DNA of 64,000 nucleotides from Flavobacteriaceae bacterium D16 (GTDB taxonomy: Bacteria; Bacteroidota; Bacteroidia; Flavobacteriales; Flavobacteriaceae), in NCBI GenBank assembly GCA_021295155.1, contig JAJTJC010000034.1, positions 186,001 to 250,000 of the forward strand, given 5' to 3'. Below the pieces are notes generated by a model. It made no database searches. It was not told the DNA's origin and worked only from the letters and a program-made list of their open reading frames with translations. Within the stretch, counting starts at the first letter, position 1. Each line of letters opens with the position of its first letter. This document shows, piece by piece, positions 1 through 64,000 of the stretch. The translations under genes were made by a program, and so were the position numbers.

Positions 1-2701
1 CTGTTTTAACGGTTACCGAAGTCTCATCCTTGCTTTCACCATATTCAACCATTATCTTGTATGTTCCCGGTTTAACAGTAACACCCCCGCGTTCCCGATT
101 GCTTTTCCTGATGCTGCGTGAAGGTCTATCCGGACCTTTTTCATCGAGGCCCCAGTATACCCGGTGGAAGCCTTTCTTTTCCGGGGTCTTATACTTAAGG
201 GTGCGAATCAGGCGATCTCCATCGTAGATTTTAAAGAAGACTGTGTCTTTGGTCTTTTTCTTGCCAGCAACTTCGTCTTCTTCTTTTTTCTCTTCACCAT
301 CCTTTTTGGCCATGGGCTTGCGCTCCTTTTTTCCCTCTTTCAGATAGTAGGTGATCATAGCACCACCTCTACGGTTTTCCGCATTGTATAGTGCATCTCC
401 TCCAAACCGGCTTCCTGTGGGCTGCTGGTAAGCGGCCAGGTAGGCATCCGGACTTGGAAACAAACTAATGTCCTGATTCATTATGGTTTTGTCTGCTGCC
501 AGCGCTCTTAGTGGCCGGATATCATCCAAAACCCAGGCGGCCCTGCCAAAGGTCCCAATGACCAGATCCTGTTCGCGTGGATGGATAACCAGGTCCTTGG
601 TAGATACCGTTGGAAATCCTTCCGTCCATTTTTGCCAGTTGTCGGCGGCGTCAAAAGAGATGTACAGGCCGTCATCCGTACCCAGGAACATCAGCTTGGG
701 ATTGTCCTTGTCTTCCACAATAGAAAGCGTATAGCTCTTTACATCTTCAGCATCCACAATGCGTTCCCAGGTCTTCCCGTAATCCCGGGTGCGATAGGCA
801 TAAGGGGTATAGTTAAACCTCCTGTAGTCGTTGGCAATCAACAGGGCTTCTCCTTTATTGCTTTGTGAGGCTTTGATCTGTGGAATCCAGCTCCCGCCAG
901 GCAATCCCTTAATGTTTTTGGTGACTTCCGTCCAGCTGTTTCCACCATTTTGAGTAAAGTGCACCCTGCCGTCATCTGTCCCTACCCAGAGCATATCTTT
1001 CTCCACGGGAGAAGGTTCGATAACCAGGATGGTACAGTGGTTTTCTGCCCCGGTGGCATCCATGGTGAGGCCCCCGCTTTCGCTTTGTTTTTGTTTTTCG
1101 GGATCATTGGTGGTCAGGTCCGGGGAGATCACTTCCCAGGTCAGGCCTTTGTCTGTGCTTTTGTGTACAAACTGGCTTCCGAAATAGACGGTGCTGTTGT
1201 CAAACGGATCCTGCCCGATCCCGGCATTCCAGTTAAAGCGAAGTCTGGTCTCGGCATCTGGTGAAGTAGGCCTAACGGAATAGTTGTTCCCGGTCTGCCA
1301 GTCGTAACGGCTTACAAAACCCTGCTGGCTCATGGCATATCCGTAACGGGAATCGTCCAGGTCCGGTACTACGTCAAATCCGTCGCCAAAAGCAATTTCC
1401 TGCCAGTAGCTGTTGCGGATGCCCTGGTCGCGCCAAACATAAGCCGGACCCCTCCAGGAACCGTTGTCCTGCATGCCGCCGTATAAGTTGTAGGGGTATT
1501 CATTATCTATACTGATGTGGTAGAACTGAGCCACAGGCAGGTTACCAATAAAGCGCCAGGTCTTTCCGCCATCTTTGGTAATGTTCATTCCCCCGTCGTT
1601 ACCGTCAATCATGAATTGTCCGTTGTCCGGATGTATCCACCATGCATGGTGGTCCGGGTGTACCCCGTTGGATGCCCTGTAGGCCGGCATGAGTTGACTG
1701 AAGTTTTTACCACCGTCTTCGGATACATTCACATAGGTAAAGACCGAGTATACCCGGTTTTCGTTCTCGGGATCTACATGGATGTCTGAGTAGTAGAAGG
1801 GGCGGTTACCAATGTCGTTCTTGTCGTTGATCTTTTTCCACTTAAACCCCCCGTCCACACTTTTGTAAAGGGCATTCTTTTTGGCTTCCACCAGGGCATA
1901 GACCACATTAGGTTTATTGGGAGCGATGGCTATCCCGATTCGCCCAAGGTTGCCTTTAGGAAGACCGTCTTCATCGCTAAGTTTCTTCCAGTTTTTTCCG
2001 CCGTCATGGGTCATATAAAGTCCGCTTCCAGAACCACCTGATTTGAAGAACCAGGGGTCTCGTTTATGTTCCCACATTGCAGCGATGAGTTTATTTGGGT
2101 TGGTAGGGTCCATGACCAGATCGGCCACCCCGGTTTTATTGTTTACAAACAGGATCTTTTGCCAGGATTGTCCGCCATCCGTGGTTTTAAAGACCCCCCG
2201 TTCCGGGTGTTCCCCCCAGGGAGATCCGATGGCGCCCACGTATACCGTATTGGGATCTGTGGGGTCTATAATGATGCGGTGTACATGACGGGTTTTTTCC
2301 AGTCCCATCAGCTGCCAGTTCTTGCCGCCGTCCAGGGAGCGGTAGACGCCATAGCCGCCATTTAGGGAGTTACGGGGATTCCCTTCCCCGGTACCCACCC
2401 AGATCACGGAAGGGTTGGATTGTTGTATGGCAACGGCCCCGATAGAGCCCGTCGATTCCTTGTCGAAAATAGGGTCCCATTTGATCCCCCCGGAGGTCGA
2501 TTTCCAGAGTCCGCCAGAAGCGGTACCCACATACATGATATCGGGGTTCTGGTTGACGACATCAATGGTGGTTACCCGACCGCTCATTCCGCCAGGGCCT
2601 ATATTTCGGGGTTTAAGATCCTGAACCAGGTCCATCGTAAAGTCTTGTGCAAAAAATGAAAAGGATGCTAAAAGCATCAGGGGGAGTAGAAATTTCCTCA
2701 T
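1..2701 (-). CDS. Secreted VPS10/BNR-repeat beta-propeller protein (3' end outside window)
   Basis: The frame is open from an ATG at 2701 to the window edge, giving 900 codons with the C-terminus missing. Residues 1-19 are a signal peptide ending in FFAQ. Many sialidase-like blades follow, with repeated motifs of the type SxDGGxxW (TSGGIKW, SLDGGKNW, TTDGGQSW, THDGGKNW, SVDGGFKW, TKDGGKTW), typical of the VPS10/'glycosyl hydrolase' propellers abundant in Bacteroidota. A lysine- and glutamate-rich linker lies near the window edge, followed by what looks like the start of a beta-sandwich domain. The catalytic role is unknown: these propellers are often called glycosyl hydrolases without proof and may instead bind peptides or polysaccharides. 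It is convergent with nothing and stands alone on this side. Confidence 0.85.
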   Translation of the reverse strand, partial: MRKFLLPLMLLASFSFFAQDFTMDLVQDLKPRNIGPGGMSGRVTTIDVVNQNPDIMYVGTASGGLWKSTSGGIKWDPIFDKESTGSIGAVAIQQSNPSVIWVGTGEGNPRNSLNGGYGVYRSLDGGKNWQLMGLEKTRHVHRIIIDPTDPNTVYVGAIGSPWGEHPERGVFKTTDGGQSWQKILFVNNKTGVADLVMDPTNPNKLIAAMWEHKRDPWFFKSGGSGSGLYMTHDGGKNWKKLSDEDGLPKGNLGRIGIAIAPNKPNVVYALVEAKKNALYKSVDGGFKWKKINDKNDIGNRPFYYSDIHVDPENENRVYSVFTYVNVSEDGGKNFSQLMPAYRASNGVHPDHHAWWIHPDNGQFMIDGNDGGMNITKDGGKTWRFIGNLPVAQFYHISIDNEYPYNLYGGMQDNGSWRGPAYVWRDQGIRNSYWQEIAFGDGFDVVPDLDDSRYGYAMSQQGFVSRYDWQTGNNYSVRPTSPDAETRLRFNWNAGIGQDPFDNSTVYFGSQFVHKSTDKGLTWEVISPDLTTNDPEKQKQSESGGLTMDATGAENHCTILVIEPSPVEKDMLWVGTDDGRVHFTQNGGNSWTEVTKNIKGLPGGSWIPQIKASQSNKGEALLIANDYRRFNYTPYAYRTRDYGKTWERIVDAEDVKSYTLSIVEDKDNPKLMFLGTDDGLYISFDAADNWQKWTEGFPTVSTKDLVIHPREQDLVIGTFGRAAWVLDDIRPLRALAADKTIMNQDISLFPSPDAYLAAYQQPTGSRFGGDALYNAENRRGGAMITYYLKEGKKERKPMAKKDGEEKKEEDEVAGKKKTKDTVFFKIYDGDRLIRTLKYKTPEKKGFHRVYWGLDEKGPDRPSRSIRKSNRERGGVTVKPGTYKIMVEYGESKDETSVTVKT

Positions 2702-2870
2702 GAAAATAGGGTTGTTAGTTAGCCGTCTAAAGATACCCCAAATGGGAGGGAAAGAATCTTAAAAGGATGTTAAGGGGGGTGTTGATAAGTGTGGATAGGT
2801 TTTGTAGGAATATTCGGAGGAAAAAAGAGTTTATTATATATTTAGAATCTTATATCAAAATTAACTGTAA

Positions 2871-3488
2871 ATGAGAAATTGGGTTATTTCAAAATCTGAA
2901 GCAATGGACACCTATATGATAGCTCAAGAGAAAGCTATTTGGTTGTCTGATCAAAAAAAAGACACAAACATTCTTGAACTTATAGAATCCAAGAAACTTG
3001 GGAAAATAAAAAGTATTAGATATGAAGAGTTAAAAGAAATCGTTTTTGTGGATTCTGATTCAACCATTGAATTTAACTATGTAGATGACAAAATGACCGA
3101 TGAAGAATTTCAATTAGACAGAAATACTTATTCTGATATAAGCACATATTTGAAAAACAATTTAAAAGGAACGGAAATAAGAAATTATTCGGTTTTAAAG
3201 CAAATTCTTCCTGAGCTAACCATTATGGGCGCTGCCTTAGTTTTCTTTGTTGCTACTTACTTGGCGGCACTTGAATTGGAAAATGGAGGAAATATAAACG
3301 TATCAGGGTATAAGTCATGGTTAAAACAAATAGTTTCTTCTATTGCAGAAGTACTTGGAACAATAGGAACTTTAATAATTGGAATTATTTTTATTGGGTT
3401 TTTGACCTATCTTGTGATTAATAAGGTACAGAATCCAAAAAAGGGAGAAGTATTAAAAATCAAGAAGTATCCTAAACTATCAATCTAA
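2871..3488 (+). CDS. Hypothetical membrane protein, AT-rich orphan
   Basis: This 205-residue protein is not recognised. Residues 1-110 are soluble, with alternating hydrophobic beta-like stretches (AIWLSD, IRYEELKEIVFVDSD, STIEFNYV) reminiscent of a YcxB/PH-like fold. Two membrane segments follow at about 115-135 (ILPELTIMGAALVFFVATYLAAL) and 157-181 before a lysine-rich cytoplasmic tail. The gene is clearly richer in A and T than its neighbours, and its codon choice (AAA, ATA, GAA) differs, which suggests recent transfer or weak selection. It ends 22 bases before the DinB gene, so cotranscription is possible. The PH-like reading is inference from pattern only. Confidence 0.7.
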   Translation: MRNWVISKSEAMDTYMIAQEKAIWLSDQKKDTNILELIESKKLGKIKSIRYEELKEIVFVDSDSTIEFNYVDDKMTDEEFQLDRNTYSDISTYLKNNLKGTEIRNYSVLKQILPELTIMGAALVFFVATYLAALELENGGNINVSGYKSWLKQIVSSIAEVLGTIGTLIIGIIFIGFLTYLVINKVQNPKKGEVLKIKKYPKLSI

Positions 3489-3510
3489 ATATTGCCAAAA
3501 ACAAAACCTA

Positions 3511-4158
3511 ATGAAAAAAGATATCCAGCCGGTAGACCGGCGAAACTTTTTGAAAAAATCGTCCCTGCTGGCCATGGGGTCCGGCGCACTGCTTACCGTA
3601 CCGCTTAATGGCTATGCTCAGCCAGCAACAAGCCAGGACGACATCAATATTGTAGGTCCCAAGGAAGGTTTTAGTCCGCAAATCGGGACCCTGGTTTCCA
3701 TGATGAACTGGATGCGCATGGTTATTTTAAGCCCGGTCCGCGGGATGAGTGTTAAAGAACTGGATTACCTGGTGGATGAGAAGGCTAACTCAATCGGGGC
3801 CATGCTCTGGCATCTGGCTTCCACGGAGCGTTTTTACCAGATTCACACCTTTGAAGGTCGCAAGTGGGGTGATTGGGAGCAGGCAGATAAGGACAACTGG
3901 GCACTTGCCATGCAGTTGGGCGATAAGGCCCGCGAAGCGATCAAAGGAAACCCCCTTGAGTTCTACATGGAAAAACTGGATACGGTCCGGGAGAATACCC
4001 TTAAAGAATTTGCCAAAAGAGATGATGACTGGTTGATGGCTGTGGATCAAGATTGGTATTGGGGACCCACCAATAACTACTGTAAATGGTTCCATGTGTG
4101 TGAACACGAATCCAACCATAACGGGCAGTTTAAATTTATCAAGAGTCGTATTGCTTAG
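3511..4158 (+). CDS. DinB-superfamily protein with twin-arginine signal
   Basis: The 215-residue product starts with DRRNFLKKSSLLAMGSGALL (residues 9-28), a good twin-arginine export motif followed by a hydrophobic stretch and an alanine-rich cleavage region (GYAQPA). The rest is a four-helix DinB-like domain whose probable metal ligands are the His of MLWHLAST (about residue 100) and the two His of HVCEHESNHNGQ near the C-terminus. DinB proteins are metal-dependent enzymes, some of them thiol transferases, and most are cytoplasmic. Export through Tat in a folded, metal-loaded state is therefore the notable point. The substrate is unknown. Confidence 0.8.
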   Translation: MKKDIQPVDRRNFLKKSSLLAMGSGALLTVPLNGYAQPATSQDDINIVGPKEGFSPQIGTLVSMMNWMRMVILSPVRGMSVKELDYLVDEKANSIGAMLWHLASTERFYQIHTFEGRKWGDWEQADKDNWALAMQLGDKAREAIKGNPLEFYMEKLDTVRENTLKEFAKRDDDWLMAVDQDWYWGPTNNYCKWFHVCEHESNHNGQFKFIKSRIA

Positions 4159-4262
4159 AAATCCTTTTTGTTTGGCGAAAAACCTGTATCAGCATCTTTC
4201 TTTGCCTTATACTTTGGGACATAAATTGGAAAATTTCTACATTTAATACCTGAAGGCATGCT

Positions 4263-4682
4263 ATGAACATAGGATATAAAAAAAACTATATGCGGTCCAA
4301 CCTGATTTTCGGGTTAATGTGGGCAATATTTTTCCAGATATTTATTTTTACTGACGATGGTATCCGATGGTTCCATTTTGGCTATCTGGCAGTTGCAGCT
4401 ATGTATCTGGGCACATACCTTTACCAAAGGCGTTACGGTTATTTAACCCTGGAAAACGGCGTATTAAAATTGAATGATCCCAGGAGAAAATACATTAACC
4501 TTAATGAGGTTACCCATTTCAAATATTTTGCAGGGGACTATATCCTGGAAAGTGAACAGCATAAAGTGAAGGTCAATAATCACCTTTTGGATGAAGCATC
4601 CCTGGAACTCTTTAAGTTAGAAATGATGAAATACGGGCTGCAACCGGGCACGTCCAGAAAAATCCAAGTTGAGTCTGATTAA
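4263..4682 (+). CDS. Small membrane protein with possible PH-like domain
   Basis: A 139-residue protein without a recognised family. Two membrane segments sit at about residues 12-30 (LIFGLMWAIFFQIFIF) and 37-54 (FGYLAVAAMYLGTYLY), followed by RRYGYLTLENGVLKLNDP and a beta-rich C-terminal region of about 80 residues. The layout of two helices followed by a small beta domain that begins with 'YLTLENGVLKL' resembles bacterial PH-domain membrane proteins, but this is inference. It stands alone: 104 bases follow the DinB gene and a tandem repeat tract lies just downstream. Confidence 0.65.
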   Translation: MNIGYKKNYMRSNLIFGLMWAIFFQIFIFTDDGIRWFHFGYLAVAAMYLGTYLYQRRYGYLTLENGVLKLNDPRRKYINLNEVTHFKYFAGDYILESEQHKVKVNNHLLDEASLELFKLEMMKYGLQPGTSRKIQVESD

Positions 4683-4699
4683 ATTTTATAACCAATAAA

Positions 4700-4790
4700 G
4701 AAGTACGAATTACGAAGTACGAATTACGAATTACGAATTAAGAAGTACGAATTACGAAGTACGAGTTATGAAGTACGAGTTACGAATTAC
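4700..4790. repeat. Tandem array of 14-mer and 7-mer units (GAAGTACGAATTAC)
   Basis: About 90 bases are built from GAAGTACGAATTAC units, with extra GAATTAC half-units and late copies that carry GAGTTAY instead of GAATTAC. The tract fills the gap between the small membrane protein and the PLDc_N gene. It is non-coding on inspection and carries no spacer structure, so it is a simple interspersed repeat and not a CRISPR array. Slippage would be expected to make its length variable between strains. Confidence 0.85.
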
Positions 4791-4820
4791 CAATAATTAA
4801 CAACTAATAATCAACAACAC

Positions 4821-5042
4821 ATGCTACTACCACTTGCCATTAGTTCAGCGGTCCTTTTTTTCATCTTAATCTTTGCCTTATTCACCTTAGTACTCACCAT
4901 AGTTGCCCTGGTAGATATCCTGGGGAATCAATTCGAGGGAAATGATAAATTGGTCTGGGTACTGGTGGTTATCTTTTTGGGCATTATTGGTGTTATACTG
5001 TACTTCGCCATGGGACAGCGGCAGAAGTTGCCCAAAGCTTAA
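4821..5042 (+). CDS. PLDc_N domain small membrane protein
   Basis: This 73-residue protein consists of two membrane helices (about residues 4-33 and 44-65) separated by a short loop, LGNQFEGNDKLVWVLVV, and a short basic tail (GQRQKLPKA). That pattern is the phospholipase-D-nuclease N-terminal (PLDc_N) family, which occurs alone in many bacteria. No nuclease domain is attached, so no enzymatic role should be assumed. The function of the stand-alone form is unknown. The start is the first ATG after the repeat tract. Confidence 0.8.
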   Translation: MLLPLAISSAVLFFILIFALFTLVLTIVALVDILGNQFEGNDKLVWVLVVIFLGIIGVILYFAMGQRQKLPKA

Positions 5043-5256
5043 GTGGCCAATTCTTAATATAGAATACCAACAAATTATTTCGTATGACAAGTAAGCTGAA
5101 GTCCATTTTCTCCACCTGTGGATGGGTAACTGGGATTCTGGCCCAATCTAAGGCAGCCTTAATGGTGGCTTCCTTTAACCACCTGTCCATCTGGGTGCAT
5201 TATTACTTTACCTAAGAACCGGATATGAAAACCATATAACAGGATAAGGTAGTTGT

Positions 5257-5430
5257 TTAGTTTTTTGGCTTGTCTTTCGCCTTAGGCAGCCTTTTAGCAT
5301 CCTTAAGGCTCTTGTTGATGATCCACTCCAATTGGCCATTAACACTTCGGAATTCATCGTCTGCCCATTTTTCAATTTGTTTGAATACAACGGGGTCAAT
5401 CCTAAGCACAAAAGATTTTCGCTTGCTCAC
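5257..5430 (-). CDS. Arc-type ribbon-helix-helix DNA-binding protein (GTG start)
   Basis: A 57-residue gene that starts with GTG at 5430; an in-frame TAG two codons upstream rules out a longer form. The product begins SKRKSFVLRIDP, a beta-strand typical of ribbon-helix-helix repressors. Two helices follow (VFKQIEKWADDEFRSVNGQL and EWIINKSLKDA), close to the Arc-family pattern with the conserved RSVNGQ turn. It begins 3 bases after the SPFH gene stop and is surely cotranscribed with it; this SPFH plus RHH pair recurs in Bacteroidota. It probably binds DNA as a dimer and may regulate its own operon, which is inference. Confidence 0.85.
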   Translation of the reverse strand: MSKRKSFVLRIDPVVFKQIEKWADDEFRSVNGQLEWIINKSLKDAKRLPKAKDKPKN

Positions 5431-5433
5431 GAA

Positions 5434-6282
5434 CTAGCCATTTAGAGTGCCTGCATTTACGACAGGGATAGCCTCCTTATCGCCGCAAAGTACTACCATT
5501 AAGTTGCTAACCATGGAAGCTTTTTTATCATCGTCAAAATCAATAATGCCATCTTCAGCGAGTTGTGTGAGCGCATCCTCAACCATACCCACAGCGCCTT
5601 CCACGATTTTTTTACGGGCAGCAACGATTGCAACAGCCTGCTGCCTTTTCAGCATGGCACTGGCAATTTCAGGGGCATAGGCCAGATAACCGATACGTGC
5701 CTCCATTACCTTGATCCCTGCAATGGCAAGCCGTTCTGTGATTTCGGTTTCCAGGGCTTCATTTACTTCATCCATGCCAGAACGCAGGGTCAATTCTGCC
5801 TGTTCGTCATCGAAATTGTCATAAGGGTAGGAGCCCGCCAGTTTCCGGACCGCGGCATCGGTTTGCACCCGCACAAACTCCACATAGTTGTCGACGTCAA
5901 AGGCCGACTTATAAGTATCCTTCACCTGCCATACAAGGATAACGTTGATAAGGATAGGGTTTCCTATCTTATCATTTACCTTGACCCGTTCACTGTCAAA
6001 ATTCCGGGCTCGCAGGGAGATCTTAATTTTACGATAAAAGGGATTGGCCCAAAAGAACCCATTTTCCTTGACGGTTCCCTTATACGCCCCGAACAACACC
6101 ATTACCTTGGAGCTGTTTGGATTTACGATAAAGAAACCTATAAGCACAAGGATTATTACAGGCACCAATAGTAAGAATAGGGGGTTCTTGGTGAAAATAA
6201 CACCTAATATTGTTCCCACAATCAAGATCAACAGTACCAGCAGCATGGTATAGCCGCTACTCGCTTTTATTACTTTTTCCAT
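5434..6282 (-). CDS. SPFH (stomatin/prohibitin-like) membrane protein
   Basis: 282 residues. Two hydrophobic segments at about residues 12-53 anchor the protein, followed by an SPFH domain (NPNSSKVMVLFGAYKGTV through about residue 215) with the typical KVNDKIGNPILINVILVWQV strand and the A-rich helix of ARIGYLAYAPEIASAMLKRQ. SPFH proteins form large membrane-bound oligomers linked to lipid microdomains and protease control. The C-terminal helix continues to residue 282 without a protease partner. The downstream RHH gene is in the same operon. No peptidase (NfeD-type) gene is adjacent. Confidence 0.9.
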   Translation of the reverse strand: MEKVIKASSGYTMLLVLLILIVGTILGVIFTKNPLFLLLVPVIILVLIGFFIVNPNSSKVMVLFGAYKGTVKENGFFWANPFYRKIKISLRARNFDSERVKVNDKIGNPILINVILVWQVKDTYKSAFDVDNYVEFVRVQTDAAVRKLAGSYPYDNFDDEQAELTLRSGMDEVNEALETEITERLAIAGIKVMEARIGYLAYAPEIASAMLKRQQAVAIVAARKKIVEGAVGMVEDALTQLAEDGIIDFDDDKKASMVSNLMVVLCGDKEAIPVVNAGTLNG

Positions 6283-6454
6283 AGTAGTATCATTTTGATA
6301 TCATAATAGTACTAAAATTTTTGGTATAATGAAAATTTTTCAACCAAATTTTTACTAAAGTTATTTCCTAAACTGAATGGAGGCAACATTACCAATTCCT
6401 ATTTAGTGTAAATGCCTTAATTTAGAGTAGCAAATTCTGTCAGACCTCGTCTTT

Positions 6455-6889
6455 ATGAAAAATTTGTTATTGCTGGTTTATCTGGTTTCCCTAACTACCA
6501 TTCAAGCTCAAAGCGATGAATTTGTTGGTATCTATATCCTTAAAAAGGAGGCAGACAATGGGGTTACCCAGCATAAAATGGTCCTTGATGAAGAAGGCAG
6601 CTTTCTATTCAGTGCTTTCTTTTCTCCTAAAGACAGGGATGGGAAAATGCTGGAGATAAAGAGCGATTACGGCAGTGGTAAGTGGCGTGTCAACAGGGAT
6701 CAGGTTTTCTTTACAGTAGATAAGGACAAGGATTTTGATACGGAACGCACCCTGGATTTTTCAAGAACAAGAGCCCGGATTCAAAAACCCTCAATCCTCA
6801 ACAGCAACGGGAAAACCAAGCCGGTAATGCTGGTATTTTTTGATTCCGATATTTTATGGGTGAAGGGGCTTAAGTTGGCAAAACAGTAG
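6455..6889 (+). CDS. Secreted hypothetical protein
   Basis: 144 residues with a clear signal peptide (MKNLLLLVYLVSLTTIQAQS, residues 1-20). The mature part (DEFVGIYILKKEADNGVTQH, then DEEGSFLFSAFF and GSGKWRVNRDQVFFTVD) looks like a lipocalin-like small beta barrel of the kind that measures as 'copper resistance NlpE-like' or 'DUF' in Bacteroidota, but I cannot assign a family. It stands alone, pointing towards the amidohydrolase genes on the other strand. Confidence 0.7.
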   Translation: MKNLLLLVYLVSLTTIQAQSDEFVGIYILKKEADNGVTQHKMVLDEEGSFLFSAFFSPKDRDGKMLEIKSDYGSGKWRVNRDQVFFTVDKDKDFDTERTLDFSRTRARIQKPSILNSNGKTKPVMLVFFDSDILWVKGLKLAKQ

Positions 6890-7032
6890 GGTAATACAGA
6901 GTTTATGGATTTGTTCTCATATCAGATACTATAGGCAGCGCTGGCCATTTTGCCCATTCTTTTGCCCTTAGCCAGGGTAGTGGATATTCTCTGGAACTGC
7001 ACTCCTCCTTTAGCAATTGATACCAGGTCTGT

Positions 7033-8286
7033 TTACTCTTTTGCAAGTTCACCTCCCTGCCAAACCAGTTTGACGCTGCGTAAAATTTTAATATCCCTGC
7101 TGGGATCCCCGGAAACAGCAATCAAATCGGCTGTAAAACCCTTTTTGATCTCCCCTAGATTGTACAGGTGGAAGGTCTTGGCATTTACAGCAGTTGCAGC
7201 TTGCAGTACTTCAATGGGCGACATGCCATAATCGACCATCAATTCTAACTCCCGATAATTTTCACCATGGGTATACACCCCAACGTCGCCTCCAAAGCCT
7301 ATAGTTACCCCGGATTGCAGGGCCAGTTTAAAGGAGGCTTTTTTCTTTTGTATCCGTTCTGTGTCCGCTTCTTTTCCTTTTTGCCATCCCTGATACTGTT
7401 CAATAGCATCACCAGCGGCAAGGGTAGGGTAGAAAACCACTCCCTTTTCTTTCATCAGCTGAAATACTTCCAGCGTGCCACCATCACCGTGTTCAATGGT
7501 TTCCACACCGGCCAGGACAGCCCTTTTCATCCCTTCCGGAGTACTGGCGTGGGCTACCACATAACTCCCGGCAGAGGTAGCTGTTGCAACCATAGCCTCA
7601 AGTTCTTCCAGCAAAAAGGTGGGTTGAGAGGGTGCTCCTGTTTGCCAGCGGTAATCGGCATAGACCTTGATAAAATCGGCCCCATTACCCAGCTGTCTCC
7701 TCGCGGTTTCAATAACCCCGTTTATCCCGCTGGTAGGTTCTGCTCCTAGCGGAACTTCAACTCCGTCGTGAAATCCTTTAGGCCCATATGCCCCGGTGGC
7801 TACAATTGCCGGACCGGCTACTAAAAGCCTGGGCCCAGGAATAATTCCTTTTTCAATACTTTGTTTGAGGTATACATCGGCATAGCCAGCTCCTTCCGAG
7901 CCGAGGTCGCGCATGGTAGTTACCCCGGCCATAAGGGAAGCCTTGGCATGGTTAGCCCCTCTTAGGGATCGTTCTACGGGGGATTCTTTCAGTACCTGGT
8001 CGTTCCAGGGAGTTTCATTATAGGGATGAAGCAGCAGATGGGAATGTCCCTCTATTAAACCCGGCATCAGGGTCATCCCTGAGAGATCCTTGTTTTGGGT
8101 GCCTTTTGGTATTCGAAGTCCCGAAGCAGGTCCGGCGTAAGTGATTAATGCACCTTCTATCAATACTACCCAGTCATCATGCATTTCCTTCCCATCAAAT
8201 ACCCGGTCTGGCTTCAGCAAAAGCTGTGCAGTTGCCTGCTGACACAAACTTATAATCAGGAAAAAGGTTAAAATAAGGTTTTTCAT
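7033..8286 (-). CDS. Secreted amidohydrolase (metal-dependent, prolidase-like)
   Basis: 417 residues with a signal peptide (cleavage near residue 20). The amidohydrolase TIM-barrel ligands are all visible: HSH at 81-83, Lys207 in FIKVYAD, His246 in VVAHAS, His266 in TIEHGDGG and Asp334 in FGGDVGVYTHGENYRE. The family hydrolyses C-N bonds; this secreted subgroup resembles Xaa-Pro dipeptidases and imidazolonepropionase-like enzymes, so a peptide substrate is likely but unproven. It lies 3 bases downstream of a second amidohydrolase and is in the same operon. The two proteins are paralogues with different ligand surroundings. Confidence 0.87.
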   Translation of the reverse strand: MKNLILTFFLIISLCQQATAQLLLKPDRVFDGKEMHDDWVVLIEGALITYAGPASGLRIPKGTQNKDLSGMTLMPGLIEGHSHLLLHPYNETPWNDQVLKESPVERSLRGANHAKASLMAGVTTMRDLGSEGAGYADVYLKQSIEKGIIPGPRLLVAGPAIVATGAYGPKGFHDGVEVPLGAEPTSGINGVIETARRQLGNGADFIKVYADYRWQTGAPSQPTFLLEELEAMVATATSAGSYVVAHASTPEGMKRAVLAGVETIEHGDGGTLEVFQLMKEKGVVFYPTLAAGDAIEQYQGWQKGKEADTERIQKKKASFKLALQSGVTIGFGGDVGVYTHGENYRELELMVDYGMSPIEVLQAATAVNAKTFHLYNLGEIKKGFTADLIAVSGDPSRDIKILRSVKLVWQGGELAKE

Positions 8287-8289
8287 TGC

Positions 8290-9660
8290 CTATTGTTTTG
8301 CAGCATTAGTCGCTATTTCCTTGAGTTTTTTATCAATATCCGTTTTGCTGATCCAGGTACCCCTTACCATTACCCCCTCAACATTTCTGAGGTTGTTCAG
8401 GTCTTCCAGTGGATTACCATTTACTAGAAATAAATCTGCGGACAAGCCCGCTTTGATTTCTCCGAATTGATCTTCCATATCAAAATAGACAGCAGGGTTG
8501 ATAGTACCACTTTTCAATATTTCCATTGGACTTAATCCGGCTCTTGACATCCCCGCCATCTCGTGGTGGATGGAAAACCCGGGCACATTAAACAACTGTG
8601 GGGCATCAGAACCCAGTAACAAACCTTGTCCGCCCTGCTGTAAAGCCTTAATAAGTTGTCTTCTTATGCTGATAAAGTCTTCCCATTGGTCAGCAGAGAA
8701 GCCGGAACCTTCACCGGTTGACTGCTCTTTGCGTCTTTTCCAGTTTTCAAGGGTGGAAGCAGGCATATACTGCATTTCCGGTTCGGAAAGCATTTGATCG
8801 GATTCAGCGGGAGCAAACCAGCGTTCAAAAAGACTTTGTGTGGGGACTACCCAGACCCCCTGTTTTTTCGATTCTGCCACCAGTTCCTGAATAAGGCTGC
8901 TGTCTGCAATGGGAGTAAAATTATAGCCAAAGAAACCATTCTGATTAGCCTCTACCGCTGCTGATTTGGGAACGAGCCCTTCCAGGTAGCCATCAACATG
9001 GTCAATAGAGGCGAATTGGCTCTTAAGGGCATGACGAATACCAACATCCACCGGGACATGACCCGCGAACGGAATACCCACCTCATTGGCCGTTTTTACC
9101 AGGGTATCAAAAACGGCTCGTAGTATTCCAGGATGGATCTTTAGAAAATCGTATCCGGCTTCCTTATAAGTTGTGACCTTTGAGCGTGCTTCTTCCGGGG
9201 TCTTCACAGAGTTTCCATTCAATGATGGGCTCGAAGTAAAGATGCGTGGGCTCAACAGTGATCCTGATTCTGCCTCCTCTCGGAGCTCCAGGTGCCTGGG
9301 ATGCCCCAGCATACCTCGGATAGTTGTGATGCCATTAGATAAGTACAGAAATAGTGTTTCCTTTATCCGCTCCTCAGAAGTAGGGGGCGAGGGTATATGG
9401 GCGTGCATCTCGGCAAGGCCTGGTACAGCAAAGGCCCCATTCCCATCGATGGTATTGGCATATTTTCCTGCTATCGAGGGTCCCATTTGGATGATTTTTC
9501 CGGAATCCACAAGAATCTGATGGTTCTCTAAAATTTTACCGTTGCGTACATCTACGATATGCACATTGGTGATGTGGGTGGCTGTTTTATTTACTTTTTC
9601 TTGTGCCTGGTTGCAAGCAAGTAAGCTTAATGAAAATAGGAATACAAGTATTTTCTTCAT
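8290..9660 (-). CDS. Amidohydrolase lipoprotein
   Basis: 456 residues. The N-terminus MKKILVFLFSLSLLACNQ carries a lipobox with Cys16, so the enzyme is probably membrane-anchored on the periplasmic or outer side. Amidohydrolase ligands are HAH at 86-88, Lys174 in FLKIHPG, His201 in AGHVPVD, His221 in SIDHVDGY and Asp352 in LGSDAPQLF. The C-terminal strand region (GEIKAGLSADLFLVNGNPLE) is the usual small beta-sandwich closure. It is the first gene of a two-gene operon with the next amidohydrolase. The exact substrate cannot be read from the sequence. Confidence 0.87.
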   Translation of the reverse strand: MKKILVFLFSLSLLACNQAQEKVNKTATHITNVHIVDVRNGKILENHQILVDSGKIIQMGPSIAGKYANTIDGNGAFAVPGLAEMHAHIPSPPTSEERIKETLFLYLSNGITTIRGMLGHPRHLELREEAESGSLLSPRIFTSSPSLNGNSVKTPEEARSKVTTYKEAGYDFLKIHPGILRAVFDTLVKTANEVGIPFAGHVPVDVGIRHALKSQFASIDHVDGYLEGLVPKSAAVEANQNGFFGYNFTPIADSSLIQELVAESKKQGVWVVPTQSLFERWFAPAESDQMLSEPEMQYMPASTLENWKRRKEQSTGEGSGFSADQWEDFISIRRQLIKALQQGGQGLLLGSDAPQLFNVPGFSIHHEMAGMSRAGLSPMEILKSGTINPAVYFDMEDQFGEIKAGLSADLFLVNGNPLEDLNNLRNVEGVMVRGTWISKTDIDKKLKEIATNAAKQ

Positions 9661-9709
9661 CGAATCAGTGATGTTTAAGGTTAATTACAAACTGTCCTGG
9701 ATAGGGACT

Positions 9710-10492
9710 TTAAGGTAGTGAGTTTTCCTGATTAATGAGTCGCCTTAAACCGATAAAAACAAGAATGAAGATCGAGTAACCCAGGAAAAAAGGCAGAATA
9801 TAGACGTCTAATCCAACTACCAGCATTAAGCCAATCAACAAGAGCTGAAAACCCAGTCCGAAAGTAGATACGGCGGTCATCAACCATTTAGGGATGTTCT
9901 TGGCTGTAGAGGCGTTACGGTCCAGAGCATAAATTATCCTGTCAAAACCACCATAAAAGATCTGATACAACCTAAAAAGCAGGTTTACATGCTTTTGTTC
10001 CTCGCCCGAATAGGCCTTTGGAGTTTTGGTCTCAAAAATCCGACTTGTGGTATCTCCCTGGTGCAGGTTTCGCAATATGGCATAATAGTAATTATAGAGT
10101 GTACCCTGAAGCTCCAGGCCCAGGAAGGCTAGTATGGCCAACCATACCGAACCGTTGGTAACGTACCAAATACTCATTACAATAAGCAGGTTGAGAATAA
10201 TATCTGATACCGAATCGAGAAAGCGACCGGTATAAGAGGGTTTGTTTTTTAGTCGTGCAAGCTCGCCATCCGCAGCATCAAGAATGGATTTGAGGACTAG
10301 AAAAAACACGGCCCCTACATAAAACTGGTTTAGAATACAGTAGATAGCAAGAAGCCCTGATAGTACAAATCCAAGGGTGACATGGATGGGGGTGAGGGAA
10401 GTATTAAGAAGGGCCTGAGCAATTCGGATTGCTAGCGGTCTGCCGTAATCGGAAAGATCAAGAAACTGATATTGAATCGGCAATTTGGGCAT
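9710..10492 (-). CDS. CDP-alcohol phosphatidyltransferase family enzyme
   Basis: 260 residues, polytopic. The full family motif D-x2-DG-x2-AR-x8-G-x3-D-x3-D is present at residues 72-97 (D72, D75 G76, A79 R80, G89, D93, D97), so the enzyme should be active in transferring a phosphatidyl or similar group from CDP-alcohol to an acceptor alcohol. About six membrane helices flank it. An amphipathic insertion of roughly 60 residues (about 133-190, LYNYYYAILRNLHQGDTTSR onward) sits in the second half. The acceptor (glycerol phosphate, inositol or choline) cannot be decided. It is not overlapped by its neighbours. Confidence 0.88.
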   Translation of the reverse strand: MPKLPIQYQFLDLSDYGRPLAIRIAQALLNTSLTPIHVTLGFVLSGLLAIYCILNQFYVGAVFFLVLKSILDAADGELARLKNKPSYTGRFLDSVSDIILNLLIVMSIWYVTNGSVWLAILAFLGLELQGTLYNYYYAILRNLHQGDTTSRIFETKTPKAYSGEEQKHVNLLFRLYQIFYGGFDRIIYALDRNASTAKNIPKWLMTAVSTFGLGFQLLLIGLMLVVGLDVYILPFFLGYSIFILVFIGLRRLINQENSLP

Positions 10493-10590
10493 AAGGTAGT
10501 ACCCCGTGATACCATATGGTTAATTAGCAGGTATCTTCATTGGACGGGACTATAAAAGTAAGGTTAAATTTACAATCAGTTAACCTTAAC

Positions 10591-11163
10591 TTATACTTCC
10601 CTGCTTTTTTTATTAGCAGCACACAACTGTACGATTTCAGCGATCCGTTTCGCTCGGGTTTCCCGTCGTTTGGCCTGATTGAGCCAGTACAGGTATCTTT
10701 TGCGATAGGTCCAGCTAAAACTCTGATAGTTCTCAAAAGCTTTTGGCAGTTTATCAAAAGCTCGCTGTAAGTCTTTGGGGACTACGCCGTTTTCCACATC
10801 GTCCAATGCTGTCCAGGAACCGTTCTCCTTCGCAATTGCAATGGACTTTTTACCGCTTTCGTGAAGTAGTCCTTCCTTTTGCAGTTCTTTGATGTAATTT
10901 TTATTGATTTTGCTCCAGGTGCTTTTCGGTTTACGCCGGCAGAAATACTGCCTGCGTTTTCCATTCCCTAAACTTTTTACAGTACTGTCTATCCAGCCGT
11001 AACACAGGGCCACTTTTACCGCATCTTCCCATCGCATGCTTTCTGCCTGGTGTTTTACCTGATAAAATATCAGGTATGCCCCACTGCAGTTCCCGTGGTT
11101 TTCATGAAGCCATTCCCGCCATTTCGCGGCAGTTTTAAAGTAGATTTCTTCTTTTTCAGCCAT
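10591..11163 (-). CDS. YdeI/OmpD-associated family protein
   Basis: 190 residues. The start EEIYFKTAAKWREWLHENHG, the CYGWIDSTVK segment (about residues 49-58) and the basic C-terminal RRETRAKRI region are the family hallmarks. Members are linked to bacteriocin or peptide resistance in some bacteria, but the molecular role is not known. It is the last gene of the long peptidase operon: its ATG at 11163 lies inside the end of the M1 peptidase gene, an 8-base overlap that suggests translational coupling. Confidence 0.88.
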   Translation of the reverse strand: MAEKEEIYFKTAAKWREWLHENHGNCSGAYLIFYQVKHQAESMRWEDAVKVALCYGWIDSTVKSLGNGKRRQYFCRRKPKSTWSKINKNYIKELQKEGLLHESGKKSIAIAKENGSWTALDDVENGVVPKDLQRAFDKLPKAFENYQSFSWTYRKRYLYWLNQAKRRETRAKRIAEIVQLCAANKKSREV

Positions 11164-12826
11164 TGGTGATTACCCTGGTTTCCACGTAGAAATTGGAATC
11201 GAATTCCGGAATGGCTTCACGGCTAATTTTTTCTGTCTTCCAGTTGGTTGAGGGGAAGATCCATTGTTCCTGTCCATCAATATATATACGAAGCGGCATA
11301 TCAAACCCTTCAACCACATTGGTATACCGAAAGGAAAACTGCTGATCCTCCAATTTATATTCCAGAACAGGGATCTTGGTGGTTCTCAGGTATTGATCAA
11401 AGAATGCACTGAGATCTTTTCCGGTTTTTTCGCTGAGGTAATTTTCGATCTGTTCGGTGGTTACGGTTTGGTGGTAGAAATCGGCATTAAGTCCCCGCAA
11501 TATACTCCGCCAGAGATCATCATCTTCCAGCAGTTGCCTTAGGGTATGAAGCATATTAGACCCTTTGTAATACATATCTCCGGAACCTGGGTTATTCACA
11601 TTGTACTGCCCTATAACAGGACGATCATTCCTGATATTTTTGCGGGTACCCAAAACGTATTTAGCACCCACCTGTTTCCCCAATTCTCGATTTACCTGTC
11701 CTTCAATAAAATCGCCTATACCTATGAGATATTCCAAATAAAGGTTTTCGGAATAGGCTGTGAAGCCTTCATGTATCCACATATCGGCGGCATCTTTGTA
11801 GGTAATGTTGTTGGCGAACCATTCATGGCCTGATTCGTGTACAATAATAAAATCAAAAAGTTGACCACCTCCTGAACCAGACAGGTCCCGGCCAAGGTAT
11901 CCGTTCTGATACCCATTGCCATAGGTAACCGAACTCTGGTGTTCCATACCCAGGTAGGGTACCTCTACCAGCTTATAGCTGTCTTCATAGAAGGGGTATG
12001 GCCCGAACCAATATTCAAAAGCTTCTATAGTCATCGGAGCCTGGGTAAATTGTGATTTAGCCTTTTCCAAATTATCCCGAAGCACATAATAGTCCATATT
12101 CAAAGGCCCTTTTTCCCCTTCAAATACCTCACCGAAATGCACGTAATCCCCAATGTTAACATTGACGCCGTAGTTGTTTATTGGATTACTTACAAACCAG
12201 TGATAGGTGTCCGTTTTTTTAGTCTTTTCTACTGACCTGAGCCTGCCATTGGCTACACCCACAAGGTCTTTAGGCACGGTAATACTTATTGCCATACTAT
12301 CTACTTCATCGTACATATGGTCTTTGTTGGGCCACCAGATACTGGCTCCGATCCCCTGACAGGAAGTAGCCACGAAGTGATTTCCGTTTGTATCCTTTCT
12401 CCAGGTAAATCCACCATCCCAGGGGGGCATTCTGGCTTCCACAGGTTTTCCGGAATAATAAACAATCAATTCCTGAGATGTGTTTGCCGGCTGTGACTCC
12501 TCTAGCAGCACAAAATGGGCATTACCCCTGGATTCCCATGCTAATTCCTTCCCACCCTGAGTGATTTTATCAATCTTAAGGGGAGGTTGCAGATCAACTT
12601 GAAGTCGACTGTTGGGTTCCAATACGTTATATTGTATTGTATTGCTGCCACTAATATACTTGCGGTCCGGGTCCACAGAAATGTCTAGGTGATAGTAGGT
12701 GAGGTCCCACCATGCCCGTTCCGGAGTTATACTACCCCTAAGGGTATCTTGTTCTGTAAAGCTGTGTTCCTGAGATTTTGCCAGGGAAACAGTTAGAAAT
12801 ACTAATACAACGGCCAATGTGCGCAT
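11156..12826 (-). CDS. M1-family metallopeptidase, secreted
   Basis: 556 residues from the ATG at 12826; a TTG two codons earlier is also in frame but the ATG sits 2 bases after the upstream stop. A signal peptide covers about residues 1-18. The gluzincin site is complete: HESGHEWF at 330-337 (zinc ligands H330 and H334, catalytic E331), with the third ligand Glu at about 353 in WIHEGFTAYSE. The exopeptidase loop reads GMEHQ instead of the usual GAMEN. The protein ends soon after the short helical domain (GKDLSAFFDQYLR) and a beta domain. It trims N-terminal residues from peptides outside the cytoplasm. Confidence 0.93.
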   Translation of the reverse strand: MRTLAVVLVFLTVSLAKSQEHSFTEQDTLRGSITPERAWWDLTYYHLDISVDPDRKYISGSNTIQYNVLEPNSRLQVDLQPPLKIDKITQGGKELAWESRGNAHFVLLEESQPANTSQELIVYYSGKPVEARMPPWDGGFTWRKDTNGNHFVATSCQGIGASIWWPNKDHMYDEVDSMAISITVPKDLVGVANGRLRSVEKTKKTDTYHWFVSNPINNYGVNVNIGDYVHFGEVFEGEKGPLNMDYYVLRDNLEKAKSQFTQAPMTIEAFEYWFGPYPFYEDSYKLVEVPYLGMEHQSSVTYGNGYQNGYLGRDLSGSGGGQLFDFIIVHESGHEWFANNITYKDAADMWIHEGFTAYSENLYLEYLIGIGDFIEGQVNRELGKQVGAKYVLGTRKNIRNDRPVIGQYNVNNPGSGDMYYKGSNMLHTLRQLLEDDDLWRSILRGLNADFYHQTVTTEQIENYLSEKTGKDLSAFFDQYLRTTKIPVLEYKLEDQQFSFRYTNVVEGFDMPLRIYIDGQEQWIFPSTNWKTEKISREAIPEFDSNFYVETRVITNG

Positions 12827-12828
12827 GA

Positions 12829-14139
12829 TCAAAAAACTTTTGTAGTATCCGTTTCAAGGAGGTAACCATATGCACTCCCGTTGTATATGGTTTCAAAATT
12901 ATCGGTATTCAGGAGTTCGAAAATAGCCTGTTTTTTATCCGGATGATTTTCATAATACGATTTAGAAATAAGGTATCCCAGCGTATAGCCCAGATCATGT
13001 GGCCTGTCTTCTATAGATCCTCCATTATACAACCATTTTGAATTATCCGTGTTATTCAGGTCATTCTTCAGGTCTTCCAAAATAAATACCATGTTTTCAG
13101 GATCGTCCAGATAGCTGAGGTTCGCATTTTCCAGGGGTTTTCCCGAGCTTAGTTCCACTAAAAAATCACATACGCCTTCACTGATAATGGCGCCTTTAAC
13201 ATATTCAATGTTTACCGTATCCGTATAATTTTGCTGAAAGTGCATTAGCTCGTGTATGGTGAGGCCAGGCAATTGTTCAAAACTCATTATGGAGTTTTTC
13301 TGCCAGTCGCTCAAGCCCCCTGTAGGCATATTCTTTGACCGTCCATACATGTCTCCCCCAATAAACATGCCCATTTCGGTTACCGTCCCCCCTGAGTTCA
13401 GGATACCTGGAACTACATAAACTTTTGGAAATATGGCCTGGGGGTACAACTCTTTAAAACGCTGCATCCATTTTTTTGTGGTCTCCTGAACCGCCTGCAA
13501 GCTATCGGGGCGAACCTGGGACTTTAAATGCTGGTAATAGTCCGGTGAGGCATTTATCATCTGACCAAACATCATATCCAGATTTCCATAGCGAACAGAA
13601 TAGAAATCTCTGATTTCTGGCGGACCTTCAAACAGGAATTTTTTCAGTTCAACCCGCGCTTTGCTGGTGTCTGCAATTGCTCTTTCAAAGTAGGGCCAGA
13701 ATTGTTCCATGGAGCGCATTTCCAGATCGTAATGGGACACTTCTGCTAACTGTTTTTGAATGGAATCCAGGCGTTTCAATAATTTTTGGCCTTCAGGAGT
13801 TGCCAGGGCGGACTCATGTCCTGTAAATCGATCCAGAACCTTCGGATTGGCCATACCCTGATCAATGGCCAGGTTTAAAGCCTTGATCATTTTTGTTCCA
13901 TCCCCTGATTTGTGGTATTGGGTAGCTGCTTCTATGTAAAGTTGGCTGGCCTTAAGATCTCGGTTGGCAGTAATTAAGGTATCTCCAAATGCCTTTAAGG
14001 TTTCCGGGGATCTATCATTTTCGCCCATTTCAAAAAGGCTGATCATATCGGGCAGGTGGTATGTTCTTACCTCCTTTTTATTGTTACAAGCGCCAAGACT
14101 AATTAAAAGCAAGGCCAGTCCCAGGATAGCTGGTCTCAT
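12829..14139 (-). CDS. HExxH lipoprotein peptidase (DUF2268/GldB-like)
   Basis: 436 residues. MRPAILGLALLLISLGACNN has a lipobox with Cys18. A zinc-peptidase motif HELMH lies at 296-300 within LTIHELMHFQQNY, and the downstream EGVCDFLVELSSG (about 328-340) supplies a candidate third ligand; this arrangement resembles DUF2268 predicted Zn-dependent proteases and the GldB-related lipoproteins of Bacteroidota. It lies between M28 and M1 peptidase genes, which supports a role in peptide breakdown in the periplasm or at the cell surface. The link to gliding is only by family resemblance. Confidence 0.8.
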   Translation of the reverse strand: MRPAILGLALLLISLGACNNKKEVRTYHLPDMISLFEMGENDRSPETLKAFGDTLITANRDLKASQLYIEAATQYHKSGDGTKMIKALNLAIDQGMANPKVLDRFTGHESALATPEGQKLLKRLDSIQKQLAEVSHYDLEMRSMEQFWPYFERAIADTSKARVELKKFLFEGPPEIRDFYSVRYGNLDMMFGQMINASPDYYQHLKSQVRPDSLQAVQETTKKWMQRFKELYPQAIFPKVYVVPGILNSGGTVTEMGMFIGGDMYGRSKNMPTGGLSDWQKNSIMSFEQLPGLTIHELMHFQQNYTDTVNIEYVKGAIISEGVCDFLVELSSGKPLENANLSYLDDPENMVFILEDLKNDLNNTDNSKWLYNGGSIEDRPHDLGYTLGYLISKSYYENHPDKKQAIFELLNTDNFETIYNGSAYGYLLETDTTKVF

Positions 14140-14151
14140 CTGCTTTTCTTT

Positions 14152-15486
14152 TTAATTTCGGAATATTGCTCCCGGGAATACGACAGGACTTTCAAAGCCG
14201 TTTTCACCCACAGCAGATACTCCAAAAAAGTAATTGTCTATAACAATGCCTTCCAGGGTGTGCTCTGTGGTATCACCAACATAACGGCTATAATCCCAGG
14301 TAGGAGAAGTGGTGTCCCTCCAATATATTTTATAACCTTTGGCGCCGGGGACCGGGTTCCACATCAATTTTGCTGAAGGTTCCACAATGCCGCCTATTTT
14401 TACTTCCCTCGGACTCAAAGGTGCCCAGGCAATAGAAGCCAGGTTAATCGCATTTACTGCAGTAAGTTTTTTGGCATAATCAAAATTAACGTATTCCAGT
14501 TTATCTCCGTAATCGATACCATTCTCAGTCCGGATATCCTGATGCTGTTGCGTATAATTCTCATGTGCTTCCATAATACGAATACCTGCAAATCCCGCAT
14601 CATTAAAAGGACGATGATGCCCGCCTCTACCAAATCGATCCAGGCGGTAGATCATCATAGGGTTCATTTCCGGCATGTATTGTTGCGTGGTCTTATGTAC
14701 ATAGCGCGCCAGTTGTCTGGAAATACCATCTACCTCCCCCCCATAAAATCTTCTGCTTCTGCGTTGGCGTTCTGTTTCTGTTGGCGGTACTGGCTCAGAA
14801 AAGATCCGGAAATCACGATTACTCTCCACTCCATCCACCCCACGGGTGTTACCAATCATATCATTGTTCATAATACCAATGATATCCCATTCACGCTCTT
14901 TGGCATAGGCAGCCAATCCTTTACCGCCATATAATCCCTGCTCTTCTCCTGAGAGGCCTACATAGATGATGCTATTATCGAATTTGTATTTACTAAGCAC
15001 CCGTGCAGCTTCAATTGCACCGGCCATTCCACTGGCATTATCATTGGCACCAGGGGAATCGGAGGTATAATCAGTGGGACTGCTTACCCGGGAATCAATA
15101 TCCCCGCTCATTATGATAAAGCTATTGGGGTTTTTACTACCCCACTGAATGGCCACAACGTTTACAACCCAAACATCTTTAACGATGCGTTGGTTGTCTC
15201 CTTTTTTGACGAAATCTTTCTGATAAAACACCTCAAGGCATCCCTCACAATCACGGGAAATAGTTTCAAATTCATTTTTGATCCAACGTCGAGCTGCCCC
15301 AATACCCCGAGTTTCGGAAAGGGTATCACTTAGGGTGTGTCGAGTTCCGAAATTCGCCAGGGTAGTGATGTCCTGTTGTAGCCGTTCTGCAGATACAGCT
15401 TCAATAATGCGATACAGATCTGAGGATTCCTGTGCAGTTGCGAAATAAGTGGTAAGCGATAGAAATAGTAGTAAAAGCTTTTTCAT
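14152..15486 (-). CDS. M28-family metallopeptidase with C-terminal Fn3-like domain
   Basis: 444 residues with a signal peptide (cleavage after about residue 18). The dinuclear zinc site reads SGDIDSR at 127-133, with Asp129 where most M28 enzymes have His, then Asp149 in GANDNASG, Glu181-Glu182 in LSGEEQGLYGG, Asp near 208 in NNDMIGNT and a terminal His in EAHENYTQQHQ. The last 85 residues (PSAKLMWNPVPGAKGYKIYW onward) form a fibronectin type III-like domain, often used for surface attachment. It is a secreted aminopeptidase by family. It overlaps the TMEM175 gene by 4 bases. Confidence 0.9.
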   Translation of the reverse strand: MKKLLLLFLSLTTYFATAQESSDLYRIIEAVSAERLQQDITTLANFGTRHTLSDTLSETRGIGAARRWIKNEFETISRDCEGCLEVFYQKDFVKKGDNQRIVKDVWVVNVVAIQWGSKNPNSFIIMSGDIDSRVSSPTDYTSDSPGANDNASGMAGAIEAARVLSKYKFDNSIIYVGLSGEEQGLYGGKGLAAYAKEREWDIIGIMNNDMIGNTRGVDGVESNRDFRIFSEPVPPTETERQRRSRRFYGGEVDGISRQLARYVHKTTQQYMPEMNPMMIYRLDRFGRGGHHRPFNDAGFAGIRIMEAHENYTQQHQDIRTENGIDYGDKLEYVNFDYAKKLTAVNAINLASIAWAPLSPREVKIGGIVEPSAKLMWNPVPGAKGYKIYWRDTTSPTWDYSRYVGDTTEHTLEGIVIDNYFFGVSAVGENGFESPVVFPGAIFRN

Positions 15487-16112
15487 GAAAGAGGGAATCT
15501 AAATTTTTTTTCAAACCAATTGGCATGCCAATAACACAAGGGGCCTAAGAGCGCATAGACAATACCCGGAAACCCAAAGATAATGCCAATTTTAAAACCA
15601 GACAAAGCGATAGAAATCAATGCAACCCCAACGTAGATGCCAAAATGCCGGGCATAGAATAGGAGATAAAGTGACCTGTCCACAGATTTGGTTTTTCTGT
15701 AAGCGCGATAATACATCAGCGCGAGGCATAGAAAGATCATTAAAAACCCAGCGCTGTATAGCTCAAAGAGGCTGGCGAGGCCATCCATTGTTACGGGTTC
15801 TTTCCCAAGAAATGAATTTACCAGGGATTTGAGGGGAAATACATAGTAGAGGACTACAAAAAGCAATATGGCATTGAAGGCTATGATCCAATCGTCCATA
15901 TATGCCGTTCGCCTGAAAAAGTTATAGTGTACCTTCCAGAGCGCAACCAAAACAAAGAAGCTTACTCCGAAACTGATAAAGCTAACTGACTTGGACTCCA
16001 TCAAAACAAAACTTTCGTTGAGGTCCAGGGATACGACCATTAGTGTGGCTGCGAAGGCAAAAACCCCATCACTAAAAGCTTCTACGCGCTTGCTATCGTG
16101 CAGGAATTTCAT
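15483..16112 (-). CDS. TMEM175-type potassium channel protein
   Basis: 209 residues with about six membrane helices. The diagnostic first-helix motif is AFSDGVFAFAATLMVVSLDL (residues 12-31), which lines the pore in bacterial TMEM175 channels. Bacterial members carry one six-helix repeat and assemble as tetramers, which fits this length. It starts with ATG inside the ATGA overlap at the end of the propeller/NTF2 gene and its own stop overlaps the M28 gene. In an operon with trehalose synthesis it could take part in osmotic or membrane-potential adjustment; that link is inference. Confidence 0.9.
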   Translation of the reverse strand: MKFLHDSKRVEAFSDGVFAFAATLMVVSLDLNESFVLMESKSVSFISFGVSFFVLVALWKVHYNFFRRTAYMDDWIIAFNAILLFVVLYYVFPLKSLVNSFLGKEPVTMDGLASLFELYSAGFLMIFLCLALMYYRAYRKTKSVDRSLYLLFYARHFGIYVGVALISIALSGFKIGIIFGFPGIVYALLGPLCYWHANWFEKKFRFPLS

Positions 16113-17311
16113 CGTATAAAGGTTACTTTGGTAATTATACCGTCCTTTACCTCATAAATGGCCACCGCATGGAATAGCATACCATTAGCAGTTACAGCTT
16201 CCTCATCTATAACTTTATCTCCAATTACTATCCTGCTTTTTAACTCGCAATTGAGGTCCGGAGTGGTTTTAAAAAAACCGCTATACCTGTTTCGCATCAT
16301 TTCTTTACCCTGATAAAGGAATTTGTCCGGATAATCATATACCTGAACATCTTCTGCATAGGGTTCCAGAAACTTTTCGATATCCCGTGCATTATACGCA
16401 TCCAATTGCGCCTGAACAGGCACTTCAGAAGAGGCTTCTGCCACGAGTGCTATTTGCGTACTCAGGTTGTTTACCGCAATTCGACTTATGCTGCCGATAT
16501 CAGGTCTGATGAATTGGTGGAATTGTTGCCACTCATTAGAGTTTCGGGGCTGGAATTCAAGGAGCCGATTGCCCTGTCCGGCGATCATGGTCCCATTAAG
16601 GAGCCAGCAATAATCCTGTACACCATCCGGGAGTTCAGCAATTTTTTGCGAGGCTCCGGATACAGGATCCAGGGATTTTACGGTATAGCGATCTCCCTCC
16701 CGACTTATAAAACTTAGCAGTTTACTATCGGGGATTTTATGCAGGGAACGCCCCACATTCTTATAAACGGTATACCGTGTATTCGTTTTTAGGTCGGCCA
16801 CTACAAGGTCCATACGGTTTTCAACCAAAACAGTACAAACAATAATATCCTCAGAATACCAGACATGATAACCAACTTTCAGGTCAGCGATCAGTTCTTT
16901 GGCTTTGCCTTTTTCAAAGGGATAGGAATAGAGGCGTTGCAAACCATCATTTTGTAAACGTATGGAAGAAATCTTCTTTTTTCCAGGGATCTTTAATGGG
17001 GAATACTCACTGGCATCAGGGGTGTCAGTAATCCAGGTTTTTATCTGTTTATTCAGGTGGTAACTCGCAATATCCGTCTGCCCGGCCCTCATTGAAGAGA
17101 ATAAGACTACATTGTCATTGTAGAAAGCGGGTTGGTTATCATAACCCGGGTTATTCGATATATTCCGGGCGATTCCCACCTCCTTCTTTTCCCCTTTGAC
17201 ATCAAGAGAAATTAGAAAAACCTCGGTATTGGTTTGCGCAAATAGTCCGGAGTATAGTAGTGTTAAAGCCCATAACCATTTGGGCCTGAATGAGTCTGTG
17301 ATTGTGGTCAT
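16109..17311 (-). CDS. WD40/TolB-like propeller fused to NTF2-like domain, secreted
   Basis: 400 residues from the ATG at 17311; other in-frame starts are ATG 17329 and TTG 17335, which overlap otsAB. A signal peptide (PKWLWALTLLYSGLFAQ) is followed by about 280 residues of TolB-like propeller (YDNQPAFYNDNVVLFSSMRAG, then repeated short blades). The last 105 residues are a SnoaL/NTF2-like domain: AQLDAYNARDIEKFLEPYAE, then RNRYSGFF and TANGMLFHAVAIYEVKDG. NTF2-like folds bind or isomerise small hydrophobic molecules. I do not recognise a named protein with both parts; the role is unknown. Confidence 0.8.
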   Translation of the reverse strand: MTTITDSFRPKWLWALTLLYSGLFAQTNTEVFLISLDVKGEKKEVGIARNISNNPGYDNQPAFYNDNVVLFSSMRAGQTDIASYHLNKQIKTWITDTPDASEYSPLKIPGKKKISSIRLQNDGLQRLYSYPFEKGKAKELIADLKVGYHVWYSEDIIVCTVLVENRMDLVVADLKTNTRYTVYKNVGRSLHKIPDSKLLSFISREGDRYTVKSLDPVSGASQKIAELPDGVQDYCWLLNGTMIAGQGNRLLEFQPRNSNEWQQFHQFIRPDIGSISRIAVNNLSTQIALVAEASSEVPVQAQLDAYNARDIEKFLEPYAEDVQVYDYPDKFLYQGKEMMRNRYSGFFKTTPDLNCELKSRIVIGDKVIDEEAVTANGMLFHAVAIYEVKDGIITKVTFIR

Positions 17312-17321
17312 ATTTGTTGTG

Positions 17322-19532
17322 TTAAACATTAACAAAACCCGCCAATAAATCCCTGACCTTTCGGTTATTCTCTACAAAGAAGCGTGCATTGGTTTTTTCA
17401 CGACCAACTTTTACTGTAAAGGAATTATCAGGTAACTCCTGAAACATGAATTCATCGGTGGTATCATCACCTATAGCAAAGACAAAGTCGTACTCGCCTC
17501 TGGCCAATACTTGGGTGCAGGCGCGACCTTTGTTTACATTGCCACTCTTTATTTCCACAACTTTATTTCCGGAAAGTATGCTGATATTATCCGTTCCGAT
17601 AAGACTGGTAAGCACAGTTATTAGCTCTGTGGCCCGCTTGTTTCCAAAATCAGGATCGGTTTGCCTGTAATGCCATGCCAGGGAGTAGTTCTTTTCCTCG
17701 ATAAAAGTACCGGGGGTGCGGTCTACGAAAGATTCGAGAACTGGTCGTATTTTGTCCATCCAGTCTTTTTTCATCTGTTCCAACATTCTAAATTCCTCTC
17801 CGTTTTCCGAAATCCAGACCCCGTGTTCAACGATCATATTGTATTTCTTGTTCCCGAACCATTTCTGGAAGGTTCCCTTATCCCGTCCGCTTACCAGGTA
17901 TACGGTATTTTCCGGAGGTTCATTCAGGCGATCCAATAACTCCAGTAAGTGTCCGTCTGGTTCGGCTCGCTGTGGATCGTTTTTAAAACCGGTAAGCGTT
18001 CCATCATAATCCAGAAAAAACAACCTTTTCTGTGAAATCTGATAGTTAGACATAACATTATCCCAAACCTGCCCTTTTAGGAGTAGGGTAATGGTTGCTG
18101 TTCCCTTGTTGGGTACCGTTTTAAGGGAAGTCATAAAGTCATTTGCCCATTTTTCCACATTATAGCGCTCAAGCCTTTTTTGTAAAAGACTATTTCGTGC
18201 CTGCTGTTCTTCTACAGGCATGTTGATGGCCTGATAAAGCGTGTCCGCTATTTCCTCAAAATTATTGGGGTTAATCAAAAGGGCTTCATTCATTTCGTTT
18301 GCGGCACCGGCCATTTCACTGAGGATCAACACACCGGTCTGATCTGTTCTGGAAGCGATGTACTCTTTAGCTACCAGGTTCATTCCGTCTCTAATAGGCG
18401 TTAACCAGGCAATATCACTGGAGGTATAGAGGTCGATCAGGTTCTCAAAAGGAACAGAACGGTAGAAATACCAGATAGGTGTCCAGCTTACCGTAGCAAA
18501 TTCTCCGTTTATCCGGCCAACCAGTTCGTCTACTTCACTTTTAAGCAATTGGTATTGTGGCACATTGGCCCGGGAGGGGACTGCAAGGATGATCAACCTC
18601 ACCTTTTCTTTATACTCGGGATATTTATCGAGGAAATATTTAAAGGCATGCAGACGTTTCGCAATTCCCTTGGTGTAGTCCAGACGATCAATGGAAAGAA
18701 TTAGTTTACCATCCGGACTATGTTTCCTATGGATGTCCAGGCGATTTTGCAGGTCTGACTGTTCACTGTCCTCGGAGCCAGCCTGATGTAAAGCGGCCTC
18801 GTGCCATTTCTGGTAATCAATTCCCATGGGAAAAGAGTCAACCCGGACAATCCTGTTATCCGTGTAGATTTCATTATAGCTTACATCAATTCCCGTTAAC
18901 CTGCGCACTGAACTCAGAAAGTGCCGTTCATAATCATAGGTATGGAAGCCAATCAGGTCAGATCCTAGGAGGCCCATCAGGATTTCCTTACGCCAGGGCA
19001 GGGTCCTGAAAATTTCAAAGGATGGGAACGGGATATGCAGAAAAAAACCAATAATTACCTCGGGCCTTTTTTCACGGATCATCTCAGGTAAAAGCATTAA
19101 TTGATAATCGTGAATCCAAATGATATCCCCATCCTGCGCATGTTCCAGGACTACATCGGCAAATTTTTGGTTAACATCCCGGTAAACCTCCCAGTTCGTT
19201 AACTCAAATTCTGAATACTGTAGGAAATAGTGGAATAGAGGCCATATGGTTCTATTGCTGAATCCAAAATAAAATCCATCAACCTCATCCTCAGTCAAGG
19301 GAACCTGCAAAGCAGCGTGTTTAGCCAGGGCCTTGTCTATTTGTGGCCCCATTCCTTCCGGTATTTCTTCTTCGGTTAGCCCACTCCATCCTATCCAGAG
19401 GCTATCCCCGCCTGAATGCACAGATTTCATTCCTGTAGCCAGGCCGCCCACACTTGGCACTGCAGTAATACCTTCGTTGCCAATTTGCAATTGTACGGGG
19501 AGTCTATTTGAGATTATGATAGTTTTAGCCAT
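17322..19532 (-). CDS. otsAB: Bifunctional trehalose-6-phosphate synthase/phosphatase
   Basis: 736 residues. The N-terminal half (about 1-470) is a GT20 glycosyltransferase that joins UDP-glucose and glucose 6-phosphate; visible signatures are ISNRLPVQ at the start, GGLATGM, IWIHDYQLMLLP at about 138-149, SIDRLDYTKGI and RDGMNLVAKEY. The C-terminal part from about residue 505 is a HAD trehalose-phosphatase with DYDGTLTGF, SGRDKGTF and GDDTTDEFM. Together they make free trehalose, a stress and osmotic protectant, in the cytoplasm. It is the first gene of a seven-gene run and diverges from the GH15 gene across 102 bases. Confidence 0.96.
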   Translation of the reverse strand: MAKTIIISNRLPVQLQIGNEGITAVPSVGGLATGMKSVHSGGDSLWIGWSGLTEEEIPEGMGPQIDKALAKHAALQVPLTEDEVDGFYFGFSNRTIWPLFHYFLQYSEFELTNWEVYRDVNQKFADVVLEHAQDGDIIWIHDYQLMLLPEMIREKRPEVIIGFFLHIPFPSFEIFRTLPWRKEILMGLLGSDLIGFHTYDYERHFLSSVRRLTGIDVSYNEIYTDNRIVRVDSFPMGIDYQKWHEAALHQAGSEDSEQSDLQNRLDIHRKHSPDGKLILSIDRLDYTKGIAKRLHAFKYFLDKYPEYKEKVRLIILAVPSRANVPQYQLLKSEVDELVGRINGEFATVSWTPIWYFYRSVPFENLIDLYTSSDIAWLTPIRDGMNLVAKEYIASRTDQTGVLILSEMAGAANEMNEALLINPNNFEEIADTLYQAINMPVEEQQARNSLLQKRLERYNVEKWANDFMTSLKTVPNKGTATITLLLKGQVWDNVMSNYQISQKRLFFLDYDGTLTGFKNDPQRAEPDGHLLELLDRLNEPPENTVYLVSGRDKGTFQKWFGNKKYNMIVEHGVWISENGEEFRMLEQMKKDWMDKIRPVLESFVDRTPGTFIEEKNYSLAWHYRQTDPDFGNKRATELITVLTSLIGTDNISILSGNKVVEIKSGNVNKGRACTQVLARGEYDFVFAIGDDTTDEFMFQELPDNSFTVKVGREKTNARFFVENNRKVRDLLAGFVNV

Positions 19533-19634
19533 GAATTGAGCTGTTTTGTCGTCTTTTGGATTAAATTTCTCTAAATTTCGTCAAATTGAAGCGCATAAAC
19601 AATTCTAAAAACTTTTTTAGCGATTCCTTAAAGT

Positions 19635-21434
19635 ATGGATAATCTGGATTACGGTATAATTGGCAATTGCAGGAGCGCAGCCCTGATTTCAAAAACAGGT
19701 TCGCTGGACTGGTGTTGTTTGCCTGAATTTGATTCTTCTTCGGTTTTTGCTAAGCTTCTCGACAATAAAATAGGCGGTAGTTTTGAAATACTGGTAGATG
19801 ATGATTATACGATCACCCAGCGATATAAAAAAGGGACTGCCTTATTGATCACGCGATTCAGCAGGGGAGAGGATGTTTTTGAAGTCCGGGATTTTATGCC
19901 ACGGTACCATAAGAGTGCGACAAAGTACCACAGTCCACCAGAGATTATCCGCTATATCCGCCATATTTCCGGAAGGCCTAAATTCAGGGTGAAGTACGAT
20001 CCCAGGCTAGGCTACGCTGTGGGGGAAACGCATACCTATGTAAAAAGCCAGTTTGTATCCAGCCTTACTCACGCTATTAAATTTGATACGGTTTTTTTAT
20101 ATACTTCTTTCAACAAGAATGCTGTGGTTGAGGGTCGCGAACTGGAAGTGGTCAAGGATGGTTTCTTTCTGGTAGCCTACAATGAGAAGATTTTCCTGCC
20201 TACTACCAAATCGGCTTACCTGGAGCAGGAACGCACCAAGGTATACTGGCTCAATTGGAGCACTAAAACACCCAGATACCAACAATATAATTCGGTAATT
20301 AATCGTAGTGCCCTTACCTTAAAGTTGCTGAGTTACGACAAGACAGGAGCGGTTTTGGCTGCTGCCACTACCTCCCTTCCCGAAACCATTGGTGAGGTTC
20401 GCAACTGGGATTATCGATTCTGTTGGATACGGGATGCTTCCATGGTGATTAAAGTAATGGCCAACCTGGGCCATGCTAATGTTTCCAGGCGCTATTTGCA
20501 GTTTATTATCGACTTGATTCCCGAAAAGGATGAGAAACTGCAGATCATGTATGGCATCAACAAACAAAAGCGCCTTACAGAACACACCCTGGGCCATTTA
20601 AGTGGTTATAAAGATTCGAGCCCGGTGCGAATAGGAAACGCCGCATACAGGCAGACCCAGAATGATATTTATGGTATCCTTATGGATGTATTACACCAGC
20701 AACTTGCCCGCTTTAGTACCAATATTGAAAATGGTGAGGAACTCTGGGGGATCACCAAGGGCATCGTTTGGATTGTTGAAAAACACTGGCACGAAAAAGA
20801 CAAGGGTATCTGGGAGTTTCGCACAGAGGACAGGCATTTTACTTTTTCCAAGGTGCTGTGCTGGGTGGCTGTTGACCGGGCTATTAAAGTGGCCAGGATC
20901 CTCAAGAAAACCAGGAAGCTGGAGAAATGGAACGTACTGGAACAGACTATCAAGAACGATATTCATGAAAATGCATGGAATGATGAGGTCAATGCCTTCG
21001 TTCAATCTTATGGTTCCAGCGACCTGGACGCTTCTGTTTTACTGATGGAACAATACGGTTTTATACACGCTAAAGACCCTCGCTATGTAAGTACTGTTAA
21101 GGCGATAGAGAAAGAATTAAGTCACGACGGCCTGTTGTATCGCTATAAGAACGAAGACGACTTTGGGCTGCCTTCATCTTCCTTTACCATTTGTACCTTC
21201 TGGTTTATCAATGCCTTATTTAAGATTGGGGAGGAGGAAAAGGCACAGAAATGGTTTGAGAAGGTCCTGAGCTATAGCAATCACCTCGGATTGTTCAGCG
21301 AGGATATTGATTTTAAAACCAAAAGACTGCTTGGTAATTTCCCTCAGGCCTATTCTCATTTAGCACTTATTGAATGTGCCGTGAACTTTTCCAACAAGGC
21401 CTCTGTAGAAAAGGTAAGGGAATCGGTCTACTAA
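19635..21434 (+). CDS. GH15 family glucoamylase/trehalase-like enzyme
   Basis: 599 residues, no signal peptide, so cytoplasmic. An N-terminal beta domain (DYGIIGNCRSAALISKTGSL, LPEFDSSSVFAKLLD) is joined to an (alpha/alpha)6 barrel with the family signatures NWDYRFCWIRDASMVI (about 258-273) and GNFPQAYSHLALIECA near the end. A catalytic Glu is likely in ENGEELWGITKG and a second acidic residue in NEDDFGLPSSSF. Bacterial GH15 members of this layout include trehalases and glucoamylases. The divergent partner otsAB makes trehalose the likeliest substrate, which is inference. Confidence 0.9.
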   Translation: MDNLDYGIIGNCRSAALISKTGSLDWCCLPEFDSSSVFAKLLDNKIGGSFEILVDDDYTITQRYKKGTALLITRFSRGEDVFEVRDFMPRYHKSATKYHSPPEIIRYIRHISGRPKFRVKYDPRLGYAVGETHTYVKSQFVSSLTHAIKFDTVFLYTSFNKNAVVEGRELEVVKDGFFLVAYNEKIFLPTTKSAYLEQERTKVYWLNWSTKTPRYQQYNSVINRSALTLKLLSYDKTGAVLAAATTSLPETIGEVRNWDYRFCWIRDASMVIKVMANLGHANVSRRYLQFIIDLIPEKDEKLQIMYGINKQKRLTEHTLGHLSGYKDSSPVRIGNAAYRQTQNDIYGILMDVLHQQLARFSTNIENGEELWGITKGIVWIVEKHWHEKDKGIWEFRTEDRHFTFSKVLCWVAVDRAIKVARILKKTRKLEKWNVLEQTIKNDIHENAWNDEVNAFVQSYGSSDLDASVLLMEQYGFIHAKDPRYVSTVKAIEKELSHDGLLYRYKNEDDFGLPSSSFTICTFWFINALFKIGEEEKAQKWFEKVLSYSNHLGLFSEDIDFKTKRLLGNFPQAYSHLALIECAVNFSNKASVEKVRESVY

Positions 21435-21578
21435 GAACTGGGCACTTTTCTGGGGAATTAAACCCAAATGCTTTTCCATATTGAGGATTCATTTCATGAC
21501 TCGTTTGTATACTCATCAAACCAGCTTAACCTTACAAATACTATGGGCTTTCAAGGTGCAAATTTGAGGGGGTTTGAC

Positions 21579-21586
21579 TACCTTTG
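21579..21586 (+). promoter_or_regulatory. Putative -7 element TACCTTTG of the M49 peptidase gene
   Basis: TACCTTTG fits the Bacteroidota TAnnTTTG element and lies 27 bases before the ATG at 21614. No TTG is found at the proper 19-21 base spacing upstream, so only the proximal half is supported. Confidence 0.45.
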
Positions 21587-21613
21587 TAGGACGAACAAAA
21601 ATCCAAATTTATA

Positions 21614-23641
21614 ATGAGAATCAGTCAATTTTTGGGGGTGGCGTTGGCCCTTACCCTGGCTTTGTCTTGTAAAAATGAGACCGAGGCGGATAAGCCCGTG
21701 GTCGCTAAGGAACAAGGTTTTGAATATGTGGTAGATCAATTTGCAGATCTACGGATTTTAAGGTACCAGATACCTGGGTTTGATGAGCTCAGTATTAAGG
21801 AAAAAAAGCTGGTGTATTACCTCACACAGGCTGGTCTTGCTGGCCGGGACATCATGTGGGCACAAAATTACCGGCACAATCTGGAAATACGGGAAGCCCT
21901 TGAAAATGTGTATTCCTCTTATAAGGGAGACAAGTCTGTCTTGGATTGGAAGGAATTTGAAATTTATCTCAAACGGGTTTGGTTTTCCAACGGGATCCAC
22001 CACCATTATTCCAATGATAAATTGAAGCCGGGATTTACTTCAGAATACCTGACTTACCTGCTTAAGGAAACAGATACTGAATTATCGGGAGATGCCTTTG
22101 ATGTTATCTTTAATGACGCCGATATCAAAAAAGTTAATAAGAAGAAGGGGGTGGATAATATTGCCTCTTCTGCAATCAATTTCTACGACCCAGATATTAC
22201 TGATGCGGAAGTGGAAGCTTTTTATGCGAAAGTGGATAAAGGCAGCGAAGAAGAACCCATAGAAGTAGGTCTAAACACCAAACTGGTGCGGGAAAATGGA
22301 AAATTGGTGGAGAAGGTTTATAAGGCCGACGGGATGTACGGAGAAGCTATTTCTGAAATTATAAAATGGCTGGAAAAAGCAGTTGAAGTTGCCGAAAATG
22401 AACAGCAGGCCAATACCCTGAAATTACTGATATCCTATTATCAAACGGGAAGCCTGGATACCTGGGATGAATATGCTATTTCCTGGGTGAATTCTACCGA
22501 AGGAAACATCGATTGGATACAGGGCTTTGTAGAAGTTTATAATGATCCGAAAGGCTACAAAGGTTCTTATGAAAGCATTATTCAGCTGAAAGATTTTGAA
22601 ATGTCACGCCAGATGGCTGTCTTATCTGAAAATGCCCAGTGGTTTGAAGATAATTCCCCCTTGATGGAGGAACACAAAAAGAACAATGTGGTTGGGGTAT
22701 CTTATAAAACGGTAATTGTAGCAGGGGAAGCAGGAGATGCTTCACCAAGCACCCCTATCGGAGTAAATTTACCCAACAACAACTGGATCCGGGTGAAGCA
22801 TGGCAGTAAATCTGTTTCCCTCGGGAATATTATCGACGCATACAATAATGCAGGAGGTTCTGGGAGATTAAGGGAGTTTGCCCATGATGAAGAGGAGGTT
22901 GCCCTGGAAATGGCTTATGGAGAGATAGGTGACAAACTACATACTGCTCTTCATGAAGTTGTAGGACACGCCTCAGGACAAATCAATCCTGGTGTGGGCC
23001 AGCCTAAGGAAACCCTTAAAAATTACCGTTCCACACTTGAAGAAGGTCGTGCTGATCTTGTTGCCCTCTATTATCTGATGGATCCTAAAATTCAGGAACT
23101 GGGGCTGGTGGACGATTATGAGAAACTCGGGAAAGCAGCATACGATGGCTATATCCGTAATGGTCTGATTTCTCAATTGATCCGGATCGAGCTGGGAGAT
23201 GATATTGAGGAAGATCATATGGTGAACCGGCAATGGGTTTCCGCATGGGCCTTTGAAAAAGGAGCAGCGGATAAGGTTATTGATAAAGTTGTTCGTGATG
23301 GAAAGACCTATTACAACATCAATGACTACGGCAAATTAAGGGAGCTTTTCGGACAATTGCTTCGTGAAACCCAACGCATCAAATCTGAAGGAGATTTCCA
23401 GGCCGCACAGGATCTGGTAGAAGGCTATGGGGTTAAGGTAGATCAGGCCTTACATGCAGAGGTTTTGGAAAGGAACGCACAGTTTACAGCTGCGCCTTAT
23501 AGCGGATTTGTCAATCCCGTATTGGAGCCGGTAATGAACGATGCCGGAGAAATCACAGATGTTATCCTAACACAGCCCGAAAGTTTTGAAGCCCAGATGC
23601 TGGAGTACGCTAAGCGCTACAGCCACCTGTCTTCAGAGTAA
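21614..23641 (+). CDS. Dipeptidyl peptidase III family lipoprotein (M49)
   Basis: 675 residues. The N-terminus MRISQFLGVALALTLALSC is a lipoprotein signal with Cys19. The M49 zinc motif HExxGH is present as HEVVGHASG (about residues 448-456) with the second motif LEEGRADLVAL about 27 residues later, which supplies the third ligand. M49 enzymes remove dipeptides from the N-terminus of short peptides; most are cytoplasmic, whereas this one is exported and lipid-anchored, a form found in Bacteroidota. Its 3' end is followed by a strong hairpin shared with the convergent fad operon. Confidence 0.93.
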   Translation: MRISQFLGVALALTLALSCKNETEADKPVVAKEQGFEYVVDQFADLRILRYQIPGFDELSIKEKKLVYYLTQAGLAGRDIMWAQNYRHNLEIREALENVYSSYKGDKSVLDWKEFEIYLKRVWFSNGIHHHYSNDKLKPGFTSEYLTYLLKETDTELSGDAFDVIFNDADIKKVNKKKGVDNIASSAINFYDPDITDAEVEAFYAKVDKGSEEEPIEVGLNTKLVRENGKLVEKVYKADGMYGEAISEIIKWLEKAVEVAENEQQANTLKLLISYYQTGSLDTWDEYAISWVNSTEGNIDWIQGFVEVYNDPKGYKGSYESIIQLKDFEMSRQMAVLSENAQWFEDNSPLMEEHKKNNVVGVSYKTVIVAGEAGDASPSTPIGVNLPNNNWIRVKHGSKSVSLGNIIDAYNNAGGSGRLREFAHDEEEVALEMAYGEIGDKLHTALHEVVGHASGQINPGVGQPKETLKNYRSTLEEGRADLVALYYLMDPKIQELGLVDDYEKLGKAAYDGYIRNGLISQLIRIELGDDIEEDHMVNRQWVSAWAFEKGAADKVIDKVVRDGKTYYNINDYGKLRELFGQLLRETQRIKSEGDFQAAQDLVEGYGVKVDQALHAEVLERNAQFTAAPYSGFVNPVLEPVMNDAGEITDVILTQPESFEAQMLEYAKRYSHLSSE

Positions 23642-23663
23642 ATATCGTAACTGATAAATGAAA

Positions 23664-23690
23664 AAAACCGCCCATTTGGGCGGTTTTTTG
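23664..23690. terminator. Bidirectional intrinsic terminator
   Basis: A 10-base stem AAAACCGCCC / GGGCGGTTTT with a four-base loop ATTT lies between the converging M49 gene (+) and the fadE gene (-). It has a T tract on the plus side and an A tract (T on the minus strand) on the other, so it can end transcripts in both directions. Confidence 0.92.
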
Positions 23691-23722
23691 TTTTCCCGAA
23701 GGAAAAAACATCAGTAAACTGA

Positions 23723-25534
23723 TTAGTCAAATTTGTACGCGTTATCTGCAGCTACTCTATCTGCAATGATGGTTCTTAATTCTACCACATTGGGCTGATT
23801 AAGGTATTTGGTAAATCGTTTTAAGCCCATTAGCATCATACGCTGCTCATCACCTTCGGAAAAGGAGACAATAGCCTCTTTAGCCCTTTGAATAGTGATG
23901 TCCACCGCGTTGTAAAGGTACAATTGTGCCATAGCTATTTGTGCTTTTTGGGCATCTTCTCCGAAACGCTTTGCATTTTTCTCGGTCCGAAGCAGTGTAG
24001 ATTCAGCCATATATATCTCAATCAGGATGTCTGCAGCAGCCAATAAAAGCTGTTGGTGTTTTTCCAGATCTGGCCCGAATTTCTGCACAGCACTTCCTGC
24101 CACCATGAGGAACACTTTTTTCAATCGCGCAATCAGATCCTTTTCCTCTGCAAAAAGAGCAGAAAAGTCAGGTGTTTCAAATGATGGAATACCCATTAAT
24201 TCCTCACCTACGGCAGTTGCCGGCCCCAGCAGGTCAACATGACCTTTCATCGCTTTTTTAACCAGCATACCCACGGCGAGCATACGGTTTATCTCATTGG
24301 TGCCTTCATATATCCTTGCAATACGCGCATCCCTCCAGGCCGATTCCATAGGGGTGTCTGCACTAAAGCCCATCCCTCCGAACACCTGTATGCCTTCATC
24401 TGTGGTTTGCTGAACGTCCTCGGACACAGCAACCTTTAAGATTGAACATTCAATAGCGTATTCTTCTACTCCTTTTAGTTCGGCTTCCTGATGTGGATTG
24501 CCTTCTGCAACGCGTATGGCAATTCGGTCTTCAATGTTCTTGGCAGCACGGTAACAGGCAGATTCACCGGCATAGGCATTGGTTGCCATAAGTGCTATTT
24601 TGGCCTTGATAGCCCCAAAATTTATAATAGGTGTTTTGAATTGAACACGTTCATTTGCATAACGAACGGCCTCATGGGTTACCCTGCGCTGCGCTTCCAG
24701 ACAGGCTGCTGCCAATTTGATCCGTCCTACGTTGAGCGCATTCATGGCAATTTTAAAACCATTTCCGCGATCTGACAGCATATTTTCTACAGGAACCTTG
24801 GTTTCATTGAAGAAAACCTGTCGGGTGGAGGAGGAGTGTATGCCTAGTTTCTTTTCTTCATCTCCCAGAGTGATCCCGTTTTCAGGGTCGTTCTCCACGA
24901 TAAATCCTGTGATGTATTTGTCATCCTCAATACGGGCAAACACGATAAACAGATTGCAGAATCCAGCATTGGAAATCCACATTTTCTGGCCAGTGATGCT
25001 ATAGTGCTTACCATCTTCAGAGAGTACAGCTTTTGTCTTTCCGGAATTGGCATCAGAGCCCGCTCCGGGTTCGGTCAGGCAGTAGGCCCCGAACCATTCT
25101 CCTGAGGCAAGTTTAGGTACGTATTTCGTTTTTTGCTCATCGGTTCCGTACAAGGTGATCGGCATAGTACCTATCCCTGTATGTGCTCCGAAGGCAGTGC
25201 TGAAAGATCCCGTAGCTCCTGAAATATAATCGCATACCAGCATAGTATCCACAAATCCCATTCCCATACCCCCGTATGCTTCAGGGACGGCAATACTCAG
25301 GAATCCCAATTCTCCGGCTTTCCGCATGCAGGACTCGGTATAGGCGTAGTCTTTATTTTCAAAACGCTCCCAATGGCCCCAAAGTTCCCGATCTACGAAT
25401 TCCTTGGTGCTTTCGCGCATCATCTTTTGTTCTTCATTGAGGTCTTCCAGCGTAAATACATCATTACACTGTGTTTCCTTAACCAGAAACTGACCTCCCC
25501 TGAGAATCTCCTTGTTTATTACTTCTGTACTCAT
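23723..25534 (-). CDS. fadE: Acyl-CoA dehydrogenase (FadE-type)
   Basis: 603 residues. The FAD-linked dehydrogenase core runs from about 25 to 420 with GEWFGAYCLTEPGAGSDANS (FAD/substrate loop), the QVFGGMGFSADTPMESAWRD helix and the catalytic Glu in IYEGTNEINRM. The remaining 180 residues form a helical C-terminal extension as in very-long-chain acyl-CoA dehydrogenases and Bacillus FadE. It performs the first step of beta-oxidation. It is the last gene of marR-fadN-fadA-fadE, 18 bases after fadA, and ends at the shared hairpin. Electrons probably go to an electron-transfer flavoprotein encoded elsewhere. Confidence 0.94.
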   Translation of the reverse strand: MSTEVINKEILRGGQFLVKETQCNDVFTLEDLNEEQKMMRESTKEFVDRELWGHWERFENKDYAYTESCMRKAGELGFLSIAVPEAYGGMGMGFVDTMLVCDYISGATGSFSTAFGAHTGIGTMPITLYGTDEQKTKYVPKLASGEWFGAYCLTEPGAGSDANSGKTKAVLSEDGKHYSITGQKMWISNAGFCNLFIVFARIEDDKYITGFIVENDPENGITLGDEEKKLGIHSSSTRQVFFNETKVPVENMLSDRGNGFKIAMNALNVGRIKLAAACLEAQRRVTHEAVRYANERVQFKTPIINFGAIKAKIALMATNAYAGESACYRAAKNIEDRIAIRVAEGNPHQEAELKGVEEYAIECSILKVAVSEDVQQTTDEGIQVFGGMGFSADTPMESAWRDARIARIYEGTNEINRMLAVGMLVKKAMKGHVDLLGPATAVGEELMGIPSFETPDFSALFAEEKDLIARLKKVFLMVAGSAVQKFGPDLEKHQQLLLAAADILIEIYMAESTLLRTEKNAKRFGEDAQKAQIAMAQLYLYNAVDITIQRAKEAIVSFSEGDEQRMMLMGLKRFTKYLNQPNVVELRTIIADRVAADNAYKFD

Positions 25535-25552
25535 TGTTTATTTTTTGATCGA

Positions 25553-26743
25553 TTAATTTAAAAATTCATAAATCCCTGCAGCTCCCTGACCGGTTCCCAC
25601 GCACATGGTCACCATGCCATATTTTCCCTGCATATTTCGCTTTCGCATTTCATCAAATAGCTGAACCGACAGTTTGGCTCCCGTACAACCCAGTGGGTGG
25701 CCAAGAGCAATGGCCCCACCGTTAACATTGACGATTTCCGGATTTAGCTGTAATTCCCTGATCACGGCTAGCGACTGGGAGGCGAAGGCTTCATTCAGCT
25801 CAATTAATTCTACCTGATTTTGCTTAAGCCCAGATTGATCAAGGGCTTTAGGAACTGCTTTAACAGGACCTATACCCATTATCCTGGGTTCAACTCCTGC
25901 AGCCGCATAACTGACCAGGCGCGCTATAGGTTCAAGCTTTAATTCCTTGACAAGTGCTTCGCTCATTACAAGAACAAATGCGGCACCGTCACTCATCTGT
26001 GAGGAATTACCTGCGGTAACGCTTCCGTTTGCCGCAAAAACAGGCCTTAATCGTCCTAAAACCTCTAATGACGTATCTGCTCTCGGACCCTCGTCCGTAT
26101 CAACCGTATAGGTTTTGGTTTCTTTCTTACTGTTAGCGTTGACAAATGTGTGTTCTACCGCTATAGGTACGATTTGCTCCTTAAAACGGTTTTCCTTCTG
26201 TGCATTCAGGGCTTTCATATGGGAGTTAAAGGCAAACTCATCCTGGTCTTCTCTCGAGACCTTGAATTGTTCAGCCACGGCTTCTGCGGTAAGGCCCATT
26301 CCCCAGTAATAGTCTTCATGTCCTTCTTTGGCAGTCTGGTAATCCGGGGTAGGTTTATACCCCCCCATGGGGATATAACTCATACTTTCGGCACCACCTG
26401 CAATAATGCAATCGGCCATTCCGGATTGTATTTTAGCAGTGGCAATGCCTATGGTTTCCAGTCCAGAGGCGCAGTATCGGTTAACCGTTACTCCGGGAAC
26501 ATCTTCAACCTCCAGTCCCATAAGAGATATTAATCGGGCCATATTGAGCCCCTGTTCCGCTTCCGGCATGGCATTACCCACGATAACGTCGTCTATCCGC
26601 TTTTTATCCAGTTGTGGGACTTCCTGCATCATGTGTGCAATGGTTTCTGCGGCCAGTTCGTCTGGTCTTTTAAACCGGAACAAGCCCTTTGGGGCCTTAC
26701 CTACGGCTGTTCTGTAAGCTTTTACGATATAGGCTGTTTTCAT
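25553..26743 (-). CDS. fadA: Acetyl-CoA acyltransferase (thiolase)
   Basis: 396 residues, the usual thiolase length. The nucleophilic Cys lies in [13 protein letters not shown] (about residues 85-97), the His in [16 protein letters not shown] (about 345-360) and the second Cys in [12 protein letters not shown] near the C-terminus; all are intact. It catalyses the last step of beta-oxidation, cleaving 3-ketoacyl-CoA to acetyl-CoA and a shortened acyl-CoA. It starts 2 bases after fadN ends, so the two subunits of the trifunctional step are coupled. The gene order matches Bacillus fadN-fadA-fadE. Confidence 0.95.
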
Positions 26744-26745
26744 GA

Positions 26746-29151
26746 TTAATTTCTTAAGGGTTTACCAGTTTTTAGCATGTGCTGGATACGTTCGAGTGTT
26801 TTTCGCTCCGTACAAAGGGAAAGGAACGCCTCACGTTCCAGGTCCAGGAGGTATTGTTCGCTCACAAAGGAGGATTCAGAGAGGTCTCCTCCGGCCATTA
26901 CATAGGCCAGTTTGTCTGCAATCTTCTTGTCGTGTTCAGAAATGTAATGGGCAGCTTCCATGGAGTCTGTTCCCACCAGGAACATGCCCAGGGCCTGTTT
27001 CCCCAGTACTTTTACGTCTTTCCTTCGGACAGGCTGTGTATAGCCGGATTCTGCCAGCAGTTTGGCATAGGCCTTCGCTGTAGCTATTTGCCGGTCTTTG
27101 TTTACCACTACGGTATCTTTTCCTTTTTGGAGGATACCCATATCAAAAGCCTCATAGGCCGAGGTTGCCACTTTGGCCATTCCAATGGTGAGGAAGTACT
27201 CCTGTAGCACATTGAGTTCAACGTCGTTTTTACGGAAACTGTCTGATGCACGCAGGGCCATTTCTTTGGAACCGCCTCCACCAGGGATTACCCCTACACC
27301 AAATTCTACAAGACCTATATATGTTTCTGCTGCAGCGACTACCTTATCGGCATGCAAGGATAATTCGCAACCTCCTCCCAGGCACATCCCGTGTGGGGCT
27401 GCTATGGTAGGAATAGCGGAATAACGCAAGCGCATCATGGTATCCTGGAACATCTTGATGGCCATATTGAGTTCATCATATTCCTGCTCAACGGCCAGCA
27501 TGAAAATCATGCCAATATTGGCGCCTACTGAAAAATTAGCAGCCTGGTTCCCAATTACTAACCCCTGGAAATCCTTTTCAGCCAGGTCAATGGCTTTATT
27601 CAAACCAGCAATTACATCACCACCTATGGTATTCATCTTCGACTGAAATTCACAGTTCAGGATTCCATCACCAAGGTCTTCAATAACAACTCCACTGTTT
27701 TTAAATACTTCATTAGACCTACGAATATTGTCTAGAATGATAAAGGCATCCTGTCCTGGTTTTTTAAGCTGTTCCTTGCTTGGAATATCATAATAGAAGG
27801 TAGCTCCATCTTTAACGGTATAGAAGGAAGACATCCCGGCCGCTGCAAAGTCGCTTATCCAGGCAGCAGGCTCTTGTCCGGCTTCTTCGATTAGTTGTAA
27901 TCCTTTTTCCAGTCCAATAGCATCCCATATTTGAAATGGACCGTGTTCCCAGCCAAAGCCGGCTTTCATCGCATCGTCAATTTTGTAGAGTTCATCCGTG
28001 ATCTCGGGAATACGGTGCGATACGTAGGCAAACAAGGCACCAAAACTTTTTCGGTAAAACTCGCCAGCTTTGTCCTTGCCGCCAATTAAGACAGGAAAGC
28101 GCTCTATAACCTTATCGATGGGTTTAGTGAGTTCCAGGGTAGCAAAATTTGCGCGTTTTTTTGAACGGTAATCCATGGTGTCCAGATCAAGACTCAGGAT
28201 TTCGCTTTTCCCTTTATCACCTTTTACTTTCTTGTAAAACCCCTGACCTGTTTTGCTTCCAAGCCAGTTGTTATCCGACATGGTTTTGATGAAATCCGGT
28301 AGTTGGAACAACTCATGTCGTTCATCCTTAGGACAATTTTCACCAATCCCGTTTGCTACGTGGATCAGGGTGTCCAGACCAACTACATCAACGGTCCGGA
28401 ATGTTGCAGATTTGGGTCGGCCGATTACAGGTCCGGTTAGTTTGTCTACTTCCTCTACGGTTAGCCCCATCTCCTTTACGGCATGGAAAAGACTCATAAT
28501 ACTAAAGATTCCGATTCTGTTCCCGATAAATGCCGGGGTATCTTTCGCTACCACTGCAGTTTTTCCCAGGAATTTTTCTCCGTAGGTATTCAGGAAAGTA
28601 AGTACATCCGGATTCGTCTTCGGTCCGGGAATAATTTCAAACAGCTTGAGGTACCTTGGGGGATTAAAAAAGTGTGTCCCACAAAAATGCTCCTGAAAAT
28701 CCTCACTACGCCCTTCACTCATAAATGCAATGGGAATACCTGAGGTATTGGAGGTGATCAGAGTACCGGGTTTGCGATATTTTTCAATCTGTTCAAAAAC
28801 TTTTTTCTTAATATCCAGGCGTTCCACCACCACTTCAATGATCCAGTCTACATCGGTAATTTTGGCGAGGTCGTCTTCCAGGTTGCCTGTAGAGATCCTA
28901 TGTGCAAATTTGGCGTGGTAGATAGGGGAGGGTTTGGATTTTAAGGATTTTGCCAAAGCCTCATTTACCAGGCGGTTTCGCACAACCTTATCTTCTAGAG
29001 ACAATCCCTTTTTAACCTCTTTATCATTCAGCTCTCGGGGTACGATATCGAGCAGGAGTACTTCCACACCGATATTTGCAAAGTGGCAGGCGATGCCACT
29101 CCCCATAATTCCGGAGCCTATTACAGCTACTTTTTTGATGTGTTTTTTCAT
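26746..29151 (-). CDS. fadN: 3-hydroxyacyl-CoA dehydrogenase/enoyl-CoA hydratase fusion (FadN-type)
   Basis: 801 residues. The order is dehydrogenase first: a Rossmann motif GSGIMGSGIACHFA at about 12-25, the FCGTHFFNPPRYLKLFEIIP loop with the catalytic His, then two 3HCDH C-terminal domains, and an enoyl-CoA hydratase domain from about 490 with SVGANIGM and PHGMCLGGGCELSLHAD (oxyanion region) and GVGVIPGGGGSKEMAL. This order is that of Bacillus FadN, opposite to proteobacterial FadB/FadJ where the hydratase comes first. It performs hydration and NAD-dependent oxidation of acyl-CoA. It follows marR by 21 bases. Confidence 0.95.
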   Translation of the reverse strand: MKKHIKKVAVIGSGIMGSGIACHFANIGVEVLLLDIVPRELNDKEVKKGLSLEDKVVRNRLVNEALAKSLKSKPSPIYHAKFAHRISTGNLEDDLAKITDVDWIIEVVVERLDIKKKVFEQIEKYRKPGTLITSNTSGIPIAFMSEGRSEDFQEHFCGTHFFNPPRYLKLFEIIPGPKTNPDVLTFLNTYGEKFLGKTAVVAKDTPAFIGNRIGIFSIMSLFHAVKEMGLTVEEVDKLTGPVIGRPKSATFRTVDVVGLDTLIHVANGIGENCPKDERHELFQLPDFIKTMSDNNWLGSKTGQGFYKKVKGDKGKSEILSLDLDTMDYRSKKRANFATLELTKPIDKVIERFPVLIGGKDKAGEFYRKSFGALFAYVSHRIPEITDELYKIDDAMKAGFGWEHGPFQIWDAIGLEKGLQLIEEAGQEPAAWISDFAAAGMSSFYTVKDGATFYYDIPSKEQLKKPGQDAFIILDNIRRSNEVFKNSGVVIEDLGDGILNCEFQSKMNTIGGDVIAGLNKAIDLAEKDFQGLVIGNQAANFSVGANIGMIFMLAVEQEYDELNMAIKMFQDTMMRLRYSAIPTIAAPHGMCLGGGCELSLHADKVVAAAETYIGLVEFGVGVIPGGGGSKEMALRASDSFRKNDVELNVLQEYFLTIGMAKVATSAYEAFDMGILQKGKDTVVVNKDRQIATAKAYAKLLAESGYTQPVRRKDVKVLGKQALGMFLVGTDSMEAAHYISEHDKKIADKLAYVMAGGDLSESSFVSEQYLLDLEREAFLSLCTERKTLERIQHMLKTGKPLRN

Positions 29152-29172
29152 ATATGGTATTGCTTAGCGCTT

Positions 29173-29622
29173 TTATTTCGGGCTGTTCTGCAGATAAATT
29201 TTCTTTTCTGATATCAAACGATTGATAATTTCCATTACATCAAAAAAATGATCCAGTTTTTCCTGACTGATATTGGATTTTACCGTATTGTTGAACTGAA
29301 GGACCACTGCCTTGGAATCTTCTCTTTTTTCAAGGCCAAAAGGAGTGAGGTGGATCAAAACACCGCGGCCGTCTTTGGGATTGGGCCGCCTTTCAATCAG
29401 CCCTTTCTCTTCCATGCTTTTAAGTATCCTGGAGAGACTGGTTGCTTCCATGCCCATTTTAGGACCAAGAGAGGTAGATGGGGTTCCTGTCTTTGGATCA
29501 ATACTCAGCAGGGTAAACCCAACTGCCATGGTTGCCCCGAATTTCTTTGCTTCTTCATTATACATTCGGGTAACGGCCTGCCAGGTAGCACGTAGAGCAT
29601 AATCAATGGTGATATCCTTCAT
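29173..29622 (-). CDS. MarR-family transcriptional regulator of the fad operon
   Basis: 149 residues. The winged-helix domain is visible at about 53-105 (TSLSRILKSMEEKGLIERRP, then NPKDGRGVLIHLTPFGLEK with the DxRG-type wing). It is the first gene of an operon with fadN, fadA and fadE and sits directly behind a 28-base perfect palindrome, so it very probably represses this operon and itself and may be relieved by acyl-CoA or fatty acid. The ligand is inference from the neighbours. The start ATG at 29622 is about 19 bases after the promoter element. Confidence 0.92.
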   Translation of the reverse strand: MKDITIDYALRATWQAVTRMYNEEAKKFGATMAVGFTLLSIDPKTGTPSTSLGPKMGMEATSLSRILKSMEEKGLIERRPNPKDGRGVLIHLTPFGLEKREDSKAVVLQFNNTVKSNISQEKLDHFFDVMEIINRLISEKKIYLQNSPK

Positions 29623-29640
29623 GGAGAACAGTTAGGTCCT

Positions 29641-29648
29641 CAAAGATA
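29641..29648 (-). promoter_or_regulatory. -7 element of the marR-fadNAE promoter (TATCTTTG)
   Basis: Read on the minus strand the site is TATCTTTG, a full match to TAnnTTTG, 18 bases before the marR ATG. The 28-base palindrome occupies the region where the -33 element should be, and no canonical TTG is seen there. Confidence 0.6.
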
Positions 29649-29652
29649 ACAA

Positions 29653-29680
29653 AAATTTATTATGCATGCATAATAAATTT
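29653..29680. promoter_or_regulatory. Perfect 28-bp palindromic operator for the MarR regulator
   Basis: The sequence from AAATTTATTATG through CATAATAAATTT, centred on TGCATGCA at 29663-29670, equals its own reverse complement over all 28 bases. It begins 4 bases upstream (in the minus direction) of the -7 element, so a bound repressor would block RNA polymerase. Size and A+T-rich half-sites around a short G/C core fit MarR-type operators. Confidence 0.88.
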
Positions 29681-29711
29681 AATGAAATTGGAAAGAATCG
29701 TTCAGCAGATT

Positions 29712-31481
29712 TTAGTGACCGTAAATATCGTTGTAGAGGTCGATATATTTTTCCTTAATGATCTTTCTCCTCAGTTTCATGGTAGGGGTAAGGTGACCGT
29801 CATCTACCGTCCAGCTGTCCGGAGTTAGCCTGAATTGCTTGACTTTTTCCCACTTAGCAAAGCTTTCATTGGCTTGGTCCACTTCCTTTTGATACCGTTC
29901 CAGCACTTTCTTATTCAAAACGATATCTGAGTTTTCTCCAAGGGTAATATTGTGTCGGTTTGCCCATTCATAAAGGAACTCATAATTAGGCTGAATAATT
30001 GCAGCAGGCATTTTTTCACCTTCTCCAACAACCATAATCTGTTCAATAAAACGGGATTGCTTAAAACGGTTTTCCAATAATTGAGGGGCCACGTATTTCC
30101 CCCCTGAGGTTTTAAACATTTCCTTTTTACGATCGGTGATTTTCAGGAATCCTTCTGCATCAATTTCACCAATATCGCCTGTGTGGAAATAGCCGTCCTT
30201 AATTACTTCGGCAGTTTTTTCTGGATCTTTATAGTAGCCCATCATCACGTTGGGTCCTTTACAAAGGATCTCCCCATCATTGGCTATTTTGACTTCCACA
30301 TCCTCGATAACCCGACCAACATAACCGATTTTCCAGCCCGCGTTGCGCTGGTCATTGACGGAAATAACCGGGGAGGTTTCCGTTAGTCCGTATCCCTCCA
30401 TTACAGGCATACCTGCAGCACCAAATACGCGCGCCAGTCGAGGTTGCAGGGCTGCGCTACCAGAGACCATTACTTCCATATTGCCACCCAGGGCTTCCTT
30501 CCATTTGACAAAAATAAGTTTACGAGCAAGGCTTAGTTTCTTTTCGTACCACCATCCATTGGCCTGGTAGGGTTCAAATTTCAATCCCAATTTTACAGCC
30601 CAAAAGAACAGACTCTTTTTAATTCCGGTCAAATCAGCACCTTTGGCTATGATCTTATCGTAAAGTTTTTCCAGCAATCGGGGTACAACCGTCATTACAT
30701 TGGGATTAACCTCTTTGAGATTGTCACCAATTTTATCGAGGCCTTCAGCAAAATAAACTGATATACCACAGTAGATGTAGATATATAAAATGATACGCTC
30801 AAAAATGTGGCAAATAGGCAAAAAGCTGAGCGCAGTAGCTCCGTATTCGAAAGGGACCCTTTTTTTACTCGCCAGGGTATTGGAAACGATATTCCAGTGC
30901 GAGAGCATTACCCCCTTGGGTTTTCCGGTAGTCCCGGAAGTATAAATGAGCGTGGCCAGATCTTCAGGCTTTACCGCATCTTTTCGTTTTTCCACCTCTT
31001 CCTGATTACTGGTATCTTGCCCCAGTTCCAGTAGTTCCCCCCAGTGTTTACAATCACTCAGTTGATCAAAAGAATAGACTTCGATAACAGAGGGAACCTG
31101 ATCCTTGATGGCTTTTACCTTTTCGTAAACTTCAGCACAGGATACAAAAACATATTTGGCCTCTGAATGGTTCAGGATGTAGGCATAATCCTCCTCAGAA
31201 ATAGTAGGGTAAATAGGCACATTCTGTGCACCAAGCTGCAATACGCCTATATCCATGATGTTCCATTCGGTGCGGTTGGTCATGGAGATCACCCCAATTT
31301 TATTGTTCGCCTGAACACCCATGCGTAACAGGGCCCGACTAACGGTATTGGCTTTATCCAGGAATTCCTTGCTGGATGTGGCAACCCATTTTCCATCGTA
31401 TTTGGTAATCAGGGCCTTTTCGAGATTGTAGTTTTCAAGTTGATAATATGCGAAGTCGAATAAACGGGTAATATTCTCCAT
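29712..31481 (-). CDS. Long-chain fatty acid-CoA ligase (AMP-dependent synthetase)
   Basis: 589 residues. The adenylate-forming signatures are TLIYTSGTTGKPKGVMLSHW (about 177-196), MEGYGLTETSPVIS (about 357-370), YFHTGDIGEIDAEGFLKITD with the hinge DRKKEM, and a C-terminal lysine in LRRKIIKEKY. The eukaryote-like long-chain form, with an extended region at about 250-340, is common in Bacteroidota. It activates free fatty acids to acyl-CoA for beta-oxidation by the adjacent marR-fadNAE genes. It has its own upstream gap of 195 bases and ends 31 bases before the marR operator. Confidence 0.93.
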   Translation of the reverse strand: MENITRLFDFAYYQLENYNLEKALITKYDGKWVATSSKEFLDKANTVSRALLRMGVQANNKIGVISMTNRTEWNIMDIGVLQLGAQNVPIYPTISEEDYAYILNHSEAKYVFVSCAEVYEKVKAIKDQVPSVIEVYSFDQLSDCKHWGELLELGQDTSNQEEVEKRKDAVKPEDLATLIYTSGTTGKPKGVMLSHWNIVSNTLASKKRVPFEYGATALSFLPICHIFERIILYIYIYCGISVYFAEGLDKIGDNLKEVNPNVMTVVPRLLEKLYDKIIAKGADLTGIKKSLFFWAVKLGLKFEPYQANGWWYEKKLSLARKLIFVKWKEALGGNMEVMVSGSAALQPRLARVFGAAGMPVMEGYGLTETSPVISVNDQRNAGWKIGYVGRVIEDVEVKIANDGEILCKGPNVMMGYYKDPEKTAEVIKDGYFHTGDIGEIDAEGFLKITDRKKEMFKTSGGKYVAPQLLENRFKQSRFIEQIMVVGEGEKMPAAIIQPNYEFLYEWANRHNITLGENSDIVLNKKVLERYQKEVDQANESFAKWEKVKQFRLTPDSWTVDDGHLTPTMKLRRKIIKEKYIDLYNDIYGH

Positions 31482-31644
31482 AAATTGAATCTGAACAATT
31501 ATTGCAAAATAGGAAAAGACTGGCTGATTTTAAAATATCCGGCATCTTAAGATTTAATAAACGGAGTGCTTCTGACTTATAAATGAAGTTTCATTCCCTT
31601 AAGGGATTCGGGGAAACGCAGTTTATCTTCAGCAAGCATTATCT

Positions 31645-31693
31645 AAAGAGGCGGGACACCCTTTTTTTTCGCAGTCCTAATTCTCGCCTCTTT
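31645..31693 (-). terminator. Possible hairpin at the purL 3' end
   Basis: AAAGAGGCG and CGCCTCTTT form a perfect 9-base stem around a 31-base loop that contains the purL stop codon. No T tract follows the stem, so a role in termination or mRNA stability is uncertain. Confidence 0.35.
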
Positions 31694-34600
31694 TATGATT
31701 ATTTATCCAATTTCGGGCATTTATGAAAGCCTGGATCCAGGGGGAGATCTGGTCGTTCCTGTCTTTAGGATAATGCGCCCAGTTCCAGGGAAAAACAGAA
31801 CGTTCAATATGGGGCATGGTTACCAGGTGGCGACCCGTAGGATCACAGAGCATAGCTGTATTGTAGTCACTGCCATTAGGATTCGCAGGATAAGCCTCAT
31901 AGCCATATTTACCCACAATATCATAATTTTCTTCTCCGAGCGGAAGACTGAATTTTCCTTCTCCATGGGATATCCATACTCCGAGCTTAGCACCTTCGAG
32001 ACTGGATAGCATAACGGAATTATTCGGTTGAATGGTTACCGAAGTAAAACTGCTTTCGTGTTTGTGAGAATCATTAAAAGTCATTCTGCCATGTTCGGGA
32101 TGATCGGGATTGATGAGATCTAATTCCATGAAAAGCTGACAGCCATTGCAGATACCCACACTAAGGGTGTCTTCTTTTTCAAAAAATTTCTTTAAAGCTG
32201 TACGGGCTTTTTCGTTGTATTTAAATGCGCCTGCCCAACCTTTTGCACTTCCCAGTACATCAGAATTGGAAAACCCGCCCACTGCACCTATGAACTGTAT
32301 GTCTTCCAGGGTCTCCCTGCCTGAAATAAGATCAGTCATGTGTACGTCTTTCACTTCAAAACCGGCCAGAAATAAGGCATGGGCCATTTCCCTTTCTGAA
32401 TTGCTCCCTTTTTCTCTCAGGATAGCTGCTTTTGGTTTTGCGGTAGTATCCCAGGCTGTCCACTGCCCGTTGAAATTTGCTGGAAAAACAAACTGTAATG
32501 GTTGTTGGGCATAGTTCTCATAGCGGTCTTTGGCAAGTCCGTTTGCTGTTTGTTGTTCATCCAGCAAATAGGAGGTCTTGTACCAGTATTGTCTTAGTTC
32601 AGGGATATTTAAACTGAAGGAATCCTGGTGATTCTTGAGGGCTAGTTTCGCCTCTTCAAGTACGTTTCCGATTTTAAAATACGATAGCCCCGCCTTTTCT
32701 AAATGGGCTTCTACCGAGCTGTCCTTTGCCTGAAAAACAAGCCCTGCGTTTTCCGCAAAGAGCAGTTTTGTGGTATCCTTTTCCCTCAAGGCACTCAGGT
32801 CTATCTGCGCTCCGAGATTCAGATCGGCGAAACACATCTCAAGTAGGGTGGTAATGAGCCCTCCCGAAGCTACATCATGCCCGGCAAGGATGAGGTCTTT
32901 GGTGATCAGTTCTTGAAGTGTATTGAAGGCATTACGGAGATAATCAGGGTTTTTCACTGAAGGGGCTTCACTTCCCACTTTATTCAGTACCTGGTTAAAG
33001 GAGGAGCCGCCTAATTTATAATCGTCTTGTGAGCAGTTGAGGTAGTAGATAGGTCCGTCATCCTTTTGCAGGACAGGCTCTACTGTTTTAGACAGATCTT
33101 CGCAGTGCCCTGCAGCCGTAATGATTACTGTACCCGGTGCAATCACTTCTCCATCAGGATATTTTTGTTTCATACTCAGGGAATCCTTCCCTGTGGGCAC
33201 ATTGATCCCCAGGTCTATCGCAAATTCAGATACAGCCTTTACTGCTTCATATAGGCGTGCATCTTCTCCCGGGTTTTTGCAGGGCCACATCCAGTTAGCC
33301 GATAAGGAAACGGCACTTAACCCGCCCTGGAGTGGCGCCCAGACAATATTGGTCAAGGCCTCAGCAATGCTATTTCTGCTTCCGGACACAGGATCGATCA
33401 AACCAGAAACAGGAGAATGCCCAATAGAAGTTGCTATCCCGTCTTTTCCTTTGAAATCCAGGGCCATTACCCCACAATTGTTCAGCGGAAGCTGTAAAGG
33501 TCCGGCACATTGCTGGGTAGCTACACGGCCACCTACACAGCGATCAACTTTGTTGGTCAACCAGTCTTTGCAGGCAACGGCTTCCAGTTGCAGTACCTGT
33601 TTCAGGTATTCTTTAAAATCAATTATCTGATAATTAGCATCCTGGTAAATCCGGTCTATCTGCTTGTCGTTCATTATTGTTTTGGGAGAACTACCAAACA
33701 TATCGCTCAATTCCAGGTCCATGGGTTTTTCCGCTTTTTTTACAGATTCGAAAGTAAAGCGATGGTCCCCGGTAACTTCACCAACTTCATAGAGTGGTGA
33801 ACGCTCCCTGGCGGCAACCCTCTTCAAAAGATCCATATCAGCGTCCCCCATTACCAACCCCATCCTTTCCTGGGATTCATTTCCAATGATCTCCTTGGCT
33901 GAAAGGGTAGGATCGCCAATGGGCAACTGGTCCATGTCAATATGCCCTCCGGTTTCTTCTACCAGTTCCGAGAGACAGTTCAAATGTCCTCCGGCCCCGT
34001 GGTCGTGTATAGATACTACAGGGTTGTGGTCCAGTTCAACAAGGCCTCTGATAGCATTTGCTGCTCGTTTTTGCATTTCCGGATTGGATCGCTGCACTGC
34101 ATTGAGTTCAATAGCCGCACTAAATGCACCCGTATCTGCGCTGGAGACCGCAGCACCTCCCATACCTATGCGATAATTATCCCCACCAAGGATTACTATT
34201 TTATCTCCTTTTTTAGGGGTGTCTTTGAGCGCCTGATTGGCTTTACCATAACCAATTCCTCCTGCTAGCATGATGACTTTATCATATCCCAGTCTCCTTT
34301 GATGCTCTTCATGCTCAAAAGTCAACACCGATCCCGAGATTAGCGGCTGCCCGAATTTATTTCCAAAATCGGAGGCCCCGTTAGATGCCTTGATGAGTAT
34401 ATCCATGGGAGTTTGATACAACCATTTCCTTTCGGGTACGCCCTTTTCCCACGGTCTGTCCTTATCCAGCCTGCTGTATGACGTTATGTATACGGCTGTT
34501 CCAGCCAGGGGGAGTGATCCTTTTCCTCCTGCAAGCCTATCGCGGATTTCTCCCCCGGATCCTGTAGCCGCCCCATTGAACGGTTCTACCGTGGTAGGGA

Positions 34601-35351
34601 AATTGTGAGTTTCGGCCTTTAGGGAGATTACGGATTGAAAGGGCTTTTCCTCGTAATAATCCGGTTTGTCCGGTGATTTGGGAGCAAACTGAACTACTTC
34701 CGGTCCGGAGATAAAAGCTACATTGTCCTTGTAGGCAGAGACAATATGATTGGGATGTTTTTCCGAGGTTTTTTTGATCAGCTTGAAGAGGGAAACGGGT
34801 TTTTCCTCTCCGTCAATGACGAATGTCCCGTTGAAGATTTTATGTCTGCAGTGCTCGGAGTTAACCTGACTAAAACCAAATACTTCCGAGTCGGTTAATT
34901 TCCTGCCCAACCGGTTTGAAAGCTCTTCCAGGTAAGATATTTCTTCTGCGTTTAGCGCCAATCCTTCCTGTTGGTTGTAGGCAGCAATATCATCCACTTC
35001 AATAATGGGTTGTGGAGTAATATGGATATCATAAAGGTCCTGGTCCAGCGTATTGTATTTCTGGAACAGCATGGGATCAAAATCTTCAAAATCTGCGCTA
35101 ACTGCCTGAAACGACTCGATACGTATGATACCGCTCACCCCCATATTTTGGGTAATCTCTGTGGCATTAGTACTCCAGGGAGTAACCATGGCCGCTCTCG
35201 GACCAACAAAAAAGGCGTCCAGTGACGCCAATTCGAGTCTGGGTTCGTTCCCGAATAACCAGTTTAATTTTTCAGTATCCTGCTGTGAAAGATCCCCCTG
35301 GGCTTGCACGGCGTAAACTTTTCTGGCAATATCTCCAAAGAAGTGAATCAT
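31677..35351 (-). CDS. purL: Phosphoribosylformylglycinamidine synthase
   Basis: 1224 residues, the large single-chain form. The two AIR-synthase-like halves carry SLKAETHNFPTTVEPFNGAA with GSGGEIRD (about 242-270) and the VSIHDHGAGGHLNCLSELVEE segment. The C-terminal glutaminase has the nucleophile Cys in VGICNGCQLFMEL (about 1065) and the catalytic His/Glu in PHIERSVFPW. It makes FGAM in step four of purine synthesis with glutamine as nitrogen donor. The gene is monocistronic here, with a good -7 element upstream, and no other pur gene is in the window. Confidence 0.97.
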   Translation of the reverse strand: MIHFFGDIARKVYAVQAQGDLSQQDTEKLNWLFGNEPRLELASLDAFFVGPRAAMVTPWSTNATEITQNMGVSGIIRIESFQAVSADFEDFDPMLFQKYNTLDQDLYDIHITPQPIIEVDDIAAYNQQEGLALNAEEISYLEELSNRLGRKLTDSEVFGFSQVNSEHCRHKIFNGTFVIDGEEKPVSLFKLIKKTSEKHPNHIVSAYKDNVAFISGPEVVQFAPKSPDKPDYYEEKPFQSVISLKAETHNFPTTVEPFNGAATGSGGEIRDRLAGGKGSLPLAGTAVYITSYSRLDKDRPWEKGVPERKWLYQTPMDILIKASNGASDFGNKFGQPLISGSVLTFEHEEHQRRLGYDKVIMLAGGIGYGKANQALKDTPKKGDKIVILGGDNYRIGMGGAAVSSADTGAFSAAIELNAVQRSNPEMQKRAANAIRGLVELDHNPVVSIHDHGAGGHLNCLSELVEETGGHIDMDQLPIGDPTLSAKEIIGNESQERMGLVMGDADMDLLKRVAARERSPLYEVGEVTGDHRFTFESVKKAEKPMDLELSDMFGSSPKTIMNDKQIDRIYQDANYQIIDFKEYLKQVLQLEAVACKDWLTNKVDRCVGGRVATQQCAGPLQLPLNNCGVMALDFKGKDGIATSIGHSPVSGLIDPVSGSRNSIAEALTNIVWAPLQGGLSAVSLSANWMWPCKNPGEDARLYEAVKAVSEFAIDLGINVPTGKDSLSMKQKYPDGEVIAPGTVIITAAGHCEDLSKTVEPVLQKDDGPIYYLNCSQDDYKLGGSSFNQVLNKVGSEAPSVKNPDYLRNAFNTLQELITKDLILAGHDVASGGLITTLLEMCFADLNLGAQIDLSALREKDTTKLLFAENAGLVFQAKDSSVEAHLEKAGLSYFKIGNVLEEAKLALKNHQDSFSLNIPELRQYWYKTSYLLDEQQTANGLAKDRYENYAQQPLQFVFPANFNGQWTAWDTTAKPKAAILREKGSNSEREMAHALFLAGFEVKDVHMTDLISGRETLEDIQFIGAVGGFSNSDVLGSAKGWAGAFKYNEKARTALKKFFEKEDTLSVGICNGCQLFMELDLINPDHPEHGRMTFNDSHKHESSFTSVTIQPNNSVMLSSLEGAKLGVWISHGEGKFSLPLGEENYDIVGKYGYEAYPANPNGSDYNTAMLCDPTGRHLVTMPHIERSVFPWNWAHYPKDRNDQISPWIQAFINARNWINNHKRGEN

Positions 35352-35382
35352 GGGCCTTAAAAGGTATTTTATGAAGAAAGCA

Positions 35383-35390
35383 CAAATTTA
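35383..35390 (-). promoter_or_regulatory. Putative -7 element TAAATTTG of purL
   Basis: On the minus strand TAAATTTG matches TAnnTTTG and lies 31 bases before the purL ATG at 35351. No TTG is seen at the standard -33 spacing. Confidence 0.45.
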
Positions 35391-35449
35391 CATTTTTATA
35401 GGGGATATCGGACAGCGGGTTTTAAACAATTATCCCCTGTGATTGTTGA

Positions 35450-36661
35450 TTACTTTCGACTGAGTCTGGCCATGTAAAAGCCGTCAAAACCATCATCAGC
35501 CGGGGAACAGTGCTTTTCTTCTTCCAAAACAAAATTACTGCCGCACTCTTTTTGCAAAAATTTCTGCAGCTGTTGCTCATTTTCCTGGGGCAGGATAGAG
35601 CAGGTGGCATATACCAATTTACCTCCTGGTTTTACCATACGGGAATAGTCGGCCAGAAGCTGACTCTGAGTGTTTGTCACTCGTTCTAGGAAGTCCGGAT
35701 TCAGTTTCCATTTCGCATCAGGATTACGCCTGAGAACTCCCAAACCGGTACATGGGGCATCGATCAATACCCGATCTGCACGGTTATGCAAGCGTTTTAT
35801 GACCTTGGTGCTCTGGATCAGTCTTGGTTCCAGGTTGTGCACCCCATTTCGTCTGGCACGAAGCTTTAACTGCTTAAGTTTATAGTCATAGATATCCAGT
35901 GCTAACAAATGGCCTTTGTTTTCCATAAGGGCCGCAAGATGCAGGCTTTTTCCTCCCGCTCCGGCACAAGCATCTACTACCAATTGCCCCGGTTTTACCT
36001 GCAGAAAAGGAGCAACCAATTGCGAAGAAGCATCCTGTACTTCAAACCATCCCTTTTTGAAATAGGGTGTCTTAAATACGTCCTGTCTTTGTTTAAGCAG
36101 CAATGCATCGGGATAGGTTTTTAATTTTACTGTTTCTATTCCCAATGTCGATAATTCCTTTTGCAGCGCAGCAGGATTCGTTTTGAGTCGGTTTACCCGG
36201 AGAACCACGGATGCCTGCTGATTAAGGGCGGCCAACTCTTTTGACCATCTGTCTCCGCCTAAAGCCTGTTCGCCCACTTCATCCAGCCAGTCCGGCACAG
36301 CCTCCCGGTATTTTCGAATTTTGGCGAGTTCATCAAATTTACCTTTGATACGCCTGGTAGGGGTGTTTTTAAATTGATCCCAATCTGGTAATGGAATTCC
36401 CCGAAGGGTAGCCCATACGGCGAATACCCGAAAGAGATCGGCCCGTGTCCATGGTGATTTCACTTCGGCGATTTCCTGGTAAAGTCGCTTGTAACGGACT
36501 ATTTCGTAGGTAGTTTCTGCTATAAACCCCCTGTCACGGGAGCCCCAGCGCTTGTCGCGTTTCAGTATTTTCTGCACCACCTTATCCGCATATTCCTCCT
36601 CATTGAAGATCATGCTCAGGGCATCTATTACAGCAAGGACCAGATTTCGGTGTAGGCGCAT
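35450..36661 (-). CDS. RsmB/NOP-family RNA (cytosine-5) methyltransferase
   Basis: 403 residues. The SAM-binding motif DACAGAGGKSLHLAALMENK (about 229-248), the DAPCTGLGVLRRNPDAKW motif with the first Cys, and YATCSILPQENEQQL with the catalytic Cys are intact, so it should methylate cytosine C5 in rRNA or tRNA. A helical region of about 140 residues precedes the core, as in RsmB. The RsmB subgroup targets 16S rRNA, but the exact site cannot be read. The start at 36661 is the only ATG before the divergent YCF48-like gene's promoter. Confidence 0.92.
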   Translation of the reverse strand: MRLHRNLVLAVIDALSMIFNEEEYADKVVQKILKRDKRWGSRDRGFIAETTYEIVRYKRLYQEIAEVKSPWTRADLFRVFAVWATLRGIPLPDWDQFKNTPTRRIKGKFDELAKIRKYREAVPDWLDEVGEQALGGDRWSKELAALNQQASVVLRVNRLKTNPAALQKELSTLGIETVKLKTYPDALLLKQRQDVFKTPYFKKGWFEVQDASSQLVAPFLQVKPGQLVVDACAGAGGKSLHLAALMENKGHLLALDIYDYKLKQLKLRARRNGVHNLEPRLIQSTKVIKRLHNRADRVLIDAPCTGLGVLRRNPDAKWKLNPDFLERVTNTQSQLLADYSRMVKPGGKLVYATCSILPQENEQQLQKFLQKECGSNFVLEEEKHCSPADDGFDGFYMARLSRK

Positions 36662-36686
36662 AGTGGAAAATTATCGGACAAAGGTA

Positions 36687-36714
36687 TTGCTTTCCTTCAG
36701 AACGAGTAAATTTG
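36687..36714 (+). promoter_or_regulatory. Promoter of the YCF48-like gene
   Basis: TTG at 36687 and TAAATTTG at 36707-36714 with a 17-base spacer, slightly short of the usual 19-21. The -7 match is full and lies 14 bases before the ATG at 36729, which supports that start over an in-frame ATG further upstream. Confidence 0.5.
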
Positions 36715-36728
36715 ATAAACTTCATATA

Positions 36729-37757
36729 ATGCGTATTGCGACTATTTTACTGGTGTTGCTTATCTGCTCATGTGCAGATGCCCCCGATCCGATGAGAGAA
36801 TTTACCTCAGTAGAAGTGGATATTCTCTATCGGGATTCTATTAGTATTCGGGCCATTGAGATTATGGATGGAAGTCTTGCTTTCGCAGCGAACAAAGGGG
36901 TCTTTGGGAACATTGATTTAAGCTCAGGTAAGGTGCGGACAGCTGTACAGTCTTATGACAGTATTTTGCCAGAATTCCGGGCTATTGCGCATACTTCGAC
37001 AGATTTTTTCATGCTCTCAGCAGGCAACCCTGCATTGTTGTACAAAACCGGAGAGACAGGTAGAATGGAGTTGGTGTATTCTGAGATGGGAGCAGGTGTT
37101 TTTTACAATGCAATGGCTTTCTGGAATGACCTGGAAGGTATGGCAATTGGGGATAGCATGGACGGTTGTCTTTCTGTAATTATCACCAGGGATGGCGGAC
37201 AAAACTGGTCTAAGCTTGCTTGTGATCAGCTCCCCACGTCTGTTGAAGGAGAGGGGGCCTTCGCAGCCAGTAACTCCAATATTGCCATAATCGGCGATAC
37301 AGCCTGGGTAGCTACTACACAGGGCAGGGTATTGCGAACAGCAGATCGGGGTAGGAGCTGGGATGTGGTTCAAACCCCGATGGAATCACTAGCAGAAGCC
37401 CAGGGCATATTCAGTATTGCTTTTTATAATGCGGATACCGGCTTTGCTATCGGAGGGGATTATACGAAGCCAGAGATTAAGCGTGCTAACAAAGCATTGA
37501 GCCAGGATGGTGGTAAGAGCTGGCAGCTGGTTGCAGAAGGGGAGACTCCCGGTTATAAAAGTTGTGTGCAGTATCTTCCCAATTCTAAAGGAAGGGGACT
37601 GGTTGCAGTGGGATATACAGGGATCTCCTATTCTTCCGATTCAGGAAACCAATGGACCGACCTATCCAGGGAACCATTCTACACCCTGCGCTTTCTTAAT
37701 GATTCCACCGCTTTTGCGGCAGGAAAAAACAGGTTAGCCCGATTATCGTTTAAATAA
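36729..37757 (+). CDS. YCF48/BNR-like beta-propeller lipoprotein
   Basis: 342 residues. I place the start at 36729 because the product then begins MRIATILLVLLICSC, a lipobox with Cys15; the longer frame from 36552 would run through the rsmB-like gene on the other strand. The protein has propeller blades with SRDGGQNWSK-like motifs (ITRDGGQNW, TADRGRSWD, SQDGGKSWQ, SSDSGNQWT), as in the photosystem assembly factor YCF48 and related secreted proteins. No enzymatic residue can be named. It probably binds a protein or peptide partner outside the cytoplasm. Confidence 0.82.
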   Translation: MRIATILLVLLICSCADAPDPMREFTSVEVDILYRDSISIRAIEIMDGSLAFAANKGVFGNIDLSSGKVRTAVQSYDSILPEFRAIAHTSTDFFMLSAGNPALLYKTGETGRMELVYSEMGAGVFYNAMAFWNDLEGMAIGDSMDGCLSVIITRDGGQNWSKLACDQLPTSVEGEGAFAASNSNIAIIGDTAWVATTQGRVLRTADRGRSWDVVQTPMESLAEAQGIFSIAFYNADTGFAIGGDYTKPEIKRANKALSQDGGKSWQLVAEGETPGYKSCVQYLPNSKGRGLVAVGYTGISYSSDSGNQWTDLSREPFYTLRFLNDSTAFAAGKNRLARLSFK

Positions 37758-37784
37758 AAACGGGAAGGTTAACCCCGCCCGTTT
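37758..37784. terminator. Hairpin between YCF48-like and DUF6515 genes
   Basis: AAACGGG and CCCGTTT form a 7-base stem around a 13-base loop between two converging genes. T tracts are short on both sides, so efficiency is uncertain. Confidence 0.5.
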
Positions 37785-37822
37785 CTATCAACACGTATAC
37801 AAACAACAATCATCCTAATTCT

Positions 37823-38170
37823 TTATATTCTGACTACGATATAGCCACGACTTCTTTTCTGGTAGTAGACACCATTGTATCGGTAGTATTTCCTTCCTTT
37901 TATCCTAACAACCTTTCTACCTCTTGGCAAAGTTCTGACAACTACCCCTGCAGGTGCGGCAGCAACAACATAACGTCTGCCTGAGGTCCGGTACCAGATG
38001 CCTTTGGAGTAATGAAACCGCACCCCTTTATGTACATATACTTTTGGATTGTGAACCGTGGTTACCACGACCCCTATCTTAATTTGAGGAGTAAGATTGG
38101 TGTTGGCCTGGCCGATGGCGAAGCCTCCCATTAATGCGGTGATAATAAGTAAAGATTTGAGACTTTTCAT
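37823..38170 (-). CDS. DUF6515-type secreted small protein
   Basis: 115 residues with a signal peptide (MKSLKSLLIITALMGGFAIG, cleavage near ANT). The mature protein is basic and rich in Tyr, Arg and Val, with repeats such as VRFHYSKGIWYRTSGRRYVV and YYRYNGVYYQKRSRGYIVV that match the DUF6515 pattern of paired beta hairpins. The family is found in secreted Bacteroidota proteins of unknown role. It lies downstream of the sigma-factor trio but behind a terminator, so it is probably separate. Confidence 0.8.
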   Translation of the reverse strand: MKSLKSLLIITALMGGFAIGQANTNLTPQIKIGVVVTTVHNPKVYVHKGVRFHYSKGIWYRTSGRRYVVAAAPAGVVVRTLPRGRKVVRIKGRKYYRYNGVYYQKRSRGYIVVRI

Positions 38171-38225
38171 AACTTGTTTTTTTAAGATTTCTAATACTAA
38201 GACCGCAGGATTCTCAATAGGTTTA

Positions 38226-38253
38226 ATAAAAAAGGAAGCCGATGGGCTCCCTT
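38226..38253 (-). terminator. Terminator of the sigma-factor operon
   Basis: On the minus strand the stem AAAGGGAGCC / GGCTTCCTTT (one mismatch, loop CATC) is followed by a T tract, 25 bases after the stop of the last gene. Confidence 0.8.
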
Positions 38254-38278
38254 TTGTGCATTTAATCGAAAGTTATGT

Positions 38279-38728
38279 TTAATTGCCTCTGCGACGCTGT
38301 TGGATTTCACGTAACAGGCGTTTTTTAAAATCTTCCTCTGCTTTAATCAGTAGAAAGGTTTTCTTAGCCGAGAGTACCTCTTGTATATCGCCCATAAAAA
38401 TCATATTCAAGCGGTGCTTCTCTTTCTCCAGGGTCATAGATTGCTGTAGCAAGGCATCTGCTTCCCTTTCAGAAAGGTTTTCAAAATCAATCAGCTTACT
38501 CCTGATCTCTCTGCGCTCTTTCCTTTTAAGGGACTCCAGGTTTTCTTCATGCGCATTATAAATGGGCCAGAATGCCTGCGCCTCGCTGCTCGAAAGACTC
38601 AGTCGTTCCGTTATAAAGGCCACTTTTAAAGTCTTTATTCGTTCCCGTGCTGGTCTTCCCTGACTATATCCACTGGCCAATGCCAACAAAAAAAGTATCA
38701 GCGCCCCTATTTTGCTTAACTTATTCAT
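38279..38728 (-). CDS. Periplasmic Spy/CpxP-like 'sensor of ECF sigma' protein
   Basis: 149 residues from the ATG at 38728; an in-frame TTG three codons earlier is less likely. A signal peptide (about residues 1-22) is followed by a highly charged helical protein with RIKTLKVAFITERLSLSSSE, AQAFWPIYNAHEENLESL and LSEREADALLQ, the pattern seen in Bacteroidota proteins annotated as sensors of ECF-type sigma factors and in Spy/CpxP chaperones. The ATG overlaps the previous gene by 8 bases, so translation is coupled. It probably monitors periplasmic state, which is inference. Confidence 0.78.
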   Translation of the reverse strand: MNKLSKIGALILFLLALASGYSQGRPARERIKTLKVAFITERLSLSSSEAQAFWPIYNAHEENLESLKRKERREIRSKLIDFENLSEREADALLQQSMTLEKEKHRLNMIFMGDIQEVLSAKKTFLLIKAEEDFKKRLLREIQQRRRGN

Positions 38729-39236
38729 TGTATTCAATATTTAATTCATACAGATCTTCTACATTCTCATCCAGATAATCTATGATGTTCTCCTCATTTA
38801 ACTCGTTATCCAGTATGTCATTTACTTCAATTTCTTCAATCGGTAATACTTCAGCAATTTCATAGGAGGTTAACCCCAGATCGTTTTCTTCGAGATAAGT
38901 TTCCAATTCGGCACTAGCCAAATCGCTGAAGGTAAATTCTTCGGTCTGTCCTAATCGGAACCCAATAACAATTACAACCAAGGCTGCAATTGATGCTGCA
39001 ACCAAATAATACTTTTTCCAGGGGTTAAGTCTGATAACCTTATTCTCTTGAGATGCCCCTATCCGGGAACTCAGCTTATCCTGGAGGCTGTCAAAATAAC
39101 CCTCCGGGACGGCAAACCCATCATCGCCGGGCAAATCCAGGTTCTCCTGATCAAGACGGTCCATAAGGCGCTTGTTAAGCCCCTCAAAATAGCCATCCGG
39201 AACCTTGAATCCTTCTTTTTTATATTTTTTGTCCAT
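38721..39236 (-). CDS. Putative membrane regulator (anti-sigma-like) of ECF sigma factor
   Basis: 171 residues. Two copies of a short motif stand at the N-terminus: GFKVPDGYFEGLNKRLMDRL and GFAVPEGYFDSLQDKLSSRI (residues 8-27 and 41-60), followed by one membrane helix (YYLVAASIAALVVIVIGFRL, about 85-105) and an acidic C-terminal tail with many Glu and Asp. The layout of cytoplasmic helical repeats, one helix and an outer tail, and its place after a sigma gene, suggest an anti-sigma role. I see no zinc-binding HxxxCxxC motif. It starts 33 bases after the sigma gene. Confidence 0.7.
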   Translation of the reverse strand: MDKKYKKEGFKVPDGYFEGLNKRLMDRLDQENLDLPGDDGFAVPEGYFDSLQDKLSSRIGASQENKVIRLNPWKKYYLVAASIAALVVIVIGFRLGQTEEFTFSDLASAELETYLEENDLGLTSYEIAEVLPIEEIEVNDILDNELNEENIIDYLDENVEDLYELNIEYNE

Positions 39237-39269
39237 CGTTTAGGTTTGACATTCTTTTTGTTTATTGGT

Positions 39270-39812
39270 TTAATCCTCCTTCAGGTAGCTCTGAATTTTC
39301 TTTGCTGCCAAATGGTAGGAGGCTTTTAACCCACCAACCGAGGTATCCAGTATCTCCGATATCTCATCGTATTTCAGTTCCTGGAAGTACCTCATATTAA
39401 AAATCAATTTCTGTTTTTCCGGTAAGCTGGCAATAGCTTTCTGCAATTTCAGCTGGATCTCATCACCTTCAAAATAGACATCGGACTCCAGCTGATTGAC
39501 CATAGATTCCTGCAGCGCTTCGCTACTTTGCCCTAACTTACGGGATTTAATCTTTAGAAAACTCAATGCTTCGTTTGTGGCGATTCTGTACATCCAGGAA
39601 TACAGTTTACTGTCTCCCTTGAATTTTTCAATATTGCGAAACACTTTAATAAAGGTATTCTGCAGTACATCGTCGGCATCGTCATGATTCATTACAATTC
39701 TCCGTATGTGCCAATACAGACGCTCCTTATAGGTGTTGACCAGGACTTCAAAAGCCCGGGCCTGACTTTCCTTGTCCTTTAATTGTGCTACTAAGGTTTC
39801 TTCTGCAATCAA
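39270..39812 (-). CDS. RNA polymerase sigma factor, ECF family (TTG start)
   Basis: 180 residues. The sigma-2 region is LVNTYKERLYWHIRRIVMNH, DDADDVLQNTFIKVFRN with the helix that binds polymerase; the sigma-4 region is ASLPEKQKLIFNMRYFQELK, YDEISEILDTSVGGLKASYH. The start is TTG at 39812: an in-frame TAG lies 10 codons upstream and no ATG or GTG lies between. The next two genes encode a membrane regulator and a periplasmic protein, so this is a membrane-signalled stress sigma system. Its target promoter cannot be read here. Confidence 0.93.
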   Translation of the reverse strand: MIAEETLVAQLKDKESQARAFEVLVNTYKERLYWHIRRIVMNHDDADDVLQNTFIKVFRNIEKFKGDSKLYSWMYRIATNEALSFLKIKSRKLGQSSEALQESMVNQLESDVYFEGDEIQLKLQKAIASLPEKQKLIFNMRYFQELKYDEISEILDTSVGGLKASYHLAAKKIQSYLKED

Positions 39813-39867
39813 AGCAAGCTTCTTGTGATCCTTAGACTATAGCTGATGGCAATAGTTTAATTGTAAT

Positions 39868-41691
39868 TTATCCCAACGACTGCATTTCAACGAGTTTTTT
39901 GTACACTCCGTTGGATTTTATAAGTGCCTTATGCGTCCCCTGTTCTACTAATTTACCTTTTTCAAGGACAACAATATTGCTGGCCTTTTGAATGGTAGAA
40001 AGGCGGTGTGCTATAACAATAGAGGTTCGGTTGGCCATCATTTTTTCAAGTGCATCCTGAACCAGGCGTTCACTCTCGGTATCCAGTGCAGATGTGGCTT
40101 CATCCAGGATCATAATTGGCGGGTTTTTAAGTACGGCCCGGGCAATGGACAACCTTTGGCGCTGTCCACCACTTAATTTGCTGCCTCCATCACCGATATT
40201 GGTCTGATATCCTTCTGGTAGTTCCGAAATAAAATCATGTGCATTGGCAATCCTGGCTGCTTCGATAATTTCCGCTTCAGTGGCATCAGCCTTACCCATG
40301 CGGATGTTGTTTTCCACAGAATCATTGAATAATATGGACTCCTGTGTAACCAGCCCCATCAGGTTCCTAAGATCCTTCTTACTAATATCCCGTATATCAA
40401 TACCATCTATGGTAATAGCCCCGCCGGTTACGTCGTAAAACCGTGTAACCAGGTTTGCCAGCGTACTTTTTCCGCTGCCAGATTGTCCTACCAACGCAAC
40501 TGTACTCCCTTTGGGTATGGAAAGATTGAATTTCGTGAATACAGGTTCTTTCTCGTACTGGAAGGATAACTGATCCAGAACGATCTCGTGCTGGAAATCT
40601 TCCTTTTTTACTGGGTTTTCCGGTTCTCTTATCGGGTTTTCTGCTTCTATTACCTCCATTACCCGTTCTGCAGCAGCATTCCCTTTACGAACGCCATAGG
40701 AGGCCTTACTAATTGCCTTGGCAGGTGTCAATATATTATAGGCAAGACCCATATAGGAAATAAAGGAGGAGGCATCCAGGGTGTTATCTACAAGGACCAT
40801 CTTACCTCCAAACCAGAGTAAAACGCCAATTACCAGAATCCCCAGGAATTCGCCGGTTGGGGATGCCAGGTTTTGTCTGTTGAGCAGTCGGTTGGAAAAG
40901 TTGTAAAAACGTTGGGTAGAGTTTTTGAAAGTTTCTGCAAAGCGCGATTCGGAATTGAAAGCTTTAATTACCCTGAGGCCACCGAGGGTTTCTTCCACTA
41001 TGGACAGGAATTCGCCCTGTTCTTTCTGGACCCTCAAAGATTTTTTCTTGAGGGATTTACCTATCCTGCTTATGATCATTCCGGCCAGTGGAATGAAAAT
41101 GAACACAAATAATGTAAGCTTTACACTTATAAAGAACATGATCAGGATGGTGAAGAGTATGGTGAGCGGTTCTCGGACAATGAGTTCCAGTATTGATAGG
41201 AATGAGTGCTGGATTTCCAGAACATCCGATGTGATACGCGCAATGACATCCCCTTTCTTTTTTTCTGTGTAATACGAGATAGGTAATTCCACCACCTTTT
41301 CGTACATCTTGTTTCGTATATCTTTAAGTACACCATTTCTGAGGAAGGTAATGAAGTACATGGCCAGGTAGTTGAACACATTTTTAAACAGGAATAAGGC
41401 CAGTACCAAGCCTATTACCAGCACCAGTGCCTTCATCTCATCTTCTCCTGCGTAGTGAGTAATTTGATAGTTGATATAGTCCTTTAAAAAAGATTTGATC
41501 TGTCCCATACCTTCATACACCGGCTTGATATACACTTTTTCCGACTGGTCAAATAAAACATCCAGCATGGGAATGAGGGCCGCAAAGGAGAGTGCACTAA
41601 ACAGCGCGTAAAGGACATTAAAGAAAATGTTTAGAAAGCCATATTTCCGGTAGGGCAGGGCGTAGGCCAGAATTTTACGGAAATATCCCAT
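39868..41691 (-). CDS. MsbA-like ABC exporter (fused permease and ATPase)
   Basis: 607 residues. Six membrane helices (about 20-330) are followed by an ATPase with Walker A VGQSGSGKSTL (about 403-413), signature KLSGGQRQRLS, Walker B IMILDEATSALD and the H-loop IVIAHRLSTI, all intact. This half-transporter works as a homodimer and may move lipid A precursors, other lipids or drugs. Its ATG overlaps the phosphohexomutase stop by one base (TAATG), so the two are translationally coupled. The substrate is not fixed by the sequence. Confidence 0.93.
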   Translation of the reverse strand: MGYFRKILAYALPYRKYGFLNIFFNVLYALFSALSFAALIPMLDVLFDQSEKVYIKPVYEGMGQIKSFLKDYINYQITHYAGEDEMKALVLVIGLVLALFLFKNVFNYLAMYFITFLRNGVLKDIRNKMYEKVVELPISYYTEKKKGDVIARITSDVLEIQHSFLSILELIVREPLTILFTILIMFFISVKLTLFVFIFIPLAGMIISRIGKSLKKKSLRVQKEQGEFLSIVEETLGGLRVIKAFNSESRFAETFKNSTQRFYNFSNRLLNRQNLASPTGEFLGILVIGVLLWFGGKMVLVDNTLDASSFISYMGLAYNILTPAKAISKASYGVRKGNAAAERVMEVIEAENPIREPENPVKKEDFQHEIVLDQLSFQYEKEPVFTKFNLSIPKGSTVALVGQSGSGKSTLANLVTRFYDVTGGAITIDGIDIRDISKKDLRNLMGLVTQESILFNDSVENNIRMGKADATEAEIIEAARIANAHDFISELPEGYQTNIGDGGSKLSGGQRQRLSIARAVLKNPPIMILDEATSALDTESERLVQDALEKMMANRTSIVIAHRLSTIQKASNIVVLEKGKLVEQGTHKALIKSNGVYKKLVEMQSLG

Positions 41692-43400
41692 TAACTCAGA
41701 TTCAATTCTTTGAGAATACGTTCAATTTTGAGATCCAACTCTGCTTCGGTTTGTTCAAAATCTTCTTTGTTCTTAAGAGTAGTATTTATACTGAAGTAAA
41801 ACTTGATCTTGGGTTCGGTTCCACTTGGACGGGCTGCCATTTGAGTGCCATCCGCCGTTTTATAGATCAAAACATTGGATTTTGGAATGTCGATAGCCTT
41901 GTTTTCTCCGGTTTTAAGGTTACGTGAAATAGAGGTTCCGTAGTCATCAATTACAACTACTTCAGATCCGTCTATAGTACTAATCGGATTTTCCCTGAAA
42001 TCGACCATCATTTGGGCAATTTCCTCAGCTCCTTTCATACCCTTTTTGGTGAGTGATATAAGTTTTTCTTTGTAAAAGCCATAGGCCTGGTAACAACCCA
42101 CCAGCTCCTCAAAAAACGAGCTTCCATCTGCTTTCGCCTGTGCTGCTATTTCGCAAGCCAGCAGGGTTGCGGTTACAGCATCCTTATCACGCACAAAATC
42201 GCCTACCATAAAACCAAAACTCTCTTCGCCACCACCCAGGAAATGCTGTTCCGGGAAATCCTTGATCATCTTGGCAATCCATTTAAATCCGGTGAGTGAA
42301 ATTTTGCACTCAACCCCATAGGTTTCAGCCATACTGGACATCATGGGTGTGGAAACGATAGTGGAGGCTACAAATTCATTGCCTTTAAAACCTTGTTTTT
42401 TGGCCTGCTCCAGCAGGAAGCGTGTCATCAGGATCATGGTTTGGTTACCGTTCAGAATTTGCAGGTTTCCTTCCCTGTTCCTCACGGCAATACCCAGTCG
42501 GTCACTGTCAGGATCTGTACCTACAACCATATCGGCCCCAATTTCTTCTGCCTTTTTCATCGCCAGGCTAAGCGCCTCCGGTTCTTCCGGATTGGGCGAT
42601 TTTACCGTGGGGAAATCCCCGTCCGGCACCCGTTGTTCTTCAATAATGGTAACTTGAGAATATCCGGCTCTTTTCAGTACTTCCGGTATGGCTGTTATTG
42701 AGGTCCCATGCAGTGATGTGAAAACGATCTTGAAATCCTCTTTTCCTTCAGCTCCGAAACTGCCATTTTTTACCGAAGCTGAAATAAAGGCCTCATCCAC
42801 ATCCTCGTCAATGAGCTTAATGAGGTCTTCATTGGGCTTGAACAGGATATCTTCAAAAGAAATCGCATTGATCTCTGCGATTATTTCGCCATCCTGAGGA
42901 GGGACAATTTGTCCGCCGTCTGTCCAGTAAACTTTATAACCATTGTATTCCGGAGGGTTATGGGAAGCAGTTAAAACCACGCCCGCATGGCAGTTTAGAT
43001 AGCGCACTGCAAAGGATAGTTCCGGGGTAGTCCTCAGGGCCGAAAACAGGTATACCTGAATCCCATTGGCAGAAAACACTTCTGCCACTAAGCGGGAAAG
43101 GGTATCGCTATTGTGGCGGCAGTCGTATGCGATGACCACTTTAAGAGTTTCACCTGCATACACTTTCTTTAGATAGTTGCTAAGTCCCTGGGTACTCTTT
43201 CCAAGGGTATACTTATTAATTCGATTCGTACCCACTCCCATAACTCCGCGCATGCCTCCTGTTCCAAATTCCAGATCGCGATAGAAACGATCTTTCAGTT
43301 CTTCTTCATCATGGGTGATCAGGTGTTTAACTTCATTTCGCACCTCAGGGTCGAAAAAGTCACTTAGCCAGGAATTGGCTCTTTCCAGGATTTGCTCCAT
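41691..43400 (-). CDS. Phosphohexomutase (phosphoglucomutase/phosphomannomutase)
   Basis: 569 residues. The active serine sits in TASHNPPEYNGYKVYW (about 143-158), the metal loop in GTDPDSDRLGIAV (about 290-302), the sugar-binding loop in GGGEESFGFMVGDF and the phosphate-binding loop in ARPSGTEPKIKFYF. The family interconverts hexose 1- and 6-phosphates, supplying UDP-sugar and trehalose pathways. The length and N-terminal extension are those of the bacterial PGM2-like group. A TAnnTTTG element lies 28 bases upstream. Confidence 0.94.
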   Translation of the reverse strand: MEQILERANSWLSDFFDPEVRNEVKHLITHDEEELKDRFYRDLEFGTGGMRGVMGVGTNRINKYTLGKSTQGLSNYLKKVYAGETLKVVIAYDCRHNSDTLSRLVAEVFSANGIQVYLFSALRTTPELSFAVRYLNCHAGVVLTASHNPPEYNGYKVYWTDGGQIVPPQDGEIIAEINAISFEDILFKPNEDLIKLIDEDVDEAFISASVKNGSFGAEGKEDFKIVFTSLHGTSITAIPEVLKRAGYSQVTIIEEQRVPDGDFPTVKSPNPEEPEALSLAMKKAEEIGADMVVGTDPDSDRLGIAVRNREGNLQILNGNQTMILMTRFLLEQAKKQGFKGNEFVASTIVSTPMMSSMAETYGVECKISLTGFKWIAKMIKDFPEQHFLGGGEESFGFMVGDFVRDKDAVTATLLACEIAAQAKADGSSFFEELVGCYQAYGFYKEKLISLTKKGMKGAEEIAQMMVDFRENPISTIDGSEVVVIDDYGTSISRNLKTGENKAIDIPKSNVLIYKTADGTQMAARPSGTEPKIKFYFSINTTLKNKEDFEQTEAELDLKIERILKELNLS

Positions 43401-43428
43401 TTTATCTGTCGTAGGTAATGGTTCCCTC

Positions 43429-43436
43429 CAAAATTA
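43429..43436 (-). promoter_or_regulatory. Putative -7 element TAATTTTG of the phosphohexomutase operon
   Basis: TAATTTTG on the minus strand fits TAnnTTTG and lies 28 bases before the ATG at 43400; the -33 element is not clear. Confidence 0.4.
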
Positions 43437-43460
43437 CGAAGATTATCAAATTAAAAGGGA

Positions 43461-44408
43461 TTAGAGGTTTAAATCTTCTGCTATGAAATAGCGTGGTTTG
43501 CCTTTACGCGATCGCACCACAAGTTCTCCAAGGAAGCCAGCCAGGAAAAGTTGTGTTCCTATTATCATTGCGGTCAGGGCAATGAAAAACTCTGGTCGAT
43601 CTGTAATAAGCCTGCCTTGCGGATGAAAAAATAGCTTATCGATTCCCAGGAATAGAGCGAAACCAGTTCCTATCAGGAACATTAGGAATCCCAAGGCGCC
43701 AAAAAGGTGCATGGGCCTTTTGGCAAATTTTGAAACAAACCAAATGGTGATTAAATCCAGAAGGCCTTTAATAAAACGGTCGGCTCCAAATTTCGTCTTC
43801 CCATATTTCCGGGCCTGGTGTTGCACAACCTTTTCACCAATTTTCATGAAGCCCGCATTTTTGGCCAGAACCGGTATGTAACGGTGCATTTCCCCCCTGA
43901 CCTCAATAGTTTTAATCACTTCCCTGCGAAAGGCTTTCAAACCACAATTAAAATCGTGCAATTTCACTCCGGAAGTTTTACGAGCGGCCCAGTTGAAAAT
44001 TTTGGACGGAATGTTTTTCATGATAACGGAATCATACCGTTTCTTCTTCCATCCTGCTATAAGATCTAACTCTTTTTCTTCCATCAGAGCGATCATGCGT
44101 GGTATTTCTTCGGGATTGTCCTGCAGGTCCGCATCCATGGTAATGATCACATCTCCTTCGGCCTTTTTAAAACCAGCATGAAGGGCCTGTGATTTGCCGA
44201 AGTTTTTACGAAAGCGAATTCCCTTTACCATCGTATTTTTTGCGGCAAGGGTTTCGATGACTTTCCAGGAATTGTCTGTACTTCCGTCATCGATGAAGAT
44301 TAGCTCGTATAAAAAATGATTGGATTGCATTACACCTGCAATCCAATCATGTAATTCGGTAAGAGACTCTTCTTCGTTAAGTAGAGGAATTACTATGGAT
44401 AACTTCAT
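43461..44408 (-). CDS. Glycosyltransferase family 2, DPM1/ArnC-like
   Basis: 315 residues. A GT2 domain at 1-220 carries VIPLLNEEESLTELHDW, FIDDGSTDNSW (UDP/GDP loop), MDADLQDNPEEI with the DxD-like acidic pair, and FNCGLKAFRREV. Two membrane helices close the protein (about 235-258 and 276-298). This layout is the polyprenyl-phosphate glycosyltransferase type that moves a sugar to a lipid carrier. It probably feeds cell-envelope glycan or protein O-glycosylation. It lies alone between the phosphohexomutase and DUF4199 genes. Confidence 0.92.
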   Translation of the reverse strand: MKLSIVIPLLNEEESLTELHDWIAGVMQSNHFLYELIFIDDGSTDNSWKVIETLAAKNTMVKGIRFRKNFGKSQALHAGFKKAEGDVIITMDADLQDNPEEIPRMIALMEEKELDLIAGWKKKRYDSVIMKNIPSKIFNWAARKTSGVKLHDFNCGLKAFRREVIKTIEVRGEMHRYIPVLAKNAGFMKIGEKVVQHQARKYGKTKFGADRFIKGLLDLITIWFVSKFAKRPMHLFGALGFLMFLIGTGFALFLGIDKLFFHPQGRLITDRPEFFIALTAMIIGTQLFLAGFLGELVVRSRKGKPRYFIAEDLNL

Positions 44409-44431
44409 AGGGCTATGGGCCTAATTCCTTC

Positions 44432-44439
44432 CAAAAGTA
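44432..44439 (-). promoter_or_regulatory. Putative -7 element TACTTTTG of the GT2 gene
   Basis: TACTTTTG on the minus strand is a full TAnnTTTG match 23 bases before the ATG at 44408; the -33 element is not clear. Confidence 0.4.
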
Positions 44440-44457
44440 CAATATTCACAATTAATA

Positions 44458-44970
44458 TTAGGCCTTAGATTTTTTAAAGATAAGTCCACCAACCAATCCG
44501 ATAATGAGTCCGAAAATTACGTTTCCGATCAAAATAAAGGGGTAGGAGACCCAAAAATAATCTATGGTATTCTGATATTGTTGTTGAATTATGTCTTGGC
44601 TAAGATCACCTCGTTCTTCTAAAGCCGTTTTGGTTGCTTCCGCAATTTTCACTGCAAATTCCGGATCCAGAACATTGGCCATAAGATAGGTGTAGATCAC
44701 TGAAATAACAGCTGCAACTACGGCGATTCCGGCCCCTAATTTTAGGCCCTGACCTATGGTTAAATTCCCGGCATTTGCTTTTCGAAAATTAAAAATACCC
44801 AAAAATATTACAACTAATAATAAAACAATGCCTATGATAGAACTTGTTGAGTCCCTGTTGGTATGGGCATCCATGCTAAATAACATGAGACCGAAGGCTA
44901 CCCCCAGTCCTCCCAGGATTAATCCGTAATTCAATGAGAATTTGCCAATTTTAGGTTGTTGATCTTCCAT
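44458..44970 (-). CDS. DUF4199 membrane protein
   Basis: 170 residues with four membrane helices (about 14-32, 44-61, 78-100 and 135-160) and the characteristic GNLTIGQGLKLGAGIAVVAA after helix 2. DUF4199 is a Bacteroidota family of unknown function, often beside glycosyltransferases as here. The short cytoplasmic N-terminus MEDQQPKIGKFSLNYG is also typical. The downstream GT2 gene lies 49 bases away and has its own -7 element. Confidence 0.88.
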   Translation of the reverse strand: MEDQQPKIGKFSLNYGLILGGLGVAFGLMLFSMDAHTNRDSTSSIIGIVLLLVVIFLGIFNFRKANAGNLTIGQGLKLGAGIAVVAAVISVIYTYLMANVLDPEFAVKIAEATKTALEERGDLSQDIIQQQYQNTIDYFWVSYPFILIGNVIFGLIIGLVGGLIFKKSKA

Positions 44971-45071
44971 TTTATACTATTTATGTTGATTATTTATCCG
45001 TTAGTTGTTTGTTTGCGCAATTTGTTACAGTTAAAGATACAATTTTGTATGGTCTTTTTTAAATGATTAAA

Positions 45072-45102
45072 TTGTAGTTTCCTTGAAAAAAATATATATT
45101 TG
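45072..45102 (+). promoter_or_regulatory. Promoter of rpmE2 (TTG-N20-TATATTTG)
   Basis: TTG at 45072-45074 and TATATTTG at 45095-45102 are separated by 20 bases, a full match to the Bacteroidota consensus, 35 bases before the ATG. Confidence 0.85.
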
Positions 45103-45137
45103 CAGCCTGAAAAAAGGGAGCGCATAAAAACAATACG

Positions 45138-45425
45138 ATGAAAAAAGGCATACATCCGGATAATTACAGAATAGTGGCATTCAAGGACATGTCCAATGAC
45201 GACGTATTTCTGGCAAAATCTACAGCAGAGACTAAAGAGACTTTAGAGGTTGAAGGTGTGGAATATCCTTTGGTAAAACTAGAGATTTCCAGGACTTCCC
45301 ATCCTTTCTACACAGGGAAGGCCAAACTTGTGGATACCGCTGGAAGGATTGACAAATTCAAAAGCAAGTACGAAAAGTTTAAAAAGCCTGCGAAGAAAGA
45401 ATCTTCTGAGGAAGAAGGTAAGTAG
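45138..45425 (+). CDS. rpmE2: 50S ribosomal protein L31 type B
   Basis: 95 residues. The start [20 protein letters not shown] and the [20 protein letters not shown] segment (about 53-72) are the type B L31 hallmarks. It has no Cys at all, so it is the zinc-free C-minus form. The acidic/basic tail [14 protein letters not shown] is common in this phylum. It has a strong promoter and its own terminator, so it is monocistronic. Type B L31 is often used when zinc is scarce, but no Zur site is obvious. Confidence 0.96.
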
Positions 45426-45455
45426 TCTAGATAAACTGGAGTTCAACGATATCCT

Positions 45456-45486
45456 CGCCTCTGAATTAAATTCAGGGGCGTTTTTT
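45456..45486 (+). terminator. Intrinsic terminator after rpmE2
   Basis: Stem CGCCTCTGAA / TTCAGGGGCG (10 bp with one G-T pair), loop TTAAA, then a six-base T tract. Confidence 0.93.
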
Positions 45487-45513
45487 ATTTAATTTTGTGT
45501 AAAACTCGGGAAC

Positions 45514-46689
45514 ATGAATTATATCCTCTTCGATAGCACTGTACGTGAATCCCTAAAGCCTTTTACCTTCACCCGTCCGGTTGCCGATATCCGCTTTGGT
45601 ATTTTAACGATCCGGGAAAAATGGGAACGCTATTTGGGGCAATCAACCAGTTCCAAAACTGAGGATTACCTTTCCGAAAAATTTCCTTTGGTTGCTGGGG
45701 GCAACAATGTATTTATCAATGGTGCCTGTTTGCCGGATCCTGAACTTGTCAAAAATATTATGGGCCTTAAAAAAGGGGAAGCCCTGCTCAAGTCGGGTGA
45801 GCTGATTGCCTGTGCTACAGGTACGTCCTTGCAACTAACAGCGCCGGAGGAATATGATGCACGAGAATATGAAGGGGAACTTCTTTCCCTGCGCCATACA
45901 TGGGAAATTTTTTCGCGTAATGGTGAGGCTCTGGAAGCCGATTTTGAGTTGCTTACCAAGGGCAGACGGAGCGCTCCAATTTCAGACACCAATAGCGTAA
46001 TCAACCCGGAGCGCATTTTCCTGGAAGAAGGCGCCAAGGTGGAATACAGCATCCTAAATGCCAGTTCGGGCCCCATATATATTGGTAAAGATGCCGAGGT
46101 CATGGAGGGCAATATGATCAGGGGCGGGTTAGCCCTCTGCCACAATGCCGTCATAAAAATGGGAGCCAAGATCTATGGCCCTACCACTGTAGGTCCCTAT
46201 GGGAAGGTATGCGGGGAAGTGAGTAACTCTGTTATTTTTGGTTACTCCAGTAAGGGGCATGATGGATATCTCGGAAATTCTGTACTTGGCGAGTGGTGTA
46301 ATATCGGGGCAGATTCAAACAATTCCAACCTAAAGAACAATTATGCCAAAGTAAGGCTTTGGAACTATGCCTCGGAACGATTCGACCAGACAGGACTTCA
46401 ATTCTGCGGGCTGATGATGGGAGATCACAGTAAAACTGCCATCAATACTATGTTCAATACGGGGACCGTTATTGGCGTAAATGCCAATATTTACGTACCG
46501 GGATTCCCCCGGAACTTTGTCCCCAGTTTTAGCTGGGGAGGAGCATCAGGTTTCAAGGCTTATCTGCCGGAGAAGGCTTTTGAAGCGGCCAAAGTTATGA
46601 TGGCCCGCCGTGATGTAGCGTTTACTGAGGCAGATATGAATATGCTCAAACATGTCTTCGAAATTACCAGAAAGTACCGCAAGTATTAA
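45514..46689 (+). CDS. GlmU-like protein with left-handed beta helix
   Basis: 391 residues. The N-terminal 150 residues start MNYILFDSTVRESLKPFTFT, the mark of the Bacteroidota 'putative sugar nucleotidyltransferase' group, and lack the usual GxGTRM pyrophosphorylase loop. From about 165 there is a hexapeptide-repeat beta helix (GPIYIGKDAEVMEGNMIRGG, LCHNAVIKMGAKIYGPTTVG, SVLGEWCNIGADSNNSNLKN). A GlmU-type acyl- or nucleotidyl-transfer role is inferred, and the missing loop makes nucleotidyltransfer doubtful. It lies between two terminator-bounded units. Confidence 0.82.
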   Translation: MNYILFDSTVRESLKPFTFTRPVADIRFGILTIREKWERYLGQSTSSKTEDYLSEKFPLVAGGNNVFINGACLPDPELVKNIMGLKKGEALLKSGELIACATGTSLQLTAPEEYDAREYEGELLSLRHTWEIFSRNGEALEADFELLTKGRRSAPISDTNSVINPERIFLEEGAKVEYSILNASSGPIYIGKDAEVMEGNMIRGGLALCHNAVIKMGAKIYGPTTVGPYGKVCGEVSNSVIFGYSSKGHDGYLGNSVLGEWCNIGADSNNSNLKNNYAKVRLWNYASERFDQTGLQFCGLMMGDHSKTAINTMFNTGTVIGVNANIYVPGFPRNFVPSFSWGGASGFKAYLPEKAFEAAKVMMARRDVAFTEADMNMLKHVFEITRKYRKY

Positions 46690-46718
46690 CCGAAGGGCCG
46701 GATACGTATTGATTTTCA

Positions 46719-46726
46719 TATCTTTG
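46719..46726 (+). promoter_or_regulatory. Putative -7 element TATCTTTG of mtaB
   Basis: Full TAnnTTTG match 26 bases before the mtaB ATG; the -33 half is not clear. Confidence 0.45.
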
Positions 46727-46752
46727 CAAACCCAGTAATTAGGGTACCATCC

Positions 46753-48081
46753 ATGAGGAAAAAAGTGGCTTTTTACACCTTGGGCTGCAAGCTCAATTTC
46801 TCCGAGACCTCCACAATTGCCAGACATGTAGAGGGAGAGGGTTTTGAACGTGTTGCTTTCAACGAGAAGGCAGACCTTTATGTGATCAACACCTGTTCGG
46901 TTACAGAGAATGCAGACAAACGATTCAAGACCATTGTCCGCCAGGCCCAAAAGGCCAATCCAAAGGCATTTGTTGCAGCCATTGGTTGCTATGCTCAGCT
47001 AAAACCAGAGCAACTTGCCAATGTAGACGGAGTGGATTTAGTTTTGGGAGCTACTGAGAAATTCAAACTGACGGACTACCTGAATGACCTTTCAAAGAAC
47101 GATTTTGGGGAGGTACATTCCTGTGAAATCTCCGAAGCTGACTTCTATGTAGGCAGCTATGCCATAGGAGACAGAACCCGGGCTTTCCTTAAAGTTCAGG
47201 ATGGGTGCGATTATAAATGTACCTACTGTACTATTCCCCTTGCCAGGGGTATTTCACGAAGTGATACCCTTGAAAACGTATTGCATAATGCCCGTGAGAT
47301 ATCTGAGCAGGGCATTAAGGAAATTGTACTCACCGGTGTAAATATTGGTGATTATGGCAAAGGGGAGTTTGGTAATAAACGTCATGAACATACATTCCTC
47401 GACCTTGTAAAGGCCCTGGATGAAGTGCCTGGTATTCACCGGCTTCGAATATCATCCATAGAGCCGAATTTGTTAAAGGATGAAACCATAGATTTTGTAG
47501 CAGGCAGCAAAACCTTTGTACCTCATTTTCATATCCCGCTTCAAAGTGGCAGTGACAAAATACTGAGGGCAATGAAGCGACGCTATAAGCGCGAACTTTA
47601 CACAAACAGGGTAGCCCAGATTAAATCGCTGATGCCACAGGCTTGTATAGGGGTGGATGTTATCGTGGGCTTTCCTGGTGAAACCGATGAGGATTTCCTG
47701 GAGACCTACCATTATCTTAATGAACTGGATATTTCCTACCTGCATGTGTTTACTTACTCCGAACGCGACAATACACTTGCAGCCTCTATGGAGGAGGCTA
47801 TTCCACTTAAGGTTAGGCAAAAGCGAAGCAAAATGTTACGCGCCTTATCCGTTAAGAAGCGGCGTGCTTTTTATGAAACCCAGCTGGGGACTATTCATAC
47901 GGTCTTGTTCGAAGGTGAGAACAAAGCGGGCTACATCCATGGATTTACAGAGAATTATGTAAAGGTCCGGGTGCCCTGGAAACCAGCCTTGGTAAACACG
48001 CTTCATGAGGTTCGCTTAAAGGAGATTGATGAAGAAGGTATGGTGCGGTTGGAATTTATTCAGGAAACCGTATTGACATAA
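46753..48081 (+). CDS. mtaB: tRNA t6A37 methylthiotransferase MtaB
   Basis: 442 residues. The N-terminal UPF0004 domain supplies three Cys (YTLGCKLNFSET, NTCSVTENADKR, AAIGCYAQLKPE), the radical-SAM domain has CDYKCTYC (about 154-161) and the C-terminal TRAM domain spans about 375-440. Together these are the two iron-sulfur clusters of a methylthiotransferase; the pattern matches MtaB, which makes ms2t6A at tRNA position 37. The GlmU-like gene lies 63 bases upstream and a hairpin closes the end. MiaB has a different specificity, but the KxxFKTIVRQ segment favours MtaB. Confidence 0.93.
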   Translation: MRKKVAFYTLGCKLNFSETSTIARHVEGEGFERVAFNEKADLYVINTCSVTENADKRFKTIVRQAQKANPKAFVAAIGCYAQLKPEQLANVDGVDLVLGATEKFKLTDYLNDLSKNDFGEVHSCEISEADFYVGSYAIGDRTRAFLKVQDGCDYKCTYCTIPLARGISRSDTLENVLHNAREISEQGIKEIVLTGVNIGDYGKGEFGNKRHEHTFLDLVKALDEVPGIHRLRISSIEPNLLKDETIDFVAGSKTFVPHFHIPLQSGSDKILRAMKRRYKRELYTNRVAQIKSLMPQACIGVDVIVGFPGETDEDFLETYHYLNELDISYLHVFTYSERDNTLAASMEEAIPLKVRQKRSKMLRALSVKKRRAFYETQLGTIHTVLFEGENKAGYIHGFTENYVKVRVPWKPALVNTLHEVRLKEIDEEGMVRLEFIQETVLT

Positions 48082-48103
48082 AAAAACCTCTCAAAATGAG
48101 AGG
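48081..48103 (-). terminator. Terminator of the GNAT gene
   Basis: Stem CCTCTCA / TGAGAGG with loop AAA. The A tract at 48081-48086 becomes a T tract on the minus strand, so it ends the gene from 48421; it may also cap the mtaB transcript. Confidence 0.85.
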
Positions 48104-48127
48104 CTAGTATTCTGTAGTCTTATTGTC

Positions 48128-48421
48128 TTAAATCCGAATTCCAACAGGAAGCATTTCTTTATACTGCCTGTTTTTTCTCAAGAACCCTGCAATTTGAGGA
48201 CTGGTCGGAACCACTCTCAAGTTTTGTTCCTGTATGTGGTGCAGGACGGACTTAATAAAATCCTCTTTAAAACCGTTGTTTTGAATTTCCTCAGGAATAA
48301 CCAGTTTAGTTAAGAAAATCTTACGTTCTTGGGAAGAGTATTCAATCTTGGCCAGATGACCGTCGACCTTAGTTTCAAACTGACGCAGGAAACTATTGTC
48401 TTTAATTGCTACTTCACTCAT
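48128..48421 (-). CDS. Small GNAT-family N-acetyltransferase (YjdJ-like)
   Basis: 97 residues from the ATG at 48421; an upstream in-frame ATG at 48451 is possible but adds a lysine-rich stretch without a fold. The central LTKLVIPEEIQNNGFKEDFI, SVLHHIQEQNLRVVPTSPQI AGFLRKN pattern is the short GNAT fold (YjdJ/Gcn5-related) with the acetyl-CoA loop reduced to ENNGF-type turns. It ends with LPVGIRI. These proteins acetylate small substrates, none known here. It is monocistronic. Confidence 0.75.
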   Translation of the reverse strand: MSEVAIKDNSFLRQFETKVDGHLAKIEYSSQERKIFLTKLVIPEEIQNNGFKEDFIKSVLHHIQEQNLRVVPTSPQIAGFLRKNRQYKEMLPVGIRI

Positions 48422-48595
48422 ATAGTTTGATTTAATTTGGTTTTTAGACAAAAAAATTACGATCTCGTTCTATCGTAATTTCCCAAATTGTTAGCCTAAG
48501 GTTAAATTTAAAAGGAGATGGGGATTCTTTACATTTATAGCACAAAACTAACCAAAAAAATGCTAATTTCCTAGTTTTAAATCACTTTAGGCCAA

Positions 48596-49258
48596 ATGCC
48601 TTCAAGCAGGATTCACGTTTATTTCATGCCGGGACTCGCGGCAAGCTCCAGGATCTTTGAATTTATTGAACTTCCATCTGAAACTTTTGAGATTCATTAT
48701 CTGGAGTGGTTTCTCCCTGACCACGGGATGTCTTTTGAGGCCTATGCCAGAAAGATGGTTGCACAGATAGAACATGACAAGTCCGTTTTGATTGGGGTTT
48801 CATTTGGCGGCATGCTGGTGCAGGAAATGGCCAAATTTATTTCTCCCCGCAAAATAATTATCATCTCCAGCATAAAACAAAAGTCGGAATTGCCGAAACG
48901 GCTTTTGTTTGCCAAGTACACAAAAGTCCATCGGCTACTTCCCACGGGTTTGGTAAATAATGTGGAATTGCTTGCCAAGTATGCATTTGGAGAAACGGTT
49001 AACAAGCGACTCTCTTTATACGAACAATATCTGTCTTTGCGCGATAAATACTATTTGGATTGGTCCATAGATAAGATTGTCCATTGGGAGCAAAATACCT
49101 ATCATCCGGATCTTGTTCATATACACGGAGACAAGGATGCTGTCTTTCCCGTGGGTCCAATTTCTGACTACATTCCTGTCAAAGGAGGTACCCATACCAT
49201 GATCCTGCATCGATTTAAATGGTTTAATGAACGATTGCCCACAATTATTTTGGAATAA
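48596..49258 (+). CDS. Alpha/beta hydrolase
   Basis: 220 residues. The nucleophile elbow is LIGVSFGGMLVQEM with Ser about residue 70, the acid is Asp in HIHGDKDAVFP (about 177) and the His is in GGTHTMILH (about 199), so a full triad is visible. The N-terminus HVYFMPGLAASSRIFEFIEL holds the oxyanion strand. The small size and lack of a signal peptide point to a cytoplasmic esterase or thioesterase of unknown substrate. It is followed by the transglycosylase gene 42 bases later. Confidence 0.85.
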   Translation: MPSSRIHVYFMPGLAASSRIFEFIELPSETFEIHYLEWFLPDHGMSFEAYARKMVAQIEHDKSVLIGVSFGGMLVQEMAKFISPRKIIIISSIKQKSELPKRLLFAKYTKVHRLLPTGLVNNVELLAKYAFGETVNKRLSLYEQYLSLRDKYYLDWSIDKIVHWEQNTYHPDLVHIHGDKDAVFPVGPISDYIPVKGGTHTMILHRFKWFNERLPTIILE

Positions 49259-49300
49259 AGAGGTTGTATTATATACCTTTAACAGGGTAAACCGTATGTC

Positions 49301-50257
49301 ATGAGAGTTATAAAGCAGATTTTGATGCTATTGGGGGTGGTATTTGTCATTTCTTCCCTGGTATTTGCTGTACAGCAAAATGAGGTAGCATCTATGAGTG
49401 GTCCCCAGTCAGGGGAAAATGAAGAGGCAAAGAATGTGGCCGAAGAATATACGATCTCTGCGATCGATATTCCGCAGAATTTGAATTTTGCAGGTGAGGC
49501 TGTTCCACAGGATGATCCTGAGATAATGGAGCGGATAGACCGGGAGTTTCTGGTAAATACCTATTGGCAATCCAATGCGGTACTTTTGATGAAGCGCGCC
49601 CACAAGTACTTCCCAATAATTGAACCCATACTTGAAAAGAATGGCGTCCCGGATGATTTCAAATACCTGGCAGTTGCGGAGAGTGGTTTGCAAAATGTAG
49701 TTTCTCCCGCCGGGGCTAGTGGTTTCTGGCAAATCATGAAGGCCACAGGCAGAGAATATGGACTTGAAGTTAATTCAAACGTTGACGAGCGCTATCACCT
49801 GACTAAATCTACAGAGGTAGCCTGCCGTTACCTGAAAAAATCCAAGGAAGCTTATGGCAGCTGGACGCTGGCAGCAGCTTCATACAACGCCGGACCCGCC
49901 GCTATCAAAAAATACATGAATATTCAACAGGTAGGTGATTATTACGATTTGCTACTGGGCCAGGAAACCGGCCGATATGTATTCCGCATCCTTGCCATTA
50001 AGGAAATCCTTTCAAACCCGGAGAAATACGGATACGTACTGGAAGAAGAAGACCTTTATGAGGGAATCCCCACCTTTAATGTTGAAGTAGATACTGCGGT
50101 AACCAATTTTGCCGACTTTGCCGGAGACTATGGGATTAACTATAAAATTCTGAAAAGGCATAATCCATGGTTGCGCCAGCCACACCTGAACAATGCTTCG
50201 CGCAAGAAGTATTCTATTGAAATTCCCAACAAGGGATTTTACAGAATGAGCAAGTAA
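49301..50257 (+). CDS. Lytic transglycosylase (SLT domain, MltD-like)
   Basis: 318 residues with an N-terminal membrane or signal helix (VIKQILMLLGVVFVISSLVF). The SLT domain holds the catalytic Glu in YLAVAESGLQNVVSPAGASG (about 125-144) with FWQIMKATGREYGL and AAASYNAGPAAIKKYM, the full family signature. It cleaves peptidoglycan between MurNAc and GlcNAc. The C-terminal 70 residues (PTFNVEVDTAVTNFADFAGD onward) resemble one LysM-like or amylase-binding module. Flavobacteria use such enzymes for wall turnover. Confidence 0.9.
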   Translation: MRVIKQILMLLGVVFVISSLVFAVQQNEVASMSGPQSGENEEAKNVAEEYTISAIDIPQNLNFAGEAVPQDDPEIMERIDREFLVNTYWQSNAVLLMKRAHKYFPIIEPILEKNGVPDDFKYLAVAESGLQNVVSPAGASGFWQIMKATGREYGLEVNSNVDERYHLTKSTEVACRYLKKSKEAYGSWTLAAASYNAGPAAIKKYMNIQQVGDYYDLLLGQETGRYVFRILAIKEILSNPEKYGYVLEEEDLYEGIPTFNVEVDTAVTNFADFAGDYGINYKILKRHNPWLRQPHLNNASRKKYSIEIPNKGFYRMSK

Positions 50258-50272
50258 TCTCAGTTAGTAACC

Positions 50273-50788
50273 TCAGATGCGCTTCATTTGTTGTTGCATC
50301 ATTTTGATTTGCTCCGTAAGCATGTTGTTTTTGTCGAGCTTCTTGGCTTCCTGCAATAAAGTGGTTGCCTCTCTTTTTCTTCTTTTCTGAAGGGCAATTC
50401 CTGCAAGGCTTAGTTTGGCCATGGCTACATCATAGTCCATATTCAGCCCCAATTTCAATGCTTTCTTGAAGTATTTTTCTGCCTGGGTAAGGTTTTTCTG
50501 TGAGTATATTATACCGTGCAGGTAGTTGTAGTACCCTTGCTGCTTAGGGGTTAGGGCTGCTTCAGGATTTTTGATTCTAGTTAACCACCTTTCAGTACCT
50601 TCCAGATCTTGCTTGCGCATTCTTAGGAATGCCAACAAAATAATTTCATTTCTGAAATAGAAGAAAATGAAGACTAAAGACAACAAAATCAGGACTATTC
50701 CATTGCCAATAAAACCTTCATAGAATTGATAGCCAGCATAAGCAATTATAAGAAAGGTGATAACCAGCTTTATATTTTTGTTAAACAT
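50273..50788 (-). CDS. Hypothetical membrane protein with TPR-like helices
   Basis: 171 residues. Two membrane helices (about 7-21 and 27-46) are followed by a helical region with RWLTRIKNPEAALTPKQQGY, KYFKKALKLGLNMDYDVAMA and LSLAGIALQKRRKREATTLL, which read as degenerate TPR repeats. The KALKLG and KKLDKNN steps support this. The function is unknown. It starts 7 bases after the DUF6263 gene, so the two are one operon. Confidence 0.72.
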   Translation of the reverse strand: MFNKNIKLVITFLIIAYAGYQFYEGFIGNGIVLILLSLVFIFFYFRNEIILLAFLRMRKQDLEGTERWLTRIKNPEAALTPKQQGYYNYLHGIIYSQKNLTQAEKYFKKALKLGLNMDYDVAMAKLSLAGIALQKRRKREATTLLQEAKKLDKNNMLTEQIKMMQQQMKRI

Positions 50789-50795
50789 AGGTAGT

Positions 50796-51677
50796 TTATT
50801 GAATTAATTCGTAAGTGGTAACCGATTGAATTTTTGTTGGAATTTCTGCATTTCCCAATTGTGCCATAATAGTGACTCCTTGTGAAGAGCCTTCAACTTT
50901 CATAGAAACAATAAATCCGGAAAGCAAATCTGTTTCTATCCAGGTAGATTGTGAACCATCTAATTTCATGGTGGAAACCGGTTCGGATATATCCATACTA
51001 ATTTCTGCTTCTCCCTTGATGGTTGCAGAGCTGTCAGAAACGGCTTCCAGCAACCAGGAATTCCTTGCCGATAGTTTTCCCTGATATTCGTTTTTCCAAA
51101 TCTCACCCACACTAACCGGTTTGCTGGGATAGATAAATGTCATTTGCTCATAGCTGTTTGATAAGGCTTCAGAACCAAATTCCTGTTCCAGGGATTTCTT
51201 CATCATATTAAGAGTAAACTCATCGGAAATCCCAGATGCCCCAGACATCTTGGCTACCAGGCTATCACCACCGGTAACCTCAAGTATGTCGCCATTTTTA
51301 CTAAGAATCATATGCACGGGTTCGTTGAGCAGGCTATTAAACACCTTCGATTGTAGGTCCCCTTCCTTAACCTCCCTGGCGTTAACATTCATCAGTTCAC
51401 CCTGTATACTCGAAGTCATCACCAGGTTTAAGTCCCTGAAAAACAAGTCAACTTCAAAAGTGCTATCCCGTTCTTTGATTACATGAAATTCCAGTAATCC
51501 GGATATCTCATTAGTCAATTCATGCACAGCACCATCCATTTCCTGGAATATCATCTGCCGGGCCTGCTGCCTAATCTTGTACACCTCACCTTCCCTGAGG
51601 TTATACTGTAAATTTGTCTGTGAAACCACCGCTGTGGAGAGCAGTAGAAAGGAGACAAAAATCAATACACTTTTCAT
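50796..51677 (-). CDS. DUF6263 family secreted protein
   Basis: 293 residues with a signal peptide (MKSVLIFVSFLLLSTAVVSQ). The mature chain starts NLQYNLREGEVYKIRQQARQ and continues with beta-rich stretches (GLLEFHVIKERDSTFEVDLF, NEPVHMILSKNGDILEVTGG, KPVSVGEIWKNEYQGKLS), the DUF6263 pattern of Bacteroidota. No catalytic residues are apparent. It is the first gene of a two-gene operon with the TPR-like membrane protein. Confidence 0.82.
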   Translation of the reverse strand: MKSVLIFVSFLLLSTAVVSQTNLQYNLREGEVYKIRQQARQMIFQEMDGAVHELTNEISGLLEFHVIKERDSTFEVDLFFRDLNLVMTSSIQGELMNVNAREVKEGDLQSKVFNSLLNEPVHMILSKNGDILEVTGGDSLVAKMSGASGISDEFTLNMMKKSLEQEFGSEALSNSYEQMTFIYPSKPVSVGEIWKNEYQGKLSARNSWLLEAVSDSSATIKGEAEISMDISEPVSTMKLDGSQSTWIETDLLSGFIVSMKVEGSSQGVTIMAQLGNAEIPTKIQSVTTYELIQ

Positions 51678-51746
51678 TACTACGTGGGGGGTTTCGAATT
51701 ATCTGCAAAAGTAGTAAATCTATCCCGAATAATTTTAGGATTCGAT

Positions 51747-51776
51747 TTGGCAAAGCAAAAACTCTTTGTATATTTG
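51747..51776 (+). promoter_or_regulatory. Promoter of rpmH (TTG-N19-TATATTTG)
   Basis: TTG at 51747-51749 and TATATTTG at 51769-51776 with a 19-base spacer, a full match to the phylum consensus, 60 bases before the ATG. Confidence 0.87.
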
Positions 51777-51836
51777 CGCCCAGAATTTTGCATGGTCAAT
51801 TAGGGTGTTTTGAACATCCGGTATTAATCTTCAATT

Positions 51837-51995
51837 ATGAAAAGAACATTTCAACCTTCCAAAAGGAAGAGAAAAAACAAGCACGGTTTCAGAGAGCGAA
51901 TGTCTTCTGCAAACGGAAGGAAAGTGTTGGCCAGGAGAAGGGCTAAGGGAAGGAAAAAATTAAGCGTTTCCTCAGAGCCGAGACACAAAAAATAA
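51837..51995 (+). CDS. rpmH: 50S ribosomal protein L34
   Basis: 52 residues: [20 protein letters not shown] is the invariant L34 start, followed by [20 protein letters not shown] and a short tail ([12 protein letters not shown]). The protein is extremely basic and binds 23S rRNA. It stands alone, without dnaA or rnpA, between a consensus promoter and a strong terminator. The stop TAA is at 51993-51995. Confidence 0.98.
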
Positions 51996-52019
51996 TGATC
52001 ATATTCCAGAATATTGATA

Positions 52020-52054
52020 AAGGTGTTACTTTTCAACAGTAACACCTTTTTTTT
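52020..52054 (+). terminator. Intrinsic terminator after rpmH
   Basis: Stem AAGGTGTTACT / AGTAACACCTT (11 bp), loop TTTCAAC, then an eight-base T tract. Confidence 0.95.
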
Positions 52055-52081
52055 ATATATACCTAATACCGCCTAAAAAAG

Positions 52082-54934
52082 ATGCCAAAAAGAAAAGACC
52101 TGAATTCTATCCTGATCATCGGATCAGGCCCAATTATTATCGGACAAGCATGCGAATTTGATTACTCGGGATCCCAGGCCCTGCGCTCCCTCAGGGAAGA
52201 TGGGATTGAAACGATTCTGATCAACAGCAATCCAGCTACGATCATGACCGATCCTTCCATGGCAGATCATATTTACTTATTGCCACTTAATACCAAGTCG
52301 ATAATAAAAATCCTAAAAAAGCACCCAAATATAGATGCCGTGCTTCCTACAATGGGCGGACAGACGGCCTTAAACCTTTGCATTGAGGCGGATGAAAAAG
52401 GTATTTGGGAAGATTTTGGTGTAGAAATTATTGGAGTTGATATAGATGCCATCAATATTACTGAGGATAGGGAAAAGTTTCGAGAACTGATGCTAAAAAT
52501 TGGTATCGGCATGCCTCCACAGGCTTCAGCTACTTCTTTTCTTAAAGGGAAGGAGATCGCCCAGGAATTTGGTTTCCCGTTGGTTATACGGGCTTCTTAT
52601 ACACTTGGTGGTGCCGGGGCATCTATTGTGCACGATCCGAAGGATTTTGATGAATTACTAAGCCGTGGACTGGAAGTATCCCCAATCCACGAGGTTATGA
52701 TAGACAAAGCCCTCATGGGGTGGAAGGAGTATGAGCTAGAGTTACTACGGGATAAGAATGACAATGTGGTCATTATTTGTACCATTGAGAATATGGATCC
52801 GATGGGAATCCACACCGGTGATTCTATTACGGTGGCCCCTGCCATGACCCTATCTGATACCACCTTCCAGCGCATGCGGGATATGGCTATTCATATGATG
52901 AGGAGTATAGGGGAATTTGCCGGTGGTTGTAATGTGCAGTTTGCCGTTAGCCCGGATGAGAATGAAGATATTATTGCCATTGAAATCAACCCCAGGGTAT
53001 CCCGTTCTTCTGCTCTTGCTTCAAAAGCCACGGGATATCCCATCGCAAAAGTTGCCTCCAAGCTGGCGATAGGTTATTCCCTGGATGAACTTGAGAACCA
53101 GATAACCAAGTCTACATCGGCCCTATTTGAACCTACCCTCGATTATGTAATCGTAAAAATACCAAGATGGAATTTCGACAAGTTTGAAGGATCTGATAGG
53201 ACGCTCGGATTACAAATGAAATCTGTTGGCGAGGTAATGGGTATTGGACGTTCCTTCCAGGAAGCCCTGCACAAGGCCACCCAGTCACTTGAAATCAAAC
53301 GCAATGGCCTGGGAGCAGACGGGAAAGGATATTCGGATTATGATACCATCATCAACAAACTTACCTATGCCAGCTGGGACCGGGTATTTGTGATTTATGA
53401 TGCGATCCAACTTGGAATTCCATTAAGTCGGATTCACGAGATTACCAAAATCGATATGTGGTTCCTTAAGCAATATGAGGAATTGCATTACCTGGAACAG
53501 GAGATTACCAAGTATTCTGTAGAGACGGTTACCAAAGAATTATTGCTGGAGGCCAAGCAAAAGGGTTTTGCGGACAGGCAAATTGCCTATATGCTGGATT
53601 GTTATGAAAGTGAGGTGCATACTAAGCGCACCAATTTCGGGATTAATCGGGTTTACAAGCTGGTAGATACCTGCGCGGCTGAGTTTAAGGCGATGACTCC
53701 TTATTACTATTCCACTTTTGAAGAAGAGGTGGAAACACCAGATGGGAAGCGCTATGTGGCCAATGACAGTGAAGTTACAGACCGAAAGAAAATCGTAGTA
53801 CTGGGTTCCGGACCGAATCGTATCGGACAGGGCATAGAATTTGATTATTGTTGTGTTCATGGGGTGCTGGCTGCAGCTGAATGTGGCTACGAAACTATAA
53901 TGATCAACTGTAACCCCGAGACGGTATCTACGGATTTTGACACCGCAGACAAGCTATATTTTGAGCCCGTTTTCTGGGAGCATATTTATGATATAATCCG
54001 GCATGAAAAACCGGAAGGGGTGATTGTGCAATTAGGTGGCCAGACAGCACTAAAACTGGCGGAAAAGCTGGATCGATATGGGATCAATATTATCGGAACC
54101 AGTTTTGAATCCCTTGACCTTGCCGAAGATCGCGGAAGTTTTTCTCAATTACTTAAAGAGAATGACATCCCATACCCACAATTTGGAGTTGCCGAAACTG
54201 CAGATGAGGCTCTGGCCCTAGCCGATGAATTGAATTTCCCCTTACTGGTTCGGCCCTCTTATGTGCTTGGTGGACAGGGTATGAAGATTGTGATCAACAA
54301 GGAAGAACTGGAGGAACATGTAGTAGGATTGCTCAGGAAGATACCAAACAACAAACTACTGCTGGATCACTATCTGGACGGTGCTATTGAGGCGGAAGCC
54401 GATGCTATTTGTGATGGTGAACATGTACAGATCATCGGGATCATGGAACATATAGAACCTTGTGGAATTCATTCGGGTGACTCCAATGCTACTTTGCCTC
54501 CGTTTAATCTGGGAGAATTTGTGATGCAGCAAATCAAGGATCACACCAAGAAGATCGCATTGGCTTTAAACACAGTTGGACTTATCAATATCCAATTCGC
54601 CATCAAGGATGATATGGTTTATATCATTGAAGCAAATCCGAGGGCCTCGCGTACCGTACCGTTTATTGCCAAGGCCTATGGCGAGCCTTACGTTAACTAT
54701 GCGACCAAGGTTATGTTAGGCCATAATAAGATCAGTGATTTCGAATTCAATCCAAAACTGGAAGGCTTTGCTATCAAACAACCGGTATTCTCGTTTAATA
54801 AATTCCCGAACGTGAACAAAAACCTCGGACCCGAAATGAAGAGTACAGGCGAGAGCATCCTTTTCATTGATAGTTTAAAGGATGATGAATTTTACGACCT
54901 GTATACCAGAAGGAAAATGTACCTGAGTAAATAG
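52082..54934 (+). CDS. carB: Carbamoyl-phosphate synthase large subunit, lacking the MGS domain
   Basis: 950 residues. Both ATP-grasp halves are present: the N half (about 1-400) with IGSGPIIIGQACEFDYSG, LINSNPATIMTDPSMAD and AIEINPRVSRSSALASKATG, the middle oligomerisation domain, and the C half (about 555-925) with LGSGPNRIGQGIEFDYCCVH, INCNPETVSTDFD and IEANPRASRTVPFIAKAYGE. It makes carbamoyl phosphate for pyrimidine and arginine synthesis from bicarbonate, ATP and ammonia from CarA. The chain ends just after MKSTGESILFIDSLKDD, so the about 130-residue allosteric MGS domain of E. coli CarB is absent. carA is not in the window. Confidence 0.97.
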   Translation: MPKRKDLNSILIIGSGPIIIGQACEFDYSGSQALRSLREDGIETILINSNPATIMTDPSMADHIYLLPLNTKSIIKILKKHPNIDAVLPTMGGQTALNLCIEADEKGIWEDFGVEIIGVDIDAINITEDREKFRELMLKIGIGMPPQASATSFLKGKEIAQEFGFPLVIRASYTLGGAGASIVHDPKDFDELLSRGLEVSPIHEVMIDKALMGWKEYELELLRDKNDNVVIICTIENMDPMGIHTGDSITVAPAMTLSDTTFQRMRDMAIHMMRSIGEFAGGCNVQFAVSPDENEDIIAIEINPRVSRSSALASKATGYPIAKVASKLAIGYSLDELENQITKSTSALFEPTLDYVIVKIPRWNFDKFEGSDRTLGLQMKSVGEVMGIGRSFQEALHKATQSLEIKRNGLGADGKGYSDYDTIINKLTYASWDRVFVIYDAIQLGIPLSRIHEITKIDMWFLKQYEELHYLEQEITKYSVETVTKELLLEAKQKGFADRQIAYMLDCYESEVHTKRTNFGINRVYKLVDTCAAEFKAMTPYYYSTFEEEVETPDGKRYVANDSEVTDRKKIVVLGSGPNRIGQGIEFDYCCVHGVLAAAECGYETIMINCNPETVSTDFDTADKLYFEPVFWEHIYDIIRHEKPEGVIVQLGGQTALKLAEKLDRYGINIIGTSFESLDLAEDRGSFSQLLKENDIPYPQFGVAETADEALALADELNFPLLVRPSYVLGGQGMKIVINKEELEEHVVGLLRKIPNNKLLLDHYLDGAIEAEADAICDGEHVQIIGIMEHIEPCGIHSGDSNATLPPFNLGEFVMQQIKDHTKKIALALNTVGLINIQFAIKDDMVYIIEANPRASRTVPFIAKAYGEPYVNYATKVMLGHNKISDFEFNPKLEGFAIKQPVFSFNKFPNVNKNLGPEMKSTGESILFIDSLKDDEFYDLYTRRKMYLSK

Positions 54935-54952
54935 GGCATAACAATACCGACT

Positions 54953-55507
54953 TTATTGGGGAGTCATTTGAAATGTAAAATTGACTTCCACCTCCCGGGC
55001 AATTTTTTTAAACATCAGGGTAGGGATTTCGACCCCATAGTCTTCGGGACGGATAATAAAAGTACTATTAAGCAGCATTTCTCTCCCCTTTTTACTGAGA
55101 TTGCCTGTAACGGTAATATTTTTGGTCACCCCATGCAAATTAAGTTTACCAACCAGGGTTACTTCGAGGGGTCGCGCGTCTAGTGACTTGATGTCTGCAC
55201 CCTGGATTTTACCCAGAAAATAACTTTTGGGATAGCGATCGGATTCCAGGTAGTTTTCGTTGAAATGTTCCTGCATGAGTTTACGTCGAAAATCAAACTC
55301 GCGAATCAATAATACAATTGCCAATTCTCCGGTGTCTTTAAAAAGCGCATTGACATCCTTATTTATTGCCCGGATATCTTCCAGTGGGGTAGAAGCATTA
55401 AATTCTACCTGGCCAGAAGTTGTTTTGAAATCGCTTTGACCTATGGCAAATGAATTCCCTATTATTAGGGAAAAGACTAGTAGTATTACAAATCGGTAAC
55501 GAAGCAT
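54953..55507 (-). CDS. YceI family protein
   Basis: 184 residues with a signal peptide (about 1-22, ending GNSFAIGQ). The YceI lipocalin-like barrel is seen from TTSGQVEFNASTPLEDIRAI through YFLGKIQGADIKSLD, VTLVGKLNLHGVTKNITVTG and IIRPEDYGVEIPTLM. Family members bind isoprenoid or other long lipids in a hydrophobic pocket. Its role here is unknown. It converges with carB 18 bases away without a visible terminator. Confidence 0.9.
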   Translation of the reverse strand: MLRYRFVILLVFSLIIGNSFAIGQSDFKTTSGQVEFNASTPLEDIRAINKDVNALFKDTGELAIVLLIREFDFRRKLMQEHFNENYLESDRYPKSYFLGKIQGADIKSLDARPLEVTLVGKLNLHGVTKNITVTGNLSKKGREMLLNSTFIIRPEDYGVEIPTLMFKKIAREVEVNFTFQMTPQ

Positions 55508-55646
55508 AGGCGCTCTAATATAGAGTTAGTACGTAATTAATTGCTGAATATTGCCCCATCTTTATAAAGCGCATATAATTTACAGGCTTTAAGGGATTCT
55601 TTGTAAGTTTATTCCGGGGTGTCACCATAAAATAAGATTACAGGAC

Positions 55647-56504
55647 ATGAATAGAATAGTAGTTTTAATCTGCATAGTGCTGTTTGGGTTTATGGCCCAT
55701 GCACAGCAGGATATGCTTGATGCAATTGACAAGGACGATAATGCTATCGCTGCTACAGCGGCTTTTAAAGGCTTGAAAATTGTCAATTTTGAGTCTACCA
55801 AATTGCTCTACAAACGGGAATTTTATTTTGTTGTTGCACACCGGTTCGGGAGTATTAAAAATGGCTTTGACGATTTTTTTGGATTGGATTTTGCCAACAC
55901 CCGAATTCACCTGCTTTATGGGATTACAGACGACATAAATATTGCAATTTCCCGAAACTCCTTCAATAAGACGTATGATTTCTCAGGTAAATACCGTTTT
56001 GTATCCCAGAATGAGTCATTTCCCTTTACTGTTGTGGGGTATAGCCAATTCGCTATCAACACCCTTTTGGAAGAAGCGCTGATCCTGCGGCCGGTTGATT
56101 TTAGCGACAGAGTTTCTGTGACCCAACAAATTTTAATATCTCGTAAGGTAAATGATCGCTTATCCCTACAGCTGATGCCTACCATTTTTCACGAAGGATA
56201 CACCGCATACGATCCCCAGGAAAATACGCAATATGCTTTGGGGTTTGGGGGGCGATATAAATTAAGCAAAAGGTTGAGCCTTAATGTTGATTACGGTTGG
56301 CACCTTAACCGGGCTTCTGGATCCCCATTTGTGAATCCTTTATCCATTGGAGTGGATATAGAAACGGGAGGGCATGTGTTTCAATTGCATTTCACCAATG
56401 CCCAGCCTACCTTCGAGAGCGGATTTCTGGGTAATGCCACTGGTGATTGGGGCGAAGGGGATATTTATTTTGGCTTTAATATAAGCCGAGTGTTCAATTT
56501 TTAG
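55647..56504 (+). CDS. DUF5777 family beta-barrel protein
   Basis: 285 residues with a signal peptide (cleavage after MAHAQQ). The sequence has the alternating aromatic pattern of an outer-membrane beta barrel: FYFVVAHRFGSIKNGFDDFF, INIAISRNSFNKTYDFSGKY and a terminal ...YFGFNISRVFNF ending in Phe, the usual insertion signal. The N-terminal FESTKLLYKREFYFVVAHRF is the DUF5777 mark. No substrate can be named. The gene converges on gnd. Confidence 0.83.
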   Translation: MNRIVVLICIVLFGFMAHAQQDMLDAIDKDDNAIAATAAFKGLKIVNFESTKLLYKREFYFVVAHRFGSIKNGFDDFFGLDFANTRIHLLYGITDDINIAISRNSFNKTYDFSGKYRFVSQNESFPFTVVGYSQFAINTLLEEALILRPVDFSDRVSVTQQILISRKVNDRLSLQLMPTIFHEGYTAYDPQENTQYALGFGGRYKLSKRLSLNVDYGWHLNRASGSPFVNPLSIGVDIETGGHVFQLHFTNAQPTFESGFLGNATGDWGEGDIYFGFNISRVFNF

Positions 56505-56517
56505 GCGGATTTACAAC

Positions 56518-57930
56518 TCAATCCTTATACCACTCCGTGTGGAACGTACCTTCTCGGTCAACGCGTTCGTATGTATGGGCTCCAAAGTAATCGCGTTGCG
56601 CCTGGATGAGGTTCAAGGACAGCCTTCCTGAAGTAAAAGCATCAAAGTAGACCAAAGCAGAGGAAAGTCCTGGCATTGGTACTCCATTATCAATCGCCTT
56701 TTTTAAGAGTGTTCTCACAGATGGTACTGCTTCTCTTATCAGAGGGATCATATCTGGAGCTAAGAGTAAATGTTCTAAATCGGCATTCTTAGAAAAAGCA
56801 TGAGAGATGTCTTGCAATAGTCCGGCGCGGATAATACAACCGGCTCGCCATATTTTTGCAATCGTTGAGAGTTGGAGTTCATAACCGTATTCCTCTGAAG
56901 CTTCTCTCAACTGATGTAAGCCCTGAGAATATGCAATAATAAAGGAAAAGTACAGCGCTGCCTCGGCCAGGCGGATAAGGGCTGCAGGATCTTCCGATTC
57001 CAGGCCGGGGTGATCATAGTTCCCATCTGCTGTTTGCCTCAATTCCTTGAGGGCGGAGATTTGTCGCATACTCACCGCAATATCTATAGTAGGAACAGGT
57101 ATTCCCAAATCCATTGCGTTTTGTGAAGTCCACTTCCCGGTCCCTTTTTGTTTTGCCTTATCTAGTATCTGGTCTACCAAAAACCCATCACCTAGTTTGT
57201 CCCTTGTGCCAAGAATGTTTGCAGTGATTTCAACGAGATACGACTGAAGTCGCCCCTTATTCCAATCGGAAAATACCTTTTGCAGGGCCAAATTGTCCAG
57301 ATTCCCAACTCTTTTTAAGAAATCGTACACTTCTGAGGTAAGCTGCATCAAGCCGTACTCAATACCGTTATGTACCATTTTTACATAATTCCCTGCCGAT
57401 TTCGGACCCAGATAGGCTACACAGGGTTCCCCTTCGTACTTGGCGGCAACAGCTTCAAAAACAGGCCGGATATGCTCATATGCCTCCTTAGAGCCACCGG
57501 GCATGATACTTGGCCCTAGTCGTGCGCCTTTCGCTCCCCCTGAAACCCCGGCACCAAAAAAGTGAATTCCTTTATCGGCAAGTTCAGTGGTTCTTCGGTC
57601 GGTATCGGAGAAAAATGAATTTCCACCGTCAATAAGCAGGTCCCCGTTTTCCAGGTAAGGTCTTATACTGCTAATTACGGCATCAACAGCCTTCCCGGCA
57701 GGTACCAGCAACATTATTTTCCTCGGCTTGCTTAAACCAGCTACAAAGTCTTTTATTTCAGTGGTAGCATCTACCTTTTCAGGATTTCCGCCTTCTTCCT
57801 TTAGTGCGCTCACTTTTTCACTATCCAAATCGTGACCAAGAGCCGAAAATCCCTTGTCTGCCACATTAAGGATAAAATTCCGGCCCATTACTCCAAGTCC
57901 TATCAATCCAAAATCGTAAGGTTCATTCAT
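56518..57930 (-). CDS. gnd: 6-phosphogluconate dehydrogenase, decarboxylating
   Basis: 470 residues from the ATG at 57930; an in-frame TTG three codons earlier is unlikely. The NADP-binding motif is GLIGLGVMGRNF at about 8-19, the substrate loop is VSGGAKGARLGPSIMPGG (about 125-142), and the catalytic region includes KMVHNGIEYGLMQL with Lys and His. The length is right for the family's long form. It oxidises 6-phosphogluconate to ribulose 5-phosphate with NADPH in the pentose phosphate pathway. No zwf or pgl gene is adjacent. Confidence 0.96.
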   Translation of the reverse strand: MNEPYDFGLIGLGVMGRNFILNVADKGFSALGHDLDSEKVSALKEEGGNPEKVDATTEIKDFVAGLSKPRKIMLLVPAGKAVDAVISSIRPYLENGDLLIDGGNSFFSDTDRRTTELADKGIHFFGAGVSGGAKGARLGPSIMPGGSKEAYEHIRPVFEAVAAKYEGEPCVAYLGPKSAGNYVKMVHNGIEYGLMQLTSEVYDFLKRVGNLDNLALQKVFSDWNKGRLQSYLVEITANILGTRDKLGDGFLVDQILDKAKQKGTGKWTSQNAMDLGIPVPTIDIAVSMRQISALKELRQTADGNYDHPGLESEDPAALIRLAEAALYFSFIIAYSQGLHQLREASEEYGYELQLSTIAKIWRAGCIIRAGLLQDISHAFSKNADLEHLLLAPDMIPLIREAVPSVRTLLKKAIDNGVPMPGLSSALVYFDAFTSGRLSLNLIQAQRDYFGAHTYERVDREGTFHTEWYKD

Positions 57931-57983
57931 GATTTTCAATTACAGGAGTTTATGAAAGGGCTATTCGTTTTTGTATGTCCATC

Positions 57984-59330
57984 CTATAGGTTGAGTTTGG
58001 GCTCCTCATCTACTTCGTCTTCCTGGGCTCTTTGAAGAATGGTTTCTGGAAGGGACTTTTTGGCTTTTGCCCCCATTTTTTTCAATTTTTCTATACTGGT
58101 AATGATGTTGCCGCGCCCTTCTACCAGTTTGCTCATAGCCCCCTGGTATTCCCTTTTGGCTTCATCCATTTTACGTCCAACTTTAGTTAGGTCAGTCACA
58201 AAACCTTCAAATTTATCGTACAAGGCTCCCGCCTGTCTGGCAATTTCAATGGCATTACGCTGCTGCTTCTCGTTATTCCACATACTGTCTATGGTTCTGA
58301 GTGTAGCCAGCAGGGTAGAAGGGGTAACGATTACAATATTCTTTTCAAATGCCTGGTTATATAGATTATTGTCATGATTAATAGCCAGTGCAAATGCCGG
58401 TTCAATGGGGACAAACATGAGTACAAAATCAGGGCTCTCCATTTCATATAACTCCTCATATTTCTTGGAAGACAATTCATTGACATGTTTCTTAAGGGAG
58501 TTCACATGGTCTTGCAGGAATTTAGGCCTGAGGTCGTCTTCGGCGTTTACAAACCGCTCGTAATCGGTCAGTGAAACCTTGGAATCCACGATCATTTTTT
58601 TACCATCCGGAAGGTTAATGATCACATCGGGCATAACCCGGCTCCCGTCTTCGCGAGTAAAACTTTTTTGTACAAGATATTCCCGGTCTTTTTCCAGGCC
58701 TGATTTCTCCAAAACACGTTCCAGGACCAATTCTCCCCAATTCCCTTGCATTTTACTATCCCCTTTTAAAGCTTTTGTGAGGTTGGTGGCCTCCCGGGTC
58801 ATTTGTTCGTTGAGTTCCTTTAATCCATAGATCTGCTGTCTAAGTGCAGCATGGTAATCAATACTTTCCTTATGCGTTTTTTCTACTTTGTCTTCAAAGG
58901 TTTTGATCTTTTCTTTGAGTGGATTCAGGATATTTTCCAGGCTCTCCTTATTCTGCCTGGCGAATTTGCTGCTTTTCTCCTCAAGAATTTTATTGGCCAG
59001 GTTCTCAAATTCCTTGGTGAATTTTTCCTGGAGCTTTTCTACTTCTTCTTTCTGTTCCTGATTTTTTTGTCGGAGGTTGTCCATATCGGCCTCATAACGC
59101 ACCAACTGATAGCCAAGCTCTTCTTTCTTTTGACCCAGTTCCTGTTTTTCATTGGCCACCTGCTCAAGGCGCTGCTCCAATCCCGAAATGTGCTGATTCA
59201 ATTGCTTCTCGCGCTCTTCCAGGGCACTATGCCTTGATCTGGTCCGCAGCAATTGAATATAACGTCCTACTCCAAAGCCAATTGCTAGTGTGATCAGTCC
59301 AGTTAAAAAATAGGGGAGAATACCGTCCAT
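57984..59330 (-). CDS. rmuC: DNA recombination protein RmuC
   Basis: 448 residues. An N-terminal membrane helix (ILPYFLTGLITLAIGFGVGR) is followed by a coiled coil (about 30-190, many E/K/Q heptads) and the RmuC domain from about 190: KALKGDSKMQGNWGELVLER, MPDVIINLPDGKKMIVDSKV and FVPIEPAFALAINHDNNLYN. The core has a restriction-enzyme-like fold (MIVDSKV strand), and family members limit DNA inversions. The C-terminal tail is acidic. The gene is alone between gnd and the B12 transporter genes. Confidence 0.92.
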   Translation of the reverse strand: MDGILPYFLTGLITLAIGFGVGRYIQLLRTRSRHSALEEREKQLNQHISGLEQRLEQVANEKQELGQKKEELGYQLVRYEADMDNLRQKNQEQKEEVEKLQEKFTKEFENLANKILEEKSSKFARQNKESLENILNPLKEKIKTFEDKVEKTHKESIDYHAALRQQIYGLKELNEQMTREATNLTKALKGDSKMQGNWGELVLERVLEKSGLEKDREYLVQKSFTREDGSRVMPDVIINLPDGKKMIVDSKVSLTDYERFVNAEDDLRPKFLQDHVNSLKKHVNELSSKKYEELYEMESPDFVLMFVPIEPAFALAINHDNNLYNQAFEKNIVIVTPSTLLATLRTIDSMWNNEKQQRNAIEIARQAGALYDKFEGFVTDLTKVGRKMDEAKREYQGAMSKLVEGRGNIITSIEKLKKMGAKAKKSLPETILQRAQEDEVDEEPKLNL

Positions 59331-59397
59331 AGTTGCCTTAATTCACTAGCATAAAGATAGGGGTTTGCAGGTAATTTAGCTGATTTTCCAGAATTTA

Positions 59398-60168
59398 CTA
59401 TTGTATTTTAAATGTTCCTGTGCTGGCATCAAAACGGACAAGGTCCGAGGGGAAAAGTGTGTCAAAATTCTTCTGGGCAATCAACTCGCAGGGTTCACCA
59501 AAATACTGGCTGTTGGGACCAATGATCAGCATACGATCGCACAATTGAATCGCCAGGTCAAGTTCATGGGTTGTAAAAATGATGATCTTTCGTGTTTTAT
59601 GAGCAACCTGTTGCAAAGTCTTCAGGATCTGTACTTTATGGTACAGGTCCAGATGTGTAGTGGGCTCATCCAAAAGCAATAGATCCGTGTCCTGGGCTAA
59701 CGCCCTTGCAATAAGTGCTTTTTGCAACTGACCGTCACTGAGTTCAAAACACTTTTTGTCTTTAAGTGAATCCAACCCCATTAGCATAATAACCTCCTTA
59801 ATGTGTTCCCTGTCCGTTGTTGATAAGCTGCCTATCCAGTTGGTATAGGGTTGTCTGCCCAGGGCGATGAGTTCCGAAACCGTGATATTTCGGGTGCTTA
59901 AGGGTTCTGTAAGTACCACCCCTATTTTTCTGGAGAGTTGTTTTACTGCATATTCGTCCAAGGGTTTTTCATCCAAGGTGATTTTGCCTTTGAGTTCTGG
60001 CTGGATTCGCCCGAGGGTTCTAAGCAAAGTAGATTTCCCTATGCCGTTAACACCCACTATGGCAGCAAGCTCTCCGGCCTTAATTGTAAAGTTCAGGTTA
60101 TCGGCTATTACCGTGGTCTTCTTTCTTGACCGGTATCCTATGGCTAGCTTTTCTACTTGCAGGTTAAT
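59398..60168 (-). CDS. btuD: B12/iron-siderophore ABC transporter ATPase, BtuD-like (non-standard start)
   Basis: About 256 residues if it starts at the ATT at 60168; a GTG at 60057 exists but would cut off the ATPase before its Walker A. Visible are NLQVEKLAIGYRSRKKTTVI, Walker A VGVNGIGKSTLL, signature ELSDGQLQKALIARALAQ, Walker B LLLLDEPTTHLD and the H-loop IIIFTTHELD. No ATG, GTG or TTG is in frame between an upstream TGA (about 60201) and the Walker A, so the real start is a rare codon or the frame is disturbed. It powers the adjacent permease; cobalamin is inferred from the divergent riboswitch. Confidence 0.82.
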   Translation of the reverse strand: MNLQVEKLAIGYRSRKKTTVIADNLNFTIKAGELAAIVGVNGIGKSTLLRTLGRIQPELKGKITLDEKPLDEYAVKQLSRKIGVVLTEPLSTRNITVSELIALGRQPYTNWIGSLSTTDREHIKEVIMLMGLDSLKDKKCFELSDGQLQKALIARALAQDTDLLLLDEPTTHLDLYHKVQILKTLQQVAHKTRKIIIFTTHELDLAIQLCDRMLIIGPNSQYFGEPCELIAQKNFDTLFPSDLVRFDASTGTFKIQ

Positions 60169-60221
60169 GGTTGTATTTTTTAAATTGACACGATATTGAG
60201 AGTGAAAATTACGTCAAAAAC

Positions 60222-61253
60222 TCAGAAGATCATCTTTTTTTTCCGCAGTAATAACCAAATCACAATTGGGGCACCAATCACCGAAGTAATAGCATTGATA
60301 GGCAGCACATAAGAGGAGGATGGCATCTGGGCAAGGGTATCGCACAACAAAAGCAGAATGGCGCCATAAAGCAAGACCGCCGGAACCAATACCTTATGGT
60401 CTGTGGTGTTAAATATCTGACGGGTAAGATGGGGTACCGCCAGCCCCACAAAGGCGATAGGTCCCGCAAAAGCGGTAACAGAACCTGCCAACAAGCCTGT
60501 GGCAACAATGATCAGGTAACGCGATTTTCGAATGGCTATACCAATGCTACGGGCATAATTTTCTCCCAGTAACAAGGCATTCAGGGATTTTATGGAAAGT
60601 ATGCTGAGTAGTATACCAATTAGGACAACCAGGCTTAACAGGAGAAGCTGGGACCAGGAGAGGTTGCCAACACTTCCAAACGACCAGTAAATATACTGTC
60701 GGAGTTGCTCGGCTTCAGTAAAGTATGATAAGATGGAAACCAGTGCAGCTGTGATGCTGCCAAACATAAGGCCGATGATCAATAAAGCCATGGTGTCTTT
60801 GATTCTGGTCGCAACTACCACAACAACCAGCAATACAAGAAAACTCCCAAGACTGGATGCCACTATAAGGGAAATGTCTTGAGTAAACCCCAGGATGGCA
60901 ACCCCTCCAAACAGGGACACTCCCATAATGAGCATAGCCGCTCCCAGGCTTGCTCCCGAACTGATTCCCAGTACAAAAGGACCTGCTAGTGGATTTCTAA
61001 ACAACGTTTGCATCAACAAACCACTTAAGGATAGGCTAGCTCCGGCTAATATTGCGGTTAACGCTTTGGGAATCCTGTATTCCCAAATAATGTACTCCCA
61101 GGAGGATTCCGCTGCAGTACCTCCCAGAATAACAGACATCGTTTCTCCAAAAGGGATATTTACAGACCCCAGGCTGATATTCAGGCCAAGGCTCAAAACT
61201 AGTAACAATCCCAAATAGAGAAATCCGGTGATGTAGGTTTTGCTAGGGTACAC
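60222..61253 (-). CDS. btuC: FecCD/BtuC-like ABC permease (GTG start)
   Basis: 343 residues with about ten membrane helices. The FecCD signatures NPLAGPFVLGISSGASLGAA (about 89-108) and PIAFVGLAVPHLTRQI (about 265-280), the coupling helix to the ATPase, are present. The start is GTG at 61253, directly after the TAA of the binding-protein gene (no gap); an upstream ATG does not exist in frame. The family imports siderophores, haem or cobalamin; the B12 riboswitch on the divergent receptor makes cobalamin the likeliest cargo. The ATPase follows after about 53 bases. Confidence 0.92.
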   Translation of the reverse strand: MYPSKTYITGFLYLGLLLVLSLGLNISLGSVNIPFGETMSVILGGTAAESSWEYIIWEYRIPKALTAILAGASLSLSGLLMQTLFRNPLAGPFVLGISSGASLGAAMLIMGVSLFGGVAILGFTQDISLIVASSLGSFLVLLVVVVVATRIKDTMALLIIGLMFGSITAALVSILSYFTEAEQLRQYIYWSFGSVGNLSWSQLLLLSLVVLIGILLSILSIKSLNALLLGENYARSIGIAIRKSRYLIIVATGLLAGSVTAFAGPIAFVGLAVPHLTRQIFNTTDHKVLVPAVLLYGAILLLLCDTLAQMPSSSYVLPINAITSVIGAPIVIWLLLRKKKMIF

Positions 61254-62393
61254 TTATTCTAAAGGCTTAAAAAAGTAGAGCTCCCTTTCCGGAAGTAACT
61301 CAGGATGAAATATAGCGATTAAGTCTAACAGTACCTCATGGGGATTCGCAGGAGCCAATTCGTAATACAGCAGTCCTCCGCTTAGTCCTTTTGTTCGAGC
61401 AAAGGTATACACCCTTTTTTCTCTGAATGCCCGAAATTGCGCATAGTGCCGGCTTGCCTCGGCCATCTCCCCATAACTGGTGTATTGAGATGGAGATACC
61501 CATACGATTGCATCTCTTCCTTTTTCCAGTACAGCTTCCAGACTCAGGGAGAGACTGCCTGTGCCCGGACTGTCTTTCCAAAGGTAGTTGGCACCAGCAT
61601 CTTCAAGGAATTGAGCTGCCCAACTGTCACCGGCAGGGAGATACCAGACATCTTTGTAGAGTGCTCCACTAATTGCAGAGGGTCTCTGCTTTGCCTTTTT
61701 GATCAAATTACGGGCTTCCAGGTACGCGGTTTCAACTGCAGCAAATTCTTCATTTGCCTTATCTTCCCTTCCAAAGAACGGAGCGTAGAATTTAATCCAC
61801 TCAGCCTTACCCAGGGGCGTATCTTCGGTCCAATCACCGATATAAACAGTGGGAATCCCAGCCTGCTTAAGCGTTTGGTAAGTAGTATTCTCCCCATTGA
61901 TACTGAAGCCAAAAATAACTTCAGGTTGAAGCGCCAACGTAATTTCAGTATTGATAGCTTCATTCCGACCAATATCTATAATCTGGCCGCTGTCAATGCG
62001 TTTTCGGGTATAGGGTGATGAGATATATTGCGTATCCGGAAATCCTACCAAACGATCAGCAACACCCAGGGATTCCAAGGCCGGGATGTGGGTGGTGGAA
62101 GTGGCTACAAGGGTTTTTAAGGGAACCGGGATAATGGCATCATAGGCATCCTTATTCAGGCTTACAGAAGGTAATAATTCGCGGGGAACTAGGGCATATA
62201 CCAAATCCTCACTGGCATCAGGCCATGGTGATCTTACTCTTAAAAGTGTAATCCCTGAGCCGGATTTCTCTATTGAAAAGCCATTGGCATAGCTAATCTC
62301 AAGAGTGTTGTTAATCTCAATTTGGGATGTATTGTTCCGCTGTTCTTTACAAGATAGGACGAGCAGCAGGGCGATTAATGGGAAGGATTTCAA
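61254..62393 (-). CDS. btuF: Substrate-binding lipoprotein of B12-type ABC transporter (TTG start)
   Basis: 379 residues. A TTG at 62393 is the only canonical start; an in-frame TGA lies 8 codons upstream. The N-terminus KSFPLIALLLVLSCKEQ has a lipobox with Cys15. The periplasmic-binding fold shows the family marks LVATSTTHIPALESLGVADR (about 92-111), NTEITLALQPEVIFGFS and GSLSLSLEAVLEKGRDAIVW. Class III binding proteins such as BtuF, FhuD and FepB share this two-lobe fold with a long linking helix. The cargo is inferred from the divergent cobalamin riboswitch. Confidence 0.88.
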   Translation of the reverse strand: MKSFPLIALLLVLSCKEQRNNTSQIEINNTLEISYANGFSIEKSGSGITLLRVRSPWPDASEDLVYALVPRELLPSVSLNKDAYDAIIPVPLKTLVATSTTHIPALESLGVADRLVGFPDTQYISSPYTRKRIDSGQIIDIGRNEAINTEITLALQPEVIFGFSINGENTTYQTLKQAGIPTVYIGDWTEDTPLGKAEWIKFYAPFFGREDKANEEFAAVETAYLEARNLIKKAKQRPSAISGALYKDVWYLPAGDSWAAQFLEDAGANYLWKDSPGTGSLSLSLEAVLEKGRDAIVWVSPSQYTSYGEMAEASRHYAQFRAFREKRVYTFARTKGLSGGLLYYELAPANPHEVLLDLIAIFHPELLPERELYFFKPLE

Positions 62394-62415
62394 AATGTTT
62401 ACTGTTGGGTGGCTT

Positions 62416-62423
62416 CAAAAATA
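62416..62423 (-). promoter_or_regulatory. Putative -7 element TATTTTTG of the btuFCD operon
   Basis: TATTTTTG on the minus strand is a full TAnnTTTG match 22 bases before the TTG start at 62393. This places the leader at about 15-20 bases, too short for a riboswitch. Confidence 0.5.
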
Positions 62424-62479
62424 CTCCAATTTTTCAACGAGCGGAGTATTTAAATTTCATTACTTTGTTATTGGAATTA

Positions 62480-62690
62480 CGGTGCCCTCTGCCATATGTT
62501 AGGGTTTAGGGCTTAAAATGGGAATTCAGTGCTGTTAAGGGGGCCAAACCTGCTCCCTGGATTCAAAAGCTGAAACTGTACCCGCAACTGTTAGCTAAGT
62601 CACAATTGCTGTGATGCTTGCGGCATCTTCTAACCACTGTTCTTTGGAACGGGAAGGGCGCCGGCAAGACGCAAGTCAGGAGACCTGCCG
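62480..62690 (+). ncRNA. Cobalamin (adenosylcobalamin) riboswitch
   Basis: The leader of the TonB receptor gene holds the conserved cobalamin core in order: GGTGCCCT at 62481 pairing with AGGGCGCC at 62655-62662, TTAAAATGGGAATTCAGTG (62513-62531), GCTGAAACTGTACCCGCAACTG (62569-62590), a CACTGT joint, and the B12 box GCAAGTCAGGAGACCTGCC at 62671-62689. Bound cobalamin should lower expression of the receptor, which starts 75 bases downstream. The 371-base stretch between the two divergent genes is filled by this element and the promoters. Confidence 0.95.
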
Positions 62691-62764
62691 TTGTTTTTGG
62701 AATCTTTTTCTCGGGATAAGGAAGGGAATGCCAACTTATGATCACACCCTAACCCATATTCAAT

Positions 62765-64000
62765 ATGCGTTCCAGGTACCTGGGAATATTGGCATGTATT
62801 GTAGCCACTGTATTTGCTCAAGCTCAGCAAGATACGGACAGCCTTGATATGCAGCAATTAGAGGAAGTAGTAGTTAGCGATTCGCGATTTAAGCTTAAGC
62901 GCTCCTTCTCCGGTAAGACAGTTATCAGCCTGGGTCCTGAAGTTTTGGAACGTTATCAGGGCGTACCCCTAGCCGTTTTGCTTAACCAGCTTAGTGGAAT
63001 TGAAATTGGCGGAAGCAGGAGCAGGCAGGGAGAGGTCCTGGGGGTATATTCACGAGGAGGCCGTGGACGACAGGTCCTGGTATTGCTGAATGGAGTTCGT
63101 ATCTCCGATCCTTCGTCTTTTTCACAGGAATACGATCTACGCTTTTTATCTACGCTTAATATAGAATCTATTGAGGTCATCAAAGGGGCCTCCAGTACCT
63201 TGTACGGAACCAATGCAGTTACAGCCGTAATCAACATTAAGTCTAAAAAAAGCGCCACGGAGGAGCTGTCAGGGGAGTTTCTCTCCAGGATAGGGACTAA
63301 TCAATCATCCAAAGATCAGAATTACCAGCTGGGCAGTTTTACTCATTCTGCGAGGGCCAGTGGTACCCTTAATAAATTGACCTATGCTGTTGGGGTTACA
63401 CACGATTATGCCGATGGACTTTCTTCGCTATCAACTGCGACTAATGAGGAGGATCCATTTTCCAGGACGGTTACCCAAATGAGACTTGGGTATCAAATCG
63501 AGGAAGCACTTTCTCTTCAAGTGTATGGTCAGGAAAGCCGTTTGCGTAATGATTATGATGAGTCTTTCGGGTTTACAGATGCACCCTATCGCTTTGAAAG
63601 CCGTCAGCAAAGAGTTGGTCTGATGAGCGATTTTCAATATAAATCCGGGAGCCTGCAGCTCAATGCGGCTTTTACAGAATACGATTCTGAGAATATCAGT
63701 GCCTTTCCTTCGGTATTCAAAGGGGATAACCTGATTGCCGATATTTATAATCGCTATTCCTTTGGAAAACAGATATATACGGTTTTGGGCCTGAATTACA
63801 GTAAGGACAGGACGCATCTTGCCAACAAGTCAGTATTTACCCAGGCAGATCCCTATTTGAATGTGGTCTTTGTTTCTAAGAGCGGTTTTAACCTGAATGC
63901 CGGTACCCGACTAAATTCACATTCCGAATATGGAAACCAATGGGTTTATAGCTTTAACCCCTCCTATGTCTATCGTATAGATAAAGGATACCTAAAAGGG
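62765..64000 (+). CDS. btuB: TonB-dependent vitamin B12 receptor (3' end outside window)
   Basis: The frame is open from the ATG at 62765 to the window end, 412 codons, about two-thirds of a receptor. A signal peptide (about 1-19, ending VFAQA) precedes a TonB box LEEVVVSD and a plug domain with PLAVLLNQLSGIEIGGSRSR, VYSRGGRGRQVLVLLNGVRI, IESIEVIKGASSTLYGTNAV and INIKSKKS. Barrel strands follow. It takes cobalamin across the outer membrane using TonB energy and is controlled by the riboswitch in its leader. It faces the btuFCD genes, which finish the route through the inner membrane. Confidence 0.94.
   Translation, partial: MRSRYLGILACIVATVFAQAQQDTDSLDMQQLEEVVVSDSRFKLKRSFSGKTVISLGPEVLERYQGVPLAVLLNQLSGIEIGGSRSRQGEVLGVYSRGGRGRQVLVLLNGVRISDPSSFSQEYDLRFLSTLNIESIEVIKGASSTLYGTNAVTAVINIKSKKSATEELSGEFLSRIGTNQSSKDQNYQLGSFTHSARASGTLNKLTYAVGVTHDYADGLSSLSTATNEEDPFSRTVTQMRLGYQIEEALSLQVYGQESRLRNDYDESFGFTDAPYRFESRQQRVGLMSDFQYKSGSLQLNAAFTEYDSENISAFPSVFKGDNLIADIYNRYSFGKQIYTVLGLNYSKDRTHLANKSVFTQADPYLNVVFVSKSGFNLNAGTRLNSHSEYGNQWVYSFNPSYVYRIDKGYLKG

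Follow-up and report, generated by a model that had tools for sequence, protein, structure and literature searches.

The ATPase gene (btuD) of a likely vitamin B12 importer operon almost certainly has a non-canonical start codon in the window, by which we mean the whole 64,000-nucleotide stretch of DNA analysed here, and sequence comparison points with good confidence to AUU at 60168–60166, a codon that to our knowledge bacteria almost never use to start translation. The btuD-like frame is open on the minus strand from 60213 to 59398, with an upstream in-frame stop at 60216–60214. From this TGA to Walker A, no ATG, GTG or TTG occurs in frame before the GTG at 60057, which lies directly before Walker A, and therefore no canonical codon precedes the conserved N-terminus of the protein. 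The earlier note had described the ATPase in just this way, with its expected N-terminal residues following an ATT, and both points hold: the conserved N-terminal strand is present downstream of the proposed ATT. The btuD of a congener also lacks a canonical start and carries ATC in the column of the window's ATT. The coordinates of the locus are collected in Table 1.

Table 1 Features of the likely B12 importer locus and of the region around the proposed btuD start (window coordinates).
Feature	Position	Strand	Description
btuF-like binding lipoprotein	61254..62393	(-)	TTG start; Pfam Peripla_BP_2 (PF01497)
btuC-like permease	60222..61253	(-)	GTG directly after btuF TAA; Pfam FecCD (PF01032)
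In-frame TGA upstream of btuD	60214..60216	(-)	3' of btuC stop; blocks a btuC-btuD frameshift fusion
GTC at codon -17	60187..60189	(-)	Commonest ATG place of relatives; alternative start
A-rich leader TTTAAAAAATACAACC	60169..60184	(-)	Directly 5' of ATT; A at -3 and -6
Proposed start codon ATT (AUU)	60166..60168	(-)	Codon -10 from Gly-Tyr; congener ATC in same column
btuD-like ABC ATPase, most likely translated extent	59398..60168	(-)	ATT start (proposed), 256 codons + stop; Pfam ABC_tran
Cobalamin riboswitch before divergent btuB-like gene	62463..62706	(+)	Rfam RF00174, 89.2 bits
btuB-like TonB-dependent receptor	62765..64000	(+)	Runs off window; NCBIfam TonB-B12, 103 bits

The operon likely encodes a B12 importer, because it combines the gene order of such systems with a cobalamin riboswitch and a B12-receptor-like gene alongside; the substrate is thus assigned from context. 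The ATPase matches PF00005 at 106 bits and contains both a Walker A motif (GVNGIGKST) and the signature motif LSDGQ, and by Pfam a FecCD permease and a periplasmic binding protein occur together in the operon. The order BtuF-BtuC-BtuD on a single strand was found in 78 of 80 named loci of relatives, 47 of these 78 being flanked by BtuB and, on the opposite side, by RmuC. NCBIfam gave BtuC as the best match of the permease (214.8, below the cut-off of 334), a score of 146.8 against a cut-off of 537 for the btuD-like protein with the corrinoid ATPase equivalog, a TonB-B12 score below the family cut-off for the receptor, which is a partial protein, and no family match for the BtuF-like protein. 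The operon therefore resembles the BtuCDF vitamin B12 ABC importer in its gene order, FecCD permease, Peripla_BP_2 protein and riboswitch-linked B12-type receptor, but differs in that its proteins score under the NCBIfam equivalog cut-offs and its substrate is read from the surroundings.

The three genes of the operon are not alike in their starts, since TTG or GTG is all that is available to many btuC and some btuF genes of relatives and the btuF of the congener has an ATG. The btuF-like gene has a TTG at 62393 with an in-frame TGA 8 codons upstream and no ATG or GTG between, in agreement with the earlier claim that the binding protein can start only at TTG; in the congener, an ATG lies four codons upstream of the TTG common to both species. 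The GTG at 61253 of the btuC-like gene immediately follows the btuF TAA, an arrangement shared by the congener. The view that the permease can start only there is slightly too strong in its 'only', as further in-frame TTGs lie downstream. In 82 stretches read with a crude cut, the only option was TTG in 31 and GTG in 11 btuC frames, with ATG available in 34; the corresponding numbers for btuF were 19, 2 and 55. TTG or GTG was thus the sole option in 42/82 btuC and 21/82 btuF frames of this operon by the same cut, and the few startless rows in this count (btuC 4, btuF 3) reflect the limits of the cut, as judged by eye. By this comparison the TTG of btuF and the GTG of btuC are ordinary starts. 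The proposal that three weak starts together lower translation of the operon consequently narrows to the ATPase, for which weak initiation is likely.

To place the window gene among its relatives, codon positions were numbered backwards from a conserved Gly-Tyr. Among the best-scoring matches listed, 48 of the 220 distinct btuD orthologues of the family had no canonical start at all. The initial search loci had given 39 startless genes among 119 distinct orthologues, before 116 regions were added; in all, 118 regions were fetched: these 116, taken from the best-scoring matches listed for 313 genomes, one around the window gene and one around that of the congener. Loci with identical last 200 residues were collapsed, and the 220 exclude 11 loci (L020–L030) that scored below 500 or lacked a frame containing SDGQ; on re-reading, none of these 11 lacked a canonical codon, three of them having a doubtful anchor. 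The startless genes come from isolates that include Arenibacter, Maribacter, Zobellia, Cellulophaga, Galbibacter, Muriicola, Leptobacterium and Ulvibacterium. In the other relatives among the best-scoring matches listed, the ATG lies mostly at codon -17 (65 genes) or -16 (27 genes), and it is at -17 that the startless genes carry ATC (24), ATT (9), ATA (8), GTC (6, the window counted as one) or, in the congener, TAC (1). ATC, ATT or ATA thus occupies -17 in 41 of the 48, whereas ATH was found at -16 in one and at -15 in none. The best start assignment for all 220 genes was ATG in 124, GTG in 26, TTG in 16, ATC in 28, ATT in 12, ATA in 9 and GTC in 5. This assignment takes the window and the congener at codon -10 and adds six genes whose only canonical codons lie either too close to Gly-Tyr or too distant from it, so that 54/220 distinct orthologues among the best-scoring matches listed were assigned a non-canonical start. 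The earlier note had named an ATG at the same place in relatives as evidence that would count against its reading. Such an ATG does exist in many relatives (124/220), though the closest of them lacks it, and its presence does not overturn the reading because 41 orthologues have ATC, ATT or ATA where that ATG stands.

The same measurement was made on other conserved frames in a control sample consisting of the 80 named loci and the window's own flank. With the cut placed 10 codons past the conserved N-terminus, 30/80 btuD frames were without a canonical start compared with 7/535 other frames; moving the cut to a single codon past it gave 31/80 and 34/535. Lower-scoring matches were sampled by 40 regions, and none of these further, mostly lower-scoring homologues (25 in the family, 15 outside) was startless. 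Because only 7/535 control frames and 0/40 further homologues were startless, the trait is one of btuD, and in this sample it occurs mainly in the Maribacter-Zobellia-Cellulophaga-Arenibacter-Muriicola part of the family, with scattered cases elsewhere. By eye, the 7 startless non-btuD frames look like fragments or antisense frames.

The odd codon itself is conserved. In 61 pairs of genes that both have an odd codon at -17 and share at least 75% protein identity (the pairs are not independent), this codon differed in 0, 0 and 3 pairs at its first, second and third positions, while in the same pairs upstream positions differed in 44–48% and downstream third positions in 43–49%. Aligned isoleucine codons of the same genes differed at the third base in 562/1359 cases (41%). 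The exact odd codon is therefore kept in a way that an ordinary isoleucine codon is not (3/61 versus 41% third-base change). In 14 disjoint pairs, the third base at -17 differed in 2, against 46% for isoleucine codons (P 0.014), and ATC makes up 24/41 of the ATH codons at -17 versus 192/1228 of the isoleucine codons in gene bodies. In the -17 class, species accordingly retain a near-cognate codon at the place of the start; for the window, the comparison is with one congener alone, ATT versus ATC at -10. A point against the reading is that codons -16 to -11 of the -17 class showed little of the third-position bias expected of translated sequence, with differences of 34, 36 and 43% at positions 1, 2 and 3; this weak signal is not diagnostic, because genes starting at ATG show the same (50, 43 and 50%). 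Parsimony on a single FastTree tree without support filtering, from which all of the following counts derive, required 20 changes between having a canonical start and lacking one (14 when restricted to the 195 rows with btuC alongside), and gave 16–23 changes from NTG to NTH, 2–4 from NTH to NTG and 3–8 from NTH to NTH. The non-canonical start of btuD is thus recurrent, apparently with repeated origin.

These data bear directly on a base-level error at the ATPase start, which the earlier note had put forward as one explanation. A single base would be enough to remove an ATG (ATT versus ATG), and the genome of the window is a draft assembly in 35 contigs. The window shares the missing canonical start, however, with its congener and 46 other distinct orthologues, making 48/220 genes among the best-scoring matches listed; eight NTH-assigned genes lie in one-contig genomes (G049, G073, G159, G231, G252, G272, G368 and G388), and different species preserve the exact codon at -17. 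Since startless btuD genes recur, sequencing error is excluded for the family, and for the window we regard the chance of a sequencing or assembly error as negligible. The odd btuD start is probably a maintained feature rather than a sequencing mistake.

Two further explanations were considered. In the first, the gene is decayed or is translated solely from the GTG next to Walker A, as a truncated protein, and the position of the first canonical codon (60057) fits such a product. Decay is contradicted by the intact and conserved btuD frames: that of the window is intact over 271 codons and 81% identical to that of the congener, the N-terminal strand is conserved, and in NTH genes the differences across codons -10 to -1 fall chiefly on the third base (34, 19 and 49% at positions 1, 2 and 3). 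This explanation is thus highly improbable. In the second, which we find equally hard to credit, ribosomes would shift frame at the end of btuC and produce a fusion. A run of eight A residues does precede G ATG ATC TTC TGA at the btuC end, in the congener too, and the btuD frame is open into btuC in 14/48 startless orthologues; but in 23/48, the window included, the btuC stop is followed by a stop in the btuD frame, and 11/48 have no btuC within 900 bases upstream.

Initiation at a non-canonical codon within the btuD leader is therefore the preferred reading, and the leader itself helps to place the start. The window leader TTTAAAAAATACAACC resembles those of other ATH-start btuD genes. In the 41 ATH genes, A is found at -12 to -10 (85, 85 and 71%) and a purine at -3 (86%), and G accounts for 0–10% at each of the positions -18 to -7. 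Because G reaches at most 10% at any of these positions, the leaders of the 41 genes contain no Shine-Dalgarno sequence, and the window leader is likewise without a G-rich motif. A leader profile built from the 41 ATH genes, which is blind to the start codon itself, ranked the ATT at -10 top among the in-frame codons of the window (8.1 bits) and the ATC at -10 top in the congener (5.9 bits). In leave-one-out analysis of the 41 training genes, the profile ranked -17 first in 16 and among the top three in 31, so that 25/41 failed to rank their own -17 first; the profile therefore helps without deciding. In F. johnsoniae, A at -3 and at -6 are positive determinants according to the available text of PMC6847099, and A at both positions precedes the window ATT as well as the congener ATC. 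In the alignment of the window with the congener, the A-rich box that separates codon -17 from ATT/ATC contains a one-base gap, and therefore codons upstream of ATT/ATC are unlikely to be read in both species.

The main competitor within this leader is the GTC at codon -17, from which the window btuD would start as Streptomyces sigR does. GTC also stands at -17 in five Zobellia-like orthologues, and initiation at GTC has been demonstrated for sigR (PMC5472188, available text). Against this, the congener carries TAC at -17, the one-base gap separates the GTC codon from the ATT, and the leader profile places the GTC outside the best eight of 18 in-frame codons of the window, the bases at -3 and -6 being C and T. 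We consider this alternative unlikely. The leader profile, the A residues at -3 and -6 and the alignment gap together make a start at 60168 likely. The exact place is less certain than the non-canonical nature of the start; since ATT/ATC stands at -10 and not at -17, the place of the odd start in the other genera, the case for the window and the congener relies on the profile and on the alignment gap. Compared with the commonest ATG place of relatives, the window's ATT lies seven codons closer to Gly-Tyr. The argument from profile and gap draws on two sequences in which the codon at -10 itself differs (ATT and ATC). For the Zobellia-like genomes, the profile puts the GTC at -17 in first place for one of five, and for L121 it favours a GTC at -18, so the exact start codon there is less sure. 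No hairpin was supported at the window start, where the predicted RNA structure is weak (-6 kcal/mol, z +1.15).

The mechanism that we favour, with more reserve than the start itself, is initiation limited by IF3. The btuD ATPase would be translated from AUU as one of a set of flavobacterial btuD genes starting at AUC, AUU or AUA, with GUC as the probable start in Zobellia-like genomes. The initiator tRNA, with its CAU anticodon, would pair imperfectly at the third base of the odd start, and IF3 would discriminate against such initiation complexes, as it does for infC. Translation of BtuD would thereby be low, or would follow the IF3 level and growth state, without depending on that of BtuC; both the control by IF3 and the low output are what we infer. 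One initiator-like tRNA, with anticodon CAT, was found in the window genome using the initiator-tRNA pattern GGGCTNATAACCC, and with this pattern alone none with another anticodon was detected. The infC gene was found in five genomes and could be read by pattern in four, those of the window and the congener included; these four have a conserved ATA and no canonical start. The infC of the window genome thus seems to start at ATA, which is consistent with the known autocontrol of IF3 through ATT and ATC starts (PMC5472188, available text). A broader proposal, which we regard as possible but doubtful, is that without Shine-Dalgarno pairing the third base of the start codon serves as a repeatedly maintained dial: btuD would have switched from NTG to NTH many times, with the exact odd codon kept within genera, and B12 import capacity would be tied to the IF3 level and growth state.

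Start codons of this kind are known from infC, pcnB, sigR and ccpN; what differs here is a setting without Shine-Dalgarno sequences. The pcnB gene of E. coli shares the AUU start, which is said to limit its translation, but it is a single gene of other function. As given in the available parts of the sources, infC starts at ATT in E. coli and ATC in Streptomyces (PMC5472188) and at AUA in S. aureus (PMC13009471). The conserved ATH start, seemingly ATA in the window genome, links infC with btuD, but infC is controlled by its own product, whereas btuD encodes a transporter subunit and shows the trait in part of one family. In Streptomyces, the GTC start of sigR is repressed by IF3 (PMC5472188, available text). 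There, as proposed for btuD, a non-canonical start keeps one operon partner scarce, and GTC is the codon at -17 of Zobellia-like btuD genes; sigR, however, is described in that text with an extensive conserved ribosome-binding site (AGGAGGTG), unlike the A-rich btuD leader with no Shine-Dalgarno sequence. The available text of PMC13009471 reports conserved starts at AUA for ccpN and AUU for cvfC1 of S. aureus, with reporters giving ~10% of AUG output in poor medium and, for ccpN, up to 30% in rich medium. Their conserved non-canonical starts parallel those of btuD, but they have extended Shine-Dalgarno motifs and are, or may be, regulators and not a transporter. A strong or extended Shine-Dalgarno sequence, as in sigR and ccpN, is typical of such genes without defining them, and is absent from btuD; the phylum of the window genome initiates without these sequences, as stated in the available text of PMC6847099.

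In the open-access literature searched, we found no earlier report of a non-canonical btuD start and no link between initiation fidelity and vitamin uptake; if the third base does act as a dial, such a link would exist. The btuD genes offer a natural comparative series (ATG, GTG, TTG, ATC, ATT, ATA and GTC) for the stringency with which IF3 and the leader select the start codon. Gene finders limited to ATG, GTG and TTG must, by inference, misplace these btuD starts. The position of btuD relative to btuC also varies with the start codon: the gene overlaps or abuts btuC in 65/116 cases with an ATG start, 3/40 with GTG or TTG and 0/39 with NTH. One attractive idea is that, in btuD genes with a leader of their own, a weak codon takes the place of translational coupling. 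This is not claimed here because support on the tree is slight: for ATG the independent pairs stand at about 5:0 (median P 0.06), and for NTH alone the test has no power.

In the window genome, that of its congener and those of two further relatives (infC loci L255, L256, L257 and L259), the region 5' of the conserved infC N-terminus contains no ATG, GTG or TTG, and the string ATA GCA ATA CGN is kept at the start region of the gene. Because of this conservation and the lack of a conventional start codon, IF3 seems, as judged from sequence, to start at AUA in all four.

Codon -17 of btuD, counted back from the conserved Gly-Tyr and the commonest place of ATG in relatives, is GTC in all five loci from Zobellia and the genomes grouping with it (L003, L047, L108, L120 and L121), and in none of these loci do the 900 bases preceding btuD hold a btuC. 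In L003 a different frame terminates shortly before btuD.

A search of window positions 57000-64000 turned up no riboswitch on the strand that carries btuFCD. The order btuD then rmuC, on the same strand, recurs in 76 of 80 named loci.

Features flanking the btuFCD operon (window positions)
Feature	Position	Strand	Context
rmuC	57984-59330	-	comes after btuD
cobalamin riboswitch	62463-62706	+	precedes divergent btuB-like gene

The BtuD-like matches in genomes G591, G532, G298 and G421 each contain one in-frame stop, possibly reflecting an alignment that extends beyond the N-terminus, or decay.
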